Source of the DNA: an uncultured Opitutaceae bacterium
Lineage (GTDB): Bacteria > Verrucomicrobiota > Verrucomicrobiia > Opitutales > Opitutaceae
Reading direction: 5' to 3'
Assembly: GCA_937889545.1 (NCBI GenBank)
Contig: CALAOT010000070.1
Location: forward strand, 62,001-126,000
Length of the DNA: 64,000 nucleotides
Shown here: piece by piece, positions 1-64,000 of the stretch
Layout: every line of letters begins with the position of its first letter
How positions within the stretch are numbered: the first letter of the stretch is position 1
Translations under genes and position numbers: made by a program
The notes under the pieces: generated by a model
What the model was told of the DNA's origin: nothing
The model's input: only the letters and a program-made list of their open reading frames with translations
Databases searched by the model: none

Positions 1-2
1 CT

Positions 3-1019
3 GCGGTCGTAATGGTCCTTGTGGTGCTCACTGATGGCGATCCGTTCACGGCAATTGAAACTATATTGCGCAGAGGCGCCTATCTGCTCGTGCCATTTTC
101 GATCATTGTCATCAAATATTTCCGTGATATCGGCGTCGAATATGATTGGTCGGGCACCGGCTTTTCATGGAGAGGTCTAACCACGTCTAAGAACATGCTC
201 GGACAGATGGCCATGACAAGCGCGCTGTGCTTTGTCTGGTCAATAGCTCGGAATTGGAAGAAGAAGCGGCCTTGGGCGATTTTTGATTACCTATATCTCG
301 CTATGAGCCTGTACCTTCTTAAGGGATCGGACAATGCCGTCAGCATGACCTCGCTTTCCGTATTCGGCGTGGGTTTTTTCATCTTTCTAATTTCGTTTCA
401 CTTGCGGAATAAGCCAGCCATAGCATTACGCGGCCTGACAGCTTTGTGCGTGTTCATTCTCGGCATTCTTTCCATCCTGTTTGTCCATACGTTGTCCCCC
501 TTCCCCGAGGACTCGATTCTTGGATGGGCGATTCGCGGGCTTGGCCGAGATATGACGCTAAGTGGACGCACCGAAATCTGGACGGATGTCCTCAAAGTCG
601 CCTCGCGAGATCCGCTGTTCGGCGTAGGATATGGAGGCTTCTGGATAGGCCGCACCGCCAACATCCCTTGGGACGAACATCTATCATGGGTCCTCGGCGA
701 AGGCCACAACGGCTATTTAGACGTCTATCTTCAGATCGGCTTGATCGGTGTCCTGTTGGTCCTCGCCGTGGCCTTTTTCGCGCGCCAGGGAATAATCCAA
801 TCGTTTGCCGCCGATTTCGAATATGGACGGTACCGCATGACGTTTCTGGTCGTAATCCTTTTTGTTAACTTAACCGAATCGACTTTCCTTCGTGGCGAGC
901 ATTCGCTGTGGTTTCTCTTCCTGCTGTCCGTCATCAGCGTCCGCTCCCAGAACGAGCGCAAGATGGAGGAGACTGCCGTTGATAAATCCGAAACAGCGGC
1001 TCAGGAACAAGACGCATGA
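3..1019 (+). CDS. O-antigen ligase / polymerase-like membrane protein (5' end cut by window)
   Basis: The protein joins or polymerises surface-polysaccharide units at the periplasmic face of the inner membrane, judging from its resemblance to the O-antigen ligase/Wzy superfamily. About 335 residues are visible and the frame is open to the window edge, so the N-terminal helices are missing; the ATG at 12 is probably internal. Several hydrophobic segments are present, and the large periplasmic loop carries the family-like stretch SGRTEIWTDVL followed by GVGYGGFW and EGHNGYLDVYLQIGLIG. The tail is hydrophilic and ends in an ATGA overlap with the next glycosyltransferase, which places it first in the visible operon. 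Ligase and polymerase cannot be told apart from sequence. Confidence 0.8.
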   Translation, partial: AVVMVLVVLTDGDPFTAIETILRRGAYLLVPFSIIVIKYFRDIGVEYDWSGTGFSWRGLTTSKNMLGQMAMTSALCFVWSIARNWKKKRPWAIFDYLYLAMSLYLLKGSDNAVSMTSLSVFGVGFFIFLISFHLRNKPAIALRGLTALCVFILGILSILFVHTLSPFPEDSILGWAIRGLGRDMTLSGRTEIWTDVLKVASRDPLFGVGYGGFWIGRTANIPWDEHLSWVLGEGHNGYLDVYLQIGLIGVLLVLAVAFFARQGIIQSFAADFEYGRYRMTFLVVILFVNLTESTFLRGEHSLWFLFLLSVISVRSQNERKMEETAVDKSETAAQEQDA

Positions 1020-2167
1020 ACGTTTTGATTCCGCACGGCTTTGAGGCCAACTATTCCATAGGTTTTGCGAGGGGCTTGACCTCAAACGGCATGACACTCG
1101 TCGTTCTTTCAAACGACGAAACCGAGGATCGCCTGTCGGCAGCCGGGATCCGAAATGTTAATATCGGAGGGCGCCAGTCGGAGAACCGCTCAGTTCTTGA
1201 GAAGCTCCTCAATATGCTCCGTTATTACTGGAAGTTGCTTCTTTTTGTCTTCCGCAATCGCGGGGCAACGATCCATTTCAGCGGTAACTTTCGCGACGAA
1301 TTTATACTCTTTGAAGGAGTGATCCTGAACCTCAGCTTCAGATTGCTCGCAAGCCGATATATTTACACCACGCACAATATCCTCCCCCACAACCGGGAAA
1401 GCAGCCTATTCTTCCGCTGGACGTATCGCTTCGTCTATAGTGTTCCCCACTTCATTGTCGTTCACACTCAGAAGACACGGCAAGTGCTGATTGAACGGTT
1501 TGGCGTGCCCAGCGCCAAGATTCGCGTCATGTCAATCGGACTTAATGAGGAGGTGCCCGCAACCGTTCTCGGAAGGCAGGAATCTCGCGCTAGATTCGGA
1601 TTCGACGGCACTGCCAAAGTGATCCTGTTTTTCGGACGGATCGCTGAATACAAGGGTCTGGACCACCTAATCGAGGCCTTTGACCGTCTTGAACTGCCTG
1701 AGATCCATCTTATCATTGCCGGCCCATTCCGAGGCGCCGCATACCGCAAGCGCATCCTTGCGGCGATCGCTGGCGCCCGACGCCGAGCGGACATTCTGCT
1801 GGACGCACGATTGATCCCGAATGAGGAGGTGGCGGTATTCTTCAGCGCGAGCGACGTGCTCTGCCTCCCGTATCGGAACATCTACCAGAGCGGGCCGCTT
1901 TTCCTCGCGATGCGTTTCGGAAAGCCGGTGGTGGCGACCAACGTTGGCTCGTTTTCCGAATTCGTCACCCGCGATACTGGCTTGATAACGAAAACCAATG
2001 ATGTCCCGGGCATTGCCGATGCTTTGCGAGATTTCTTCGCCTCGTCGGGCCGATTTCGCTCGGAACGTATTCTCGCAGAAGGCGAGAGATACCGTTGGGG
2101 CCGGGTCTGCCAGGTTCTCCTTCCCCTCTACGAGGCCGGCAACGGCAGCAGGTCAGCACCTCCGTAA
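1016..2167 (+). CDS. GT4-family glycosyltransferase
   Basis: A 383-residue cytoplasmic GT-B glycosyltransferase, likely adding one sugar from a nucleotide donor to the lipid-linked repeat unit. The C-terminal donor half shows the family-typical KVILFFGRIAEYKGLDHLI at about residue 200 and, later, LCLPYRNIYQSGPLFLAM followed by GKPVVATNVG. The usual first Glu of the E-x7-E motif is replaced here (YQSGPLFLAM), a variant seen in some GT4 enzymes. The start overlaps the previous stop as ATGA, so translation is probably coupled. Donor and linkage cannot be deduced. Confidence 0.87.
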   Translation: MNVLIPHGFEANYSIGFARGLTSNGMTLVVLSNDETEDRLSAAGIRNVNIGGRQSENRSVLEKLLNMLRYYWKLLLFVFRNRGATIHFSGNFRDEFILFEGVILNLSFRLLASRYIYTTHNILPHNRESSLFFRWTYRFVYSVPHFIVVHTQKTRQVLIERFGVPSAKIRVMSIGLNEEVPATVLGRQESRARFGFDGTAKVILFFGRIAEYKGLDHLIEAFDRLELPEIHLIIAGPFRGAAYRKRILAAIAGARRRADILLDARLIPNEEVAVFFSASDVLCLPYRNIYQSGPLFLAMRFGKPVVATNVGSFSEFVTRDTGLITKTNDVPGIADALRDFFASSGRFRSERILAEGERYRWGRVCQVLLPLYEAGNGSRSAPP

Positions 2168-2209
2168 CATTTCCCCACAGGCTCTGTCTGTCTTTAACCC
2201 CGCTTCCGC

Positions 2210-3319
2210 GTGAGAAAGGTCCTACTCATCTCAAACAAGGTATTTCACTACCGCGTTTCAAACTACAACTACTTTGCCCGGCGGTTCCGCGAGGAAGGGA
2301 TCGAATTCCTTGTCAGGGCGAACGACCTGCAGAATAACAACCCTTATCCAGTTGAGTTCGATTTCCAGGTGATACCTTTCGGCTTTCTCCGTTATAAGCG
2401 GGAAATCGAGCGCATTCAGCCGGATGTCGTCATATTGTTCCTGCACCTCAAGGATCTTTTTGTTTGGCCGCTGATCCACTGGCTCAAGCTCAAGCGCATT
2501 CCGGTCGTCTATTGGAACAAAGGGGTCAACCTGGAAGTCAGGGCGCCCAGATTGCGGAACCATCTATTCTACTATGTCCATTCCAGGTGCGATGCCATTC
2601 TACTGTATTCAAAGCACAACACTGCCGACATCCAACCAAAGAACCACTCAAAGGTGTTCATTGCCAATAACACTATAAACCTTGAAGCGCTTCCTCGGGT
2701 GTCGGAGTCAAAGGAGGAGATAAAACGCGAGTTCGGCATCCCGTTTCAGAAGGTAGTCCTTTTCGTGGGACGGATGCGGGATGTGAAGAAGGTCGAGCAC
2801 CTGGTAGAGGCATTCAACTCGATCGACGAACCGGGAGTAGGATGCGTGATCGTCGGCGATTCGATGAATTACGATCTTCCCTCGATGATGAGAAGGAAAA
2901 ACATCATGTATCTCGGCGAGATCTTCGATCCCAAGAACGAGAGGATGAGTAGGCTCTTTAAGGCCTCTGACGTCTTCTGCATCCCCGGTGACGTCGGGCT
3001 CGGCCTGAACGAGGCATTTCATTGGGGTCTGCCGGTAGTGACCGAGGACGGGCTGCAGCCTCCTGAAATACATTATCTCACCCAGGGGCGCAACGGATTT
3101 GTCGTGCCCGAGAATGATATCGGTGCGCTGAGGGAAAAGCTGTTGCTGCTGCTCAGGGACGACGCCTTGCGCGCCGAGTTTTCGCGGGCGGCCCGGGAGG
3201 ACATCGCGCGCGATGCATCAATCGAGAACATGTTCAGCGGTTTTAGCAGCTGCGTGCGGGCGATGATGGCCGTGTCGGCGGCTCAGTCACTGGGAGGGAA
3301 GCCGGCTACGACACCATGA
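2210..3319 (+). CDS. GT4-family glycosyltransferase
   Basis: A 369-residue glycosyltransferase starting at GTG 2210, 42 bases after the previous gene. The N-terminal half begins with VLLISNKVFHYRVSNYNYF, the form seen in GT4 enzymes of polysaccharide loci. The donor-binding half contains KVVLFVGRMRDVKKVEHLV and CIPGDVGLGLNEAFHWGLPV, with the conserved Glu in LNEAF. It probably acts at the inner face of the membrane in repeat-unit assembly with its neighbour. Its stop overlaps the next ATG (ATGA at 3316-3319). The sugar specificity is unknown. Confidence 0.86.
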   Translation: MRKVLLISNKVFHYRVSNYNYFARRFREEGIEFLVRANDLQNNNPYPVEFDFQVIPFGFLRYKREIERIQPDVVILFLHLKDLFVWPLIHWLKLKRIPVVYWNKGVNLEVRAPRLRNHLFYYVHSRCDAILLYSKHNTADIQPKNHSKVFIANNTINLEALPRVSESKEEIKREFGIPFQKVVLFVGRMRDVKKVEHLVEAFNSIDEPGVGCVIVGDSMNYDLPSMMRRKNIMYLGEIFDPKNERMSRLFKASDVFCIPGDVGLGLNEAFHWGLPVVTEDGLQPPEIHYLTQGRNGFVVPENDIGALREKLLLLLRDDALRAEFSRAAREDIARDASIENMFSGFSSCVRAMMAVSAAQSLGGKPATTP

Positions 3320-4539
3320 ACGAGCCCCTTCTTCTGGGAATCCGTGAATCCCTGGACCGATTCATACCGTGGCTGGAGCGATTCGGCGAGACATCACAGG
3401 ACCAGCAGGATTTCTACGCTGGAAAAGTGGGAAGCATGGCGAAGGCGCTCTACTACCGTAAGAAATGGCTGGGCACGATTGCGGTGATGCCGATGGTTTT
3501 CTGCGAGGCCATGGTGCCTTCGGCCCGACGAATCTTCCATCCGCCAATGCGGCTGCCGATCGCCGACGCCCATTACGCGATGGGATTCGCTCTGATGTTC
3601 AGGGCCACCGGGAAGGAGGAGTATCTCGAAAAGGCCGTCCATTTCCTCGAGGTCTTAAAGCAGACGCGTTGTCCGGGCTACCGATTCGCGTGCTGGGGTT
3701 ATCCCTTCGACTGGCAGACCCGCAATGGAATCATCAAGGCCGGCACGCCGCTTGTGACCACAGTGCCCTATTGTTATGAGGCCTTCGAGTATGTTTACCG
3801 CATCGACAGGAAGGACGAATGGCGCGAAATGCTGCGCTCGATCGCCGAGCACACTCTTCTCGATTATCAGGACGTCCAAAACGGACCCGACGCCGCAACC
3901 TGCACCTACACGCCTTTCGGGGGCCCAGGCGTCGTCAATGCGAGCGCTTACAGATCCTTTCTTCTTACGAGCGCGGCCCTCGAGTTCGGTGACGACCGGT
4001 ATTCGCGGGCGGCTGCGCAAAACCTGAATTTTGTCCTCCAAAGCCAGAAGCCAGACGGCTCCTGGCCCTATTCCGTTGACGGCGCCCGGGGGTTTGTGGA
4101 TCACTTCCATACGTGTTTCGTGATGAAGGGACTCGCGAAGATCGATAAGATGGCCAAGCACGAGGGCTGTCGGCGCGCGCTGCAGAAGGGTGTGGAATAC
4201 TACCTGCTTAACCTTTTCGATGACCACGGACTCCCAAAGCCGTTTTCCAGGGCACCGCGCATGACGGTGTACAAGCGTGAGCTTTACGACTACGCTGAAT
4301 GTTTGAATTTGGGCATGCTGCTGCGCGAGAGATTCCCTCGCCTCGAGCAGACGATCGAGCGCGTTGCCGTGGACCTTCTGGAGCATTGGACGAAGCGCGA
4401 CGGGTCGTTCCGCAGCCGAAAACTCTTCCTGGGCTATGACAACGTTCCTATGCATCGGTGGGGGCAATCGGAGGTTTTCCGCAGCCTGAGCCTCATCTTG
4501 GCCAACGGCGCAGGATTTGAGGTTTTCACCGCGAAGTAA
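3316..4539 (+). CDS. Alpha/alpha-barrel polysaccharide biosynthesis protein, VpsJ-like
   Basis: The 407-residue protein has repeated helical hairpins with short motifs such as DGSWPYSVDG and DHFHTCFVMKGLAK, which suggest an (alpha/alpha)6 toroid of the kind shared by glycoside hydrolases, epimerases and terpenoid cyclases. Proteins of this type in polysaccharide clusters are usually annotated VpsJ-like, and their exact role is not established. There is no signal peptide, so it is probably cytoplasmic. It sits in ATGA overlap with the GT4 gene before it and 8 bases before asnB, so it belongs to the same operon. The fold assignment is by eye; the catalytic function is not assigned. Confidence 0.65.
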   Translation: MNEPLLLGIRESLDRFIPWLERFGETSQDQQDFYAGKVGSMAKALYYRKKWLGTIAVMPMVFCEAMVPSARRIFHPPMRLPIADAHYAMGFALMFRATGKEEYLEKAVHFLEVLKQTRCPGYRFACWGYPFDWQTRNGIIKAGTPLVTTVPYCYEAFEYVYRIDRKDEWREMLRSIAEHTLLDYQDVQNGPDAATCTYTPFGGPGVVNASAYRSFLLTSAALEFGDDRYSRAAAQNLNFVLQSQKPDGSWPYSVDGARGFVDHFHTCFVMKGLAKIDKMAKHEGCRRALQKGVEYYLLNLFDDHGLPKPFSRAPRMTVYKRELYDYAECLNLGMLLRERFPRLEQTIERVAVDLLEHWTKRDGSFRSRKLFLGYDNVPMHRWGQSEVFRSLSLILANGAGFEVFTAK

Positions 4540-4547
4540 CCGTCGCC

Positions 4548-6446
4548 ATGTGCGGAATCTGCGGGATATTCAACTACCGGGATGACCAGCCCGTTGAGCC
4601 CGATGTCGTCGCCCGGATGACCCAGACGATGGTGCACCGCGGCCCGGACGACGAGGGAACCCATTTCGCGGGCTCGCTCGGGCTCGGTTTTCGGCGCCTG
4701 TCCATTATCGATCTGAGCCCCGCCGGGCACCAGCCAATGTCCGATCCCGAGCGGAGGACCTGGGTTGTTTTCAACGGTGAGATCTACAACTTCCGCGAGC
4801 TGAGGAGGGAATTGGAGGCCCACGGCCGCGAATTCAGGACGCAGTGCGACACCGAGGTCATTGTCCAGGGCTACAATCAATGGGGCGACGGGGTGCTGAA
4901 CCGGCTGAACGGCATGTTCGGGCTGGCCATCTGGGATGAACCCCAGAGACGGCTCCTCGTAGCCCGCGATGCAATGGGAATTAAGCCGGTGTATTACGCC
5001 CTCCGGGATGGTTCCTTGTTCTTCGGGTCGGAAATCAGGCCGGTCCTAGCGGGGCTGGGTGAACGTCGGCATGTTAATCCATTGGCCCTAAGCATGTTCC
5101 TGCGCTATCGCTACACGCCTTCCCCGCTCACCCTCTTTTCCGGCGTCATGAAGCTGGCTGCCGGTGAGAAACTGACCATAATAAACGGGGACGTTAAGAC
5201 CGCCCGCTGGTACCAGTTCGTTCCAGAGCCGTTCTCGCGAACGCCCAGTTCCGACGAGGCAAGAGAAACTCTGCTCGAACTCTACAAGGGTGCGGTGAAA
5301 CGTCATTTAATAAGCGATGTCCCGGTTGGCCTGCTGCTCAGCGGAGGGATGGATTCGGGCCTTCTTCTCGGCATGATGAACCTCTGTGGATCGTCGTGGC
5401 CCACCTTCACTGTCGGCTATGGCAGCAAGTTTAAGGATGACGAGCTCGACGACGCTGCCGAGACCGCCCGCCACTACTCGGCGCGCAACGCTGCGGTGCG
5501 GCTTGATCGGCAGGCCTTCGAAACCGCGCTTCCCAGGATAGTGGATGTACTGGAAGAACCCGTCGCGTCGTCCTCCATCGTGCCGATGTATTTCGTCTGC
5601 CAGCGCGCGCGGCAGGATGTAAAGGTGGCCCTGATCGGGCAGGGTCCGGACGAACTCTTCGGGGGCTACACTCGCCATCTCGGCGTCCGTTATGGATCCC
5701 ATTGGAGGCGCCTGCCCCGATGGCTACGCTCCCCCTTGGCCACAATGGTGAACGCGCTGCCGCGACAGGAGGCCCTGAAAAGGGCGATGTACTCATTGGG
5801 CACGAAGGACCGGCTCAGGCGTTATCAGCAGATCTTTTCGATCCAGCCGCCCGAGATAATCGATAGCCTCTTCCGTCCCGACCTGCTTCCGCCTGATGCT
5901 GACAGCAAGCTGCTGGAGTGCTGGGCGGAACTTGCGCCAATCATTGAGAAGCAGGACGAGCTGAATGGTTTCCATCTCCTGGAACTGCGTTCGTCGCTGC
6001 CGGACGAACTTCTCATGTATGGGGATAAACTTTCGATGGCTCACAGCCTTGAAGCACGCGTTCCCTATCTCGACCGCGAGGTCGTCGAATATGTTCAGCG
6101 CCTGGGCGCCCGCTTTAAAGTCAGGAATGGCTCGAGGAAGTGGCTGCATCGCCAGGTTTGCCGGCAGTTCCTGCCTAGGGAGATAGTCCAGCGAAAGAAG
6201 CGGGGGTTTGCCGTCAATGTCGTCGACGACTGGTTCCACGAGGCGCTTCGGGGAAAGATAAAGGGCTACCTGCTCGACGACCAATCCCTAATGTATGAGT
6301 TCCTGCGCCCCGATGTGGTTCACCGCCTCCTCGGCGAGCACGTCTCGAGGCGGCAAGACAATCACAAGATCCTATTCAGCATGGTGGTCTTCGAGCAGTG
6401 GCTAAGGTCGGGGGAGGCGCCCGTTTCCGCCGGCCAGCCCAGATGA
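4548..6446 (+). CDS. asnB: Asparagine synthase (glutamine-hydrolysing), EPS-cluster amidotransferase
   Basis: A class II glutamine amidotransferase fused to an AsnB synthetase domain, 632 residues. The N-terminus MCGICGIFNY supplies the Cys2 nucleophile after Met removal. HRGPDDEG and VVFNGEIYNFRELR complete the glutaminase site. The ATP-pyrophosphatase loop LSGGMDSG lies near residue 265, and the acceptor site has GPDELFGGY. Paralogs of this enzyme are a regular part of exosortase-associated polysaccharide loci, where they are thought to amidate a sugar or an unknown acceptor rather than serve general asparagine supply. Its stop overlaps ATG 6443 of the next gene. Confidence 0.92.
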   Translation: MCGICGIFNYRDDQPVEPDVVARMTQTMVHRGPDDEGTHFAGSLGLGFRRLSIIDLSPAGHQPMSDPERRTWVVFNGEIYNFRELRRELEAHGREFRTQCDTEVIVQGYNQWGDGVLNRLNGMFGLAIWDEPQRRLLVARDAMGIKPVYYALRDGSLFFGSEIRPVLAGLGERRHVNPLALSMFLRYRYTPSPLTLFSGVMKLAAGEKLTIINGDVKTARWYQFVPEPFSRTPSSDEARETLLELYKGAVKRHLISDVPVGLLLSGGMDSGLLLGMMNLCGSSWPTFTVGYGSKFKDDELDDAAETARHYSARNAAVRLDRQAFETALPRIVDVLEEPVASSSIVPMYFVCQRARQDVKVALIGQGPDELFGGYTRHLGVRYGSHWRRLPRWLRSPLATMVNALPRQEALKRAMYSLGTKDRLRRYQQIFSIQPPEIIDSLFRPDLLPPDADSKLLECWAELAPIIEKQDELNGFHLLELRSSLPDELLMYGDKLSMAHSLEARVPYLDREVVEYVQRLGARFKVRNGSRKWLHRQVCRQFLPREIVQRKKRGFAVNVVDDWFHEALRGKIKGYLLDDQSLMYEFLRPDVVHRLLGEHVSRRQDNHKILFSMVVFEQWLRSGEAPVSAGQPR

Positions 6447-8656
6447 GTCCTTCCTTGCCGTCACGGGCCCGTCGATGTCGGAATGAGGCTCCGTCCTTGA
6501 GCATTCGAGATTCACGGTCAGTTGGCCAATCGGAATGCTTCCGAATGGCAGTCCTTCTCTGGACGACCGGCCTTTTCTCGATGATCGTCGCAGTTCCTCC
6601 AAGCATGCATGCCTCGGTCATTCCGGAGGATCGCTTGCCTCCAGGAGGCATGTTCCACGCCGGTATTTCCGGCGGCATTCCTGCGAACTACACGGAATTC
6701 TGCGATGTCACCGACCGTATTCCCGGATCGGTAATACGGGCTCGTGGTGACGGGGTGAACGATGATTCCGACGCGATCAACGCGGCGCTCGCCCTTTGCC
6801 CGGCGGGCCATTTCGTCTTTGTGCCCGCGGGCACCTACCGGATTTCCCACACGATCCATTTCCCTCCCCGCGCGGTGGTTCTTCGCGGCGCGGGATCACA
6901 AAACGACGCGGCGCACACCAACCTCCTCTGTTATGGGACGGGAACGGCCGTCTCCATTAACGGCAAGTTCCAGTTCGGCGGCCGGCTAAGGAACGTTAGG
7001 GAAGGTTTTTCCGTTGGCTCAAAGGTCCTGACGTTCTCAAGCCGCTTGGAGACTTCCTCTCTGTCCGCAGGGGACATCCTGGTTGTCGCCGAGGATTGCG
7101 ATCCCCGACTCGGGATTACGATGGGAGGAAGGCTCGAGTCCTTGGCCGGGCGACTGCCAGCGGCTCGTTTTCAATGGACCGCTTCACGTTCGTCCCAAGG
7201 CGCCTACTATGTCAGCGCGGCGGGCGGTGGAGACCCCCATATTGCAGAAGCCAAGGTCAGGCAGGTCTTCTACTCACCGAATCCGGGCGTCGAGGCCATC
7301 CTTGCCCGAGCGCACAATTCGTTGCTCGCGCCGAGCGAATGGACCTACGGGAACCAAGACTCACTGGCCTTTAATACACTATATGTCAGGCTTCCAGGAG
7401 ACCTCAATCCGGCCTCGCTGCCGCCCGTCGGAACCGATGGCGTGCCTGAAGGAGGGGTGTGGTACAACGCCGGCATCGCCTGGGGCGGCACCTATCTCTC
7501 GGATAAGGGCCCCTACGCCCATCACGGCCAGGGTTTTAAGGTGGTGTCAAAGAACGGCGCAACCGTGACGCTTGACCGGCCGTTTTATTGGTCGTTCATC
7601 GGGAAAGGGATCACTGCGAATCGGTATACTCCGGGAGGAACGGGGATGGGCCTCGAGGACCTTTGCATCCAGGTCATGCAGGCTAAGCCGTCAAACGACG
7701 CTGTCGTTGTCCAGAATACGACGGATTCCTGGGTCAAGAACGTGGAAGTCAAGAACGCGTCGAAGAACTTTATCGTCGCTACTGATACTATAGATTGCGA
7801 ATTCCGCCACAACTACGTGCACGAGCCGTGGGATTCGCAAGGGGGCAGCGGCTATGGGATCCGGATGCTGGGATGGAACTTCAATAACTTGGTCGAGGAC
7901 AATATCGCATACAGTTGCCGTCATTCCTACGTGGTGGACGGAATTAACACCGGCCACATCTTCGGATACAATTTTAGTCTCGATCCAAACGACAATACAA
8001 ACGGCAGGTTACCAGCCGTCGGCAACGACGGCTACCTCTATCAGGATTTCCTCACCCACGGATCGAATCCACGTTTCTGCCTCTACGAGGGCAACGTTGG
8101 CGCGAGAGCTTATTGCGATTTCGTGCATGGCAGCGCGAACAACTTGGTCTTCTTTCGCAATCATTTCCGGTTACACGAAGGCCACATTCTCATGTATGTC
8201 TTCTACAAAGGCTCTGAAACGGTCGATTTTGACCGGTGGAACGATTACATGACAGTAGTCGGAAATATCCTCGGCTATCCCGCGATGCAAGCCGACCAGA
8301 AGGCGAAAGACGGCCGCCCGATGGAGTATGAGGGTTCCTATCGTGCGATTTACCGCCTGGGTTACAACGCCGACGACAACGCGAGGGTCGTCAGCGATAC
8401 AACGCCGAAGGCGACCCTCCTTCGTCACGGAAACTTCGATTACGTGAACAATGCCGTGGTCTGGGACCCGGCGATCCCCGACCACCACCTACCCGACAGC
8501 TACTACCTGATTGGCAAGCCGGCGTGGTTCGGCAATCTGCGTTGGCCTGCAATCGACCCGACCAACGCTCCGACCTCCGAAGAGGTGTCATTGTTGCCGA
8601 TCATCCCGGCGATGGAACGGTTTCTAAACGCTCCGCACTCGTCCCCGACCCAGTAA
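6443..8656 (+). CDS. Secreted right-handed beta-helix protein (pectate-lyase-3-like)
   Basis: Predicted to fold as a parallel beta-helix that binds or cleaves polysaccharide outside the cell. After a hydrophobic segment (near MAVLLWTTGLFSMIVAV) the mature part begins RLPPGGMFHAGISGGIP and carries DGVNDDSDAINAAL, the hallmark start of pectate-lyase-3 and tailspike-type helices. ATG 6443 is chosen because it forms an ATGA overlap with asnB, as at two earlier junctions. ATG 6545 would give a shorter N-region before the hydrophobic stretch and is a real alternative. It is a full-length paralog of the N-terminal part of the 14107-17856 protein but lacks that protein's Ig-like and C-terminal domains. 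Lyase, hydrolase or structural role is undecided. Confidence 0.8.
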   Translation: MSPSLPSRARRCRNEAPSLSIRDSRSVGQSECFRMAVLLWTTGLFSMIVAVPPSMHASVIPEDRLPPGGMFHAGISGGIPANYTEFCDVTDRIPGSVIRARGDGVNDDSDAINAALALCPAGHFVFVPAGTYRISHTIHFPPRAVVLRGAGSQNDAAHTNLLCYGTGTAVSINGKFQFGGRLRNVREGFSVGSKVLTFSSRLETSSLSAGDILVVAEDCDPRLGITMGGRLESLAGRLPAARFQWTASRSSQGAYYVSAAGGGDPHIAEAKVRQVFYSPNPGVEAILARAHNSLLAPSEWTYGNQDSLAFNTLYVRLPGDLNPASLPPVGTDGVPEGGVWYNAGIAWGGTYLSDKGPYAHHGQGFKVVSKNGATVTLDRPFYWSFIGKGITANRYTPGGTGMGLEDLCIQVMQAKPSNDAVVVQNTTDSWVKNVEVKNASKNFIVATDTIDCEFRHNYVHEPWDSQGGSGYGIRMLGWNFNNLVEDNIAYSCRHSYVVDGINTGHIFGYNFSLDPNDNTNGRLPAVGNDGYLYQDFLTHGSNPRFCLYEGNVGARAYCDFVHGSANNLVFFRNHFRLHEGHILMYVFYKGSETVDFDRWNDYMTVVGNILGYPAMQADQKAKDGRPMEYEGSYRAIYRLGYNADDNARVVSDTTPKATLLRHGNFDYVNNAVVWDPAIPDHHLPDSYYLIGKPAWFGNLRWPAIDPTNAPTSEEVSLLPIIPAMERFLNAPHSSPTQ

Positions 8657-9294
8657 TACGCCTTTGACGCCAATCTCCAAGGCCAGCTCCGTAGGGCTCC
8701 AGACTTGATTAAACGACCATGCCTTGGATCACTTTCGTCAGAGCCGCACGCTGAACGCTGTACGGCGACTGCTAGACGTCGAAGTCAGAACGCCGAGAAT
8801 GCAGGAGTTCTGGCCGTCTGTTTCGCTTGGGTTACAAAGATAGTTACGAACCGAGGCACCTCTTCGATTCCTCCTTCATGGCAACCGGCAGATTCACGAG
8901 CTACATGGAGTACCGTTTCTCCCCCAATCCAAGCAAAACGACGCTTCCGTCCTTGGCCAACGGGTTCCCGTCGCCAAGAGTTCTTTGAGCCGATCGGTTG
9001 AAGCATCGAGAATCTGCCTAAACTGCCATCCGCAGATGAATTCCATCTCGCCTTCCATGAGCTCCATGATCGAGATCACCTTGCAAATAGAAGTGGCCGA
9101 CGTGATTCCCTCCCGACTTCATGACCTTCAATCCATCCTCGCTCACGTCCTCAGCGAGGATTTACCAACTCCACTGACCTGCCCTCCGAATCTGTAATGT
9201 CAAAATGGGTGTCCCGGGAAGTTCATATCGTCCGCCAAACCAAGTCAACATCGCATGACCGGACCGTCCCGCAGCGGCCACACTCCTGCAAAAT
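8657..9294 (+). other. Non-coding stretch with weak coding remnants
   Basis: No intact gene is seen. In the frame starting at 8821, about 55 codons read like part of a real protein (for example RLGYKDSYEPRHLFDSSFMA and FTSYMEYRF) before a stop at 8986-8988. The alternating aromatic pattern would suit an outer-membrane strand, but I cannot assign a family. The region separates the forward operon from convergent reverse-strand genes. Confidence 0.3.
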
Positions 9295-11085
9295 CTATGG
9301 GACGGTAGGGGATTTTCGCCACACAAAAACGACGATGTTTTCAATTTTGTGCATCTCGGAGTTCGCCTCCAGAAACTGCGCGATTGCTGTATGAGAAGCA
9401 GGCTGAAACCCCACCACCGGATAGTATGCACATCGCACCTCCGGAAATCGACGCACTTTATTTTCCCATTCCGTTACGGATAATGGAATGTAAAGACATT
9501 GTCTCGAATAGTATTGGAAGTTCGTGCAATCTACTCCCAGTCCGCAAAACAGCACATTCCTCGCCGACCCCGCCTCAAGAACCTCTGCGGCTTCCCGAAA
9601 CCCATCACTACTAATGTACCAGCATCCTGGCACCCAAACGACAAGTAGTGACGCGACGATTACTGCAATAGCGATGTAGCTGCCACCCCGAAGCATAAAC
9701 CGGGGGGTATAACTTACCCGCCACAACTCGTAAAGGCCCACGTTTAGAAGCAACAGAAAATACGGCAAAAGAAAAATAAAGAACCTGGGATATAAAAAGA
9801 CCGGCCGCAACAGCCACAGCGTCACAAGCGGCAGCAAGAATAGTAGTCCAATATAGGCCGCTGCCAATGAATCGAACCTGCCTAATGAGCGCACTCCGAA
9901 AAGCAAGAGTCCAACGATCATTATCGCAATCAATCTTGGTGCGCCACCCGAAAGCATAGTAAACACCGCTAACGGAAAGCTTATATTAAAGTCCCCCTTC
10001 ACGCTCGAATGAACGTTCTCGACCAACGGCACCAACACCGGCGAATAACACAACACTGCTACCCCAACAATGATAGGAAAGGCAAACAAAAGCGGACGAG
10101 CTTCCTGCCAACCCATCGACTTTCTCCTACTACCAACAGACGTCTGCCGCAGCGCAACGCCGAGAAACAAAAGAAACTGAACAATTACGACCAGACTTGC
10201 ATAGAGGTGAAAATATATCGCCGCGCTGTTCGCGAGTATGTAGCCAAGCAACAGTCGTCGAGAAGGCTTACGCATAATCCTGAGAAATTGGTGGCTAGAT
10301 ACTAGGACAAAAAACATCATACCTGCATACCCTCTGGCAGAACAATCATAAAGCACACTTGTGGGGGACATCGCTAAGCACATTGCCGTCATTGCCGACC
10401 AGAATACTGGCAAATACCGCTGAGCTGCGTAGAATAAATAAGCCACTGTACCTAACCCCAGGAGTAGCGACGGCAATCTTAGGGCCCACTCGTGTCGGCC
10501 AAATAGCTCCTGTGAAAAGCGGGCCGCGAGCGAGTAGGCTATGTGGTTATTGAACATTCTGTATGTCGACACGGTTTCCCAAAGGCTCTTTCCGTCGATA
10601 AAGTGCATGGCCGTGTATATCTCGTCGTTCCCTAGGCCCCTTCCCATCCAACGTAGGCGTACGAGGAGAGCGAGACATAGGATGAGGAACAACCAGATTT
10701 GACCGCGCATTGGGTTGGCATCCATTATAGCCGCAGAGGACTGTAGAGGCATGTGTCGCCGAAGCCCGCACATTAAGACCCAATACGGTAATAGAATGAA
10801 AGTGATAACTACTATGGTTAGTTGCTCGGCGGCGACGGCAGCCTTATTGAAGTGCTGAATGCCCACGACGTTGAACTCTCTTCCTCCCGTCAGGACTCGC
10901 ACCCATGAGGCGAACGGCACGAAGATATGCGGGAAGATCCAGCGATGAGAAAGGAGAATTCCAGTAGCACCCAGTAGGCACAACGCAGAGCAGATTATCG
11001 CGGCGAATAGCACAGGATCGCCTTTCAGGAGCGTCTTGAGCCGCAGCAGGCGGGTGACAGCGTTTTCGGATGGAGGCGGTTGCAT
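9295..11085 (-). CDS. GT39/PMT-like membrane glycosyltransferase
   Basis: A 596-residue multi-pass inner-membrane protein resembling dolichyl-phosphate-mannose:protein mannosyltransferases and ArnT-like GT39 enzymes, which move a sugar from a polyprenyl-phosphate carrier to an acceptor outside the membrane. The first periplasmic loop has RWMGRGLGNDEIYTAMHFID with the expected acidic pair, followed by NNHIAYSLAARFSQELFG and HEWALRLPSLLLG. At least ten hydrophobic helices follow. The start is supported by an AAGGA ribosome site about seven bases upstream. The region looks less GC-rich than its surroundings, consistent with acquisition. The acceptor is unknown. Confidence 0.8.
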   Translation of the reverse strand: MQPPPSENAVTRLLRLKTLLKGDPVLFAAIICSALCLLGATGILLSHRWIFPHIFVPFASWVRVLTGGREFNVVGIQHFNKAAVAAEQLTIVVITFILLPYWVLMCGLRRHMPLQSSAAIMDANPMRGQIWLFLILCLALLVRLRWMGRGLGNDEIYTAMHFIDGKSLWETVSTYRMFNNHIAYSLAARFSQELFGRHEWALRLPSLLLGLGTVAYLFYAAQRYLPVFWSAMTAMCLAMSPTSVLYDCSARGYAGMMFFVLVSSHQFLRIMRKPSRRLLLGYILANSAAIYFHLYASLVVIVQFLLFLGVALRQTSVGSRRKSMGWQEARPLLFAFPIIVGVAVLCYSPVLVPLVENVHSSVKGDFNISFPLAVFTMLSGGAPRLIAIMIVGLLLFGVRSLGRFDSLAAAYIGLLFLLPLVTLWLLRPVFLYPRFFIFLLPYFLLLLNVGLYELWRVSYTPRFMLRGGSYIAIAVIVASLLVVWVPGCWYISSDGFREAAEVLEAGSARNVLFCGLGVDCTNFQYYSRQCLYIPLSVTEWENKVRRFPEVRCAYYPVVGFQPASHTAIAQFLEANSEMHKIENIVVFVWRKSPTVP

Positions 11086-11149
11086 TATTCCTTCTTATTG
11101 TTCGGATAACGAATAAATGTATAGCGACTAAGTATAACGGCGTAGACGT

Positions 11150-11614
11150 TCAGTTAGTGTCTGGCAGGTTGCTCACATAGTACATGCTCGTGAGCAACAT
11201 GACCCGGGACAAGATGGGGATGGCGAGGCGCTGCCGAGAGTCGGTAAAGATCAGTCTGCTGACTGACCATGCAAGAGCTCCCACTGCGAACGTTTCGACA
11301 AGGCCCAGCGACCAAGAAAGCCGCCGAAGGGCATCTATGGCACGCGCAATTCGTAACCGATCGCCGCTTGCCTTTTCCAATGCAACGACACCAAAACCAC
11401 TGCCGCTTACACCGATTCGGAAAATATACGCCGCAGTCGTGATGATCGCCTCAAACGTCCCGAACAAACCAACGCCGAAAGGTCCGAGAAGCAGGCCAAG
11501 AAACTTCACCCGCGCGAGTCCGACTGCCATGGTCACGACGCCTGCATTTCCCAGCAGCGCCGCCGACTCTAAGAGGCCACGATATGCGGATCGGTCAGTT
11601 GACACGTCAGACAC
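11150..11614 (-). pseudogene. Remnant of a polysaccharide flippase (Wzx-like)
   Basis: The 154 residues match the N-terminal third of oligosaccharide flippases (MATE/Wzx group). A starting helix pair with GLARVKFLGLLLGPFGVGLFG is typical of the family, whose members usually run 450-500 residues with 12-14 helices. Reading stops at 11150 after NLPDTN, and no flippase-like sequence continues downstream before the GT39 gene. A recombination junction near 11150 is the simple explanation. A working flippase would have to come from elsewhere. Confidence 0.7.
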
Positions 11615-11646
11615 AGCGTTTTCTAGGAAGACGGAGCATGACCGAC

Positions 11647-12726
11647 TCAGGATCGCTGAAAAATCCTGCTATAAAGACGGAGGAATTTGCTAACAATGCC
11701 TCGCCCCTCAAGCAGTGCAAACGCGCGCGCCTGCCTTATTCTCCGCTGTTCATATTTCCTGCCCGAGGCAAACCGACTACGGCGAAATGCATCCGATTTG
11801 GACTGGGAAAAGATATGCTCAAATTGGGCCAGCACAGTTTCGTCCTGCAACGACCTAGGAATGTTGTTATCCGGGAAGAACGGTTCCGCCAGGATCTTGC
11901 TGAAAAGGCCGGCATTCTGATCGATCTGACGCACTCGCTCCACCACCGCGTCGGCATTCGGGAACTCGTGACAATTAACGAAGCGCCGAGTGTTAAAGTC
12001 GCGTCCGATTTCAGAATTTCCCCAATAAATAGGGATCGTATCTGCGGCCAGGGCATGAACAATCTTCTCGGTCGTATAGCCTGGAGTTGATGAATTCTCA
12101 AATGCGACGGTGAACCTGTAGCGCTTTTGAAAGCGCACCTTTTCTGATCCCCAATCGCCGTGATAAGCGGGCCCCAATCTGGATTCGCAGTTATTGAGAT
12201 GGGAGCCCACAGAATCGACCTTTTGATACTGATTTAGTGCTGCAAAAATCTCATCCCGAAAAGGGTCGGCATCGGCATTGGAGTATATGAAATTGCAGAA
12301 GCGGTCCTTTTCACCAACGTTCACTTCTAAAGGGTTCGTTCGTCTCCTTTGCCGGATTTCATCGAATTGATTCATCAACATAAAAAAGGGACACCGGCAG
12401 TACCGGTCGCCAAAAGTCATCCAAGATGAACCGAAGGCATAATCACATATATTGAAATCTGGTTGGATGTTTTCGCCGGTAAAAAAAATGCGCACCGCAT
12501 TGGGAAACCTAAGGACGTTGTCGCCAAACACCGAAAAGACTACATAATCAGGATTCTGTCCATCAATGGTCACTTTGTGCAGCCGGCGAAGCCACTTGAG
12601 GATCGTGTAATCAGGGCTTTCTTCGCTGACTTGGACAGTGAATCGGCTTGGGGACTGCGCGGATAAGTCCTTCTTCCAACCTGGTAAATCAGCTAGATCA
12701 GCAAACGCGACGCGTATCTCCGCCAT
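11647..12726 (-). CDS. GT10-family alpha-1,3/4-fucosyltransferase-like protein
   Basis: A 359-residue glycosyltransferase. The strongest evidence is the C-terminal donor-binding block, where RFTVAFENSSTPGYTTEKIV and ALAADTIPIYWGNSEIG match the GT10 signature (GDP-fucose binding, GT-B fold). The N-terminal half contains RIFFTGENIQPDFNICDYAFG, also typical. Family members transfer L-fucose to GlcNAc or Glc in glycans, so this suggests a fucosylated surface polymer, though donor specificity is inferred. The basic C-terminal tail may hold the enzyme to the membrane. It lies 88 bases downstream of the methyltransferase gene in the same direction, with no clear ribosome site. Confidence 0.85.
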   Translation of the reverse strand: MAEIRVAFADLADLPGWKKDLSAQSPSRFTVQVSEESPDYTILKWLRRLHKVTIDGQNPDYVVFSVFGDNVLRFPNAVRIFFTGENIQPDFNICDYAFGSSWMTFGDRYCRCPFFMLMNQFDEIRQRRRTNPLEVNVGEKDRFCNFIYSNADADPFRDEIFAALNQYQKVDSVGSHLNNCESRLGPAYHGDWGSEKVRFQKRYRFTVAFENSSTPGYTTEKIVHALAADTIPIYWGNSEIGRDFNTRRFVNCHEFPNADAVVERVRQIDQNAGLFSKILAEPFFPDNNIPRSLQDETVLAQFEHIFSQSKSDAFRRSRFASGRKYEQRRIRQARAFALLEGRGIVSKFLRLYSRIFQRS

Positions 12727-12813
12727 GTTGGGTCGTGTGCGATTAAATTGAACGTCCTCGAGGCACTAAATTTCGCCCCGAGGTTAGGATGCGCGCAAAC
12801 AATATATCCGGTG

Positions 12814-13380
12814 TCAGTCCCATTGATCACCTTTCCCAAAGCGAAGATTATTTTCCCCAAAAAATTGTTCCGACTGCTCGGGCGAGAAATGACTGATCCA
12901 TTCGCGGCCAAAGCGGATCACGAGCTCCCTATTCCCACCGGCGGAGGGATTGTAGCTAATGAGTATATTACTGGCGTAGCTTTGGAAACGCTTGAGAAAG
13001 ACCGAGGGTTCATTGATGTATTCGATCAAGCCGCTGCATACTGCAAAAACGGACTTCCTCTCGGACGTTGGATAAAGGCCACGGTTGAAATCGACGACTA
13101 TGGTGTCGGGAGAAGTGGCAACTAGGACGCAAGGCACGTAAAGGCCGCCTCCGGTCAAATGTCTGCGGAGGGTCTGGGCACCGGCGCCAAGGTCCAGCAC
13201 TCGACTGCCAGGAAGTATATGATGGCCTAGAACCTTGGTCCGCGCATCCCAAGTCCGAAGCTCCTTGGCATTCCTCTCCCATCGGGGATAGTCGGTCAGA
13301 TGGAGCGCGGCCTTGACGGTTCGGAGCACCTTGCCGAAAGATCGGCCAGCCGTGACAAAGATGGAGGGTGCATGGGGCAT
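12814..13380 (-). CDS. SAM-dependent methyltransferase-like protein, C-terminus cut by a nonsense codon
   Basis: 188 residues with a short class I methyltransferase core: SAM-binding motif I reads SRVLDLGAGAQTLRRHL, and HFSPEQSEQFF matches the late part of the family. The frame ends at a TGA (12814-12816) right after GDQWD, but the same frame continues HRIYCLRAS to a TAA at 12784. That continuation resembles the normal family ending, so the TGA looks like a CGA-to-TGA change that removes nine residues. The protein may keep partial function. Substrate unknown; context suggests a sugar or lipid-linked glycan. Confidence 0.6.
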   Translation of the reverse strand: MPHAPSIFVTAGRSFGKVLRTVKAALHLTDYPRWERNAKELRTWDARTKVLGHHILPGSRVLDLGAGAQTLRRHLTGGGLYVPCVLVATSPDTIVVDFNRGLYPTSERKSVFAVCSGLIEYINEPSVFLKRFQSYASNILISYNPSAGGNRELVIRFGREWISHFSPEQSEQFFGENNLRFGKGDQWD

Positions 13381-13473
13381 GATTTATTTCGCAACTCGGA
13401 AGGGCCGTTGGGCAAATGTGGGGATCTAGGTGGCGCCGATAAAGATCGAATGTTCGGATATGATCAGCCTAGA

Positions 13474-14022
13474 CTACACTGTTAGATCATAGACAATTAG
13501 GGGACTCTTCAGCGAGCGAAATAACTCATCCAGCTTGGGCTCGCGATTGACCGCCACGATAAGTTCAGCATGAGAGAAAACGGCCGACAGGCCGCCCGTG
13601 AGATACCGGGCGATGAACGGAATCCTATGGAGGAAGTACTCTCGGTTAGCCCCAGTCAGGCTGGCAATGTGAACATGCGGATCGTAGACGTGGACAGTGA
13701 ATTCCTTGCCTAGAAGCCGCTCGAGAACGTCGATGATTGGGCTGTCGCGTAGGTCATCGGTGCTGTATTTGAATGCGAGGCCGATGATGCCTATTTTCTG
13801 GACGCCAAAGTCAAGATTGCGTTTAGAAACGAGTCCCTTTTGGAATTCGTTGCTTCGTTCAATCGATTCCAAAACCGGAGCTTGCAAATAATGGTCATGT
13901 GCGATGGTGCGAAGCGCCTTCAGGTCCTTGGGCGGACAGGCTCGCTCTAGAACGCCAACCCTCAAGGCCTCCGCAAGCCGCAACTCATTGGTGATCCGCT
14001 TCGCCGTCCGCGCTGTACACAA
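13474..14022 (-). pseudogene. C-terminal remnant of a nucleotide-sugar 6-dehydrogenase
   Basis: The 182 residues correspond to the second half of UDP-glucose/GDP-mannose dehydrogenases. KIGIIGLAFKYSTDDLRDSP is the C-terminal nucleotide-binding start, and ERACPPKDLKAL aligns with the active-site block usually written GxCLPKD, with Leu changed to Pro. The whole N-terminal NAD-binding domain (about 200 residues) is absent. Such enzymes make uronic acids for polysaccharides, but this copy cannot be active. Confidence 0.75.
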
Positions 14023-14106
14023 ACTTCTGCATCGCGCTTCACCGGCGTAATCGTTTAAGTCAGAAGTATTGGAACCAGTCGGTCGAATTCGCCGCCGCTA
14101 AAACCC

Positions 14107-17100
14107 TCATGGCTTCGTGGCCGCAGCGGTTAGCGCACCCTTTCCGGAAAACGTGAAAGAGCCTCCGGTTCCCGCGTTCGTCACGAAACACGAATAGGGA
14201 GACCGCAGGTAGAGAATCGGCGAACTCCCGGTTGGAAGCGAGCCGGTGCTGCCAAGATTGCCCGGATGGCCACCAGACGCTTCAAACTTCGCTCGAACGC
14301 TGGCATTCGAAAAATCAACGTACTGCGTCTCTGAGAACCAGAATTCACTGAGGTCAAAAGTCGCCCCGTAATTTCCCGGTCCTGGCACGTTCGTACTTGA
14401 ACCAATACTGACCTGAGCCGGGCTTGCCGCCATGTATGCGCAAGGATAATGCCCCAGGGGGAATCGGAGGTGGTTGTCGCTTACGTCGTTCACGTACAGG
14501 CATGAGGTCTGCGGGGTCTTGAGGTTCCAACTTGCCTGTACATGCAGCCAGCCGTCCGCCTGTGTGTGGGCAGACGTTCTCGAAACAAACCCGGGCGAAG
14601 AATCGGTTCCGCACACGGCTATTTCCACGTAGATCTTGCCGACGTCGCTGCCAGTCCCATCGCACAACCAGATATGCGCCAAATTTCTGCCGATTTCAAA
14701 GATAGCAAACTCGTTTTTGGCACATGGTCCCGCAACATTAGGTAAGCGAATCCAGAAATTCATCGACCCAACGTATGTCGTATCGTTGGTACCTTTAAAA
14801 TCCTTCCCCAATCCGAGCGACGTAGTGGACGGAAATGCGCCACCCGTGAAATGCGTCGCGTAATTAACGGATCCCGACGTGGGCACAGTTACGGTCAGGC
14901 TCTGCACCACCGAGTCCGCCAAATAGTCCGCATTGCCAGCCTGCGTGGCAGTTATCTCGGTCGTGCCCGCGCCGACGATTGTCATGGTACTTCCGCTCAC
15001 AGTTGCCACGCTCAGGTCTGAACTGGTAAAGCTGACCGGCAGCCCCGAACTTGCCGTTGCGACAAGCGAAAACGGCGGGCTCGTCGTGAGCTTCGCAGCA
15101 ATCGCGCTAAATGTGATCGTTTGTGCGGCTTTGTCCACTGTTAAAATTCCGGCGCCACTGGTGACCGGCGATCCGACTCCATTGCTAAGGACAACGGAAT
15201 ATCTGCCGCCCGAGTCAGTCATTTGCGCATTAGATATCTGAAGTGTATCCGACGCCGAGCCGGATACCCTGCCACCGTCCGTGAGGGCACTGCCGTTCAA
15301 GTACCATCGACAAAACGGGGCTGGCATGCCGGTTGCGTAAACCGTGAATGTCGCGCTTGCACCATAGATCACGCCCTGGTCTTGCGGTTCGACGACGATC
15401 GCGACAGCGGCAGTTTCAACAATCAGCTTGCCATTCTTGCTGGTAATCTTGCCGGAAGATCCTGTGGCAACGCAGCTATATAATTTTCCCGAGAGACTGG
15501 CCGATGCGTCTGTTATCGTCAGGGTTGAGGTTGTTACGCCCGAGTATGTGCTCGAATTCGAGAGAGCGGTCCATGTTGCACCTCCGTTTGAGCTAACCTG
15601 CCATTGGAATGCCGTGAAGCCAGTCGGAACGATCGAGAAAGAGGCCGTGCCTCCCGCAGGGACTGTTGCCGTGAAGGTCTGGTCTATCAGATTCGTTACG
15701 GCTGGTGGCGGCGACCCGTTCAAAAACCGGTACATCGCCGGTATGATGGGATAAAGTGACGTGCCGGGAGAAGTGACCGTGCCCTCGGACAAAGGTGGAT
15801 TTGTCGGATTAACAGGAGGCCAAGCCATGTTTCCAAACCAGCTTGGCGTCTCGGTCAAATAAAGGCTGTCCGGCAGGGTGCGATCCGGGATTGTTGGATC
15901 CCAGATAATGGCGTTATTGAAATAGTCGAAATTTCCGTGGCGCAGGATGGTCGCCTTGGTTCGATTGTCGCTTACGACCCCAGCGCTGTCGTCATCATTG
16001 TATCCTAGGCGGTATATTGCGCGGAAGTGACCTTCATAAGTCATCGACCCGCCTGCTGCCAACTGATCGGCCACCATGGCAGGATAGCCAAGGATATTTC
16101 CGACGACGGTCATGTTGTAATTCCATCGGTCAAAATCTATCGTCTCTGACCCCTCGAAATCCTTATATTTAAGCATGTGGCCTTCCTGCAGGCGGAAATG
16201 ATTTCGGAAATACACCAGGTTACTTGCGCTGCCGTGCACGTAATCGCAGTAACCCCGTCCGCCAACATTGCCTTCAAAGAGGCAGAACCTAGGATTGGAT
16301 CCGTGAGTCAGGAAGTCCTGGTAGAGATAGCCGTCGTTCGGAACGGGATTGACGAGCGATGAGACTAAGGTTCCGTTTGCGTTGTCATTGGGGTCGAGGC
16401 TGAAATTATATGCGATGACATGGCCCGTATTGATCCCGTCTACCACGAAGGAATGCCGGCAAAAATAGGCGATGTTGTCCTCAACCAAGTTGTTAAAATT
16501 CCATCCCATCAACCTGATTCCGTAACCGCTTCCACCCTTTGCGTTGAATGGTTCGTGGACGTAGTTCTGCCGAAATTCGCAATCGATCGTATTGCTCGCC
16601 ACAATGAAATTCAGCGCGCTGTTCTTCACTTCCACGTTCTTCACCCATGAATCCATCGTGTTGTTTACCGATACGGCATTTGCCATGGGAAGGGCCTGCA
16701 TGATCTGGATCGACAGATTCTCAAGTCCCTGCCCGGTTCCGTTCGGAATATAGAGCAATGCTGCGGTCATGTTGCCGGAGAATGTCCAGTAGAACGGCCT
16801 ATCGAATTTCACGGTAGCCTCGTTGATTGAAACCACCTTGAAGCCCTGTCCATGGTGAGCATAAATCCCTCCTCCTGACAGATAGGTCCCTCCCCAACCA
16901 ATCCCCTGATTGTACCACACTCCTCCGTTGGGAACGCCATCGCAAGGTTGCGGCAATGTGGCGGGGCTGACGTCACCAGGCAGCATCACATAAATTGTAT
17001 CGAACCCAAGGGAGTCGTTGTCACCAAAAGTCCATTGGCCCGCGGAAAGCGCAAAATTGGAAACAAGCTGTAGAATTGACTCCGTACCTGCTCCTGTTGA

Positions 17101-17856
17101 ATAAAACAGCTCTCGGATCTTGGCCTGGACGAGACTTGGGGTTCCGCCGCTAGCCGACTTGAGGTAATATGCGCCGGGAACGGTGGGCGATGCGTGCCAA
17201 CTATAGCTTGAACTCGGCAGGCTTACAGATTCCAAGCCCCCGCCCACCGAAACTCCAATGCTGGGATCATAATCCTCGGCCACCACCAACATGTCCCCGA
17301 CTGCCACCTTGGCTATATCGCTGGGGCTTGAAAACGTCAGCGAAGTCGATCCCACGGTGTAGCCACTTCGCAGGTTCGCGAGCCAAGCTCCAAGCCGGGT
17401 GCCACCGCTCATGTTCACGGCGGTTCCCACTGTATCGCACTTGATGTTTGTGTGCGCTGGGTCTGTCTGCGACCCGGCCCCACGAAGAATGACGCCGCGA
17501 TACGGGAACTTGATCGTATTGGCTATCCGATAGGTACCCGCGGGCATGAAGACATATTGCTTGGCGGGGCAAAGACTCAGAGCAGCATTGATCGCCGCTG
17601 AATCGTCGGTCACGCCGTCAGCAGCTGCCAGCAACGCAGAGCCGGGAATCTTGATGGTCACGTCGCAGAACTTCGCGTAATCTTGCGGAATGCCGCCGGG
17701 AACCCCCGCCTGAAACATTCCGCCAGGGGGCAGTCGATCAGGCGGGATCATCTCGGCCCGCGATTCGAATGCGCCGATCAGAAAGACAAGCGCAAATATG
17801 CAGGTCATTTGCGACCTGAAAGCGGGTGGGCTACCAGCGGCGACGGTTGTGTTCAT
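14107..17856 (-). CDS. Large secreted beta-helix protein with Ig-like domains and a lectin-like C-terminal domain
   Basis: A 1249-residue exported protein. Residues 1-35 form a signal peptide (hydrophobic MTCIFALVFLIGAF, then SRAE). Residues ~36-720 are a beta-helix with ADGVTDDSAAINAALSLC, strongly similar throughout to the 6443-8656 protein. Then follow two Ig-like units (for example FQWQVSSNGGATWTAL and MTDSGGRYSVVLSNGVGS) and a Big-like unit with SDLSVATVSGSTMTIVGAG, to about residue 995. The last ~250 residues are a separate domain, also found at the end of the 19421-21697 protein. It is probably a surface or matrix protein acting on or binding the exopolysaccharide. It stands alone on its strand; no clear ribosome site is visible. 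Confidence 0.82.
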   Translation of the reverse strand: MNTTVAAGSPPAFRSQMTCIFALVFLIGAFESRAEMIPPDRLPPGGMFQAGVPGGIPQDYAKFCDVTIKIPGSALLAAADGVTDDSAAINAALSLCPAKQYVFMPAGTYRIANTIKFPYRGVILRGAGSQTDPAHTNIKCDTVGTAVNMSGGTRLGAWLANLRSGYTVGSTSLTFSSPSDIAKVAVGDMLVVAEDYDPSIGVSVGGGLESVSLPSSSYSWHASPTVPGAYYLKSASGGTPSLVQAKIRELFYSTGAGTESILQLVSNFALSAGQWTFGDNDSLGFDTIYVMLPGDVSPATLPQPCDGVPNGGVWYNQGIGWGGTYLSGGGIYAHHGQGFKVVSINEATVKFDRPFYWTFSGNMTAALLYIPNGTGQGLENLSIQIMQALPMANAVSVNNTMDSWVKNVEVKNSALNFIVASNTIDCEFRQNYVHEPFNAKGGSGYGIRLMGWNFNNLVEDNIAYFCRHSFVVDGINTGHVIAYNFSLDPNDNANGTLVSSLVNPVPNDGYLYQDFLTHGSNPRFCLFEGNVGGRGYCDYVHGSASNLVYFRNHFRLQEGHMLKYKDFEGSETIDFDRWNYNMTVVGNILGYPAMVADQLAAGGSMTYEGHFRAIYRLGYNDDDSAGVVSDNRTKATILRHGNFDYFNNAIIWDPTIPDRTLPDSLYLTETPSWFGNMAWPPVNPTNPPLSEGTVTSPGTSLYPIIPAMYRFLNGSPPPAVTNLIDQTFTATVPAGGTASFSIVPTGFTAFQWQVSSNGGATWTALSNSSTYSGVTTSTLTITDASASLSGKLYSCVATGSSGKITSKNGKLIVETAAVAIVVEPQDQGVIYGASATFTVYATGMPAPFCRWYLNGSALTDGGRVSGSASDTLQISNAQMTDSGGRYSVVLSNGVGSPVTSGAGILTVDKAAQTITFSAIAAKLTTSPPFSLVATASSGLPVSFTSSDLSVATVSGSTMTIVGAGTTEITATQAGNADYLADSVVQSLTVTVPTSGSVNYATHFTGGAFPSTTSLGLGKDFKGTNDTTYVGSMNFWIRLPNVAGPCAKNEFAIFEIGRNLAHIWLCDGTGSDVGKIYVEIAVCGTDSSPGFVSRTSAHTQADGWLHVQASWNLKTPQTSCLYVNDVSDNHLRFPLGHYPCAYMAASPAQVSIGSSTNVPGPGNYGATFDLSEFWFSETQYVDFSNASVRAKFEASGGHPGNLGSTGSLPTGSSPILYLRSPYSCFVTNAGTGGSFTFSGKGALTAAATKP

Positions 17857-18600
17857 TTATTAGATGTGGTCAGCGATAACCTGCTCCGATCGCAGTCACC
17901 AATGCCTATAGCATATTGGCGCTATTAACTTAGATCCGCGATACGAGCGTGGATTGTCCATCCCGACAAAATACCAGCAAAGGCGCCCTTTCTACTACGC
18001 AGTTATTGTCAATCCCCTAACAATAATTGGTTTTACTATCATATTACTATAGCGACTGTTTCACGCTCGATTTACACGAGGCACCGCGGCTTTTTAACGA
18101 GAGTAAAACGAGTCACTGGTCCACATTGATCCTGGGCCGAGAATTGAATCACACGCGACTGGCGGCATTTCCTGCGGAAGTTTGATGATGCTGCGAAATA
18201 ACCTTTCCGCGCAGTTTTCACGGCCCCTTTAGCTGCGAGACCGGTCCCTCGGAGCCGTACGGCGGTGGCTTGTTCCCAGGCGCATCTCCAGCTGCGTCCT
18301 GAGCAGCCACCGTTTCAGCCGCCACGGCACGCGTTCGGGTCCGGGCACACGTACGGGAACTCGCTCCCCGCATCAGTCTTTGCGCGCATCTTTACGAACT
18401 TCTTATGGACACTGGGAACCTGAATCGGTTCGGATTGTACCGTGCCGGTCGACCTTGTGGCACATTGTCAGGCACGAGGAGGATTATGAACGAATCGACG
18501 TCTCACTGCTTGGCGTCCATGAGCAGTTCGACGCCTACTCCAACTTTGGCATCGGGCGCCGGCCGCACATCGCAGTTCGCAGCGCCACCTGGTCGAAATA
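17857..18600. other. Intergenic region without a recognisable gene
   Basis: Upstream of the large beta-helix gene. The first 200 bases are AT-rich and could hold its promoter. From about 18220 the base use changes to GC-rich, and arginine-rich frames appear that I could not assign. It borders the IS21 remnant and may be further decayed mobile DNA. Confidence 0.4.
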
Positions 18601-18951
18601 CCCGAAAATGGCCCGCCATTTTTGTTGGCACTGCGAAACGAAGACCTCACGAGCTTCCTAGCGAGCCTATCAACGGCTTGGCGCGCCGGAGAAGTCTGAC
18701 CTACTAATTACCGGAAACCTCGGCCTCCGCGCTGCTATCGCACGCGGCCTGATCCGTTTGAATCGGCCCGGCCGGAACTGTGTCAGCTACTTGAAACCTA
18801 TCCGGACCAAACGGGTCTCGAATTGTTTGAGTATCTTCAGACCAAATACCCTCAGTGCTATCGGCCGAACCAGCTCCGTTCGTTGCAACGCCGACTGAAG
18901 ACGTGGCAAACACAGGCGGTACGCCGACTTATTATCTACGGCACGCACTAG
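18601..18951 (+). pseudogene. Remnant of an IS21-family transposase (IstA-like), interrupted by TGA
   Basis: In one continuous frame the sequence reads ALRNEDLTSFLASLSTAWRA then GEV, a TGA, and PTNYRKPRPPRCYRTRPDPF, followed by YPQCYRPNQLRSLQRRLKTW. The YRTRPDPF block and the QLRSLQRRLKTW block are characteristic of the N-terminal region of IS21/IstA transposases. The integrase core and the IstB partner are missing. The TGA occupies the place of an expected Arg (GEVRPT), so it is likely CGA changed to TGA. Confidence 0.65.
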
Positions 18952-19048
18952 ACTTCACAGGTCGCCGGAGAAGCGTCCCACATGGGATACCATGGACCTG
19001 GATAAACGGGAACGGCATGTTCCTCTCGCCAGCAACTTAAGCCATGAG

Positions 19049-19088
19049 GCGGGGGGGAGGCGGGGCTGACGCCCCGCCTCCCCCCCGC
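19049..19088. repeat. Perfect 18-bp GC-only-rich hairpin with TGAC loop
   Basis: The arms 19049-19066 and 19071-19088 are fully complementary, with a four-base loop TGAC. The left arm contains seven consecutive G and then AGGCGGGGC. No T-run follows directly, so it is not a typical intrinsic terminator. It lies between the IS21 remnant and the nearby GTAACAT repeats and may be part of that element or a separate miniature element. Confidence 0.7.
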
Positions 19089-19169
19089 GCCCCTCTCCAC
19101 CCCGATCTTTTTGTCTCTTTGTTCCGGAGGGGAGGAAGCTTCGCTCCCTCCCCTTGAACGGCTCCCTCG

Positions 19170-19214
19170 GTAACATCATCCGTGAGGCATCCAGTAACAT
19201 TTCCCAGTGAGGCA
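19170..19214. repeat. Two direct repeats GTAACAT-N6/7-TGAGGCA, probable IS21 end
   Basis: Copies at 19170-19189 and 19194-19214 share GTAACAT and TGAGGCA with a 6- or 7-base middle. Multiple short repeats near the ends are typical of IS21-family elements, and a transposase remnant lies 220 bases away. The assignment as an element end is an inference. Confidence 0.5.
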
Positions 19215-19420
19215 ATACGGGGCGAGATCTAATTGTCGCCGGGGGATCGGCACTCGAATCGAGCATTTCAGTAGCCTGCCTAATATCGTGCAGTTCTGTT
19301 CTTGCTTTCTCAAGTCATTGCAGATTGTGGTTTGTTTCGGCAATGCAGCTGTCTTGCGAAAAACCCGGCCTCCTTGTTGAGGAGCAAAGTTAACGAAATC
19401 AGTCCCGAATTATCACAACC

Positions 19421-21697
19421 ATGTCAGGAGGGAGAACTGAACTTCATAGGCCGATCGTCGCCCTTTTTATGATGGCTGGATTTGCCTCAAGCGTGTTCGC
19501 TCAGAATATCAAGATCACTGGATCCACGGAGTTTCGCCCGGCAACGTATGCCGCTATCGTTAATGCGCTTACAAATCCACAAATCGCCTGTATCGGTGGC
19601 AACGCAGATGGGACCGACATGTCGAGCGCGACGGAAGCGGTTGTTACAGGGACCTACAATGGCCAGCTGCTCGTCATCCAGGTCAATTGGTCGAGTTCCT
19701 ACACCGGACTCCAAGCGATCACCGCCGGGACCTGGAGCATGAAATGGCTCAGCACGGCGAACATTTCCTCATCAGGCACCCCGGTCTACGCCACTGTGAA
19801 TGGAAGCTCGATCACCGGATATACCGCAATCTCCATCGGCAGCCAAATCTATGATTCTCCCGCCAGCGGACCCAACGTGTCGCTCGCTGACACGTTTCAG
19901 GCTTCCACGCCCTTTGCTTCAGGTGGCGAAAATGATTATCCGACCCTGATGCAGGGTCTGCCGCTAATTGGTGGATACCCGGGCGGGCCTCCCGGCGTTG
20001 GGGTCATCCCCTTCTTCTGGGCGAAAGGAAATGCAACATCTGAGGCCAGCTACGCCGCCTTCACCAACATCTCCCCACTCCAGGCCCGCCTGTTGCTTGC
20101 GCTTGGAGAGCTTCCGCTTTCGTTCTTCACCGGCAATGCGGCCGACGGCGCTACCGACGTAATCCTGGTGGGATGCAGCAATGTCGCCGGGATCCGCGAC
20201 GAAATCGAGGCAGACGCCGATTTTGGATTCGGCCAGGGCACGGAAAACCAGTACCAACCCATATTATCGAGCGGCCAGGTCGCAGGCGTAATCAACGTGG
20301 GCGACGCGGGTTTTCCCGACGCCTCCGGTGTCGCTGCGCCGCTTGCGGCCCCCCAGGCTCCGGGCGCCATCGATGACAGAGGTAATCCGTTCATCCTGGT
20401 CGGTTATCTCGACACAGCCAATCTGGCTCGGGTGCTTTCGGCCAACGCCAACGCCCTCCTGAGCTACGCCGGGATCAGTTCCTCCGGATCTACGCAGGTG
20501 ATCCTAGGCAGGTACAGCCTTTGGTCGTACGAGCATGCGTATTACACGGGGCCTTTTTCATCCAATCAGGCCTCACTGATAAGCCAGTTCTCGAATGTTC
20601 TTGCAGGGATCATCGGTAGTTCCAGCCCGTTTGGCGCGAACGGCATCTACCTAGGGACCATGAACTACTCCCGAAGCATCGAGGGCGGTGTCATTTACCC
20701 GCTCTCAACGCCGACTCCGACGCCGACAGAGACTCCCACGCCCTCACCGACCTCCTCTCCCACGCCGACGCCGACTCCGACCGTGACCCCGACGCCGAGC
20801 CCCACGCCTACGCCAACGGTGGTCATTATGCCGACGCCCACGCCGAGCCCCACGCCAAGCTCAACGCCCACGCCGAGTCCCACGCCAAGTCCAACGCCCA
20901 CGCCGACGCCTACACCGACGCCCACGGCTTCGTACACTTACTACGCCACGCACTTCACCGGCGGCGCGATTCCCTCGCTCACGTCTCTTGAATTGGGAGG
21001 TGATTTCAAGAATACAAACAACACGACTTATGTCGGATCGATGAATTTCTGGATTCTGCTGCCAAACGTTCCACACCCGTTTTCTAGCAATGTGTTTGAC
21101 GTTTTTGAGATAGGGGTAAATCAGGTCCACGTCTGGCTGCGGGACGGCACAGGCGGCGATGTAGGAAAGATCTACGTTGAAATTGCGGTATACGGGACGG
21201 ACGGCTCGCCAGGTTTTATTTCGAGGACGTCTGCCCACACGCAAGCGGATGGATGGCTGCATGTCCAAGCAAGCTGGAACCTCAAGTCCCCGAAGACCTC
21301 GTGCCTGTACGTGAATGACGTGAGCGACAACAACCTTCAAGCGCAGCTTGGCTATCGCCCCTGCAAGTACGTGGCGACGTCTCCGGTTCAGGTCGCCTTC
21401 GGTTCCGACCCGCGCGTGCCCGGCCCGGGCGAGTTCGCTGCGGCCTTCGATGTCAGTGAATTCTGGTTCTCGGAAACGCAATACGTAGATTACACCAATC
21501 CTGCCGTTCGGGGGCTGTTCGAGGCTCCGGGTGGACACCCAGGGTATCTGGGAAGCGACGGGTCGCTTCCCACTGGCAGTCCACCGGTTCTTTATCTGCG
21601 GTCCCCCTATTCATCCTTCGTGACGAATTCTGGAACCGGCGGATCGTTCACGTTCTATGGCAAGGGCGCGCTGACAGCCGCGACAACGGCGCCGTAA
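19421..21697 (+). CDS. Secreted substrate-binding-fold protein with Pro-Thr linker and lectin-like C-terminal domain
   Basis: A 758-residue exported protein. The signal peptide runs to about residue 27 ([12 protein letters not shown], then Q). The next part opens [20 protein letters not shown], resembling the GSTAFR start of phosphate-binding (PstS-like) periplasmic folds found in many secreted verrucomicrobial proteins. Residues ~430-502 are a Pro/Thr/Ser repeat linker. Residues 507-758 are the same domain that ends the 14107-17856 protein, with [20 protein letters not shown] nearly identical in both. An AGGAGGG stretch lies just inside the ATG, which is unusual. The role is unknown; it is likely surface-exposed and may bind glycans or phosphate. 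Confidence 0.8.
20708..20929 (+). repeat. Low-complexity Pro-Thr/Ser coding repeat
   Basis: Imperfect tandem hexamers of the form ACGCCG/ACGCCC encode (PT)n and (PS)n with occasional E and V. It is the flexible linker between the N-terminal binding fold and the C-terminal domain. The opposite strand gives a spurious (GV)n reading. Confidence 0.9.
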
Positions 21698-22123
21698 AGG
21701 CCTTTCCCCGGCCGCCGTCCATCCGAGATGTCGACCGTGAATGCCTCCATCATTTTCACCGCGCCGACCCCCACATTCTGATTCAAATGCCGATGCCTGG
21801 CGCACATTTGCGCTTGATCGAATAATGAACGGCGCGTAGCCAAACTGCCTTCTATTGGCTTCGTCCACAACGCCTGTTTTTCCTGCCATTGACGCGCGCT
21901 GCATCGGCTCGCGCATCGGTATTTCCGATTGCACTGCCTTGCCTTTGCCAGGCCGCACGGGAGGACGAGTTCTGACCCACGCAACTCCACAATCCTCCGT
22001 ATCGAGTTCTCTTGATCGGCCCCGTCTCCTAGCCTCCGGCGGGAAAGGGTCGGGTCAATCAATCTCCTGCACAGCATCCGAATCCGGCATGCCGTCACGG
22101 ACGAATTTGGATATGCAGACTTG
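21698..22123. other. Intergenic region, nothing recognised
   Basis: It separates the secreted protein from the exosortase core genes. No gene, strong hairpin with T-run or family-like reading was found. It should contain the promoter of the 22124 operon. Confidence 0.4.
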
Positions 22124-22825
22124 ATGAAACTCCGTCTTGTCCAGAGGCGCGTTGTCGTTTTTCCAACCCTTTTGGGGTGGGTCATCCTCCTCGCTGCGGC
22201 GGTTTCCGCCTTCCTCCTCTGGTGGTTTAAGGGGGAATCGTTTCTCTCATGCACCCGCCGACTGCCCGCGGAGGCGCTGGTAGTGGAAGGTTGGATTGGC
22301 GTGGAGGGCATCCGGGAAGCGCATCTCGAGTTTGAACATGGCGGCTACCAGTATATTGTTGCAACCAGCGGCCTTAGCGAGGAGCGGTGGAGTGAACGCC
22401 GGTACAACTTCGCCGCAGAGGCTGCAAAGATCTTGTTGAATTCCGGGATTCCACGCGACCGGGTCATCGTCGCCGCACCTCGGGCCACCGAGGGACAGCG
22501 AACTTATGAGGCAGCTGAGGCGGTATCGAGGGCCATGTGGGCTCGGAACATTCATCCGAAGGCCCTAAATGTGTTCACGATGGGAGTGCATGCCAGGCGA
22601 AGCCGCTTGGTGTTTGCGAAGGTCTTTCGCCCCGGTACGGAGGTCGGGGTAATCGCGTGGATTCCACGCGATTACGAGCCGGGGATCTGGTGGCATTCGA
22701 GCGAACGGGCGGGCGAGTACGTCAAGGAGACGGTAGCCTACGCTTTTGAGGCTTTATTAAACTCCGGACGAGGGTTTCAATCCCCACCCGATTCAGCGCC
22801 AACCGAATCCATTCCAAAAAAATGA
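22124..22825 (+). CDS. YdcF/DUF218-like membrane-anchored protein
   Basis: The 233-residue protein has one N-terminal membrane helix (LGWVILLAAAVSAFLLWWF), then a globular part beginning AEALVVEGWIG with TEGQRTYEAAEAV and LNVFTMGVHARRSRLVFAKV. This matches the SanA/YdcF/DUF218 fold, whose members act in envelope or polysaccharide processes. ATG 22124 is preferred over the adjoining TTG 22121. The stop overlaps the next ATG (22822-22825), tying it to the beta-barrel gene. The family match is moderate and the function is not known. Confidence 0.6.
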   Translation: MKLRLVQRRVVVFPTLLGWVILLAAAVSAFLLWWFKGESFLSCTRRLPAEALVVEGWIGVEGIREAHLEFEHGGYQYIVATSGLSEERWSERRYNFAAEAAKILLNSGIPRDRVIVAAPRATEGQRTYEAAEAVSRAMWARNIHPKALNVFTMGVHARRSRLVFAKVFRPGTEVGVIAWIPRDYEPGIWWHSSERAGEYVKETVAYAFEALLNSGRGFQSPPDSAPTESIPKK

Positions 22826-24069
22826 GCATGTCGAAGAATTACATCAATGCGTTTCCGCCAGGATGGCTGTTGGTCGGATTCCTTGTCGGCACTACAAGCG
22901 CCAAAGCGCAGGATAACGTATTCACGCCTCTCCCCCCCAATCCCGTCCCCGAGCAGCAACAATTCGGGGTCCGCATGGTCCCCGATCCATCACTCGCATT
23001 TTCAACAGCGCCCGATTCTCCTTATCAATGGGGGGACTTCGTGCTGAAGCCGCACTTTCTTTACCGCTTTCTATACGGCGACGGCATTCAGGCTAGCGCT
23101 GGCCACCAATCGACCACTGCAGTCAACAGCTTTTCCCCGGGGTTTCTCCTCGATATGGGCAACCGATGGACCGTCGATTACACGCCCACGTGGGACTTCT
23201 ATTCCAATCCCAGGTTCCACGACACAATCGGCGAAGCCGTGAGGTTGGCGGGGACGGTCCCATTCGCCGACTCATTGCTGAATTTTACTCAGGGCTACGT
23301 TTATTCCTCGCAACCTCTCGTTGAAACTGGACGCCAGACGACCGTGCAGGACATCTCTACAGGGCTCGACCTATCACATCGATTCAGCCAAGAGTTCTAT
23401 ACCGAGACAACCCTGAGCCAGAATCTGCAGAACGCGGTTGGCTTTCCGAATTCCAAGCAATGGTCGGCGCTCGATTGGCTGCACTACCAGACCACGCCGC
23501 AAATCGACACGGCGGTTGGCGCTGGTCTCGGATTCATTGATGTGACCGGGGGATCCGATAGCTTCTATTTCCAGCCGTCAGCGCAGGCCACCTGGTCGCC
23601 TTCCAGCAAACTGTCCATCAAGCTTTCCGGCGGCCTCGATCGCCGGGAATTCTTGGTGCGCCCACGACGCATTCTCGACACGCCGATCTACAGCCTGGCC
23701 GTTCAATACAACCCATTTGAAGGGACTGGGCTGGGCTTCACTGCCGGGCGCGAACTGAATCAATCCCTTCTTGCCAGTGAATCCTCCAGGTCCACCAATT
23801 GGACTGCCAACCTTAGCCAACGCTTGCTCGAACATTATCTTCTGACTGCGAGCGTCAGCCAAAACAATGTCGACTACCTTTTGGATACGACCGCCGCCAA
23901 TGCCGGCCGAAATGACAGGAGGCTGTCATACACTCTGCGACTGACGTGGTCGTTTCTCAAGAGAGGAACCCTTGCCGTCCTATATGATTGGAATCGCAAC
24001 TCCACAACCGCGTCCGGGTTCGGATTCTCGAGCCATCAGGTCGGTCTTGAGCTAGGGTACAGGTATTGA
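22822..24069 (+). CDS. Outer-membrane beta-barrel protein of the exosortase/EPS locus
   Basis: A 415-residue protein with a signal peptide (LLVGFLVGTTSAKAQ) followed by about twenty alternating amphipathic strands, for example FVLKPHFLYRFLYG and QVGLELGYRY at the end. The terminal aromatic residue Tyr is the usual mark recognised by the BAM machinery. Proteins of this sort occur in exosortase polysaccharide loci and are thought to form the outer-membrane passage or a scaffold for the polymer. The start overlaps the previous stop (ATGA); a second in-frame ATG lies at 22828. Confidence 0.8.
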   Translation: MSMSKNYINAFPPGWLLVGFLVGTTSAKAQDNVFTPLPPNPVPEQQQFGVRMVPDPSLAFSTAPDSPYQWGDFVLKPHFLYRFLYGDGIQASAGHQSTTAVNSFSPGFLLDMGNRWTVDYTPTWDFYSNPRFHDTIGEAVRLAGTVPFADSLLNFTQGYVYSSQPLVETGRQTTVQDISTGLDLSHRFSQEFYTETTLSQNLQNAVGFPNSKQWSALDWLHYQTTPQIDTAVGAGLGFIDVTGGSDSFYFQPSAQATWSPSSKLSIKLSGGLDRREFLVRPRRILDTPIYSLAVQYNPFEGTGLGFTAGRELNQSLLASESSRSTNWTANLSQRLLEHYLLTASVSQNNVDYLLDTTAANAGRNDRRLSYTLRLTWSFLKRGTLAVLYDWNRNSTTASGFGFSSHQVGLELGYRY

Positions 24070-24296
24070 TTGAAACTTGGAATGAGAACCGGGGGCCGAA
24101 GCCTGGCCGGAACCGCCACCCGGTGCGGACTGGACGCTGAATTCGCCCCGAGTTCTGGCGCTCAAGGCGCTGGCCATAAATAAGATGCTGGGGCGAACCG
24201 AAGGTGGACTTCGGTGAGTCGGGATACGTATTTCCTGCTAGTGATTCTAAAGATAGGCATCTGTAGCATAAGAAATTTCACTAGACTGGGCATCGC

Positions 24297-25208
24297 TTGA
24301 ACAACGATCCGAAATACAGATCCCGGCATTGGCCCGGGGGCTTTGGGCTGTCATGTGCCGCGCTCATCCTTTGCTTTGGCCGACCCCTGGTCGGCTTGGC
24401 GCGTTTTGGATCCGCAAGCGAACTCTATTCCTATGTCATCCTGGTCCCGTTTATCAGCATTTTCCTGCTTTGGGTGAAATGGAAGTCTCTGCCCGCACCT
24501 TCCGGGCCAGACCGCACGTGGACCGTGCTCCTAATGGCAGCCGGGCTTTTTCTTCTAGGAGCGAATTGGCTCCCAGGTTTGTTTGGGGCAGGTTGGTCCC
24601 AGCTGAACTCCCTCATCCTGGCCACGCTTTCATTTCTCTCCATGTTCGCCGGATTGTGCGCCTGGTTTCTCGGCAGGCAGTTGCTGCGAGCCGTCGTATT
24701 CCCCCTCTGCTTCCTCTTGCTCATGGCGCCGCTCCCGTTGAGCGTCTCCAATGCGCTCGAGTCTATGCTTCAGCACACATCGGCGGCCCTAGCATATGCG
24801 TTTTTCGAGGTTTCCGGCACGCCGGTCTACGCCATTGGCATCTTGGACTTTCAGCTGCCAGGAATAACGATCGAGGTTGCTCCCGAATGCAGCGGCCTCC
24901 ATTCGAGCCTTGCCCTGTTCATAACCAGCCTCTTGGCCGGATCCATTTTTCTAAGGTCGCCCTGGACGCGCACCATACTTTGCCTTGCGGTGGTTCCCCT
25001 CGGAATCATTCGGAACGCCTTCCGGATCTTTACCGTCGGCGAGCTTTGCGTCCACATCGGCCCGCGGATGATCGATTCGTACATCCACCGCACCGGAGGC
25101 TGGATGTTTTTCCTCGTTTCCCTAGCACCTTTATTCCTCATACTGTTTCTTCTTGCGCGGTCGGAGCGCCGGAGAACAAGCGCAAAGGCCAATTCAAGCA
25201 GGTTATAA
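24297..25208 (+). CDS. Exosortase, probably the VPDSG-CTERM type (XrtC-like)
   Basis: A polytopic inner-membrane transpeptidase-like enzyme that cleaves C-terminal sorting signals of exported proteins. The 303 residues contain about eight hydrophobic helices and the full exosortase triad: Cys198 in VAPECSGLHS, Arg239 in GIIRNAFRI and His264 in SYIHRTGGW. Assignment to the VPDSG-specific class is inferred from the VPDSG-like signals in this locus. The start is TTG 24297, since an in-frame stop lies shortly upstream and no ATG is near. prsT begins two bases after its stop, so the two are surely co-transcribed. Confidence 0.9.
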   Translation: MNNDPKYRSRHWPGGFGLSCAALILCFGRPLVGLARFGSASELYSYVILVPFISIFLLWVKWKSLPAPSGPDRTWTVLLMAAGLFLLGANWLPGLFGAGWSQLNSLILATLSFLSMFAGLCAWFLGRQLLRAVVFPLCFLLLMAPLPLSVSNALESMLQHTSAALAYAFFEVSGTPVYAIGILDFQLPGITIEVAPECSGLHSSLALFITSLLAGSIFLRSPWTRTILCLAVVPLGIIRNAFRIFTVGELCVHIGPRMIDSYIHRTGGWMFFLVSLAPLFLILFLLARSERRRTSAKANSSRL

Positions 25209-25209
25209 C

Positions 25210-28200
25210 ATGTCACAACGAATCCGTTTCCCGTTAATTCTGGTCGCAACTGGAGTCCTCGCGCTGGTTTGCACAAGCTGCTCACCGCAAGCAAGAAAGG
25301 CGAGGGCCATGGAACGGGCCAACCACTACTTCGTGGCCGGCCAATACGACGCAGCGGAGATTGAATATCTCAACGTCCTGCGAATCGACAAGAGGGACCC
25401 GCAGGCGCTCGGGCGCCTCGGCGTCATCTATTTTGACCAGGGCCGCGTGGGCAAGTCGCTCCCGTTCCTCCTGGCTGGCCGCCAGTTTGAACCCGAAAAC
25501 CTGGAGGTGCGCCTCGAGCTCGGCCTTTACCTGCTCGCCTTCGGAAGATTCCAGCAGGCCAAGGATGAAGCCGACTACATCCTTGACCATGATCCCTCGT
25601 ACCCGGATGCGCCCCTCCTTTTGGCCGAGACCGCTGTGCGCCCGAAGGAAATAGAGGACGCGAGGCAGCGCCTCGGCCGCCTTCCGGCGCAGATCGCAAA
25701 CGGCGCCTCGGTCCTCGTGGCCCTGGGCACTCTCGATTTCCGCCAGCGGCGCTTCCCGGAGGCGGAAGCCTTGATCAAACGCGCGCTGGCGGCTGACCCG
25801 AAAAACAGCGCGGCCTATACTGCGCTCGGCGCGTTGTATTGGGAAAAGAACGACATTACGGAGGCCGAGCAGGCGTTTACCAGGGCGTCCGATTTCTCAG
25901 GCGCCCGCTCGGCGAAGCGGCTCCAATACGCCCAGTTCAAGATCAAGACGGGGAATCGGGACGCCGGCCGGCAAATTCTGGCGGATATCGTCCAGAAGAC
26001 CCCCGATTTCCTGCCAGCATGCATGTTGCTGGCCGAACTGGACGAGCGGGAAAAGAGATACGACGAGAGCGCGGCATCGGTCGCAAAGGTTCTGGCCCGG
26101 GACCCTGCCTACCCCGACGCCCTGCTTTTGAACGGCAGGCTCTGGCTTGAGAAAGGCAAACCTGAAATGGCGGTCGCCGAGCTCGAGAAAGCCCGGAGAA
26201 TATACCCCAATTACCCGCAGATCGAGTATGAGTTGGCGCAGGCATATCTCGCCGAAGGGGAAACCGAAAAAGCGGCTAGTAACCTAAACCTTGCTGTGAC
26301 GGGCGCCCCGGACTTTGCCGAGGCGGTCCTCGCCCTCGCAGAAATCGACATTCGCAAGGGCGACACGGGTGCGGCCATCGGGCTACTGACCCGAATCATC
26401 CAAAAGCATCCGGACCTGTCCCAGTCGCGCCTCTTGCTCGCCCAGGCCTATGTCGGCCAGAACGATCTGGATAACGCCCTTGCCGTGTATAGGCAGATTG
26501 CCGAGGGCCTTCCACAGAGCCCCCAGCCCCGCCTGCTTTCGGGGATGGTGCTGCTCCGGCAGAACAGGCGGGACGAGGCGCGCAGTGAATTCGAGAAAGC
26601 GCTCGCCCTGGCACCAGATTATTTCCAGGCCCTGGAGCAGTTGATCAACCTGGATTTGGGCGAGAAGCAATATGCGACGGCCCGGCAGCGCGTCGAACCG
26701 CAAATCGCGAAAAAGCCAGAGTCAGCGGAGCTCTATTTCCTCCTCGGCAGGATCTACCTGGCGCAAAGGGACATGGTCCAGGCTGAAGCCGCATTGAAAA
26801 AGGCGATCCAGTTAAAGGTGGACTCTCCGTTCGTCTATTTTCTCCTCGCGGAGCTCTATGTCACCACCAAGCAGGACTCGAAGGCGCTGGCGGATCTTCA
26901 GGAAGTTGTCGCAAGAAACCCGAAAGATACACGGGCGCTCATGCTCATGGGGACAATCGAGGACCGCGAAAAGGACTACACCTCGTCGAAGGCGGCCTAC
27001 GAGAAGCTCTTGGCCGCAGATCCTAACAATGGCCCGGCCTTGAACAATCTTGCCTATGTATACTCGGAGAAGATTGGCGACCTGGACAAGGCCCTCGAAA
27101 TGGCGCAGAAGGCCAGGAAAGTGCTCCCAAATGAGCCTCATGTGGCGGACACGCTGGGATGGATTCTCTACAAGAGACACCAGTATCGGTGGGCACTCAG
27201 CCTTTTGACAGAAAGCGTCAATGCCCTCCAGACGGATCCCGAAATGCAATTCCACCTGGGCATGACCCATTACATGTTGGGAGATGAAGCATCCGCACGG
27301 GTTTCGCTTGAGCGCGCTCTGCAACCCAACCAGGACTTCCCCGGAAGCGATCAGGCAAAGCAACGCCTATCCGTGCTTGCGATCGACGTCCGGACCGCCG
27401 GCCCCGGCGAACGTTCGGCACTTGAGAGGGCTGCGGCTGACCGGCCGGACGACCCGGTCGTCCTGACGCGGCTCACGGCCGTTTACGAGCGTGAAGGCGC
27501 CCCGGACAAGGCAATCGGAGCCTGCGAAGCGGCGATCCGCGCTGACCCAAAGAATTTGGCTGCCCTCACCCTGCTGGCGCGCCTGTATTCCTCAGGAGGC
27601 GATACGGCCAAGGCGTTAGATCTGGCCAAGACCGCGCATAATCTGGCGCCAGAAGACCCATACGCCGCCTATATCCTAGGGCGGCTGGCCTACAAGACGC
27701 ACGACTATCCGTGGTCGCTAAGCCTGCTCAAGGTGGCTGCTGCCCGGCTGCCAAATGATCCGGATGTGCTGTTCGACCTGGCACAGGCCTTCTACAGTCT
27801 CGGAGGCATCCCAGACGCCGAGGTTGCCATGCGCAATGCCCTGAGCTCGAATGCCCGGTTTGGCCGGGCCGAAGAGGCCACCCGTTTCCTCGAATTGCTC
27901 CCACTTGCGGACGACCCTGCGCGCGCCCTTTCTCAAGCAGACCGGATCGCGCAGGTTTTGAAGATGGAACCCGATAATGGGATGGCACTTATGGCCAACG
28001 GCGCCGCATTTGAGCAGAAAGGCAATCTAGCTGCGGCCACACAGGAATATGAAAAAGTGTTGGATCGCTACCCCGATTTTTCGCCAGCGGAGAGACACCT
28101 GATGCTCCTTTATGCCGAGAACCCGGGCAACGATCGGAAGGCCTTTGAATTGGCTACGAAGGCCCGCGAGGCCTTCCCCAACGATGCGCAGGTTGCAAGA

Positions 28201-28431
28201 GCATGCGGGATAGTAGTTTACCGGCATGGTGATTTTCGAAGAGCCGCAAATCTGCTCGAGGAGGCAGCGGATCGGCTTTCCGGCGATGGCGAGTCCGCAT
28301 TTTACCTGGGAATGGCGCGGTACCGCCTCAAGGACAAGTCGTGGAAGTCCACGCTTGAACGCGCTCTGGGACTGGATCTTAGAGCGGATCTAGCAGCCGA
28401 GGCGCGGCAAACTTTGGCAGACGGGAAATGA
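25210..28431 (+). CDS. prsT: PrsT-like TPR-repeat lipoprotein of the exosortase system
   Basis: 1073 residues made almost entirely of tetratricopeptide repeats, over twenty units with the A-x-x-x-G/A-x-x-Y/F-x-x-A pattern, as in NHYFVAGQYDAAEIEYLNVL. The start at ATG 25210 gives a signal sequence ending LALVCTSC, with Cys24 as the likely lipidated residue, though the -3 position is not classical. Length, lipoprotein signal and position next to the exosortase match the PEP-CTERM system TPR lipoprotein PrsT, which is thought to be a scaffold in polymer export. No terminator with a T-run follows directly. Confidence 0.85.
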   Translation: MSQRIRFPLILVATGVLALVCTSCSPQARKARAMERANHYFVAGQYDAAEIEYLNVLRIDKRDPQALGRLGVIYFDQGRVGKSLPFLLAGRQFEPENLEVRLELGLYLLAFGRFQQAKDEADYILDHDPSYPDAPLLLAETAVRPKEIEDARQRLGRLPAQIANGASVLVALGTLDFRQRRFPEAEALIKRALAADPKNSAAYTALGALYWEKNDITEAEQAFTRASDFSGARSAKRLQYAQFKIKTGNRDAGRQILADIVQKTPDFLPACMLLAELDEREKRYDESAASVAKVLARDPAYPDALLLNGRLWLEKGKPEMAVAELEKARRIYPNYPQIEYELAQAYLAEGETEKAASNLNLAVTGAPDFAEAVLALAEIDIRKGDTGAAIGLLTRIIQKHPDLSQSRLLLAQAYVGQNDLDNALAVYRQIAEGLPQSPQPRLLSGMVLLRQNRRDEARSEFEKALALAPDYFQALEQLINLDLGEKQYATARQRVEPQIAKKPESAELYFLLGRIYLAQRDMVQAEAALKKAIQLKVDSPFVYFLLAELYVTTKQDSKALADLQEVVARNPKDTRALMLMGTIEDREKDYTSSKAAYEKLLAADPNNGPALNNLAYVYSEKIGDLDKALEMAQKARKVLPNEPHVADTLGWILYKRHQYRWALSLLTESVNALQTDPEMQFHLGMTHYMLGDEASARVSLERALQPNQDFPGSDQAKQRLSVLAIDVRTAGPGERSALERAAADRPDDPVVLTRLTAVYEREGAPDKAIGACEAAIRADPKNLAALTLLARLYSSGGDTAKALDLAKTAHNLAPEDPYAAYILGRLAYKTHDYPWSLSLLKVAAARLPNDPDVLFDLAQAFYSLGGIPDAEVAMRNALSSNARFGRAEEATRFLELLPLADDPARALSQADRIAQVLKMEPDNGMALMANGAAFEQKGNLAAATQEYEKVLDRYPDFSPAERHLMLLYAENPGNDRKAFELATKAREAFPNDAQVARACGIVVYRHGDFRRAANLLEEAADRLSGDGESAFYLGMARYRLKDKSWKSTLERALGLDLRADLAAEARQTLADGK

Positions 28432-28518
28432 CCTCGCCTCAATCGACGTCGCGGACGCTTACAAAGACGCAAAACTTACATTATACGTTTGTTATCAAGT
28501 ATTTAAAATGACCTTTGA

Positions 28519-28581
28519 CGCCGAACTGAAGACAAATGACGGATTTCATTACATTTCTTGCCCATTCGTCTTCGGTTGGCG
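28519..28581 (+). promoter_or_regulatory. Inverted repeat, candidate enhancer site for the sigma-54 activator PrsR
   Basis: Arms 28519-28538 and 28563-28581 are imperfect reverse complements sharing GAAGAC-AATG on the inside. A further palindrome TGCGTAACGCA lies at 28618-28628. They sit roughly 100-160 and 50-60 bases before the predicted start point, the usual range for enhancer-binding proteins. No T-run follows, which argues against a terminator for prsT. Binding by PrsR is inferred. Confidence 0.45.
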
Positions 28582-28653
28582 ATAATACTTTGGCCTCCAT
28601 AAATAACCGAATGACAATGCGTAACGCATGACTTGCGCCGCGATTTTACCCAT

Positions 28654-28669
28654 TGGCACGAGCAGTGCT
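28654..28669 (+). promoter_or_regulatory. Sigma-54 (-24/-12) promoter of the VPDSG-CTERM gene
   Basis: TTGGCACG-AGCA-GTGCTT carries TGGCAC, five bases, then GTGCT, one mismatch from the consensus TGGCAC-N5-TTGCW with exact GG-to-GC spacing. Transcription would start near 28680. That leaves a 40-base leader with GAGGAAA six bases before the ATG. A sigma-54 activator gene (PrsR) lies 2.9 kb downstream. Confidence 0.75.
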
Positions 28670-28722
28670 TAGTGTAGGGCGAAAGCAATTTCACCCAACT
28701 GGAAATAATAGAGGAAACAACC

Positions 28723-29310
28723 ATGAAGCTCGCAACACTCACAAAGCTCAGCCCAGCGCTGATTCTCGCGATCGCCCTTTGCGGCAATGTCGCAAAGGCC
28801 AATCCAATCATCACGGGCGGATTAAACTTCGATGGATTAGCAACGACCAACTCCGGCGATCTCTTGAACGCGACGGCATTCTCCTCGATCTATGATGTAT
28901 ACGTTTTCCCAGGATCGACGGGCTCCTATGCCTCACTCCCATTGTTTGCAGGGCCGGTCACTTTCACGCCCTTCTCATTTTCAGCGGCCGCCGTTACGCC
29001 CCTGTGGACGTTCACGGTTGGTTCTGTCACCTATAGCTTCGATGCAACAAGCATCATGGTCGTAGCTCAGTCCAAAGGGGGTCTCTTGCTTGAAGGCAAC
29101 GGCTGGGCCAGCATAACGGGATACCAAACGACATTAGGAAGCTGGAGCATCGATGACACGACTACCACACACAAGTCCGCGATCTTCAATTTCGGCGCGG
29201 ATACAGCAGCCCTTCCCGACAGCGGTGGGACGGCTCTCCTGATCGGCCTTGGCCTCGCGGGAGTAGCGGCTGGCATGGTTGCCCAGCGCCGCAGGCTCGC
29301 GAAAGGGTAA
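28723..29310 (+). CDS. VPDSG-CTERM-type exosortase substrate, small secreted protein
   Basis: 195 residues. The signal peptide (SPALILAIALCGNVAKA, then N) is followed by a Ser/Thr/Gly/Phe-rich body with no recognisable enzyme fold. The C-terminus is ALPDSGGTALLIGLGL, a hydrophobic helix, and QRRRLAKG: the three-part sorting signal (VPDSG box, helix, basic tail) with Leu for Val at the first position. It should be cut by the exosortase and released or attached to the surface matrix. A good ribosome site (GAGGAAA), its own sigma-54-like promoter and a terminator make it a single-gene unit. Its position between prsT and prsK marks it as a principal substrate. Confidence 0.87.
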   Translation: MKLATLTKLSPALILAIALCGNVAKANPIITGGLNFDGLATTNSGDLLNATAFSSIYDVYVFPGSTGSYASLPLFAGPVTFTPFSFSAAAVTPLWTFTVGSVTYSFDATSIMVVAQSKGGLLLEGNGWASITGYQTTLGSWSIDDTTTTHKSAIFNFGADTAALPDSGGTALLIGLGLAGVAAGMVAQRRRLAKG

Positions 29311-29341
29311 GTCGGCTTCCAATCTGTTTCCTCTTTAGCAA

Positions 29342-29377
29342 AAGCTGCACCGGCGAAAGCCGGTGCAGCTTTTCTTT
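29342..29377 (+). terminator. Rho-independent terminator after the VPDSG-CTERM gene
   Basis: A perfect 13-bp stem (29342-29354 with 29359-29371), with a stable GAAA tetraloop, is followed by TTTCTTTG. It closes the single-gene sigma-54 unit before prsK. Confidence 0.92.
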
Positions 29378-29429
29378 GTCATTTCCGCATGGACGCGCGT
29401 AGGATCGGCGGCACGAATCTCGCGCCATC

Positions 29430-31538
29430 ATGAATCTTGCCTCCGAAATACCCCTGGCCAGCGCGGTGTGCGCAGGTGCGCTTGCAGCCGGATCCCTCCT
29501 GCGCAGGCGACACGGTGTAGCGGACTTCGCCTTTGCCGCGGGCATGATCGGGTTGTCAGCCGAAGGCGTGTTCGCCTGGATGGCAGTCCGGCCCCACGTG
29601 CCGGACGCCGAACTGATCGCCTGGCAGAAATGGAGCCTTTTCGCCACCGCCATCCTGCCATTCTGCTGGCTCCTGTTCAGTCTCAGCTACGCCCGGGGAA
29701 ATGCGCGCGAATTCGTCTCCAAATGGCAACTGGCCCTGGCCGGGGCGCTTCTTTTTCCGGTTGGGATTGTCACGATCTTTCGCAGCCAGCTGATCGTTTC
29801 CCTGAGGCGGGATGGCACGCAGCTATTCAGCGCGGCTATGCTGGGATGGCCGGGCCTCGTGCTGGCTCTGCTCATGCTCACTGGATCGGTCCTGGTCCTC
29901 ATGAACCTCGAGCGCACCTTCCGGGCTTCCGTCGGGACGATGCGCTGGCGGGTCAAGTTCATGCTGATGGGAGTCGGCCTCCTATTCCTTGTCCGAATCT
30001 ACACGGCCTGCCAGGAGCTCCTGTTCCGTGCGATCAACCTGTCCCTGGAGGATCTGAACGCTGGGACGCTCTTGGTGGTTTCCCTGCTCATCCTGAGGTC
30101 ATTCTTCCGCGCCGGCCCGATGGATCTGGATGTCTATCCCTCCCATTCGGTCCTGCAGGGCTCGGTCACCGTTTTGCTCGCAGGCATCTATCTCTTGATT
30201 GTCGGACTGTTTGCCAAGGCGGTCGTTTATGTCGGCAGCGGAAACGTGTTCGTGCTCGAAGCATCCCTCGCCCTGATCTCGCTCGTGCTGTTCGTGGTGC
30301 TTCTGCAGTCCGACCGCCTGCGCATGCGCCTCGGGCGCTTCGTGAGCCGCCACTTTGATCGGCCGCTTTATGACTATCGGACCGTGTGGAGAAAATTCAC
30401 CGAGGGCACGGCTTCCCAGGTCGACCAGACCGAGCTGTGCCGCTCCCTTGTGAAGATGGTCGCGGACCTGTTTCAGGCTCTCTCCGTGGCAATCTGGATC
30501 GTCGACGACGATTCCATGTCTCTAGCCGCGTCGACATCGTTGCCGGAAGCCAAGGGCCGCGAGCTGGCCCCGGGAAAGGCGGATGTGGCCGAGATCACCA
30601 CGCATTTCGAGGAGAATCCAGAGCCAGCGGACGTTGAGTCCTCGGGGGAGGGCTGGGCTGGAGCTCTCAAGCGGATGCATCCATGCGAATTTCCCAAGGG
30701 GAAGAACCGCGTCTGCCTGCCGATGATCGAACGCGGAAAGGTCGCCGCGCTCATGATCATTGGGGACCGCGTGGACGGCGCGGCCTTCTCGACACAGGAT
30801 TTCGACATGCTCAGGTGTGTCGGCGACCACGCCACCGCCAGCCTGGTGAACGTGCAGCTAGCCCAGAAGCTCCTTCAGGCCAAGGAGCTGGAGGCCTTCC
30901 AGACCATGGCGGCGTTCTTTGTTCACGACCTGAAAAACGCCGCGTCCACGCTCAGCCTCATGCTCAAGAACCTTCCCGTGCATTTCGAGGACCCCGCCTT
31001 TCGGGAGGACGCCTTGCGGGGGGTTTCAACGTCGGTGGCCCATATCAACCATGTCATCGGGCGATTGAGCCTCCTGCGCAGCGAACTGGTTACCCGGCCG
31101 GTCGAGACGGATCTGAACGAGATGATCGGCGATGCCGTGGCCGGCCTTGAGTCGGAACCCGACTTTGTGATCGCAAAGGACTTTTCTCCCCTGCCGAAAC
31201 TGGCGCTGGACAGGGAGCAGATCGCCAAGGTCGTAACCAACCTCCTGCTCAACGCAAAGGAATCCTTGTCCGGCAGGGGGCGGGTCGAGCTGGCCACCCG
31301 CCAGGAGAATGGCTGGGTCGTCCTTTCAGTCCGCGACGAGGGCTGCGGCATGAGCGCGAGCTTCATTGAGCGCTCGCTCTTCCGCCCCTTTCAGACGACG
31401 AAAAAGAACGGCCTCGGAATCGGGATGTTCCAAAGCAAGATGATCGTTGAGGCCCACGGCGGCCGTATCGCGGTCGAGAGCGAGCCGGGCAAGGGCACGA
31501 CGATCCTGGTCCACCTGCCGGCGCAAAAGAAAAACTGA
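29430..31538 (+). CDS. prsK: PrsK, membrane histidine kinase of the exosortase system
   Basis: A 702-residue sensor kinase. About eight membrane helices fill residues 1-300. A GAF-like domain covers ~330-480 (LFQALSVAIWIVDDDSMSLA). The kinase core follows: His499 in FFVHDLKNAAST, the N box NLLLNAKES, DEGCGMS and GLGIGMFQSKMIVEAHGG. This layout, with the HDLKN H-box and length near 700, is that of PrsK. It is expected to phosphorylate PrsR, whose gene starts in an ATGA overlap at 31538. In floc-forming beta-proteobacteria the PrsK-PrsR pair with RpoN controls PEP-CTERM genes; the same role here is inferred. The signal sensed is unknown. Confidence 0.9.
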   Translation: MNLASEIPLASAVCAGALAAGSLLRRRHGVADFAFAAGMIGLSAEGVFAWMAVRPHVPDAELIAWQKWSLFATAILPFCWLLFSLSYARGNAREFVSKWQLALAGALLFPVGIVTIFRSQLIVSLRRDGTQLFSAAMLGWPGLVLALLMLTGSVLVLMNLERTFRASVGTMRWRVKFMLMGVGLLFLVRIYTACQELLFRAINLSLEDLNAGTLLVVSLLILRSFFRAGPMDLDVYPSHSVLQGSVTVLLAGIYLLIVGLFAKAVVYVGSGNVFVLEASLALISLVLFVVLLQSDRLRMRLGRFVSRHFDRPLYDYRTVWRKFTEGTASQVDQTELCRSLVKMVADLFQALSVAIWIVDDDSMSLAASTSLPEAKGRELAPGKADVAEITTHFEENPEPADVESSGEGWAGALKRMHPCEFPKGKNRVCLPMIERGKVAALMIIGDRVDGAAFSTQDFDMLRCVGDHATASLVNVQLAQKLLQAKELEAFQTMAAFFVHDLKNAASTLSLMLKNLPVHFEDPAFREDALRGVSTSVAHINHVIGRLSLLRSELVTRPVETDLNEMIGDAVAGLESEPDFVIAKDFSPLPKLALDREQIAKVVTNLLLNAKESLSGRGRVELATRQENGWVVLSVRDEGCGMSASFIERSLFRPFQTTKKNGLGIGMFQSKMIVEAHGGRIAVESEPGKGTTILVHLPAQKKN

Positions 31539-32893
31539 TGAACCCCAAGCTGCTCATCGTCGACGACGACGACGAAATCCGCACCCAAATGAAGTGGGCG
31601 CTGGCCGCGGACTACGAGATCTTGTCCGCGGGGGACCGCGCGTCCGCCGCCGAATTGTTCCGCTCCGCCCGCCCCGCCGTGGTGCTTCTCGATCTGGGAC
31701 TGCCCCCCAGCCCGGGCACGCCGGCCGAGGGGCTCGCCGCACTTTCCGAGCTGATGGCGATGGACAACCTGGCCAAGATCATTGTCATCACTGGACAGGG
31801 GGAAAAGGACATCGCCCTGCAGGCCATTGGGGCCGGAGCCTACGATTTCCTCGGCAAGCCGCTGGAGATGGACGAGCTGAAGGTGCTGCTGAAGCGGTGT
31901 TTTCACGTCGCCCGGCTCGAGCGTGAATTCCGCGAGATGCAGCAGCGGCTTGAGGGCGATTCGTTCGAGGGGCTGCTCGGCACCAGCACGCCCATGCAGG
32001 CCGTCTTCAATTCCATCCGCAAGGTGGCCACGACCGACGCCCCGGTGCTCATTCTTGGCGAGAGCGGCACCGGCAAGGAGGTGACGGCGCGGGCCATCCA
32101 TCACCTGAGCGCCCGAAGGAACGAGCCTTTTGTCGCGATCAATTGCGGGGCGATTCCCGAGACCCTCATGGAGAGCGAGCTCTTCGGACATGAGAAGGGT
32201 TCCTTCACAGGCGCCCATGTCCAGCGCAAGGGAAGGATTGAAAACGCGGAGGGCGGCACCCTTTTCCTGGACGAAATCGGGGAGATCTCCCCCATGCTGC
32301 AGGTCAAGATCCTGCGGTTCCTACAGGAGCATTGCATCGAGCGCGTGGGCGGCCGGCAGGAAATCCAGGTGGACACCCGCGTGATCGCCGCCACCAATGC
32401 CGACCTGAAGAAACGGATGGGCGACAGTACCTTTCGCGAGGACCTGTACTATCGGCTGGCGGTGATCCAGATCCTGCTGCCCGCGCTGAGGGACCGGGGG
32501 GACGACGCGGCACTCCTTGCCCGCTCGCTGCTGCAGCAGTATTCAGCTGAAAATGGAAAGACCAATCTCGTCTTCGGCGCAGATGCCATGCACGCCATTC
32601 GCAAGTATTCCTGGCCTGGGAATGTCCGCGAATTGCAGAACAGGGTGAAACGCGCCGTGATCATGAGCGGGGGCAAGCGGGTCACGGCCCAGGACCTCGA
32701 GCTGGAGGGGGCCCCGACAGTCGCCAAGGCGGCCACGCTCAAGGAGGCGCGGGAGTCGCTTGAAAAGGAAATGATTCAGGACGCGCTGCGGAAGCACTCT
32801 GGGAAAATCACGGCTGCGGCGGCCGATCTTGGGATCAGCCGCCCCACGTTTTACGAGCTGATGGAAAAGCTTGGCGTTCAAAAGCTGGAATGA
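31538..32893 (+). CDS. prsR: PrsR, sigma-54-dependent response regulator
   Basis: 451 residues. The receiver domain (1-~120) carries phospho-acceptor Asp52 in VVLLDLGLP. The AAA+ activator domain has Walker A GESGTGKE (174-181), the sigma-54 contact loop as GSFTGA (221-226, Ser for the usual Ala) and Walker B TLFLDEIGE. A Fis-type helix-turn-helix ends the protein (AAADLGISRPTFYELMEKLG). It should form rings on enhancer DNA and drive sigma-54 polymerase; the promoter at 28654 is the natural local target. Translation is coupled on both sides by ATGA overlaps. Confidence 0.93.
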   Translation: MNPKLLIVDDDDEIRTQMKWALAADYEILSAGDRASAAELFRSARPAVVLLDLGLPPSPGTPAEGLAALSELMAMDNLAKIIVITGQGEKDIALQAIGAGAYDFLGKPLEMDELKVLLKRCFHVARLEREFREMQQRLEGDSFEGLLGTSTPMQAVFNSIRKVATTDAPVLILGESGTGKEVTARAIHHLSARRNEPFVAINCGAIPETLMESELFGHEKGSFTGAHVQRKGRIENAEGGTLFLDEIGEISPMLQVKILRFLQEHCIERVGGRQEIQVDTRVIAATNADLKKRMGDSTFREDLYYRLAVIQILLPALRDRGDDAALLARSLLQQYSAENGKTNLVFGADAMHAIRKYSWPGNVRELQNRVKRAVIMSGGKRVTAQDLELEGAPTVAKAATLKEARESLEKEMIQDALRKHSGKITAAAADLGISRPTFYELMEKLGVQKLE

Positions 32894-33594
32894 CAGTATT
32901 TAGCCCAGCCAAAACCATGAAAACTTCTCCTGCCTCCAAGGCCCTCAAGTCGGTGCCGCTCATTGTCCATCGATTCGTTTTCGGCATGCCAAGGGCGGCA
33001 TTGGGCGCGCTTGCGTTCGCGGCGATGGCCGCTGTCACGGGCTGCGAAGCCCCCACAGCGGTGCAGTCGGGTTCGGACGAGCAGCATGCGGAGCTCACGC
33101 TGCGGGAGGGCGATGTGGTCAAGGTTTCCTTCCCCGGGGCGCCCAATCTGGACGTCGCTCCCCAGCCGATAAGAAGAGACGGCAAGATAACGCTGCCGAT
33201 CGTCGGTGAAATCGCCGTCGTAGGGCTGACTCCGATCGCGTTGCAGGATCAGCTGGTCAAGCGGCTCGCCGACCAGCTTCAGTCAAAGGAAGTGGTCGTC
33301 ACCGTCGTTTCCTCGTCCTTCTTCGTCTTCGTGGACGGCATGGTGCTCCGTCCCGGCAAGATTGTCACAGACCACCCGATCACGATCCTGGAGGCCGTCA
33401 TGGAGGCCGGGGGATTCGATTACAGCAGGGCCGACAGCGAAAAAGTCATGGTGATCCGGCACAAGACCGGATCCATTGGCTACGACTACATTACCATAAA
33501 CCTCAAACAGGTGTTCGATGGAAGACGAACCGACCTGTTTTACCTGGCTCCCGACGACGTGGTGCACGTTCCGCAGAAATTCTCCTGGTACTAG
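32890..33594 (+). CDS. Polysaccharide export lipoprotein (Wza/Poly_export-like, short form)
   Basis: 234 residues. The N-terminus carries a lipoprotein signal ending AAMAAVTGC, so it should be anchored in the outer membrane. The body reads LREGDVVKVSFPGAPNLDV and IRRDGKITLPIVGEIAVVGL, the Poly_export domain, then an SLBB-like part with VLRPGKIVTDHPITILEAVM. It forms or supports the outer-membrane channel for polymer. Only one SLBB unit is present, shorter than E. coli Wza. The start overlaps the prsR stop (ATGA); in-frame ATGs at 32917 and 32989 are alternatives, the last giving a more usual signal length. Confidence 0.88.
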   Translation: MTVFSPAKTMKTSPASKALKSVPLIVHRFVFGMPRAALGALAFAAMAAVTGCEAPTAVQSGSDEQHAELTLREGDVVKVSFPGAPNLDVAPQPIRRDGKITLPIVGEIAVVGLTPIALQDQLVKRLADQLQSKEVVVTVVSSSFFVFVDGMVLRPGKIVTDHPITILEAVMEAGGFDYSRADSEKVMVIRHKTGSIGYDYITINLKQVFDGRRTDLFYLAPDDVVHVPQKFSWY

Positions 33595-33643
33595 GGCCCC
33601 AATTTCCCCAGCACCTGTCCCCTTGAGGCACGATCCTGATTCA

Positions 33644-33775
33644 GTGACTGCTGATTTTGATTGGTCAATTCAGGAGGCTCCATCCGTCCCCGACGGCGGT
33701 TCGACTGTCGCCATGCTCGGCGCAGCGTTTACTGGTCTCGCAATACTCCTCCGGTTCAAGAATTTTGCGCCTTGA
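33644..33775 (+). pseudogene. Orphan VPDSG-type sorting signal (remnant or microORF)
   Basis: The frame reads SIQEAPSVPDGGSTVAMLGA then a hydrophobic stretch and LLRFKNFAP before a stop. This is a complete C-terminal sorting signal (VPDGGS box, helix, basic residues). No signal peptide or protein body precedes it; the frame runs open back into the export gene but in a non-coding register. GTG 33644 could start a 43-residue peptide, yet the likely reading is the last piece of a deleted substrate gene. The next gene's upstream region overlaps it in another frame. Confidence 0.65.
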
Positions 33776-33815
33776 TTCATCCAATTCTAGCACCCAGCGG
33801 CTGACCGCGCAGTGC

Positions 33816-35543
33816 GTGTTGGCTGGGAGCGCAGTTTTAATTGGTTTGTGGGCCATTTTCAAAGTGTGTCACGCGCCAATGAACGAGTGGAATGGCGCCC
33901 GAATCTCACCGGTCTTTGTCCTATTGCATGGCAACTCCTTATATCCGTCCCGTGACAGTGGCGTCGTCACAGGAAACATTTACCCTCCGTTGGCGACCCT
34001 GGCCTATCTGCCCTGTGCTTTACTGCGCAACCCATCTCGCATAATGGAGTTAGGTAGCCTGCTCGCGTGTATTTATTATTTTATACCCTTGGTTGCGCTG
34101 GGGTACCTCGCGATTCGATGCTGGGAAGTGACACCTATGCACGCGGCGCTAGTCGTGGCCGCCGCCGCGCTTTTGACCGATTTCAATACAGCATTATGCT
34201 CCACGGCTTACTGGGCGCATGCCGACGCACCCGGTTTCGCGTTGGCTGGTTTGGCGTTATGTCTGGTGCTCTTTACCACCGAAGGCAACCGACTCGCATG
34301 GGCGACAGCTGCGGGCGGCTTAGCTGCGGGCGCCGTGCTCGCGAAACAGAATTTCATTGGAGTCTGGTTCGCGCTCTTCTTTTGCGTACTCCCTTGCGGC
34401 CGCCGGGTGGCTGCGCGTTTCGCCGCTGGCGCTGCCCTTGTCGCCGCGGTTTTTGGCACCATTCTCTCTTTTACTCGAAGCTGGAGCAGCTTTCTATTCA
34501 ATTGCATTTATATCCCCAGCCACCATCCCTTGATCCTAAAGCACTCTATCGAATTGTTTGGATCCGGCTGGGCAGGAGGCGTCGCGCAAAAGTTACAGGC
34601 AATAATCCAAGCGTTTCTAGAGATCGCACCGACTTGGTATCCTTGGTTGGCGGTCGGAGCTTGGATTCTTTGGTGGACGCGCCGCGCTGCGCCCGGCAGC
34701 CCCACCTCGCGCCTATATGTGCCCATTTGGGTCTTCGCGGCACAACTTCCTATTAGTTTGCTTGCCTACAGAAAGGTCGGAGGCGACGTGAACAACCTCA
34801 CGGACTCGCTATACTTTTTGGTCTTCGCCATTTGCGCGCTTGCATTGGCGGCGGCGGCAAACCGCGCGCGGTCCGCCGGCCAACACGCCATTTTGACTAT
34901 TCTTGTTGGCATTCTGATCGTCTGCAATGCTCCAAGGCTGTTGTTCCTTATATACGATTCGAAACAATCGGATCCGAACGCTCCGATGATGAATTTTCTT
35001 CGCCAACATCCGCGCCAGGTTTATCTGCCTTGGAACCCACTGCTGACTGGCCTCTCCGACGGTGTTGATTATCATTTTGAATACGGTGTCTTTGATCGCG
35101 CCTTGGCCGGCGCACCGCTGGCTCCGGATGTTTATTGGGCCCATCTGCCGTCGAAAATTCGATATGTCGCGGCGCGTCGAGTCCTTCTGGATGCCAACTA
35201 TATGAAGTTTCTTAACTCTTCGCGGAATTTCGTGGAACCCATCGTTGCGGGCGGCGATCACAGCAATGCAGGGACACCTCAATCTCCTCGTCTTGGTGCC
35301 GTTTGGGAGTCTCTAAAGTATTTTCTTAGCAGCCAGCAGGCGAATAGTGGCATTGGCGCTAAGGATCTGGAGGCAAGCCGCGCCCTCATTCGCAACCCAC
35401 CACAATCTGCGAACAGTATGTTTCTTTCTTATTTGCCTCTATTGCGGGAATACCCGTCGCCGGCCGGGCTCGAGGAATGGAAATTTTATGTTGTTCCGCA
35501 GTCTCCGAAGGCCGCTGATGACGAACTTAATTTAATGCGGTAA
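33816..35543 (+). CDS. Polytopic membrane protein, GT87/GT39-like glycosyltransferase candidate
   Basis: A protein with about ten to eleven membrane helices and a C-terminal soluble part of ~200 residues. The first loop has NEWNGARISPVFVLLHG and VVTGNIYPPLATLAYLP, the pattern of polyprenyl-phosphate-dependent GT-C enzymes. The motif is not definitive. The open frame begins at 33657, but its first 50 codons are just another register of the sorting-signal remnant. GTG 33816 or TTG 33819, just before the first helix, is more credible. It follows the export gene but is not tightly coupled. Confidence 0.6.
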   Translation: MLAGSAVLIGLWAIFKVCHAPMNEWNGARISPVFVLLHGNSLYPSRDSGVVTGNIYPPLATLAYLPCALLRNPSRIMELGSLLACIYYFIPLVALGYLAIRCWEVTPMHAALVVAAAALLTDFNTALCSTAYWAHADAPGFALAGLALCLVLFTTEGNRLAWATAAGGLAAGAVLAKQNFIGVWFALFFCVLPCGRRVAARFAAGAALVAAVFGTILSFTRSWSSFLFNCIYIPSHHPLILKHSIELFGSGWAGGVAQKLQAIIQAFLEIAPTWYPWLAVGAWILWWTRRAAPGSPTSRLYVPIWVFAAQLPISLLAYRKVGGDVNNLTDSLYFLVFAICALALAAAANRARSAGQHAILTILVGILIVCNAPRLLFLIYDSKQSDPNAPMMNFLRQHPRQVYLPWNPLLTGLSDGVDYHFEYGVFDRALAGAPLAPDVYWAHLPSKIRYVAARRVLLDANYMKFLNSSRNFVEPIVAGGDHSNAGTPQSPRLGAVWESLKYFLSSQQANSGIGAKDLEASRALIRNPPQSANSMFLSYLPLLREYPSPAGLEEWKFYVVPQSPKAADDELNLMR

Positions 35544-35862
35544 TCTGTGGACGAACATTACCACAAAGGCCAAGACGTTTCTCCATAAACAAATCGCAAG
35601 TATTATGATATCGGTTCTCATCAAAACTCGTTTGCTCGTTATGCGCATGCGCCACGGTCGCTAGTGCGCTTGCGCAGGAACAAGCGTTAGGGGCAATGGC
35701 CATATGGACAATGCTTCGACCGCCGGCGGGCGAACGGGCGTGACCTTGTCCCAGATGGCGGAGCGCATTTCCCAGAGCATCTGGAAGCTGCGGCCATCGA
35801 GGACATTCGCAACTCCGTCGGGAAAGGGGAGACCACTACCAGATGGGGGGACCCGTGGCCGC
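35544..35862. other. Intergenic region between convergent genes
   Basis: No gene recognised. A frame across 35690-35860 reads DLVPDGGAHFPEHLEAAAIE, which looks weakly coding but matches nothing I know and lacks a start. Confidence 0.35.
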
Positions 35863-37449
35863 CTAACAAGTCGTCCTCGCGAAGCGGGCTCGTTTGATAT
35901 CCAGACAGTCGCGCACTGTCCTGACCAGCGTCCTCACATCATATGGCTTGGGCAAAAAAGTTAGATCTTCTGGCATTTGCTCGTGAGGCTTCACGATTTC
36001 CCCGCTGTAACCGCTGGAAATGACCCCTATCAGGGTGTCATTCCTTTGTTTCAACTGTTCGAACAGCTCGATCCCCGTCATGCTTCCGGGCATCCTCATG
36101 TCGGTGAACAATAGGTCGATCGCTTCCTCGTGGTCATCCCATACTTGGATCGCCTCCGAAGCATTGCCCGCCTCGAGGACATGATACCCATACAGCTGCA
36201 GGCCCAGCGCGACCATTTTTCGAACGGCCTGTTCGTCGTCGACAACCAGAATCGTTTCGTTGCCGTTCTGTACCCCAAAAACGGGAGATTCAGGCCCGGC
36301 CTGCGCAGATTTGGTTAAGGCGGGAAGATAAACGCGGAAAGTGCTGCCCTGGCCCATCTGGCTGGCCGCTTCCATCCAGCCCTTGTGTTGTTTCGTTATC
36401 CCATAGACGGTCGACAGCCCCAGGCCCGTGCCTTTTCCCATGGCCTTGGTGGTGAAGAATGGCTCAAAGACGCGCTCTAAAGCCGCAGAATTCATGCCGC
36501 AGCCGGTGTCGGTCACCGAAAGACACACGAACGACCCCGGCGACGCCTCGGGATTCACCCGGGCCGCGTTGGAGTCCAGTGTGACCAGTCTGGCGTCAAT
36601 CGTCAGCCGTCCGCCCTCCGGCGCCATCGAGTCCTGCGCGTTCAAGCACAGGTTTGTTATCAGCTGCTCTATCATGACGGTGTCCGCCTCTACCCAAAGA
36701 GGCTCGCTGCCGCCGGTGAACTCCAATCGGACATCCTTGCTTAACAACCGCCGCAGCATGTCGAGCAGGTTGGACAGCACCTCAAACAGATCCAAGGGTC
36801 GCAGGCATACGGCTTGCTGGCGGCTGAACATCAGCAGTTGGCGAGTCAAACCCGCGGCGCGCTTGGCTTCGCTCTCTAACTGTCCGAGCATGCCTTTCGC
36901 TTTTTCCGGCAGATCCGGATCGTCCAGCAGGATGGTGAGGCGCAGCAGCATCGAGGTAAGGATGTTGTTGTAGTCGTGCGCCACCCCGCTCGCCAGCTGG
37001 CACACCGCCTCCATCTTCTGGACCTGCTGCAACTTCGCCTCCAGGCGCCTGCGGTCGGTGATGTCGCGGATGTTGCACTGGATCACCTTCCGGTGATCTG
37101 CCTCGAACAAGTTGCTGACAAACTCCACCTCGCGCCGCTGCCCATCCCTGGTTTCAAGCGGCAGGTTCTCATAACGGACATAGCCTTCCTGCAGCAGGGT
37201 GGCAAAAGCCAACTCAAACAATGCGCGGTCCTTGAAAAACCCGATCTTCCAAAGCCGCCGGCCCAGCAGTTGCTCGCGGGCATAGCCTAGCATATCCAGC
37301 AGGAACGGGTTCGCGTCCGTGATCAGCCCGGTCCTGGCATCAACGATCAATATGCCGTCCTGGGCCGTCTCGAAAAGCCGCCGGTACTGAAGCTCTGAAT
37401 TCTCCAAGGCCTGCAATAAGACCTCCTCGCGTTGCTGGACCGGTATCAT
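35863..37449 (-). CDS. Hybrid sensor histidine kinase with PAS, kinase and receiver domains
   Basis: 528 residues and no membrane helices, so cytoplasmic. A PAS domain spans ~20-140 (RRLFETAQDGILIVDARTG). The dimerisation/phosphoacceptor site is GVAHDYNNILTSML at about residue 160. The ATPase part has NLCLNAQDSM, DTGCGM and GKGTGLGLSTVYGI. A C-terminal receiver carries LLFTDMRMPG with the acceptor Asp. The arrangement is common in two-component hybrids that feed a separate phosphotransfer step. It is a single gene with no partner regulator nearby; a link to the exosortase system rests on position only. Confidence 0.87.
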   Translation of the reverse strand: MIPVQQREEVLLQALENSELQYRRLFETAQDGILIVDARTGLITDANPFLLDMLGYAREQLLGRRLWKIGFFKDRALFELAFATLLQEGYVRYENLPLETRDGQRREVEFVSNLFEADHRKVIQCNIRDITDRRRLEAKLQQVQKMEAVCQLASGVAHDYNNILTSMLLRLTILLDDPDLPEKAKGMLGQLESEAKRAAGLTRQLLMFSRQQAVCLRPLDLFEVLSNLLDMLRRLLSKDVRLEFTGGSEPLWVEADTVMIEQLITNLCLNAQDSMAPEGGRLTIDARLVTLDSNAARVNPEASPGSFVCLSVTDTGCGMNSAALERVFEPFFTTKAMGKGTGLGLSTVYGITKQHKGWMEAASQMGQGSTFRVYLPALTKSAQAGPESPVFGVQNGNETILVVDDEQAVRKMVALGLQLYGYHVLEAGNASEAIQVWDDHEEAIDLLFTDMRMPGSMTGIELFEQLKQRNDTLIGVISSGYSGEIVKPHEQMPEDLTFLPKPYDVRTLVRTVRDCLDIKRARFARTTC

Positions 37450-37925
37450 TGAATTCTGCAGGTGTGCGCTGGCATAAGGAACTTTCGCTCATACCCGGGC
37501 CATTTCAGCGAGGCAGGTCCGGCGGGCGATTTTGGGGTTGCGATGGCGATGCGCTAGGGCCGAAGCACCAAACGACGGAAGCTGTGGCAATTGCGCGGAT
37601 GCGGGATCATTGGCGATTTGAAAGGGCCCTGGATCTGCTGCATGGGATATGCCAAGGCTCTTGGCACCGCGCGCCGCGGTTTGCAGGTGTTTATAAGTAA
37701 TTGGTACTAGAAAAATAACACTGCCTGAGATAGGCTTCGAACAATTGAGGCTGACGGCCTAATCCACTGCCTTTTGTAAGGCAGCCCGACATTTCGATAC
37801 GCAGGTTTACACTCAAGCGATCCGAGGATTCCCCTGGGGCCCATGTCGCGGGCACTTCCCGCCGGCTCTTTGTCCTCCCTTCAAGCGGGCCTGTCGGTCC
37901 GGAACCACGTCCAGCCGCCTGTCCA
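37450..37925. other. Intergenic region, no gene seen
   Basis: It lies upstream of the hybrid kinase and downstream of the 39092-37983 gene, both on the minus strand. It probably holds the kinase promoter. No family-like reading was found in any frame. Confidence 0.4.
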
Positions 37926-37957
37926 AACAAAAGCGCCGCGCTTTTAAGGCGCGGCGC
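37926..37957 (-). terminator. Rho-independent terminator of the 37983-39092 gene
   Basis: On the minus strand a 9-bp stem GCGCCGCGC/GCGCGGCGC (37949-37957 with 37933-37941) is followed by TTTTGTTTG. It lies 26 bases after the stop codon. Confidence 0.88.
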
Positions 37958-37982
37958 CAGTTGGAAAAGAATCCCCGAACGT

Positions 37983-39092
37983 TCAGACGATCCCGAGCTT
38001 CCGACGGAGGTACAGAAGGCCCGTGAGCCCCAAGCCCAACAGGGCGGCGGTTGAAGCCGGATCCGGAGTGGTTGGAGGCGGCTTGTTGATGCCCGCCTGG
38101 GCGGTGACATTGATGCCCAGGAAGAAGATGTTGTCGTCCAGCGAACTATTCTTGGTGACTACGGTCGTGGAGGTGTCGCCATTGCTGACGAACGGCGCCG
38201 AATTGACATCGTTGCCCATGCCCAGGTTGTAGTACTCCTGGTCGGTGCGATCTCCGAGCGGGTCGCCGGTGATATCACCTACGCCGCCAAGGGTCGGATC
38301 GGGATTGAATCCCGTCGGATTATCGGCTGGGCCCCCAGATCCGTTGCCGATGCCGCCAACTGTGATTAACGCGCCATTCGCCGCCTGGCCGTCGTCCATG
38401 CCGCCGGCCGACTGTGTGAGGGTCCGGCCATCAACAGTAATGGTCGACTGCTGTGCAAGGTTACCGGGCGTCTGGTAACTGAAGCCGTCGCCTACCGACA
38501 TGAGCTCGGAGAACCCCGGGGATCCCACGCCGGAAAGAGGCACAGAGTAGTTAACGGTCGTGGTCGCTCCGGTCGATGACGCAGCGCCGGCCAGGAACCC
38601 GATCGTCACCGAGGGTGACGATGGGTTGCTGTAAACGATCGCGAGAACCTCGCCGTCGGTGGTGGCATTGCCGACATTCTCGAAAACGGGGATCGAAAAC
38701 TGCGAAACGCTTCCACCTCCGATTAACGCCTTCATCTGTGGAGTCACGTTCGCGACCCAGGCCTCCAAGGGCAGGTCCGAGGAGGTATTCAGTCCGAGCG
38801 CGGTCCAGGAAGAGCCGGAATAGGTCGTTGCCCCGAGAGTGACGTCCGGCGTGAAGGGCGTATAGTACTGGGAGGAAAAGAGGTACGCCTGCACGACCGT
38901 CGAACCCGTTGGAACCTGCGCTAACAGGTTGCCTACCGGAGTACTGCCGCCGCCAACCGCGGACAGGGACCAATTCCCATTTCCGTTGAATTGGTAGAGC
39001 GGATTCAGCTGTGCGCGGGCTGTAGCCGAAACTACTGCCACGACGGCGCATAGCGCAATTACACGAGCTATGTTTACGAGGATGCTTTTCAT
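37983..39092 (-). CDS. Secreted protein with a variant VPDSG/PEP-CTERM-like sorting signal
   Basis: 369 residues. A clear signal peptide (ARVIALCAVVAVVSATARA, then Q) fixes the start at ATG 39092; the open frame reaches back to 39293 without credible coding. The body is Gly/Ser/Thr-rich beta-type sequence with a repeat-like middle (SVSQFSIPVFENVGN) and no known domain. It ends TTPDPASTAALLGLGLTGLL then YLRRKLGIV: a PD-x-x-S-T box, helix and basic tail, close to the exosortase signals of this locus but with Pro-Ala in place of Ser-Gly. It is likely a second or third substrate of the exosortase at 24297. Confidence 0.78.
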   Translation of the reverse strand: MKSILVNIARVIALCAVVAVVSATARAQLNPLYQFNGNGNWSLSAVGGGSTPVGNLLAQVPTGSTVVQAYLFSSQYYTPFTPDVTLGATTYSGSSWTALGLNTSSDLPLEAWVANVTPQMKALIGGGSVSQFSIPVFENVGNATTDGEVLAIVYSNPSSPSVTIGFLAGAASSTGATTTVNYSVPLSGVGSPGFSELMSVGDGFSYQTPGNLAQQSTITVDGRTLTQSAGGMDDGQAANGALITVGGIGNGSGGPADNPTGFNPDPTLGGVGDITGDPLGDRTDQEYYNLGMGNDVNSAPFVSNGDTSTTVVTKNSSLDDNIFFLGINVTAQAGINKPPPTTPDPASTAALLGLGLTGLLYLRRKLGIV

Positions 39093-39145
39093 GGTTTTCA
39101 AACTAGTCTTGTTGCTGACAGGGGATGTCGAAGTCGCGACTGAGT

Positions 39146-39161
39146 AGCACGATCGATACCA
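39146..39161 (-). promoter_or_regulatory. Weak sigma-54-like promoter candidate
   Basis: On the minus strand TGGTAT-N5-GTGCT has the same spacing and the same -12 half as the strong match at 28654, with two further mismatches in the -24 half. The start would be near 39135, 43 bases before ATG 39092. A palindrome GCAAT-N6-ATTGC lies upstream at 39266-39281. Confidence 0.35.
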
Positions 39162-39793
39162 ACCAGTTTTTTCTGAAATCATTTGGCTCATAACTGATTC
39201 AAACATAGATATTAATGGATTATTATTTAATGTGTGACTCTTCGCCGGGATTTGGAGAGTTGTAAGCAATATCGACATTGCGCCCGTCAGCAATGCGGGA
39301 GGTCGATTAAATTATTTCTTAAACACCTAATTATAAGTATCTTCCTGCCTTGTAAGTAATCCGGACGTACACATCGAGACCTCGATGGCCAATGCTGAGG
39401 AGCCGCAGTCCGTATGCCTTCCCCTTATCGACCGTGCAGATTGGGACAACTGCCTCAACCTGAACTGCTTCTCGACAGAGCCGAACGAGTCACTCCAGGT
39501 CACGGGTGATGCGGTTCGAAGGCCGATTCGGACATGGTCGTCGGCCTTTCCCATTTCCCTTCACGCCGCTCGCTCGCCCTTCCTCCTGTCGATTCGCTGG
39601 AGCGGGATCACGGTGTACAACGCCCCCTGAGCGGGATCAACTTCCTCCTCAGCCCCGTTCCAATCTACCTGGTCGTCGGCTGGCTTTCCCCCCGACGAGA
39701 GGAGCCGCCAGCGAGGAGCGACTTGTTGAATATCACCCCGCCAACCACCTGCCGGGGCGACGGACGGCTCATCTCGGGGGCGTGGCGCGCAGT
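39162..39793. other. Intergenic region with no recognised gene
   Basis: It is AT-rich up to about 39360, then GC-richer, with several open but unrecognisable frames. A small repeated word GAGCGGGATCA occurs at about 39600 and 39629. It separates two minus-strand genes. Confidence 0.4.
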
Positions 39794-40969
39794 TCAACGC
39801 CCGATCAATTCTCCTAGGTACGATACCGCAGGAATTCGGTCACAAACGACCTTGACCGATACGAGGATTGGAACCGACAACAATGCTCCCGGCACACCCC
39901 ACAGCCAGACCCAGAATATCAACGAGACAAAAATGGCCACCGGGTTGAGCGTGAAGCGCCGGCCCAGCAGGGTCGGGGTGACGAAATTCGCCTCCAGAAG
40001 ATGGAGCACCAGATACCACAGGGGCGGCAGGAGTCCCCGCCAAGGCGAATCGAAAGTGAGGAGGCCGACCGCAACCAGAATGACGACTCCGCCGACTGCG
40101 CCGAAGTAGGGAACATAATTCAGAAGCGCCACGAGGATTCCCCACATCGCGGCATTCGGAATTCCGAGGAAGTAGAGGCCTCCACTCACGAGTGCGCCCA
40201 GGCAGAGGTTGATCAGCGAGATCGAGAACAGATAGTTGGATATGTTCTGCTGGATCTCATGGCTTATCTCGACCGCGCGTATCTTCCCCCTCAAGGTCGG
40301 AATCAGGCGGACGAGTTTCTGCAGGAACAGGTCGCCGGAGGCGAGCAACAGGTAGATCAACACCAGCACCTCGCCCAGGCCCGCCAGGAAAGTGCCCGTC
40401 CAGTTGAGAATGGAGCTGGTGCCGCGTTGGTCTTTGACTTCCACCATGGGTGTTTTTCTTTGCTCCTCCTTCTTTTCCGCCTCCGTCGCGCCAAGGTCAC
40501 CCACCGCCGCCGTCGCCTGGCTGAAGTGCCAGGCCTTCGGGAAGATCCTCTGAACGCGTTGTCGTAGCTCGGTCATGTGCTGCGGGGCTTCATTCATCCA
40601 CCTCGCCGCCGGCCGCTCCAATTGAAAGAACCCAGCCCCGATGGCGGCCACCAGGAGGCAAAAGACAACGGCGGCTGAAAGGGGCGCCGGAAGGCGGAGG
40701 AAGGACAAGCAGCGCACCAACGGTTGCAGGGTCATCGCCGCCATCCACGCCAGGACAACGGGCAGGACGACGGGACGGGCAACATACAGGAAGGCCATCG
40801 TGCCGAGCACGATTATGGCGAGCTGCGCCGACGCCATCTTGATCGGTTCCTGCGCACCCGCTTGATTGGGCGGCGGATCGCTGGCGGCCGAATTGGCGCA
40901 CGGGACGGGGGTAGCCGCCTCGGCACTGTCGGATCCAGCCCCGGCCTCAGGTCCGCCGGGAAGCTTCAT
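39794..40969 (-). CDS. AI-2E family transporter (PerM/TqsA-like membrane protein)
   Basis: 391 residues, about eight membrane helices. The C-terminal half carries family-typical stretches: LINLCLGALVSGGLYFLGIP, LLNYVPYFGAVGGVV and HLLEANFVTPTLLGRRFTLNP. Members export small molecules or ions; substrates are usually unknown and autoinducer-2 applies only to TqsA. The first 45 residues are a hydrophilic Ala/Pro-rich tail. A GGGGAGA ribosome site stands six bases before the ATG. Single gene. Confidence 0.9.
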   Translation of the reverse strand: MKLPGGPEAGAGSDSAEAATPVPCANSAASDPPPNQAGAQEPIKMASAQLAIIVLGTMAFLYVARPVVLPVVLAWMAAMTLQPLVRCLSFLRLPAPLSAAVVFCLLVAAIGAGFFQLERPAARWMNEAPQHMTELRQRVQRIFPKAWHFSQATAAVGDLGATEAEKKEEQRKTPMVEVKDQRGTSSILNWTGTFLAGLGEVLVLIYLLLASGDLFLQKLVRLIPTLRGKIRAVEISHEIQQNISNYLFSISLINLCLGALVSGGLYFLGIPNAAMWGILVALLNYVPYFGAVGGVVILVAVGLLTFDSPWRGLLPPLWYLVLHLLEANFVTPTLLGRRFTLNPVAIFVSLIFWVWLWGVPGALLSVPILVSVKVVCDRIPAVSYLGELIGR

Positions 40970-41418
40970 GTCGGTCTCCCCGCCGTGCGCCGCAGCAGAC
41001 GTTCAGTTCCCGCGGGCCGAAAGTGTCCGGCACCGCCATCGGCTGCGCGTAGCCGAAACGACCGCGTTTCCCGGGTAATGCAGCGGTTTGCCTGTGGTGC
41101 TTGAACTGTGTTCCGGAGAGGGTCATCGACACGAAATGGTGGTGCGGGACAAGCAGGCTTTCGCGTGAGGGAAAAGGGAGAGGCGATGCTATCGGAAGGG
41201 CCACCAGAAAGAAATGGGGCGTTGACCGTATAGGATTGAACTCGCCGGTACGTGGCGCAGGTGCGGGCCCCGCCGACGAGCCGACGTCGTCTCAAGCTTC
41301 ACTGGCTGCCCAATGCAGTCTCCAGACCCGGGCATCGTCCGGGCGCGAGCCCCCATCAACGGACAGCGCGGGGAAGGACGCATGGCGCAGGGAGGCCATG
41401 CAACCTTTCACAACGCAA
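40970..41418. other. Intergenic region before tRNA-Leu
   Basis: No gene recognised. It should contain the promoter of the AI-2E-family gene on the minus strand. Confidence 0.4.
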
Positions 41419-41504
41419 TGGTGCCCGGGGCCGGACTCGAACCGGCACTTCCTTGCGGAAATCGGATTTTAAGTCCGAAGCGTCTACCATTCCGCCACCC
41501 AGGC
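41419..41504 (-). tRNA. tRNA-Leu (anticodon UAA), CCA encoded
   Basis: An 86-base cloverleaf on the minus strand. The acceptor arms GCCTGGG and CCCGGGC pair (one G-U), followed by the D-arm GGCGGAATGGTAGACGC typical of tRNA-Leu. The anticodon stem TCGGA/TCCGA flanks loop CTTAAAA, giving UAA; the long variable arm is TTTCCGCAAGGAA, and the T-arm has GGTTCGAGTCC. It is the integration site of the island to its right. Confidence 0.95.
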
Positions 41505-41546
41505 ATTCAATAAGTTATGTAACTTACCTTATTCCAAATAACGACA

Positions 41547-41575
41547 ATTGACATTATATTGACACTTACAGCCCT
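41547..41575 (+). repeat. Left arm-type repeat of the island
   Basis: ATTGACA-N4-ATTGACACTTACAGC. The same two-part repeat, with the same 11-base period and orientation, is at 46137-46167. It is a candidate recombinase arm-binding site. Confidence 0.7.
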
Positions 41576-41737
41576 CCTTGCGACCATAGGCGCACGAGAA
41601 CGACTAAACCTAGGGTAGCAAGGTATCGGCACTCTTCAAGGACACCCTTCGTAATCGAGGGGCTACGGGTCAACGGCAAACGAACGCGCAAATTCTTCGG
41701 GACCCGCAAGGAGGCGGCGTCATGGCTCAGGCTGACA

Positions 41738-42748
41738 TTGATGCGAATGAAGCGCGAAGGGGAGGCAGCCGTCACCATGCCCGATCAATTGCGCCTAGAT
41801 GCCCTGGCGTGCGCTGAAAAGCTCCAGCCCTACGGCAAGACCATTTCGGACGCTACAGAGCACTTTCTAGCCTTCCTGGCGGCCATGGCGCGCAGTTGCA
41901 CAGTGGCCGAGTTAGTCGCCGAGTTTATCGCAGCCAAGAAGAAGGACGGAGCATCGCAGCGCTACCTTGAGGACCTAAGTTACCGACTCGCCACGTTTGA
42001 GGAGAAATTCGGCGCACTCAAGGTGGCGGAGATCCTGCCCGCTCAAATAGACGATTGGCTGCGGGGGCTCGATGTTGCCCCGCTGACCCGGAATAATTTT
42101 CGCCGGATTCTCAGCGTATTCTTTAGCTTCGCCAAGATACGCGGTTACTCCACCTCAAACCCCGTTCAAAGCACCGCCAAGGCCAAGGTGGTTTGCGGCA
42201 CCCCGGGGATTTTTACGCCCGAGCAAATGCGGACGGTACTGGAGACGGGCCCCGCGTGGTTTGTGCCGTTCTTGGCAATCGGTGGCTTCGCAGGGCTTAG
42301 GTCGGCTGAGATCGAACGTCTCGACTGGTCCAAGGTCGACCTCGCAGGGCGGCTGATCGAAGTGACTGCCAAGAACGCCAAGACTGCGCAGCGCCGGTTT
42401 GTGCCGATTTGCGATGCCCTGGCCGCGTGGCTCGCGCCCCATGCTCGCGCGTCCGGACCCGTTGCAGCCGCCGACAGCATCCGGTTTGGCCGCCTCGCAA
42501 CGGTGAAGGCGTCGGGAATCGAATGGCCTTCGAATGTTCTACGGCATTCGTTTGCCACCTACCGCCTCGCACAGTTTAGGAACGCAGCGCAGACCGCAGC
42601 CGAGCTTGGGCACGCTGGTGCTGCGATGCTCTACCAACATTACCGGGAACTTGTCACCCCGGACGCTGCGGCCAAATGGTGGCAGATCATGCCACCCGCC
42701 GATTATGGCAATATTGTGGCTTTCCACGCAGAGGTGGCAAATGTATGA
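41738..42748 (+). CDS. Tyrosine recombinase / integrase
   Basis: 336 residues from TTG 41738 (ATG 41741 is next). The core-binding domain has ATFEEKFGALKVAEILPAQI and TRNNFRRILSVFFSFAKIRG. The catalytic domain has Arg in GGFAGLRSAEIERL, the beta-hairpin Lys in VTAKNAKTAQRRF, VLRHSFATYRL, ELGHAG and the nucleophile Tyr in AMLYQHYREL. The first His of the H-x-x-R box is Asn. The frame is plainly coding before 41738 as well (GLRVNGKRTRKFFGTRKEAA, about 41660-41720), like the N-terminal arm-binding region of integrases. There is no ATG, GTG or TTG between the stop at 41549 and 41738. Either a rare start is used or the original start has mutated. It mediates island integration at tRNA-Leu. Confidence 0.85.
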   Translation: MMRMKREGEAAVTMPDQLRLDALACAEKLQPYGKTISDATEHFLAFLAAMARSCTVAELVAEFIAAKKKDGASQRYLEDLSYRLATFEEKFGALKVAEILPAQIDDWLRGLDVAPLTRNNFRRILSVFFSFAKIRGYSTSNPVQSTAKAKVVCGTPGIFTPEQMRTVLETGPAWFVPFLAIGGFAGLRSAEIERLDWSKVDLAGRLIEVTAKNAKTAQRRFVPICDALAAWLAPHARASGPVAAADSIRFGRLATVKASGIEWPSNVLRHSFATYRLAQFRNAAQTAAELGHAGAAMLYQHYRELVTPDAAAKWWQIMPPADYGNIVAFHAEVANV

Positions 42749-43010
42749 CGGCCCAAACGAGGGGAACGTAAGCAGTACCTCCCCTGTTCCAGATAAAGCA
42801 GAAGATCACAGATTCAAAGTGGATCCCCTCGAATTGGGCAGGGTGATGGTAAGGAAGCTCCTCAATGCGGCTATGACCGGGAGGCACTCTGTCAATGAGG
42901 TGATGGACAAACAAGAGGCAGGCCGACAACTGCTTGATCTAACTGCCGATGCCGTTGCATCGGTAGATCGGCTGTGTGCGGTAATGGTCCGCCCACAATC
43001 GACCAGCTAG
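42741..43010 (+). CDS. Small hypothetical protein coupled to the integrase
   Basis: 89 residues, with ATG 42741 overlapping the end of the integrase gene and a GAGGTGG ribosome site just upstream. The sequence is mainly helical and charged (ELGRVMVRKLLNAAMTG, EAGRQLLDLTADAVASVDRL). No family recognised. Position suggests an accessory or excision factor, which is only a guess. Confidence 0.55.
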   Translation: MYDGPNEGNVSSTSPVPDKAEDHRFKVDPLELGRVMVRKLLNAAMTGRHSVNEVMDKQEAGRQLLDLTADAVASVDRLCAVMVRPQSTS

Positions 43011-43216
43011 AACCATTCTTCATATTGTCCCAGCTTAAATACCAAGATACGGATAATCCGGGCAATGGTATTATCAATACCTGGTACAGAAAATGGTCAG
43101 ATCCGAGAACAAAGAACAGAAGGATTACCTTTTCGCAGGTAACCCCGGACGAAAAACAGAGAATTGATGACGACGTGAGATTTTGGCACGTAAACCTGTT
43201 GTACAACGAGCTATGA
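42974..43216 (+). CDS. Small hypothetical protein
   Basis: 80 residues from GTG 42974, overlapping the preceding ORF by 37 bases. It contains NTWYRKWSDPRTKNRRITFS and DEKQRIDDDVRFWHVNLLYN, and its charge pattern looks coding. The stop overlaps ATG 43213 as ATGA, which supports a coupled set. Function unknown. Confidence 0.42.
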   Translation: MCGNGPPTIDQLEPFFILSQLKYQDTDNPGNGIINTWYRKWSDPRTKNRRITFSQVTPDEKQRIDDDVRFWHVNLLYNEL

Positions 43217-43329
43217 ATCTCAATGCCGCCAAAGAACAGAGTAAGCTGGAGCACTTCATTGCTGAAAAGGAAAAGACCCCTCCCGCCGGAAGGCACAAGT
43301 ACTTCCATGTCGAAGGCGCAGCCTGTTGA
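43213..43329 (+). CDS. Very small ORF in ATGA overlap
   Basis: 38 codons encoding a charged peptide (NLNAAKEQSKLEHFIAEKEK, then PAGRHKYFHVEGAAC). The ATGA overlap with the preceding ORF and the amphipathic composition favour real translation. Nothing is known of its role. Confidence 0.35.
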   Translation: MNLNAAKEQSKLEHFIAEKEKTPPAGRHKYFHVEGAAC

Positions 43330-43740
43330 GAATAGCGAACAAAGCATGCTTTAATGCTTTTCCAAGACCCAGGGGGAGGGTGGAAAATCAAGGCTGCGTT
43401 AGAGCGATTCCCTCCCACCTCGAAAAAGTTCTAAGATTTTTTGATCGCTCATCGGCGTAAAAGTGCCAGCGAGCGACAGGGCTCAATCCTGGCCTGCACA
43501 CAAGGCTTCACAGTTGCGCCGCTAGGCCTCAAAACAGGGAATTATCAGGGCGACGCGAGAGAGCCGGAGGCGTGAGATCCGAGTCCTTCGCGAGCCGAAT
43601 CCGGCAACGCAGGCCAATCGCGGGCGGGGTTATCACGGAACCTATACCTATATCACCCGGAGCGGACGAAGCATAACGGTGAGGCGATAACTTCTCCCAG
43701 TCGTAGAAGCGCACAACCGGGGGATGCCGAAGGAGCCAGC

Positions 43741-43995
43741 TTTACCGCGAGAGAAGGTAGGCGCCGCGAGCAACGCGCCGCCCTGGGCAACCTCATCGAG
43801 GCGATGGAGCAGAGTCATTCCGCCGTGATGATCGTCGGCTTGACGGGGCGGATCGAATATGTCGGCACCGCGCTTTGTGGCCTGACCGGATACGCGCGGC
43901 GCGAGCTGATCGGCCGTCCCTAGCGCGACTTTTCCCAGCCGGATGCGCCGCCCGACCTTCTGGCCGACATGATTGGGCATTGCACGCTCTCCGAA
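43741..43995 (+). pseudogene. PAS-domain fragment of a sensor protein, interrupted by TAG
   Basis: The frame reads NLIEAMEQSHSAVMIVGLTG, RIEYVGTALCGLTGYARREL and IGRP, a TAG at 43921, then RDFSQPDAPPDLLADM. This is a clear PAS domain in which TAG replaces an expected Trp. No kinase or output domain follows and no start is credible. It is a leftover within the island. Confidence 0.7.
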
Positions 43996-44117
43996 ATGAG
44001 TGATATAAAAAGGCAACGCACTCTGTTACCATACACCCAGCCTGTCGGCGGGAAAACTCTCTTGTGTAGCCTTAGTTCGCGCTGCAAACTATTGATTTAC
44101 CATGTGGTAGCGCAGAC

Positions 44118-45431
44118 ATGTCCGACGAAACCTCAGGCTGTCTTGACGGAATTACGATCCTCCGGTTCGCCCACGCCTACGAGGGTGGCGCTGGCCTAGA
44201 GTATGACGTGGAGTCGATAATCCGGTGCTTGAGCGAGCGGAGCCGCCTTACAACCGTTTACGTACGCATGTGCCGAACACCGGCAGAGGAGAAGGAAGCC
44301 GAGCGGCCGGTCGGGCGAGGCCGACTGATCGAAGTGCCGATCTATCGCCCGCCCGTTCCTGCCGCCAATGGTTCGCCTGCCATCTCCACGGTTTCTGCGA
44401 GCTCACGAGTCTACGGTTTTGTCGGCGGCAGCTGGGTCGTTCCCAACTGGGTCTTCCGCTTGGGGGCCCATATCCGGCGCCCGCCGCCACGATCGACTGA
44501 CATCCCGACGGCCGGCTCCAAAGTGCGAGAACTGCTAGATCGGTTCAAACCGGACATTATCATGCTTCATTCCATTGGAGGACGGGATGCCGACGAGATC
44601 ATCCGGCACGCCAAACGCAGGGGCATACCCGTAGTCCTCCAGCTTCACTACGCGAATGAGCGTTATGCGCATTTTTCAATCCGCTGCCAGGTCGTTCGCG
44701 CTTCCGGAGTCAGCGGAGTCTCTGATCTTCGCGTTCCGGCGTATTTACGCAATCGGTTTTCGAATCTGCTGACCGGATTGAGTCTCGCCGAATTTACCCC
44801 TCGATCCATCCTGCCGGGCGAGTCATCATCCACGCCACCCGCCCTCCTCCTCCCTGCGAGGATCGTTCCCTCCAAGGGCCACGAAGACCTCGTCAAAGCC
44901 GCCGCGTATCTTCGAGATCGCGGCATCTCATTCCAAATCATTTTTTGCGGAAGACTCGATGATGTGGCGTTTGCGGCCCACTTGCGGACAACGATAGCGA
45001 AGCACAAACTGGAGAAGGAGATCGCTTTTCGCGGATTGCTGAGCCAATCTGAGATGCGCGAATGCTACGCCAGTTGCGCCATTCTGGCGTTTCCCACGTA
45101 TCATTTCGAGGGCCTGCCCCGGGTTGTCTTGGAGGCTCAAGCCATGGCGCTTCCCGCAGTCGTATATGACAGCGGCGGAACTGCGGCGGCGTTAACCGAC
45201 GGCGTTTCCGGGTTCGTCCTCCGACGCGGCGATATCACCGGTCTGGCAAAGCGGCTTCAGCAGCTGTTGCTCGACCCGGTGCTGAGGCGGGAAATGGGCC
45301 GCCAAGGACGGTTGTTTGTCGAGCGGCAATTCACACTTTCGGCGCTGGCCGAACGGCACGAACGGCTTTACACTCAGATCCTCGGGCCCTCTGGCGGCAC
45401 AGGTCTAAGATCGGTTATTCACGGATTTTAA
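44118..45431 (+). CDS. GT4-family glycosyltransferase carried on the island
   Basis: 437 residues. The N-terminal half opens ITILRFAHAYEGGAGLEYDV, an acceptor-side loop typical of GT4 enzymes. The donor half has LLPARIVPSKGHEDLVKAA and FEGLPRVVLEAQAMALP with both Glu of E-x7-E. It is likely cytoplasmic, adding a sugar to a surface glycan, and is the main intact cargo gene, so the island could alter the cell-surface polymer. It stands alone, with non-coding DNA on both sides. Confidence 0.87.
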   Translation: MSDETSGCLDGITILRFAHAYEGGAGLEYDVESIIRCLSERSRLTTVYVRMCRTPAEEKEAERPVGRGRLIEVPIYRPPVPAANGSPAISTVSASSRVYGFVGGSWVVPNWVFRLGAHIRRPPPRSTDIPTAGSKVRELLDRFKPDIIMLHSIGGRDADEIIRHAKRRGIPVVLQLHYANERYAHFSIRCQVVRASGVSGVSDLRVPAYLRNRFSNLLTGLSLAEFTPRSILPGESSSTPPALLLPARIVPSKGHEDLVKAAAYLRDRGISFQIIFCGRLDDVAFAAHLRTTIAKHKLEKEIAFRGLLSQSEMRECYASCAILAFPTYHFEGLPRVVLEAQAMALPAVVYDSGGTAAALTDGVSGFVLRRGDITGLAKRLQQLLLDPVLRREMGRQGRLFVERQFTLSALAERHERLYTQILGPSGGTGLRSVIHGF

Positions 45432-46136
45432 TGGGCTTCCGAGGGAAAGGCTGCCGTGAAAGGTGAAGTCTTGGGGGGTGCGGAGGGTGCTCGGGTTTCA
45501 GCCGCTACGCGTGCGAGGCTCTCCCTTGAGAATTAGCGGGTCGAATCGATGATTGGGTCTGGCCCTAGGATGGCCCGCCTTGGGTGGAGGGGTTCAGCGA
45601 GAACGCGAGATCTTGACATAGGGGTACCAAGGTGGCGGGGCACAAGCTTACGCACGCGATAACGGGAGCGTGTCGGCCATACTTGCGCCCACTGAGATCA
45701 GTAACGCTGAGAGGCTGTTAAACCGCGCTTTCCTCCCATTGAGAGCAATGCTTTTGCAACGCTTCCCGTTGGTCACGCCTCAGTAAGCATCTCGAGCAAA
45801 TGTCGATTAGGGTATTCTTAAAGACCGGGGAAAGCAGTGCGGTAGCAATGGGAGAACAAGCTGAAAGCCGACGAAAAAGCGCAATAAACGTAAGAAAATG
45901 GAAGGAAATGGCTTGGATGAGATCTCGTGGGGAACGAATTTTGTGAGCGCTACGCGCGTGCGATAGGGGCTGTTGAAAACAGTCACATAACAATAACCCA
46001 GCACCATTAAAAATGGTCGAAAAATCGTGGTTGTCTCAGAGCCGTTCAGGCCCGCATTGGCGGCATTTGCGAACCATTACGCGCGCGCGCGCCATGGGCG
46101 ACATACGCCGAACGCTCGCAATTGGAAGCGCCTTTC
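45432..46136. other. Non-coding right part of the island
   Basis: No secure gene. A minus-strand frame of 91 codons at 45718-45993 lacks family likeness. The word GGCTGTT-AAAC/GAAAAC occurs near 45712 and 45968 in the same orientation, perhaps ends of a lost small element. An alternating CG tract lies at about 46080-46092. Confidence 0.35.
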
Positions 46137-46167
46137 ATTGACACGGCATTGACACTTACAGCGCCCT
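46137..46167 (+). repeat. Right arm-type repeat of the island
   Basis: ATTGACA-N4-ATTGACACTTACAGC followed by GCCCT, the partner of the repeat at 41547-41575. The 15-base core is identical in both. Confidence 0.7.
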
Positions 46168-46237
46168 TTATGGTCTTTTTGTGTCACCTATGTTCGCCTT
46201 TGTACCTCTGTAGTTAATTGATCTATAGCGTTTGTGA

Positions 46238-46278
46238 GGATTTTAAGTTCGAAGTGTCTACCGTTCCGCCACCCGGGC
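46238..46278 (-). pseudogene. 5' half of a tRNA-Leu, right attachment site of the island
   Basis: On the minus strand it starts GCCCGGGTGGCGG and ends after the anticodon loop, then leaves tRNA-like sequence. Its acceptor strand GCCCGGG pairs perfectly with CCCGGGC at the 3' end of the intact tRNA, whereas the intact copy has one G-U pair. This suggests it is the original host 5' half, displaced by the insertion and now decaying (two changes break stems). Confidence 0.72.
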
Positions 46279-46409
46279 AACCGGCACCGGGAATCTCTGG
46301 GAAACCGGGCCTGGAACGCGAGCCTTTGTCGCGGGATGCCCCGCGGGGCGGCCCGTGCCCAGAATAGGCTTTCCAATCCCGGCGGGAATGGGCGAGGTTG
46401 GGGGCAAGC

Positions 46410-47384
46410 ATGACCCCAAAATCCCGCAGAACCTGCACCGCCCTCGCCCTTGCCCTGGCATGCGCCGCGCCCGCGTACCCCTGGGGCGCGGAGGGCCACC
46501 GGGCCCTGGCGCTCGTCGCCGAGCAGAACCTGACCGCCGACGCGCGCAGCCACGTCGTGAAGATACTCGGCAGCGACGACCTGGCCTCGATCGCCGTCTA
46601 CATGGACGACCTGCGCTCCGCGCTGTTCCACACGGGCCCGCTCGGCGCCGATCCCGAGGCGCTCAGGTTCAACGCCGAATTCCCGCAGAACGGCCAGTGG
46701 CACTACGTCGACCTCCCGCTGGGCACGAATGCCTACGAGCCCGACGGGGCCTACTCCAACCCCAACGACGTGGTCCACATGGCCGGCGAGGCCGTGCGCG
46801 TCCTCGAGGGCGGCGGGGACAGGAGGATCTCGAAGCTCCAGGCGCTGCGCATGGTCGTCCACTTCGTGGGCGACGAGCACCAGCCGCTGCACATCGGCAA
46901 CGGGTTCTATGAGGTCGGCGCGGACGGGTCGGTGAAGCTCGTGACGGACCCCGGTGCCGCGAAGGACCTCCCCAACGACAAGGGCGGGAACGCGCTCTTC
47001 TACGGGCCCGGGCGCCTCGACGAGCTCCATGCCTACTGGGACATGGCGCTCGTCGCGAGGATCGCCGACACCGACCAGCCGGCGGAGCTTGCCAAGGTGC
47101 TTGAATCGAAGGTGGTTGCCGAAGGAGCGGCCTGGAAGAGCTCCGGCGACTACCACCGCTGGGCCGAGGCATGGGCGACGGAGAGCCTGGCGGCGGCGAG
47201 GACCGCCTATGAGGGGATCGCCTTCGGCGCGGAGACGCCCGACCCCAAGGGAGGGATCAAGAGTATAAAGATCACTATTCCCCCCCATTATGACGAGAAC
47301 TGCATCCCCTTGGCCGAGAAGCGCCTCGCACAGGCGGGTTTCCACCTCGCGGAGCTCCTGAACGCGATCCATTGGGCGGATTGA
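46410..47384 (+). CDS. Secreted S1/P1-type nuclease
   Basis: A zinc-dependent single-strand nuclease / 3'-nucleotidase, 324 residues. The signal peptide ends APAYP, so the mature protein begins WGAEGHR with Trp25 as N-terminal zinc ligand, as the family requires. Other ligands are visible: His30, an Asp near 66-67, His98 (QWHYVD), His151/Asp155/His161 (HFVGDEHQPLH) and His207/Asp211 (HAYWD), with spacings equal to P1 nuclease. ATG 46410 is preferred over TTG 46398, with a G-rich ribosome site upstream. It is the first gene of the GC-rich part and probably scavenges extracellular nucleic acid. Confidence 0.92.
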   Translation: MTPKSRRTCTALALALACAAPAYPWGAEGHRALALVAEQNLTADARSHVVKILGSDDLASIAVYMDDLRSALFHTGPLGADPEALRFNAEFPQNGQWHYVDLPLGTNAYEPDGAYSNPNDVVHMAGEAVRVLEGGGDRRISKLQALRMVVHFVGDEHQPLHIGNGFYEVGADGSVKLVTDPGAAKDLPNDKGGNALFYGPGRLDELHAYWDMALVARIADTDQPAELAKVLESKVVAEGAAWKSSGDYHRWAEAWATESLAAARTAYEGIAFGAETPDPKGGIKSIKITIPPHYDENCIPLAEKRLAQAGFHLAELLNAIHWAD

Positions 47385-47472
47385 GGCCGGCGGAGGCCAA
47401 AAAAGGACTGGCGCAAGTTTCGGGGGCCCCGCAACGTTGGGGCCGACCGTTTCTCAAAACCCTTCCCATAAG

Positions 47473-49862
<2,390 letters not shown>

Positions 49863-49890
<28 letters not shown>

Positions 49891-50681
49891 GGCGCAACCG
49901 GCGCCGCCAGCGAGCATTCCACCCGGACGGGCTCCGTCACGACGCGCCCGAAGATCGTCGTCAGCCCGGCGGACGCGGCGTCGCGCCCGCGCGTCGCCGC
50001 GACGATCATCCCCGGGGGTATCCCGTCCGTCGGGTCGAACAGCCTCCACTTCCCCCCGAGATAGGCCTCGAAGCAGGCGTGAAAGTCCATGGGCACGAGC
50101 CCGACCGCATAGCCGCCGACGTAGCGGGCGGGGATGGAAAGGGCCCGGCAGAGGGCGATCGCCAGGTGCGTGTAGTCGCGGCAGACGCCCCTTCGCGCCT
50201 GCCAGACGTCCCACGCCGACGTCCTAGTGTCCGTCGAGCCCGGGACGTACTCGATGTTCGCGTCCACCCAGCCGCAGATCGAGCGCACCTGCTCCGCCCG
50301 GTCCTCCACCTTCCCGAAAAGCTCCCAGGCGCCGGGCCCGAAGCGGTCGCTTTCGCAGTAGCGGCTGGGCAGGGTGTACGTGAGGATGGTCAGGGGCAGC
50401 CTGCCGGGCAGGTCCGCCGGGACCGCCGCCGGCATCTCCGGCCGGTTGACGTCGACGACCGCCGAATACACGAGCTCGAACGGCCCGCTGCGGGCCTCCG
50501 CGCGCAGCACGCGCTCCCCCTTCGAAGTCGTGGCGATCTCGGTCGGGACCTCGGGCGCGCAGAGGATCGCCTCGGAAATCAGCTGCTGCTGGGTGTCGGT
50601 GTTCGCCAGGACGTTGAAGGTGAACGCGGCGCTCGGCGCCACGACCTGGTAGCGCAGCGTGCAGCCGACGGAGATATTCAT
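49863..50681 (-). CDS. Transglutaminase-like cysteine protease-fold protein
   Basis: 272 residues from ATG 50681; the open frame starts at 50801 but the first 40 codons look non-coding. The N-terminal part is a beta domain. The transglutaminase-like core shows the triad Cys (ARRGVCRDYTHLAIAL), His (DFHACFEAYLGG) and Asp (WRLFDPTDGIPP). Such cytoplasmic proteins (COG1305) are taken to be proteases or amide-cleaving enzymes, and substrates are unknown. It runs tail-to-tail into the pyrophosphatase gene with a 28-base overlap. Confidence 0.83.
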
Positions 50682-50884
50682 CTCCGCAGAATCTGGATGC
50701 ACCGGGCCCGGTCCGCAATCCCCGGGTTGCCGCCAGCTCCGGCGCCGGGCCCGAATCTCCCCAAAATGCCCATGTGGCTTCCCGCTATGCACTTGGGGCA
50801 ACCCTGGCTGCGGGCGGGCGGCGGCCTCCCCGGCTCCAAGTTTTATTGCTTCTCCTCACCCCCGTGCGCCGTAATCCTTGGGCG

Positions 50885-52969
50885 ATGAGCGAACCCGCCC
50901 AGGAACATGGCCGCATGAAGTGGGAGATGTTCGCCCTGTCCTTCACGGCCCTTTTCCTGGAGATGATGGTGATCCGCTGGGTGCCCTCCGTGGTGCACCT
51001 GGTCGCGTACTATGCCAACCTCATGCTGCTCAGCTCGTTCCTCGGCCTCGGTGCCGGGGCGATGGCCGGCGGCAGGAAGTGGAATCTCTTCGGGTGGTTC
51101 CCCGCGTTTCTCGCGTGCGACATCGGCATGCTCCTCCTGGACCGGAACACGGTGCTGGGGACGTCCGCCAGCGAGGCCCATTTCTTCCAGCTGCCCCCGT
51201 CGATGCTCCACGCGTTTGTCCTGGTCCGGATCTTCGGGATGAACGCCCTCCTGTTCGTCCCGCTGGGCCAGCGGATGGGCGTCCTGTTCAACTCGCTGCC
51301 GCGCCTGACGGCCTACGCATGGGACCTCGCCGGGAGCCTGTCCGGCACGCTGTGCTTCGGCCTGTTCTCCTTGAAGCTGTTCTCGCCGGTGCTGGGCATG
51401 GCGGGCGTCATGCTCATCTACCTGGTGATCGCACGGCGGCGCCTGTGGCTCACCGCCGTCCCGGTGTTCGCCGCCGTCCTGACCGCGATCGTCTGGAACA
51501 GCGACGGGAGGGCCATCTGGTCCCCCTATTACTACATCACGGTCAACCGGCTTGAGACGCCCGACGCGTCCGAGTCCGCGCCGCCGCCGGACCTGCTGAC
51601 GAGGCGCGATCCCCCCGTGTACTTGGTGAAGGTGAACCAGTTTGGGTACCACTATGACGCGGCGCTCGACTCGCGGCTCTACACCCCGGGGACGCAGGCG
51701 GCCGACTACATCAGCTGGCTCGAGCTGCAGTACGGCCTTCCCTATTCCGTCTGCGGCGGGCGCGACCGGATCCTGGTCGTCGGCGCCGGCGGGGGCCTCG
51801 ACGTGGAGGCGGCCCTGGCGGCCGGGGCGAGGCATGTCGACGCCGTGGAGATCGACCCGGCCATCATCGACATTTCCCGGCGGTTCAACGCGGGCGCGCC
51901 CTATTCCGACCCGAGGGTGTCGGTCCACGTCGACGACGCCCGCTCGTATCTCGCGAAGGCGAGGCCCGGGTACGATCTCGTGGTCTTCGGCTTCCTCGAT
52001 TCGCAGGCGCTCTTCAGCACGATGAACAACGTCCGCCTGGACGGGTACGTCTACACGGTCGAGAGCATGCGCTCGGCGTTCCGGCTCCTGAACGACCACG
52101 GGATGCTCACGCTCTCATTCTTCCTGGGAAGGCCCTGGCTCGGGCCGAAGCTCCACGAGCTGGTGGCCGAGGCCACGGGCCGGGAGCCGACCACCTACCT
52201 TGATGCCCGGCAGAAGACACTGATCCTGTGCGTTTCCAGGGACGCCCATCTCGCGATGCCGGAGAACGTGGGCCATTTCTACCACCAGGGCTACGTCAAG
52301 CTGCCGAACATCGACCTGCCGACGGACGACTGGCCCTTCCTGTACCTGATCCGGAAGACCATCCCGTCCGACTACCTGGTCGCCATAGGAAGCCTGCTGG
52401 CCTTCTCCATCGCGGCGGTCGCCAGCCTGAGGCGGCGCTCGTTCGGGCGCTCGGACATCCATTTCGGGCTCCTCGGCATGGGCTTTCTGCTGCTCGAGAC
52501 AAAGGGCATCAGCGATTCCACGCTGTTCTTCGGCGCCACGTGGTTCGTCACGATGATCGTCGTGGCGGGCGTCCTCTTCATGGTGATAGGCGCGAACCTT
52601 GCGGCGGAGCGACTCAGGGGCTTCTCGTTCTGGATGTACGCCCCGCTCTTCGCGATCCTCGTCCTGCTCCTCGTCGTGCCGCGGGAGCACGTCCTCGAAT
52701 TTGACTTCGCGGGCCGCCTGCTGTGGACGCTGCTCGTCGTCCCGCTGCCCGTCTTCTTCGCAGGGATCATCTTCTCGACGACGTTCCGCGACGCGCAGTT
52801 CCCCTCGGCGGCCTTCGGCGCCAACCTGATCGGGGCGATGCTCGGGGGGTTCTGCGAGTACCTGGGCATGGCCGTCGGCAACCACCGGCTCTCGATGCTC
52901 GTCATCATCTCCTACCTGGGGAGCCTGCTCGTCCTGGCAACCACCAGGCGCCTCGGCCGGCCCGTCTAG
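50885..52969 (+). CDS. Membrane-embedded spermidine-synthase-like protein, copy 1
   Basis: 694 residues: seven or so membrane helices (1-~210), a soluble SAM-type domain (~230-490), then about seven more helices. The SAM motif is RILVVGAGGGLDVEAALAAG with acidic VEIDP, and YDLVVFGFLDSQALFS supplies the catalytic-site Asp of the aminopropyltransferase/methyltransferase fold. Fused membrane-SpeE proteins are widespread; whether they make polyamines is not known. ATG 50885 is chosen; upstream codons are leader-like. It is followed directly by a close paralog. Confidence 0.8.
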   Translation: MSEPAQEHGRMKWEMFALSFTALFLEMMVIRWVPSVVHLVAYYANLMLLSSFLGLGAGAMAGGRKWNLFGWFPAFLACDIGMLLLDRNTVLGTSASEAHFFQLPPSMLHAFVLVRIFGMNALLFVPLGQRMGVLFNSLPRLTAYAWDLAGSLSGTLCFGLFSLKLFSPVLGMAGVMLIYLVIARRRLWLTAVPVFAAVLTAIVWNSDGRAIWSPYYYITVNRLETPDASESAPPPDLLTRRDPPVYLVKVNQFGYHYDAALDSRLYTPGTQAADYISWLELQYGLPYSVCGGRDRILVVGAGGGLDVEAALAAGARHVDAVEIDPAIIDISRRFNAGAPYSDPRVSVHVDDARSYLAKARPGYDLVVFGFLDSQALFSTMNNVRLDGYVYTVESMRSAFRLLNDHGMLTLSFFLGRPWLGPKLHELVAEATGREPTTYLDARQKTLILCVSRDAHLAMPENVGHFYHQGYVKLPNIDLPTDDWPFLYLIRKTIPSDYLVAIGSLLAFSIAAVASLRRRSFGRSDIHFGLLGMGFLLLETKGISDSTLFFGATWFVTMIVVAGVLFMVIGANLAAERLRGFSFWMYAPLFAILVLLLVVPREHVLEFDFAGRLLWTLLVVPLPVFFAGIIFSTTFRDAQFPSAAFGANLIGAMLGGFCEYLGMAVGNHRLSMLVIISYLGSLLVLATTRRLGRPV

Positions 52970-53024
52970 GCCCGCATGCTTTTTTTGTTCCACCCGCTGG
53001 CCTCCGCGCGGTAATCATTGCGCG

Positions 53025-55106
53025 ATGATCCAGGATTCCAAGGACAAGAGCCGCATGAAACGGGAGATGTTCGCCCTGTCCTTCACGGCCCTCTTCCTGG
53101 AGATGATGGTGATCCGCTGGGTGCCCTCCGTCGTGCACCTGGTCGCGTATTACGCCAACCTCATGCTGCTCAGCTCCTTCCTCGGCCTCGGGGCCGGGGC
53201 GATGGCCAGCGGAAGAAAATGGAACCTCTTCGGCTGGTTTCCGGTATTCCTGGCATGCCAGATCGGGACGCTGCTGCTCTGCCGCAATTCCGTATTGGGC
53301 AGCACTGCGAACGAGGCGCGTTTCTACCAGCTGGCCCCATCGACGCTCAACGGCATCGTCCTTGTCTGGGTTTTCGCGATCAATGCCCTCCTGTTCGTCC
53401 CGCTGGGCCAGAGGATGGGTGTGCTGTTCAATTCGCTGCCACGGCTGACGGCCTATGCCTGGGACCTCGCCGGAAGCCTGTCCGGCACGCTGTGCTTCGG
53501 CCTGTTCTCCCTCAGGCTGTTCTCGCCCGCGCTGGGAATGGCGGGGGTCATGTTCATCTACCTGATGCTGTCGGCGCGGCGCAGGTGGCTCCTCGAGGTC
53601 CCGGTGTTTGCCGCCGTCCTCGCCGCAATCGTCTGGAACAGCGACCCGAACGCCATCTGGTCGCCCTATTACTACATCACGGTCAGCCGGTATGACTCGC
53701 CGAACGCGACCGTGTCCGCGCCGCCGCCCGACCTGCTGACGATGCGGGACCCCCCGATCTACAGCGTCAATGTCAACCAGTTTGGGTATCATCTGGACGC
53801 GGCGCTCGACCCGGCCGCATACACCCCCGGAACGAGGTCGGCCGAGACAATAACCGCGTTCTGGCTGCAGTACCATCTTCCCTACGCCCTCTGCACGGGG
53901 CGCGACCGGATCCTGGTGGTGGGGGCGGGCGGGGGATGCGACGTGGAGGTGGCCCTGGCGGCCGGGGCGAAGCATGTGGAGGCCGTGGAAATCGACCCGT
54001 CCATCGTCAGGATCTCCCGGCGGTTCAACGCGGGCGCCCCATATTCGGATCCCAGGGTGTCGATCCATATCGACGACGCCCGCTCATATCTTGCGACGGC
54101 GAAGCCCGGGTACGACCTCGTGGTCTTCGGCTTTCTCGACTCGCAGGCCCTTTTCAGCAGCATGAACAACGTCCGGCTCGACGGGTACGTCTACACGGTC
54201 GAGGGCATCCGGACGGCGTATCAGCTTCTCAATGACCACGGGATGATGAGCCTGTCGTTTTTTCTCGGACGGCAATGGCTTGGCCCGAAGCTGTACCGGC
54301 TGGTGGCCGAAGCCACCGGCCGGGAGCCGGCGATGTTCCTCGACGGCACCGGGCAGAGGCTGATTCTCTGCGTCACGAAGGATGGACGTGCGCTTCCCGC
54401 CGACGCGGGCCAGATGCACCAATCTACCTATGGAAGGGGGCCGCAGGTCGACGTGCCGACCGACGACTGGCCGTTCCTCTACCTGATGAAGAGGACGATC
54501 CCGACCGACTACCTGATCGCCATCGCCAGCCTGCTTGGCTTCTCCATCGCGGCGGTCGCCTGCCTGAGGCGCGGGTCGTTCGGGCGCTCAGACGTCCACT
54601 TCGGGCTCCTGGGCACGGGTTTCCTGCTGCTCGAGACAAAGGGCATCAGCGACTCCACGCTGTTCTTCGGCGCCACGTGGTTCGTCACGATGGTCGTCGT
54701 GGCGGGCGTCCTTTTCATGGTGATCTGCGCGAACCTGGCAGCGGAGCGCCTCAGGGGCTTCTCGTTCTGGATGTACGCCCCGCTGTTCGCGGTCCTCGCC
54801 CTGCTCCTCGTCGTGCCGCGGGAGCACGTCCTCGAATATGACTTCGCGGGCCGCCTGCTCTGGACGCTGCTCGTCGTCCCGCTGCCCGTCTTCTTCGCGG
54901 GGATCATCTTCTCGCTGACGTTCCGCGACGCGCAGTTCCCCTCGGCGGCCTTCGGCGCAAACCTGATCGGGGCGATGCTCGGGGGGTTCTGCGAGTACCT
55001 GGGCATGGCCGTCGGCAACCACCGGCTCTCGATGCTCGTGATCATCGCCTATCTCGGGAGCATGCTCGCCCTCGCCTCCTCCAGGCGCCCGGGCCGGACG
55101 GCCTAG
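53025..55106 (+). CDS. Membrane-embedded spermidine-synthase-like protein, copy 2
   Basis: 693 residues, same architecture as the preceding gene: N-terminal helices, SAM domain with RILVVGAGGGCDVEVALAAG and YDLVVFGFLDSQALFS, C-terminal helices. DNA at the two ends (first ~120 bases and last ~500 bases) is nearly identical to copy 1, while the middle is much more different. Loops around residues 80-110 and 405-470 have diverged most, which may reflect different substrates. The gap is 55 bases, with a similar GCG-rich leader before the ATG. Confidence 0.8.
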   Translation: MIQDSKDKSRMKREMFALSFTALFLEMMVIRWVPSVVHLVAYYANLMLLSSFLGLGAGAMASGRKWNLFGWFPVFLACQIGTLLLCRNSVLGSTANEARFYQLAPSTLNGIVLVWVFAINALLFVPLGQRMGVLFNSLPRLTAYAWDLAGSLSGTLCFGLFSLRLFSPALGMAGVMFIYLMLSARRRWLLEVPVFAAVLAAIVWNSDPNAIWSPYYYITVSRYDSPNATVSAPPPDLLTMRDPPIYSVNVNQFGYHLDAALDPAAYTPGTRSAETITAFWLQYHLPYALCTGRDRILVVGAGGGCDVEVALAAGAKHVEAVEIDPSIVRISRRFNAGAPYSDPRVSIHIDDARSYLATAKPGYDLVVFGFLDSQALFSSMNNVRLDGYVYTVEGIRTAYQLLNDHGMMSLSFFLGRQWLGPKLYRLVAEATGREPAMFLDGTGQRLILCVTKDGRALPADAGQMHQSTYGRGPQVDVPTDDWPFLYLMKRTIPTDYLIAIASLLGFSIAAVACLRRGSFGRSDVHFGLLGTGFLLLETKGISDSTLFFGATWFVTMVVVAGVLFMVICANLAAERLRGFSFWMYAPLFAVLALLLVVPREHVLEYDFAGRLLWTLLVVPLPVFFAGIIFSLTFRDAQFPSAAFGANLIGAMLGGFCEYLGMAVGNHRLSMLVIIAYLGSMLALASSRRPGRTA

Positions 55107-55221
55107 GCCCGCAGGTCGCGGGTCCTTCGTCTCCGGCAGGACGGCAAAGCCCCACCGCGAACGACATCGCGGCGACGCAGGCCGGGAACCAGAGGCCGGC
55201 GGCCGAGCGGTGCCTGGTCGA
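55107..55221 (-). pseudogene. C-terminal remnant of an MFS transporter
   Basis: On the minus strand TRHRSAAGLWFPACVAAMSF followed by AVG, then after a frame change GFAVLPETKDPRPAG. The LWFP-x-V-A-x-M-x-F helix and the -LPETKDR-type ending are typical of the last helix and tail of MFS carriers of the metabolite:H+ symporter kind. Only about 40 residues remain and a frameshift separates the two parts. Confidence 0.5.
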
Positions 55222-55282
55222 CAATAGGAGGGGTTGGGGATGGCGGGGCCCTCCCGCGCCGCCCGGGAACCCGCCGGGCGCG

Positions 55283-56305
55283 TCAGGCCCGCGCGAGCAC
55301 GGGGATCGACTCGCGCTTGAGCTCGCGCATCATGAGGGACGATATCGCGTCGGCCGGGCGGCGCCCCTGGAAGAGGATAGCGTTCACCTCGACCAGGATC
55401 GGGGCGTCGATCTGCCTCTCGGCGCACAGCCCGGCGAACGAGCGGGTGGTCTCGTAGCCCTCGACGACCGTCCTGCGGCCCTCGAGCAGCTCCGCGATCC
55501 GGCGCCCCTCCCCCAACCTCTGGCCGAATTCCCGGTTGCGGCTCCACGCGCCGTGGCAGGTGGCCACCAGGTCGCCGAACCCGCTCAGCCCGTAGAAGGT
55601 CTCCCGGCGGGCGCCGAGCGAGACGCCGACGCGCACCATCTCGGCGACCGCGCGGGTGATGAGCGCCGCCTTCGCGTTGTCGCCGAGCCCCAGGCCGTCG
55701 CAGCAGCCCGCCGCGATCGCATAGATGTTCTTGAGGCTGCCGCCGTACTCGACGCCGGCGAGGTCGTCGGTCGTGTAGACGCGCAGGGTCGGCCCGCTGA
55801 TGGCTGCCTGCACCTCGGGGACGACGGACTCGTCCGCCTTCGCCGCGAGCACCATCGCGGCGGGCTGGCCGCGCGCGACCTCCGCCGCGTTGGTCGGCCC
55901 CGACAGGGCGCCGACCATCACGCCCGGCAGGGCCTCGGCCACCGCCTGCGACGGGCGCAGGTGGCTTCCGAGCTCGAGCCCCTTGGCCAGGCTGACGACG
56001 AGGCGGGGCGCGGCGCCGGCGGGGAGGGCGGCCCGGATATGATCCGCCGTCTCGCGCAGCGTCTGCACCGGGCAGGCGAGGAGGATGACATTGGCGCCCG
56101 CGAGGCCCTCGGCGAGCCCCGCGCAGACCTCCACGGAGGCCGGCACGGGGACGCCCGGGAGGTACTCGCGGTTCTCGCGGGCGGAGCCTATCGCCGCGGC
56201 CTGCTCCGGCCGCCTGGGGACGAGCGCGACGGCGCGCCCGCCCCTTGCGAGGTGCAGCGCGAACGCCGTGCCCCATGCCCCGGCTCCGACTACGCAGAAC
56301 TTCAT
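55283..56305 (-). CDS. gpsA: Glycerol-3-phosphate dehydrogenase [NAD(P)+]
   Basis: 340 residues, reducing dihydroxyacetone phosphate to sn-glycerol-3-phosphate for phospholipid synthesis. The Rossmann start is CVVGAGAWGTAFALHLA. Substrate and catalytic parts include SLAKGLE, LSGPTNAAEVARGQPAAMVL, the catalytic Lys in YGGSLKNIYAIAAG, and GLSGFGDLVATCHGAWSRN. The length is normal. It lies 33 bases downstream of lysA on the same strand and may be co-transcribed. Confidence 0.95.
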   Translation of the reverse strand: MKFCVVGAGAWGTAFALHLARGGRAVALVPRRPEQAAAIGSARENREYLPGVPVPASVEVCAGLAEGLAGANVILLACPVQTLRETADHIRAALPAGAAPRLVVSLAKGLELGSHLRPSQAVAEALPGVMVGALSGPTNAAEVARGQPAAMVLAAKADESVVPEVQAAISGPTLRVYTTDDLAGVEYGGSLKNIYAIAAGCCDGLGLGDNAKAALITRAVAEMVRVGVSLGARRETFYGLSGFGDLVATCHGAWSRNREFGQRLGEGRRIAELLEGRRTVVEGYETTRSFAGLCAERQIDAPILVEVNAILFQGRRPADAISSLMMRELKRESIPVLARA

Positions 56306-56338
56306 GGGGGAGTATTAACCGGACCCGGGAGGGCCTTG

Positions 56339-57643
56339 CTACTTCAAAAACGCGGGAATCTTCTCGTTGGCGACCATCTGCTCGAACGTCTCGCGCGCGG
56401 TGACCTGCTCGAACGCGCTGCCCATGACGAGCACCTCGGCGGGGATGGGGCGCGTGTTGTAGCGGCTCGCCATCACGTGGCCGTAGGCCCCGGCGCTCAT
56501 GAACGCCAGGTACTCGCCCTCTCCGAGCTCCTGGATCTGCCGGTCCTTGGCGAAGCAGTCGGCGGACTCGCAGATCGGGCCGACGATGTCGGCCACGAGC
56601 GCCCGGCGCGTCGTGTCGCGGCGCAGGGGGACGATCTCGTGGAACGCATCGTACATGGCCGGCCTGATGAGGTCGTTCATCGCGGCGTCCACGATGAGGA
56701 AATTCCTGCCCTGGCCGCGCTTCAGGTACTCGACGCGGGACAGGAGGACGCCGGCGTTGGCCACCATGGAGCGGCCCGGCTCGAGGAGCACCCTGAGCCC
56801 GAGCGCCTTGAGCATCGGCGCGAGCGCCGCCCCGTAGGCCCCGGAGGTCAGCGGCCGCTTGCCCTCCGGCTGCGTCTCCCACCACGAGAACGGCCCGCTC
56901 GCCAGTGCGTCGCGGTAGACGACCCCGATCCCGCCGCCGATGGAGATGTAGGAAATCCCCCGGCGCTCCTTCAGGTCGGCGGCCAGCGGGGCGAGCTTCT
57001 CGAGCGCCTCGACGAACGGGGCGACCTCGGTGATCTGCGAGCCGATGTGGGTCTGGATCCCCTTGATCGCGATGTTGGGGTACTTCGACGCCGCCTCGTA
57101 CGCCGCGGCGGCCTGCCGTATCGGGATGCCGAACTTGCTGGCGCTCGTCCCGGTCGTGATCTTCGCATGGGTGTTCGCGTCGACGTCGGGGTTGACCCGG
57201 AGCGCGATCGGCGCCCTCACGCCCAGCTTGCCCGCGACGTGGTTCAAGCGCCCGAGCTCTGGCTCGCTCTCGACGTGGAACGAGAAGATGCCCGCCTCCA
57301 GGGCCAGCCGGATCTCCGCGTCCGTCTTGCCGACGCCCGCGAACACGCTCTCCTTCACGCTGGCGCCCGCCGCGAGCACGCGGCGCATCTCGCCCGCGCT
57401 CACGAAGTCGAAGGCGGAGCCCAGGTTGGACAAGTGCCTCACCACCGCCAAGTTGGAGTTAGCCTTGAGCGAGTAGCAGACCCGGACGTCGAGCCCCGGC
57501 ATGCTGCCGACGAGCCGCGCGTAGTTGTCGGCGATCGTCGCGGCGCTGTACACGTAGGTCGGCGTCCCGTAGAGCCGGGCGACCTCCGCGAGATCCACGG
57601 ATTCACAGTGGAGGTTCTGGCCCGCGTAGCGAAAGTGGTGCAT
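56339..57643 (-). CDS. lysA: Diaminopimelate decarboxylase
   Basis: 434 residues, PLP-dependent alanine-racemase-type barrel, making L-lysine from meso-diaminopimelate. The cofactor Lys is in VCYSLKANSNLAVV. The glycine-rich phosphate site is SIGGGIGVVY, and the C-terminal domain has GPICESADCFAKDR with the cross-subunit catalytic Cys and MSAGAYGHVMASRYN. Length and motifs are all regular. The start is ATG 57643. Confidence 0.95.
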   Translation of the reverse strand: MHHFRYAGQNLHCESVDLAEVARLYGTPTYVYSAATIADNYARLVGSMPGLDVRVCYSLKANSNLAVVRHLSNLGSAFDFVSAGEMRRVLAAGASVKESVFAGVGKTDAEIRLALEAGIFSFHVESEPELGRLNHVAGKLGVRAPIALRVNPDVDANTHAKITTGTSASKFGIPIRQAAAAYEAASKYPNIAIKGIQTHIGSQITEVAPFVEALEKLAPLAADLKERRGISYISIGGGIGVVYRDALASGPFSWWETQPEGKRPLTSGAYGAALAPMLKALGLRVLLEPGRSMVANAGVLLSRVEYLKRGQGRNFLIVDAAMNDLIRPAMYDAFHEIVPLRRDTTRRALVADIVGPICESADCFAKDRQIQELGEGEYLAFMSAGAYGHVMASRYNTRPIPAEVLVMGSAFEQVTARETFEQMVANEKIPAFLK

Positions 57644-57747
57644 GGATGGCGAGCGCGACTCTGATAAAAAGCCGTCAAAGGTCGAGTCTGGCGAGATTCA
57701 CCTTGAAAAAACCGCCCCAAGGCGCGGATAGTGGCTGCGTTAGCTCG

Positions 57748-58002
57748 ATGCCAACTCCGCTGAGTCGCCTCTTCCACCGCCCCGCCATCCGCTTCGGACT
57801 GGCCACCGACCCCCGCGGGAAGTTCCGGGACCCCCGCTTCGTGAGCTTCATCGCGGAGAGCAACCGGAAGACGCTCAACACCGATTTCCAGGACGCGGTC
57901 CTCAGGGGCCGCAAGCTCCTGAGGTATGCGCTCGTAGCCGCCCTCGCCTGCGCCGGAGCCTGGGTCGTTCTCGAGAGCGCGCACGCGCTCTCGATGTTCT
58001 GA
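57748..58002 (+). CDS. Small membrane protein of unknown function
   Basis: 84 residues from ATG 57748. The first 55 are basic and polar (RLFHRPAIRFGLATDPRGKF), followed by a single C-terminal helix LVAALACAGAWVVLE. It is a likely tail-anchored inner-membrane protein. No family recognised. It is divergent from lysA and ends at the base just before the convergent 77-residue gene. Confidence 0.5.
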   Translation: MPTPLSRLFHRPAIRFGLATDPRGKFRDPRFVSFIAESNRKTLNTDFQDAVLRGRKLLRYALVAALACAGAWVVLESAHALSMF

Positions 58003-58236
58003 TCAGGCGGCGTCGCGCAGGGTGTCCTCGGGGCGGCCGGCCCCGTCGAACGGGATGACCCTGGATTTCGCCCGCAGCGGCTCCAGGTTCCTGCCGTAGT
58101 CCGCGACGGCGACCGAGATGATGCCCGCGACCGAGAAGGCGATGGTCGCGGCGACGGCGCTCGCGGCCAGGAGGGCCAGGGCCCCGGTCACGGCCAGGAA
58201 TGCGAGGATGGGAAGGGTGCTGTTCTTCATGTTCAT
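58003..58236 (-). CDS. 77-residue two-helix membrane protein, copy A of a tandem triplet
   Basis: Starts MNMKNSTLPILAFLAV, with two hydrophobic segments (about 8-26 and 28-42), then ADYGRNLEPLRAKSRVIPF and a hydrophilic tail ending RDAA. It is the same length as the two genes upstream and about half identical to them. The first helix could be a signal sequence (cleavage near AVAA) rather than an anchor. No known family; function unknown. Confidence 0.65.
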   Translation of the reverse strand: MNMKNSTLPILAFLAVTGALALLAASAVAATIAFSVAGIISVAVADYGRNLEPLRAKSRVIPFDGAGRPEDTLRDAA

Positions 58237-58408
58237 TTGGATTTGTCGGTTACTATGACCCCACAGTACCCCTCCTTCTGCGGGAGTTGCCCCAGATTTT
58301 GATGAGCGGGCTTCTTGGCGGACAGGCGGAGCAGGGCGCCCACCCAACCGTTCCCGCGACGGGCCTCGGCGGCCGGGAAGGCGCGCAGGCCGGGTCCCGG
58401 CAATCGGA

Positions 58409-58642
58409 TCACGCCGCGGCGCGACACTCGGCCGGCGCCAGGCGCGACGGCTGGAAGGGAACGACCGGCGCCGGAGCCCTGAGGGGCCCCGCGCCCCCGC
58501 CGTAGTCCGCCGCGAGGATCGAGGCCATCCCGGTCACCGAGAGGGCGACGCTTGCGGCGACGGCGCTCACGGGCAGGAGTGCAAAGGCCGCCAGGACGGC
58601 CAGGTATGCGAAGATGGGGAGAATGCGTGTCTTCATGTTCAT
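58409..58642 (-). CDS. 77-residue two-helix membrane protein, copy B
   Basis: Starts MNMKTRILPIFAYLAVLAAF and continues LLPVSAVAASVALSVTGM, then ADYGGGAGPLRAPAPVVPF and a tail ending CRAAA. It is closest to copy C in its N-terminal half; the conserved RNLEP of the other copies is GGAGP here. It is preceded at fixed distance by the promoter-like motif shared with copy C. Confidence 0.65.
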   Translation of the reverse strand: MNMKTRILPIFAYLAVLAAFALLPVSAVAASVALSVTGMASILAADYGGGAGPLRAPAPVVPFQPSRLAPAECRAAA

Positions 58643-58663
58643 TTGTGTTGTCTTGCTGCCTAT

Positions 58664-58690
58664 AGAACACGGCACGCCGCCAAAGGTTAC
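58664..58690 (-). promoter_or_regulatory. Promoter-like motif before copy B
   Basis: On the minus strand GTAACCTTT-N10-CGTGTTCTA, 22-49 bases before the ATG. AAC and CGTGTTCT have the same separation and distance to the start codon as in copy C. The form (AAC box, then CGT box) recalls promoters of ECF-type sigma factors. Confidence 0.5.
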
Positions 58691-58774
58691 AGGGAATCCG
58701 CCGCGCGCGGCGGCGCGCCAATCCGTATCCACGGATCCAATATTCCATGGGCCCGGGGCGGGCCAATACAAGGA

Positions 58775-58802
58775 GATGGCCGACCCGGATGGGTCGGCCA
58801 TC
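58775..58802 (-). terminator. Hairpin terminator after copy C
   Basis: A perfect 12-bp stem GATGGCCGACCC/GGGTCGGCCATC with a four-base loop, 44 bases beyond the copy C stop. On the minus strand it is followed by TCCTTGTATT, a weak T-run. Confidence 0.6.
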
Positions 58803-58846
58803 TGCCCGGCTCCGGGCGCCGCGGATGCCGGGTGCCGGCATCCCGG

Positions 58847-59080
58847 TCATGCCGCCGTGCGAAGCTCGGCCGATGGAAGGCGCGCATCTTCGAGCGCGAC
58901 GACCTGGGCCGTGACGCGCACCGGTTCGAGGTTCCTGCCGTAGTCCGCCGCGAAGACGGAGATCATGCCGGTGACCGAGAAGGCGATGGCCGCGACGACG
59001 GCGCTTACGGGCAGGAGGGCAAAGGCCGCGATCGCGGCCAGGTATCCGATGATGGGCAGGGAGTTGGTCTTCATGTTCAT
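58847..59080 (-). CDS. 77-residue two-helix membrane protein, copy C
   Basis: Starts MNMKTNSLPIIGYLAAIAAF, then LLPVSAVVAAIAFSVTGM, ADYGRNLEPVRVTAQVV and a tail ending LRTAA. It keeps all conserved positions of the trio and may be the parent copy. It is transcribed separately: its own promoter-like motif precedes it and a hairpin follows it. Unknown role at the envelope. Confidence 0.65.
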   Translation of the reverse strand: MNMKTNSLPIIGYLAAIAAFALLPVSAVVAAIAFSVTGMISVFAADYGRNLEPVRVTAQVVALEDARLPSAELRTAA

Positions 59081-59101
59081 TCTTTCTCTTGGGTTGCCAA
59101 G

Positions 59102-59128
59102 AGAACACGGCCCCTCCCCGAAAGTTGC
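59102..59128 (-). promoter_or_regulatory. Promoter-like motif before copy C
   Basis: On the minus strand GCAACTTT-N11-CGTGTTCT, 22-48 bases before the ATG, matching the motif before copy B in box sequence and spacing. The copy A upstream region keeps only GCAACT clearly. Confidence 0.5.
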
Positions 59129-59138
59129 AGGAAACGCG

Positions 59139-59932
59139 TCAGGCCCCGGCCCCGCCCGCGGCCGCGGGCCTGAACGCCGAGTGGAACAGGGCCTTCGCGT
59201 AGTCGCGGTTCATCCGGGCGATGAAGTCGTGGGAGATCAGCTTGGGGCACGCCGCGCTGCACTCGTACTGGTTCGTGCAGCCCCCGAACCCGAGCCCGTC
59301 CATCGTGGCCACCATCGCGAGCACGCGGCGGTCGCGCTCGGGCTGGCCCTGGGGGAGCAGCCCCAGGTGCGAGACCTTGGCCGCGACGAAGAGCATCGCG
59401 CTCGCGTTCTTGCACGCGGCGACGCATGCGCCGCACCCGATGCACTGGGCGGCGTCCATGGCGAGCTCGGCGACCTCCTTCGGGACGGGGACCGAGTTGG
59501 CCTCGGGCGCCGAGCCCGTCCGCGCCGTGATGAACCCGCCCGCCTGCTGGATCGCGTCGAACGCGCTCCGGTCGGTGACCAGGTCCTTGATGACGGGGAA
59601 CGGCCGCGCGCGGAACGGCTCGACCACGATCCGGTCGCCGTCCTTGAAGCTGCGCATGTACGTCTGGCACGAGGCCACCCCGTGGTTGGGCCCGTGCGGC
59701 TTGCCGTTGATCACGAGCGAGCACGTCCCGCAGATCCCCTCGCGGCAGTCGTGCGAGAAGGCGATCGGCTCCTCGCCCCTGGCCGCGATCTCGTCGTTCA
59801 CGACGTCTAGCATCTCGAGGAACGACATGTCGGGGTTCACGCCGCGGGCCGGGTACTCGACGAAACGCCCCTCCCGCCCGGGGCCCGCCTGGCGCCAGAC
59901 GCGAAGGATGACGTTGAAGGTCTTCGAGGTCA

Positions 59933-59936
<4 letters not shown>
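59139..59936 (-). CDS. sdhB: Succinate dehydrogenase / fumarate reductase iron-sulfur subunit
   Basis: 265 residues, carrying electrons from the flavoprotein to the membrane subunit at the cytoplasmic face. The [2Fe-2S] ligands are in [18 protein letters not shown] and the Cys after GVAS. The [4Fe-4S] and [3Fe-4S] ligands are in [15 protein letters not shown] and [15 protein letters not shown]. The start overlaps the sdhA stop by four bases (ATGA). Length and motifs match the type-B family. Confidence 0.95.
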
Positions 59937-61855
<1,919 letters not shown>

Positions 61856-61868
61856 GGCGCGTGGGGGC

Positions 61869-62606
61869 CTAGTGCAGGTATCCCAGGAGGGCGGCGCAGG
61901 GGATCGCCAGGTTGCCGAGGAAATACGCAGCGCAGAACACCGCGACGACCGCCTTGAGCCCGCGCTCCCAGCGGTGGCTGCGCACGCCGAGCGTCTGGAA
62001 CAGGCTGTCGGCCCCGTGGAGGAGATGCAGGGACAGGAGCCCCACCGCGACCATGTAGAACAGCGCGACGACCCGCCTCCTGAACCCGAGGATCACCATG
62101 CTGCGGACGTCGAGGACCTCGGTGCCGGCCCTCACCACCGTGAGCCCCATCACGCGGTAGTCGCTCGTCATCGTGTAGTGGCCGATGTTCTCCTTGAACG
62201 TCGCCGGCTGCGCGGCGCCGACCGTGAACTGCGCGATGTGGTAGAGGATGAACGCCAGCACCACGAACCCCGTCCAGCGCATGTAGCGCGAGGAGACGGC
62301 CGCATCGATCCATTTATGGACCGCGTAGGGCTCGTCGCCGCGGGCCTTCCGGTCCTCGAGGGCGAGGACCGTCCCCGCCCAGATGTGGATGGCGGCGCAG
62401 GCGAGGAGGAAAACCCGGACCGCCCAGAGCGCGGGCCCGAGCGACTGCAGGAAATGCGCGTACCCGTTGATCCTGTCGGGATTCTCGAAGACCTGGAGGT
62501 TGCCCACGAGGTGGCCCGTGACGAAGGCGATCAGGACCAGGCCGGTCGCCGCCATGAGCAGCTTCTTGCCGATCGTGCTACCTAAGAGGTTGCGTACAAG
62601 GTCCAT
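61869..62606 (-). CDS. sdhC: Succinate dehydrogenase cytochrome b subunit, five-helix type B
   Basis: 245 residues with five membrane helices. It begins [19 protein letters not shown]-like (here [20 protein letters not shown]), followed by [20 protein letters not shown]. Likely haem ligands are His residues in [22 protein letters not shown] and HLLHGADS. The single larger subunit with two haems replaces separate SdhC/SdhD and is typical of Bacteroidetes, Chlorobi and Verrucomicrobia. First gene of sdhCAB. Confidence 0.93.
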
Positions 62607-62709
62607 CGCGGTTTCGCCGGGCTCAAATCCTGCCTGACCCGCCCCCCGAGTAAAGACCCGGCATTCGAAAAGTTCAAGAAGCAGCCGCGCTTACCCGCCG
62701 GAGAAGCCC

Positions 62710-63975
62710 TCACCCCTGGGCCAGCGGCTTCAGGATCGCGAACTTCCCGCTCGCCGCGGGGGCGATCGCCTTGCGGCGGAACGCGTTCACGCGCGCCCCG
62801 GCGCCCAGGAAGCCCGAAAGGGCGCGGTCGATGCTCCCGTGGTGGGCGGGCCTGTCCGCGACGTAGTGGAAGTCCCAGCGGCTCTCGGCCGTCTGGACGA
62901 GCACGTAATGCCAGCATGCGAAGTCCGCCGGCAGGGCGGCGTCCACGTCGGAGGCCGAGACGAGAGTCCCGTCGGGCCTGAAATAAAGGTCGCGCTCCCG
63001 GCCGAGCATCCTGAATCCGGCCGGCATGGCCCACACGATGTCGCCCGTGTGGTACCTAAGGAGCGGCATCGCCTCCCGGCCGCGGGTCGTCACGTAGATC
63101 TGGTGGACGCCGGGCAGGCCGGGCCGCCACGGCGCGAGCTCGATGAACGCGTTCTCGTCGATGGCCCTCGAGTCGTCCCGGAACGCCTCGCCGACAAAGA
63201 GGTAGCCCGCCTCCGTGGAGCCGTACAGGTCGACCTGCGGGGCGGGAAACGCCTCCGCGATGCGGCGGCCGTGCTGCAGGCTCGCCTTGCCGTAGGTGAG
63301 GATGACCGCGCGGACGCTGGGCACCCCGACGCCGCGCCTCAGGGCCGCGCGCGCCAGCAGCGAGAGGTACACGGGCTCACCCTCGAGGATCTCCGGCCGC
63401 GTCGCCTGGATCTCGACCAGGATCCGGTCCCATTCGGCCTCGGAGAAGACGAACGGGTCGCTCGAGAGGTTCAGGTACACGGTCCCGTCGAAGTAGCGGT
63501 GCGGAAACGGATGGTCCTCGTACGGGCAGAGGTTGCTTGAGCAGCCCACCGGGGCCAGCACGCACTTGCGGTAGGGCCGGTCGGCGAACTCGCGAAGGAT
63601 CGGGGAGGCGCGGTAGGCCCGGCGGGTCTGCGCCGCCCACCAGCCGTCCTCCATGATGACCGTCATCGGGGCCGCGGTCGTGCCGGACGTGTTCTCGTAC
63701 TCGAAGCGGCGGTCCGCCAGCCCCCGCTCCACCTCGCGGTAGTCGGAGAAGAACGACTGGTGCCCTCTCTCCACGATCTCCCGCTTGGACAGCGCAGGGA
63801 TGTCGCGGTAGCAGGACCACTGCAACGCCTCGTTGTGGAGCGGGAAGCGGCGCCCGTAGATCGGGCTCCGCGAGTAGATCCTGCGGATCTCCTCCTCGAG
63901 CCGCGCCGGCAGCAGCCCGTCGGCCGCGGAGGCGCCGAGGGCCGAGAGGCTGTTGGCGAAGAGGGAGGCGTTCAT
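62710..63975 (-). CDS. Adenylating enzyme, CapK / phenylacetate-CoA-ligase-like
   Basis: 421 residues of the ANL superfamily, which activates a carboxylate with ATP. The phosphate loop is YENTSGTTAAPMTV, the A5-type motif is VDLYGSTEAGYLF and the A7 motif is LLRYHTGDIV. The C-terminal Lys region may be SGKFAILKP. Short members of this kind (about 420-450 residues) are called CapK or phenylacetate-CoA ligase and occur with polysaccharide or secondary-metabolite genes; the substrate here is not deducible. It stands alone, 103 bases upstream of sdhC. Confidence 0.82.
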   Translation of the reverse strand: MNASLFANSLSALGASAADGLLPARLEEEIRRIYSRSPIYGRRFPLHNEALQWSCYRDIPALSKREIVERGHQSFFSDYREVERGLADRRFEYENTSGTTAAPMTVIMEDGWWAAQTRRAYRASPILREFADRPYRKCVLAPVGCSSNLCPYEDHPFPHRYFDGTVYLNLSSDPFVFSEAEWDRILVEIQATRPEILEGEPVYLSLLARAALRRGVGVPSVRAVILTYGKASLQHGRRIAEAFPAPQVDLYGSTEAGYLFVGEAFRDDSRAIDENAFIELAPWRPGLPGVHQIYVTTRGREAMPLLRYHTGDIVWAMPAGFRMLGRERDLYFRPDGTLVSASDVDAALPADFACWHYVLVQTAESRWDFHYVADRPAHHGSIDRALSGFLGAGARVNAFRRKAIAPAASGKFAILKPLAQG

Positions 63976-64000
63976 GCCAGGGCTCGGATTGGGGTCACGG

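Follow-up and report, generated by a model that had tools for sequence, protein, structure and literature searches.

Predicted control of an exosortase-substrate-like gene by a PrsR box and a sigma-54 promoter in a PrsK-PrsR locus of the Verrucomicrobiota

Introduction

How is a putative exosortase substrate switched on when its gene lies next to those for PrsK and PrsR, in a phylum other than the one from which these regulators are known? According to Haft et al. (2006, PMC1569441), motif 1 of the PEP-CTERM regulatory region is 17 nt long and ends in TTTACA, only the proteobacterial members of the set share it, and its spacer to the promoter averages 62.8 (range 32-92). In Aquincola, pepA is RpoN1-dependent, with a mapped start at TGGCAC/CTGCTT (PMC9850573). 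In Zoogloea, prsK and prsR are needed and PepA overexpression rescues the mutants, according to earlier work cited in PMC9012009. For the VPDSG-CTERM/XrtC branch of exosortase sorting, to which the present locus is closest, we found no regulator in the literature searched. Here we analyze the sequence upstream of the gene at 28723 in a 64 kb window, the whole stretch of DNA under study, together with its counterparts in related genomes.

Results and Discussion

The features of the window are collected in Table 1. Among exosortase models, TIGR04151 is by far the best match to the window's exosortase, and the syntenic exosortase of the relative G024 scores 304 bits with it. The locus resembles VPDSG-CTERM/XrtC systems (TIGR03778, TIGR04151) in having an exosortase that matches XrtC best and substrates with VPDSG-like tails, and differs in that the window's exosortase stays slightly below the TIGR04151 cut-off of 300. 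The initial annotation called the gene at 28723 a VPDSG-CTERM gene. Its product carries a signal peptide and a C-terminal ALPDSG followed by a hydrophobic stretch and RRR, and the G024 orthologue passes the VPDSG model (28.0 > 22), whereas the protein's own tail remains under the cut-offs (18.9 bits against 25 for Pfam VPDSG-CTERM, PF18205; no match to TIGR03778). Comparative sequence nonetheless supports its placement in the VPDSG rather than the PEP-CTERM branch, and the two other gene-level assignments, a strong terminator behind the substrate gene and PrsK and PrsR as the products of the next two genes, are borne out as well. Homologues of the substrate occupy the same place in G024 (8e-12, phmmer) and G335 (3e-5). 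The order exosortase (XrtC-like in G024)-PrsT-substrate-PrsK-PrsR is conserved in G024 and, with an insertion, in G335, and G019 has PrsT, a tagged gene, PrsK and PrsR. Further along the window, the end of the polysaccharide-export gene is overlapped by a short open reading frame at 33518-33775 (+), whose VPDGGST tail exceeds the VPDSG cut-off; no box was found for it.

Table 1. Features of the substrate-PrsK-PrsR locus and of the further box-promoter pairs in the window
Feature	Position	Strand	Basis
Exosortase, closest to XrtC (VPDSG-specific)	24297-25208	+	TIGR04151 271 bits; TIGR02602 111.6 > 105.6
PrsT, TPR lipoprotein	25210-28431	+	TIGR02917 415 bits, cut-off 312
Inverted repeat, left arm	28519-28538	+	distinct from the conserved element
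Predicted PrsR-binding box (motif 1) TGACGGATTTCATTACATTT	28537-28556	+	motif model, genome pattern search
Inverted repeat, right arm	28563-28581	+	pairs imperfectly with left arm
Sigma-54 -24/-12 promoter, predicted TGGCACGAGCAGTGCT	28654-28669	+	consensus match, weighted matrix, G024 orthologue
Shine-Dalgarno-like AGAGGAAA, 5' of ATG	28710-28717	+	read from sequence
Exosortase substrate-like protein, 195 aa	28723-29310	+	signal peptide, C-terminal tail, homologues in relatives
Rho-independent terminator, between substrate gene and prsK	29340-29373	+	15 perfect pairs, -29.9 kcal/mol, z -5.6
PrsK, histidine kinase	29430-31538	+	TIGR02916 349 bits, cut-off 300
PrsR, receiver + sigma-54 activator + Fis-type HTH	31538-32893	+	TIGR02915 604 bits, cut-off 502.6
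Hybrid PAS-kinase-receiver protein, 3' of third pair	35863-37449	-	CckA-like hybrid kinase models
Third sigma-54-like site TGGCATATCCCATGCA	37639-37654	-	score 13.8
Third predicted PrsR box, window's strongest	37772-37791	-	score 21.8, spacer 117
Second PrsR-box gene, 369 aa, TPDPAS tail, VPDSG-CTERM	37983-39092	-	TIGR03778 26.3 > 22 (computed on a longer ORF; start set at 39092)
Second sigma-54-like site TGGTATCGATCGTGCT, weak	39146-39161	-	score 8.1; also in genome-wide pattern matches
Second predicted PrsR box	39258-39277	-	score 15.5, spacer 96

The sequence TGGCAC-GAGCA-GTGCT, 69 bp 5' of the substrate gene, is indeed, as first noted, one base off the sigma-54 consensus TGGCAC-N5-TTGCW with exact spacing, and in a weighted matrix, whose weights are approximate, it has the top score of the 64 kb (17.1; runner-up 14.0). 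Allowing up to two mismatches, the consensus is found 24 times in the window with 26 expected, and exact TGGCAC-N6-TGCW matches in the 4.3 Mb genome number 18, with 24 in the reversed-pattern control, so that this site by itself is weak proof; the consensus alone proved uninformative as a genome-wide indicator and was abandoned as such. In the G024 orthologue a sigma-54 site, TGGCACGCCTACTGCA, likewise stands at -69 from the ATG, in upstream DNA that by intergenic comparison is otherwise barely alignable, and this comparative evidence supports the sigma-54 promoter that had been proposed for the gene. The window's genome has one sigma-54 gene.

An inverted repeat of 20 bases at 28519-28581 had been put forward as an enhancer-like palindrome. 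The repeat is present, but imperfect, with 17 matches, 2 mismatches and a 1-base bulge between its arms. The conserved predicted activator site is a different element that lies mostly in the palindrome's loop, 97 bp from the -24 element, where the 17-nt box ending in TTTACA is present as TGACGGATTTCATTACA. This element is scored at 14.4, a value equalled in 0 of 200 shuffles, by an expectation-maximization motif of 20 columns and 19.6 bits (TGTCGGAATTCTTTACA), the training of which left out the window's genome and G270. In the held-out genome the model finds a box before every VPDSG gene that has a strong sigma-54 site (12.8 or higher), these being the window gene (spacer 97) and the genes on C67, C70 (at 43 kb) and C33, and also before the gene starting at 39092, where the sigma-54 site is weak. 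The likely PrsR box, judged from these sequence comparisons, is therefore 28537-28556 and not the palindrome. We consider it improbable that the palindrome is itself the enhancer, or else serves another regulator as an operator overlapping and tuning the PrsR box: it flanks the box and is somewhat above chance in the intergenic region (equally good repeats in 4 of 400 shuffles), but no such repeat is evident when the orthologous upstream regions of G024 and G019 are aligned, while the box turns up again in numerous genes and genomes. As the main enhancer it was accordingly rejected.

The initial annotation suggested scanning related genomes for the -24/-12 element before VPDSG-CTERM genes, and such a scan finds it there. 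For each of 78 genes with a VPDSG or PEP tail, from 16 genomes, we took the highest sigma-54 score in the 260 bp before the gene and ran three control scans on that DNA. Where the genome bears PrsR, a score of at least 12 was reached by 28 of 65 VPDSG genes, against 1 of 195 control scans (the 65 genes leave out G031, then grouped with the others). The box together with the sigma-54 site precedes VPDSG-type genes in all 12 of the 12 examined genomes with a PrsR over the cut-off. Such pairs number 16 in the 240 kb of loci taken from genomes with PrsR and 1 in the 984 kb of remaining loci; part of the 240 kb supplied training genes, and the held-out and pattern tests thus weigh more. G270 has many VPDSG genes, and the pair occurs at 1 of the 23 scored. 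At -29, several related VPDSG genes of that genome (e.g. L207, L210, L211) have sites resembling TGGCGCGAxACATGCA; they also share an upstream repeat, TTTTGCAAGGAACCCTGATA, and have no PrsR box.

The 35 box-to-promoter spacers cluster at 93-97, 104-110, 117-121 and 126-130, with a periodicity of about 11.4 bp that, once duplicates and orthologues are taken out, is equalled in 5e-5 of jittered sets (genes of one genome are not fully independent). Phased spacers are what looping from one face of the helix predicts. Six box-bearing genes have their -24 element just 28-30 bp 5' of the ATG, among them L002 (G000:C67), L027 (G000:C70:43 kb) and several in G335, from which nearly leaderless sigma-54 transcripts with leaders of 2-4 nt are predicted.

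Exactly three box-promoter pairs are found in the window. The strongest box and its sigma-54 site (37639-37791, -) precede a hybrid kinase gene and not a gene for a sorted protein; the kinase is a possible second-tier regulator, its link to this promoter being by position only. In the whole 4.3 Mb of the genome, the bipartite pattern CGRNNNTNNNTACA-N(97-122)-GGYAY-N7-GCW has four matches and its reversed control none, and all four, the 28537-28556 box among them, lie 5' of exosortase-substrate genes. The pattern was derived from known sites of this genome, and three of the four matches are thus expected; the fourth, C92:11576, is the independent prediction: the product of its downstream gene bears a signal peptide as well as a VPDGG tail, and the gene is absent from the tail-model results. 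Since the box-plus-promoter pair also stands 5' of at least six other genes in the genome, the PrsR regulon is probably a dispersed one. The complete local circuit read initially from this locus is therefore too narrow a description, while its core, PrsK-PrsR as the switch of the 28723 gene, is probable on the sequence evidence.

Across the phylum, only 11 of 388 genomes carry a PrsR above the family cut-off, a clear margin separating it from other regulators; G031 has a more divergent one (518 bits). Congeners in the sample gave no match to the window's PrsR, and a scan of related loci returned, among the matches listed, mostly other NtrC-type regulators. The assignment to Verrucomicrobiota follows the named relatives of PrsR, Pedosphaera and Opitutaceae. 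The PrsR tree contains a split, with a support of 0.989, that separates the sequences of the phylum from those of Proteobacteria and outgroups, which argues against recent transfer. G019 encodes a second PrsR-like regulator (G019:C5, L023; 546 bits) whose receiver sequence is altered; the 20 kb around it contain no PrsK match.

A genuine sigma-54 promoter could also be served by an enhancer-binding protein other than PrsR at the same box. The genomes do contain further NtrC-type regulators, and G028 (L196) and G009 (L198) carry the pair before VPDSG genes with no PrsR above the cut-off found, reflecting either gaps in these metagenome-assembled genomes or another activator. We regard such an activator as unlikely for the window gene, given that PrsR adjoins it, that the pair accompanies PrsR in every examined genome with a PrsR over the cut-off, and that Proteobacteria have the same box and recognition helix and show the phenotype when prsK or prsR is mutated. 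That the matches are chance, or inherited sequence devoid of function, is very improbable, for although the 4.3 Mb genome has many one-mismatch matches to the sigma-54 consensus, paired elements are nearly absent from the controls and the sites persist in otherwise barely alignable upstream DNA.

PrsR thus remains the preferred activator, and the proteobacterial comparison is close. Applied to Massilia and Simplicispira, the model trained on Verrucomicrobiota detects the box at 48-81 bp before PEP-CTERM genes; in its recognition helix, PrsR has SRPT(F/L)Y(E/D)L both in Verrucomicrobiota and in those proteobacterial groups, other Fis-type regulators having different helices. By its TTTACA end and 17-nt length, the predicted window box equals proteobacterial PEP-CTERM motif 1 as described by Haft et al. 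Shared with the proteobacterial PrsK-PrsR/RpoN systems are the regulator families, the bipartite upstream region in which the box is followed by -24/-12, single-gene units with long intergenic regions, and PrsT and an exosortase close by. Unlike them, the present system belongs to Verrucomicrobiota, with an XrtC-like exosortase and VPDSG-type tails, and has spacers of about 93-130 bp (97 for the window gene) in place of a mean of 62.8 and a maximum of 92; this departure from the published range is a lineage difference. With NtrC/ZraR-type sigma-54 activation it has in common the receiver-AAA+-Fis architecture, the upstream enhancer and helically phased sites, and it differs in the PrsR recognition helix and box.

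Taken together, we think it very likely that PrsK, PrsR and RpoN form a unit in which the PrsR box and sigma-54 promoter drive the 28723 gene within a dispersed regulon, and from sequence this unit is probably real and functional. If the proteobacterial scheme carries over to the window organism, as the analogy suggests, PrsK would detect a signal and phosphorylate PrsR, which would occupy 28537-28556 and, by a DNA loop across the 97 bp, bring RNA polymerase-sigma-54 at 28654-28669 to form the open complex. Transcription would start near 28680, cover one gene and end at 29340-29373, and the gene's product would be exported by means of the signal peptide and processed by the adjoining XrtC-like exosortase. 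PrsR would act likewise at the dispersed genes for tagged surface proteins.

Conclusions

The unit is the known PrsK-PrsR-RpoN mechanism in a new branch, with another phylum, an XrtC-like exosortase, a VPDSG tag and longer spacing. In the published view the PEP-CTERM regulatory box is confined to Proteobacteria; the box, with PrsR, is now found in Verrucomicrobiota, so that the code of regulation has persisted while the tag and the exosortase were exchanged. We lean slightly toward reading the PrsR-box/sigma-54 code as an address for exosortase cargo that does not depend on the sorting signal and that Proteobacteria and Verrucomicrobiota kept in common as their tags and exosortases diverged, in which case substrates with unrecognised tails should be findable by promoter alone. 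Possible further members of the regulon are the hybrid kinase (35863-37449), as a second tier, and a group of transcripts almost without leaders. In practice, the promoter pair offers a route to exosortase substrates whose tails escape the models, one such gene having been found, and the question of the PrsK signal becomes testable in another phylum.
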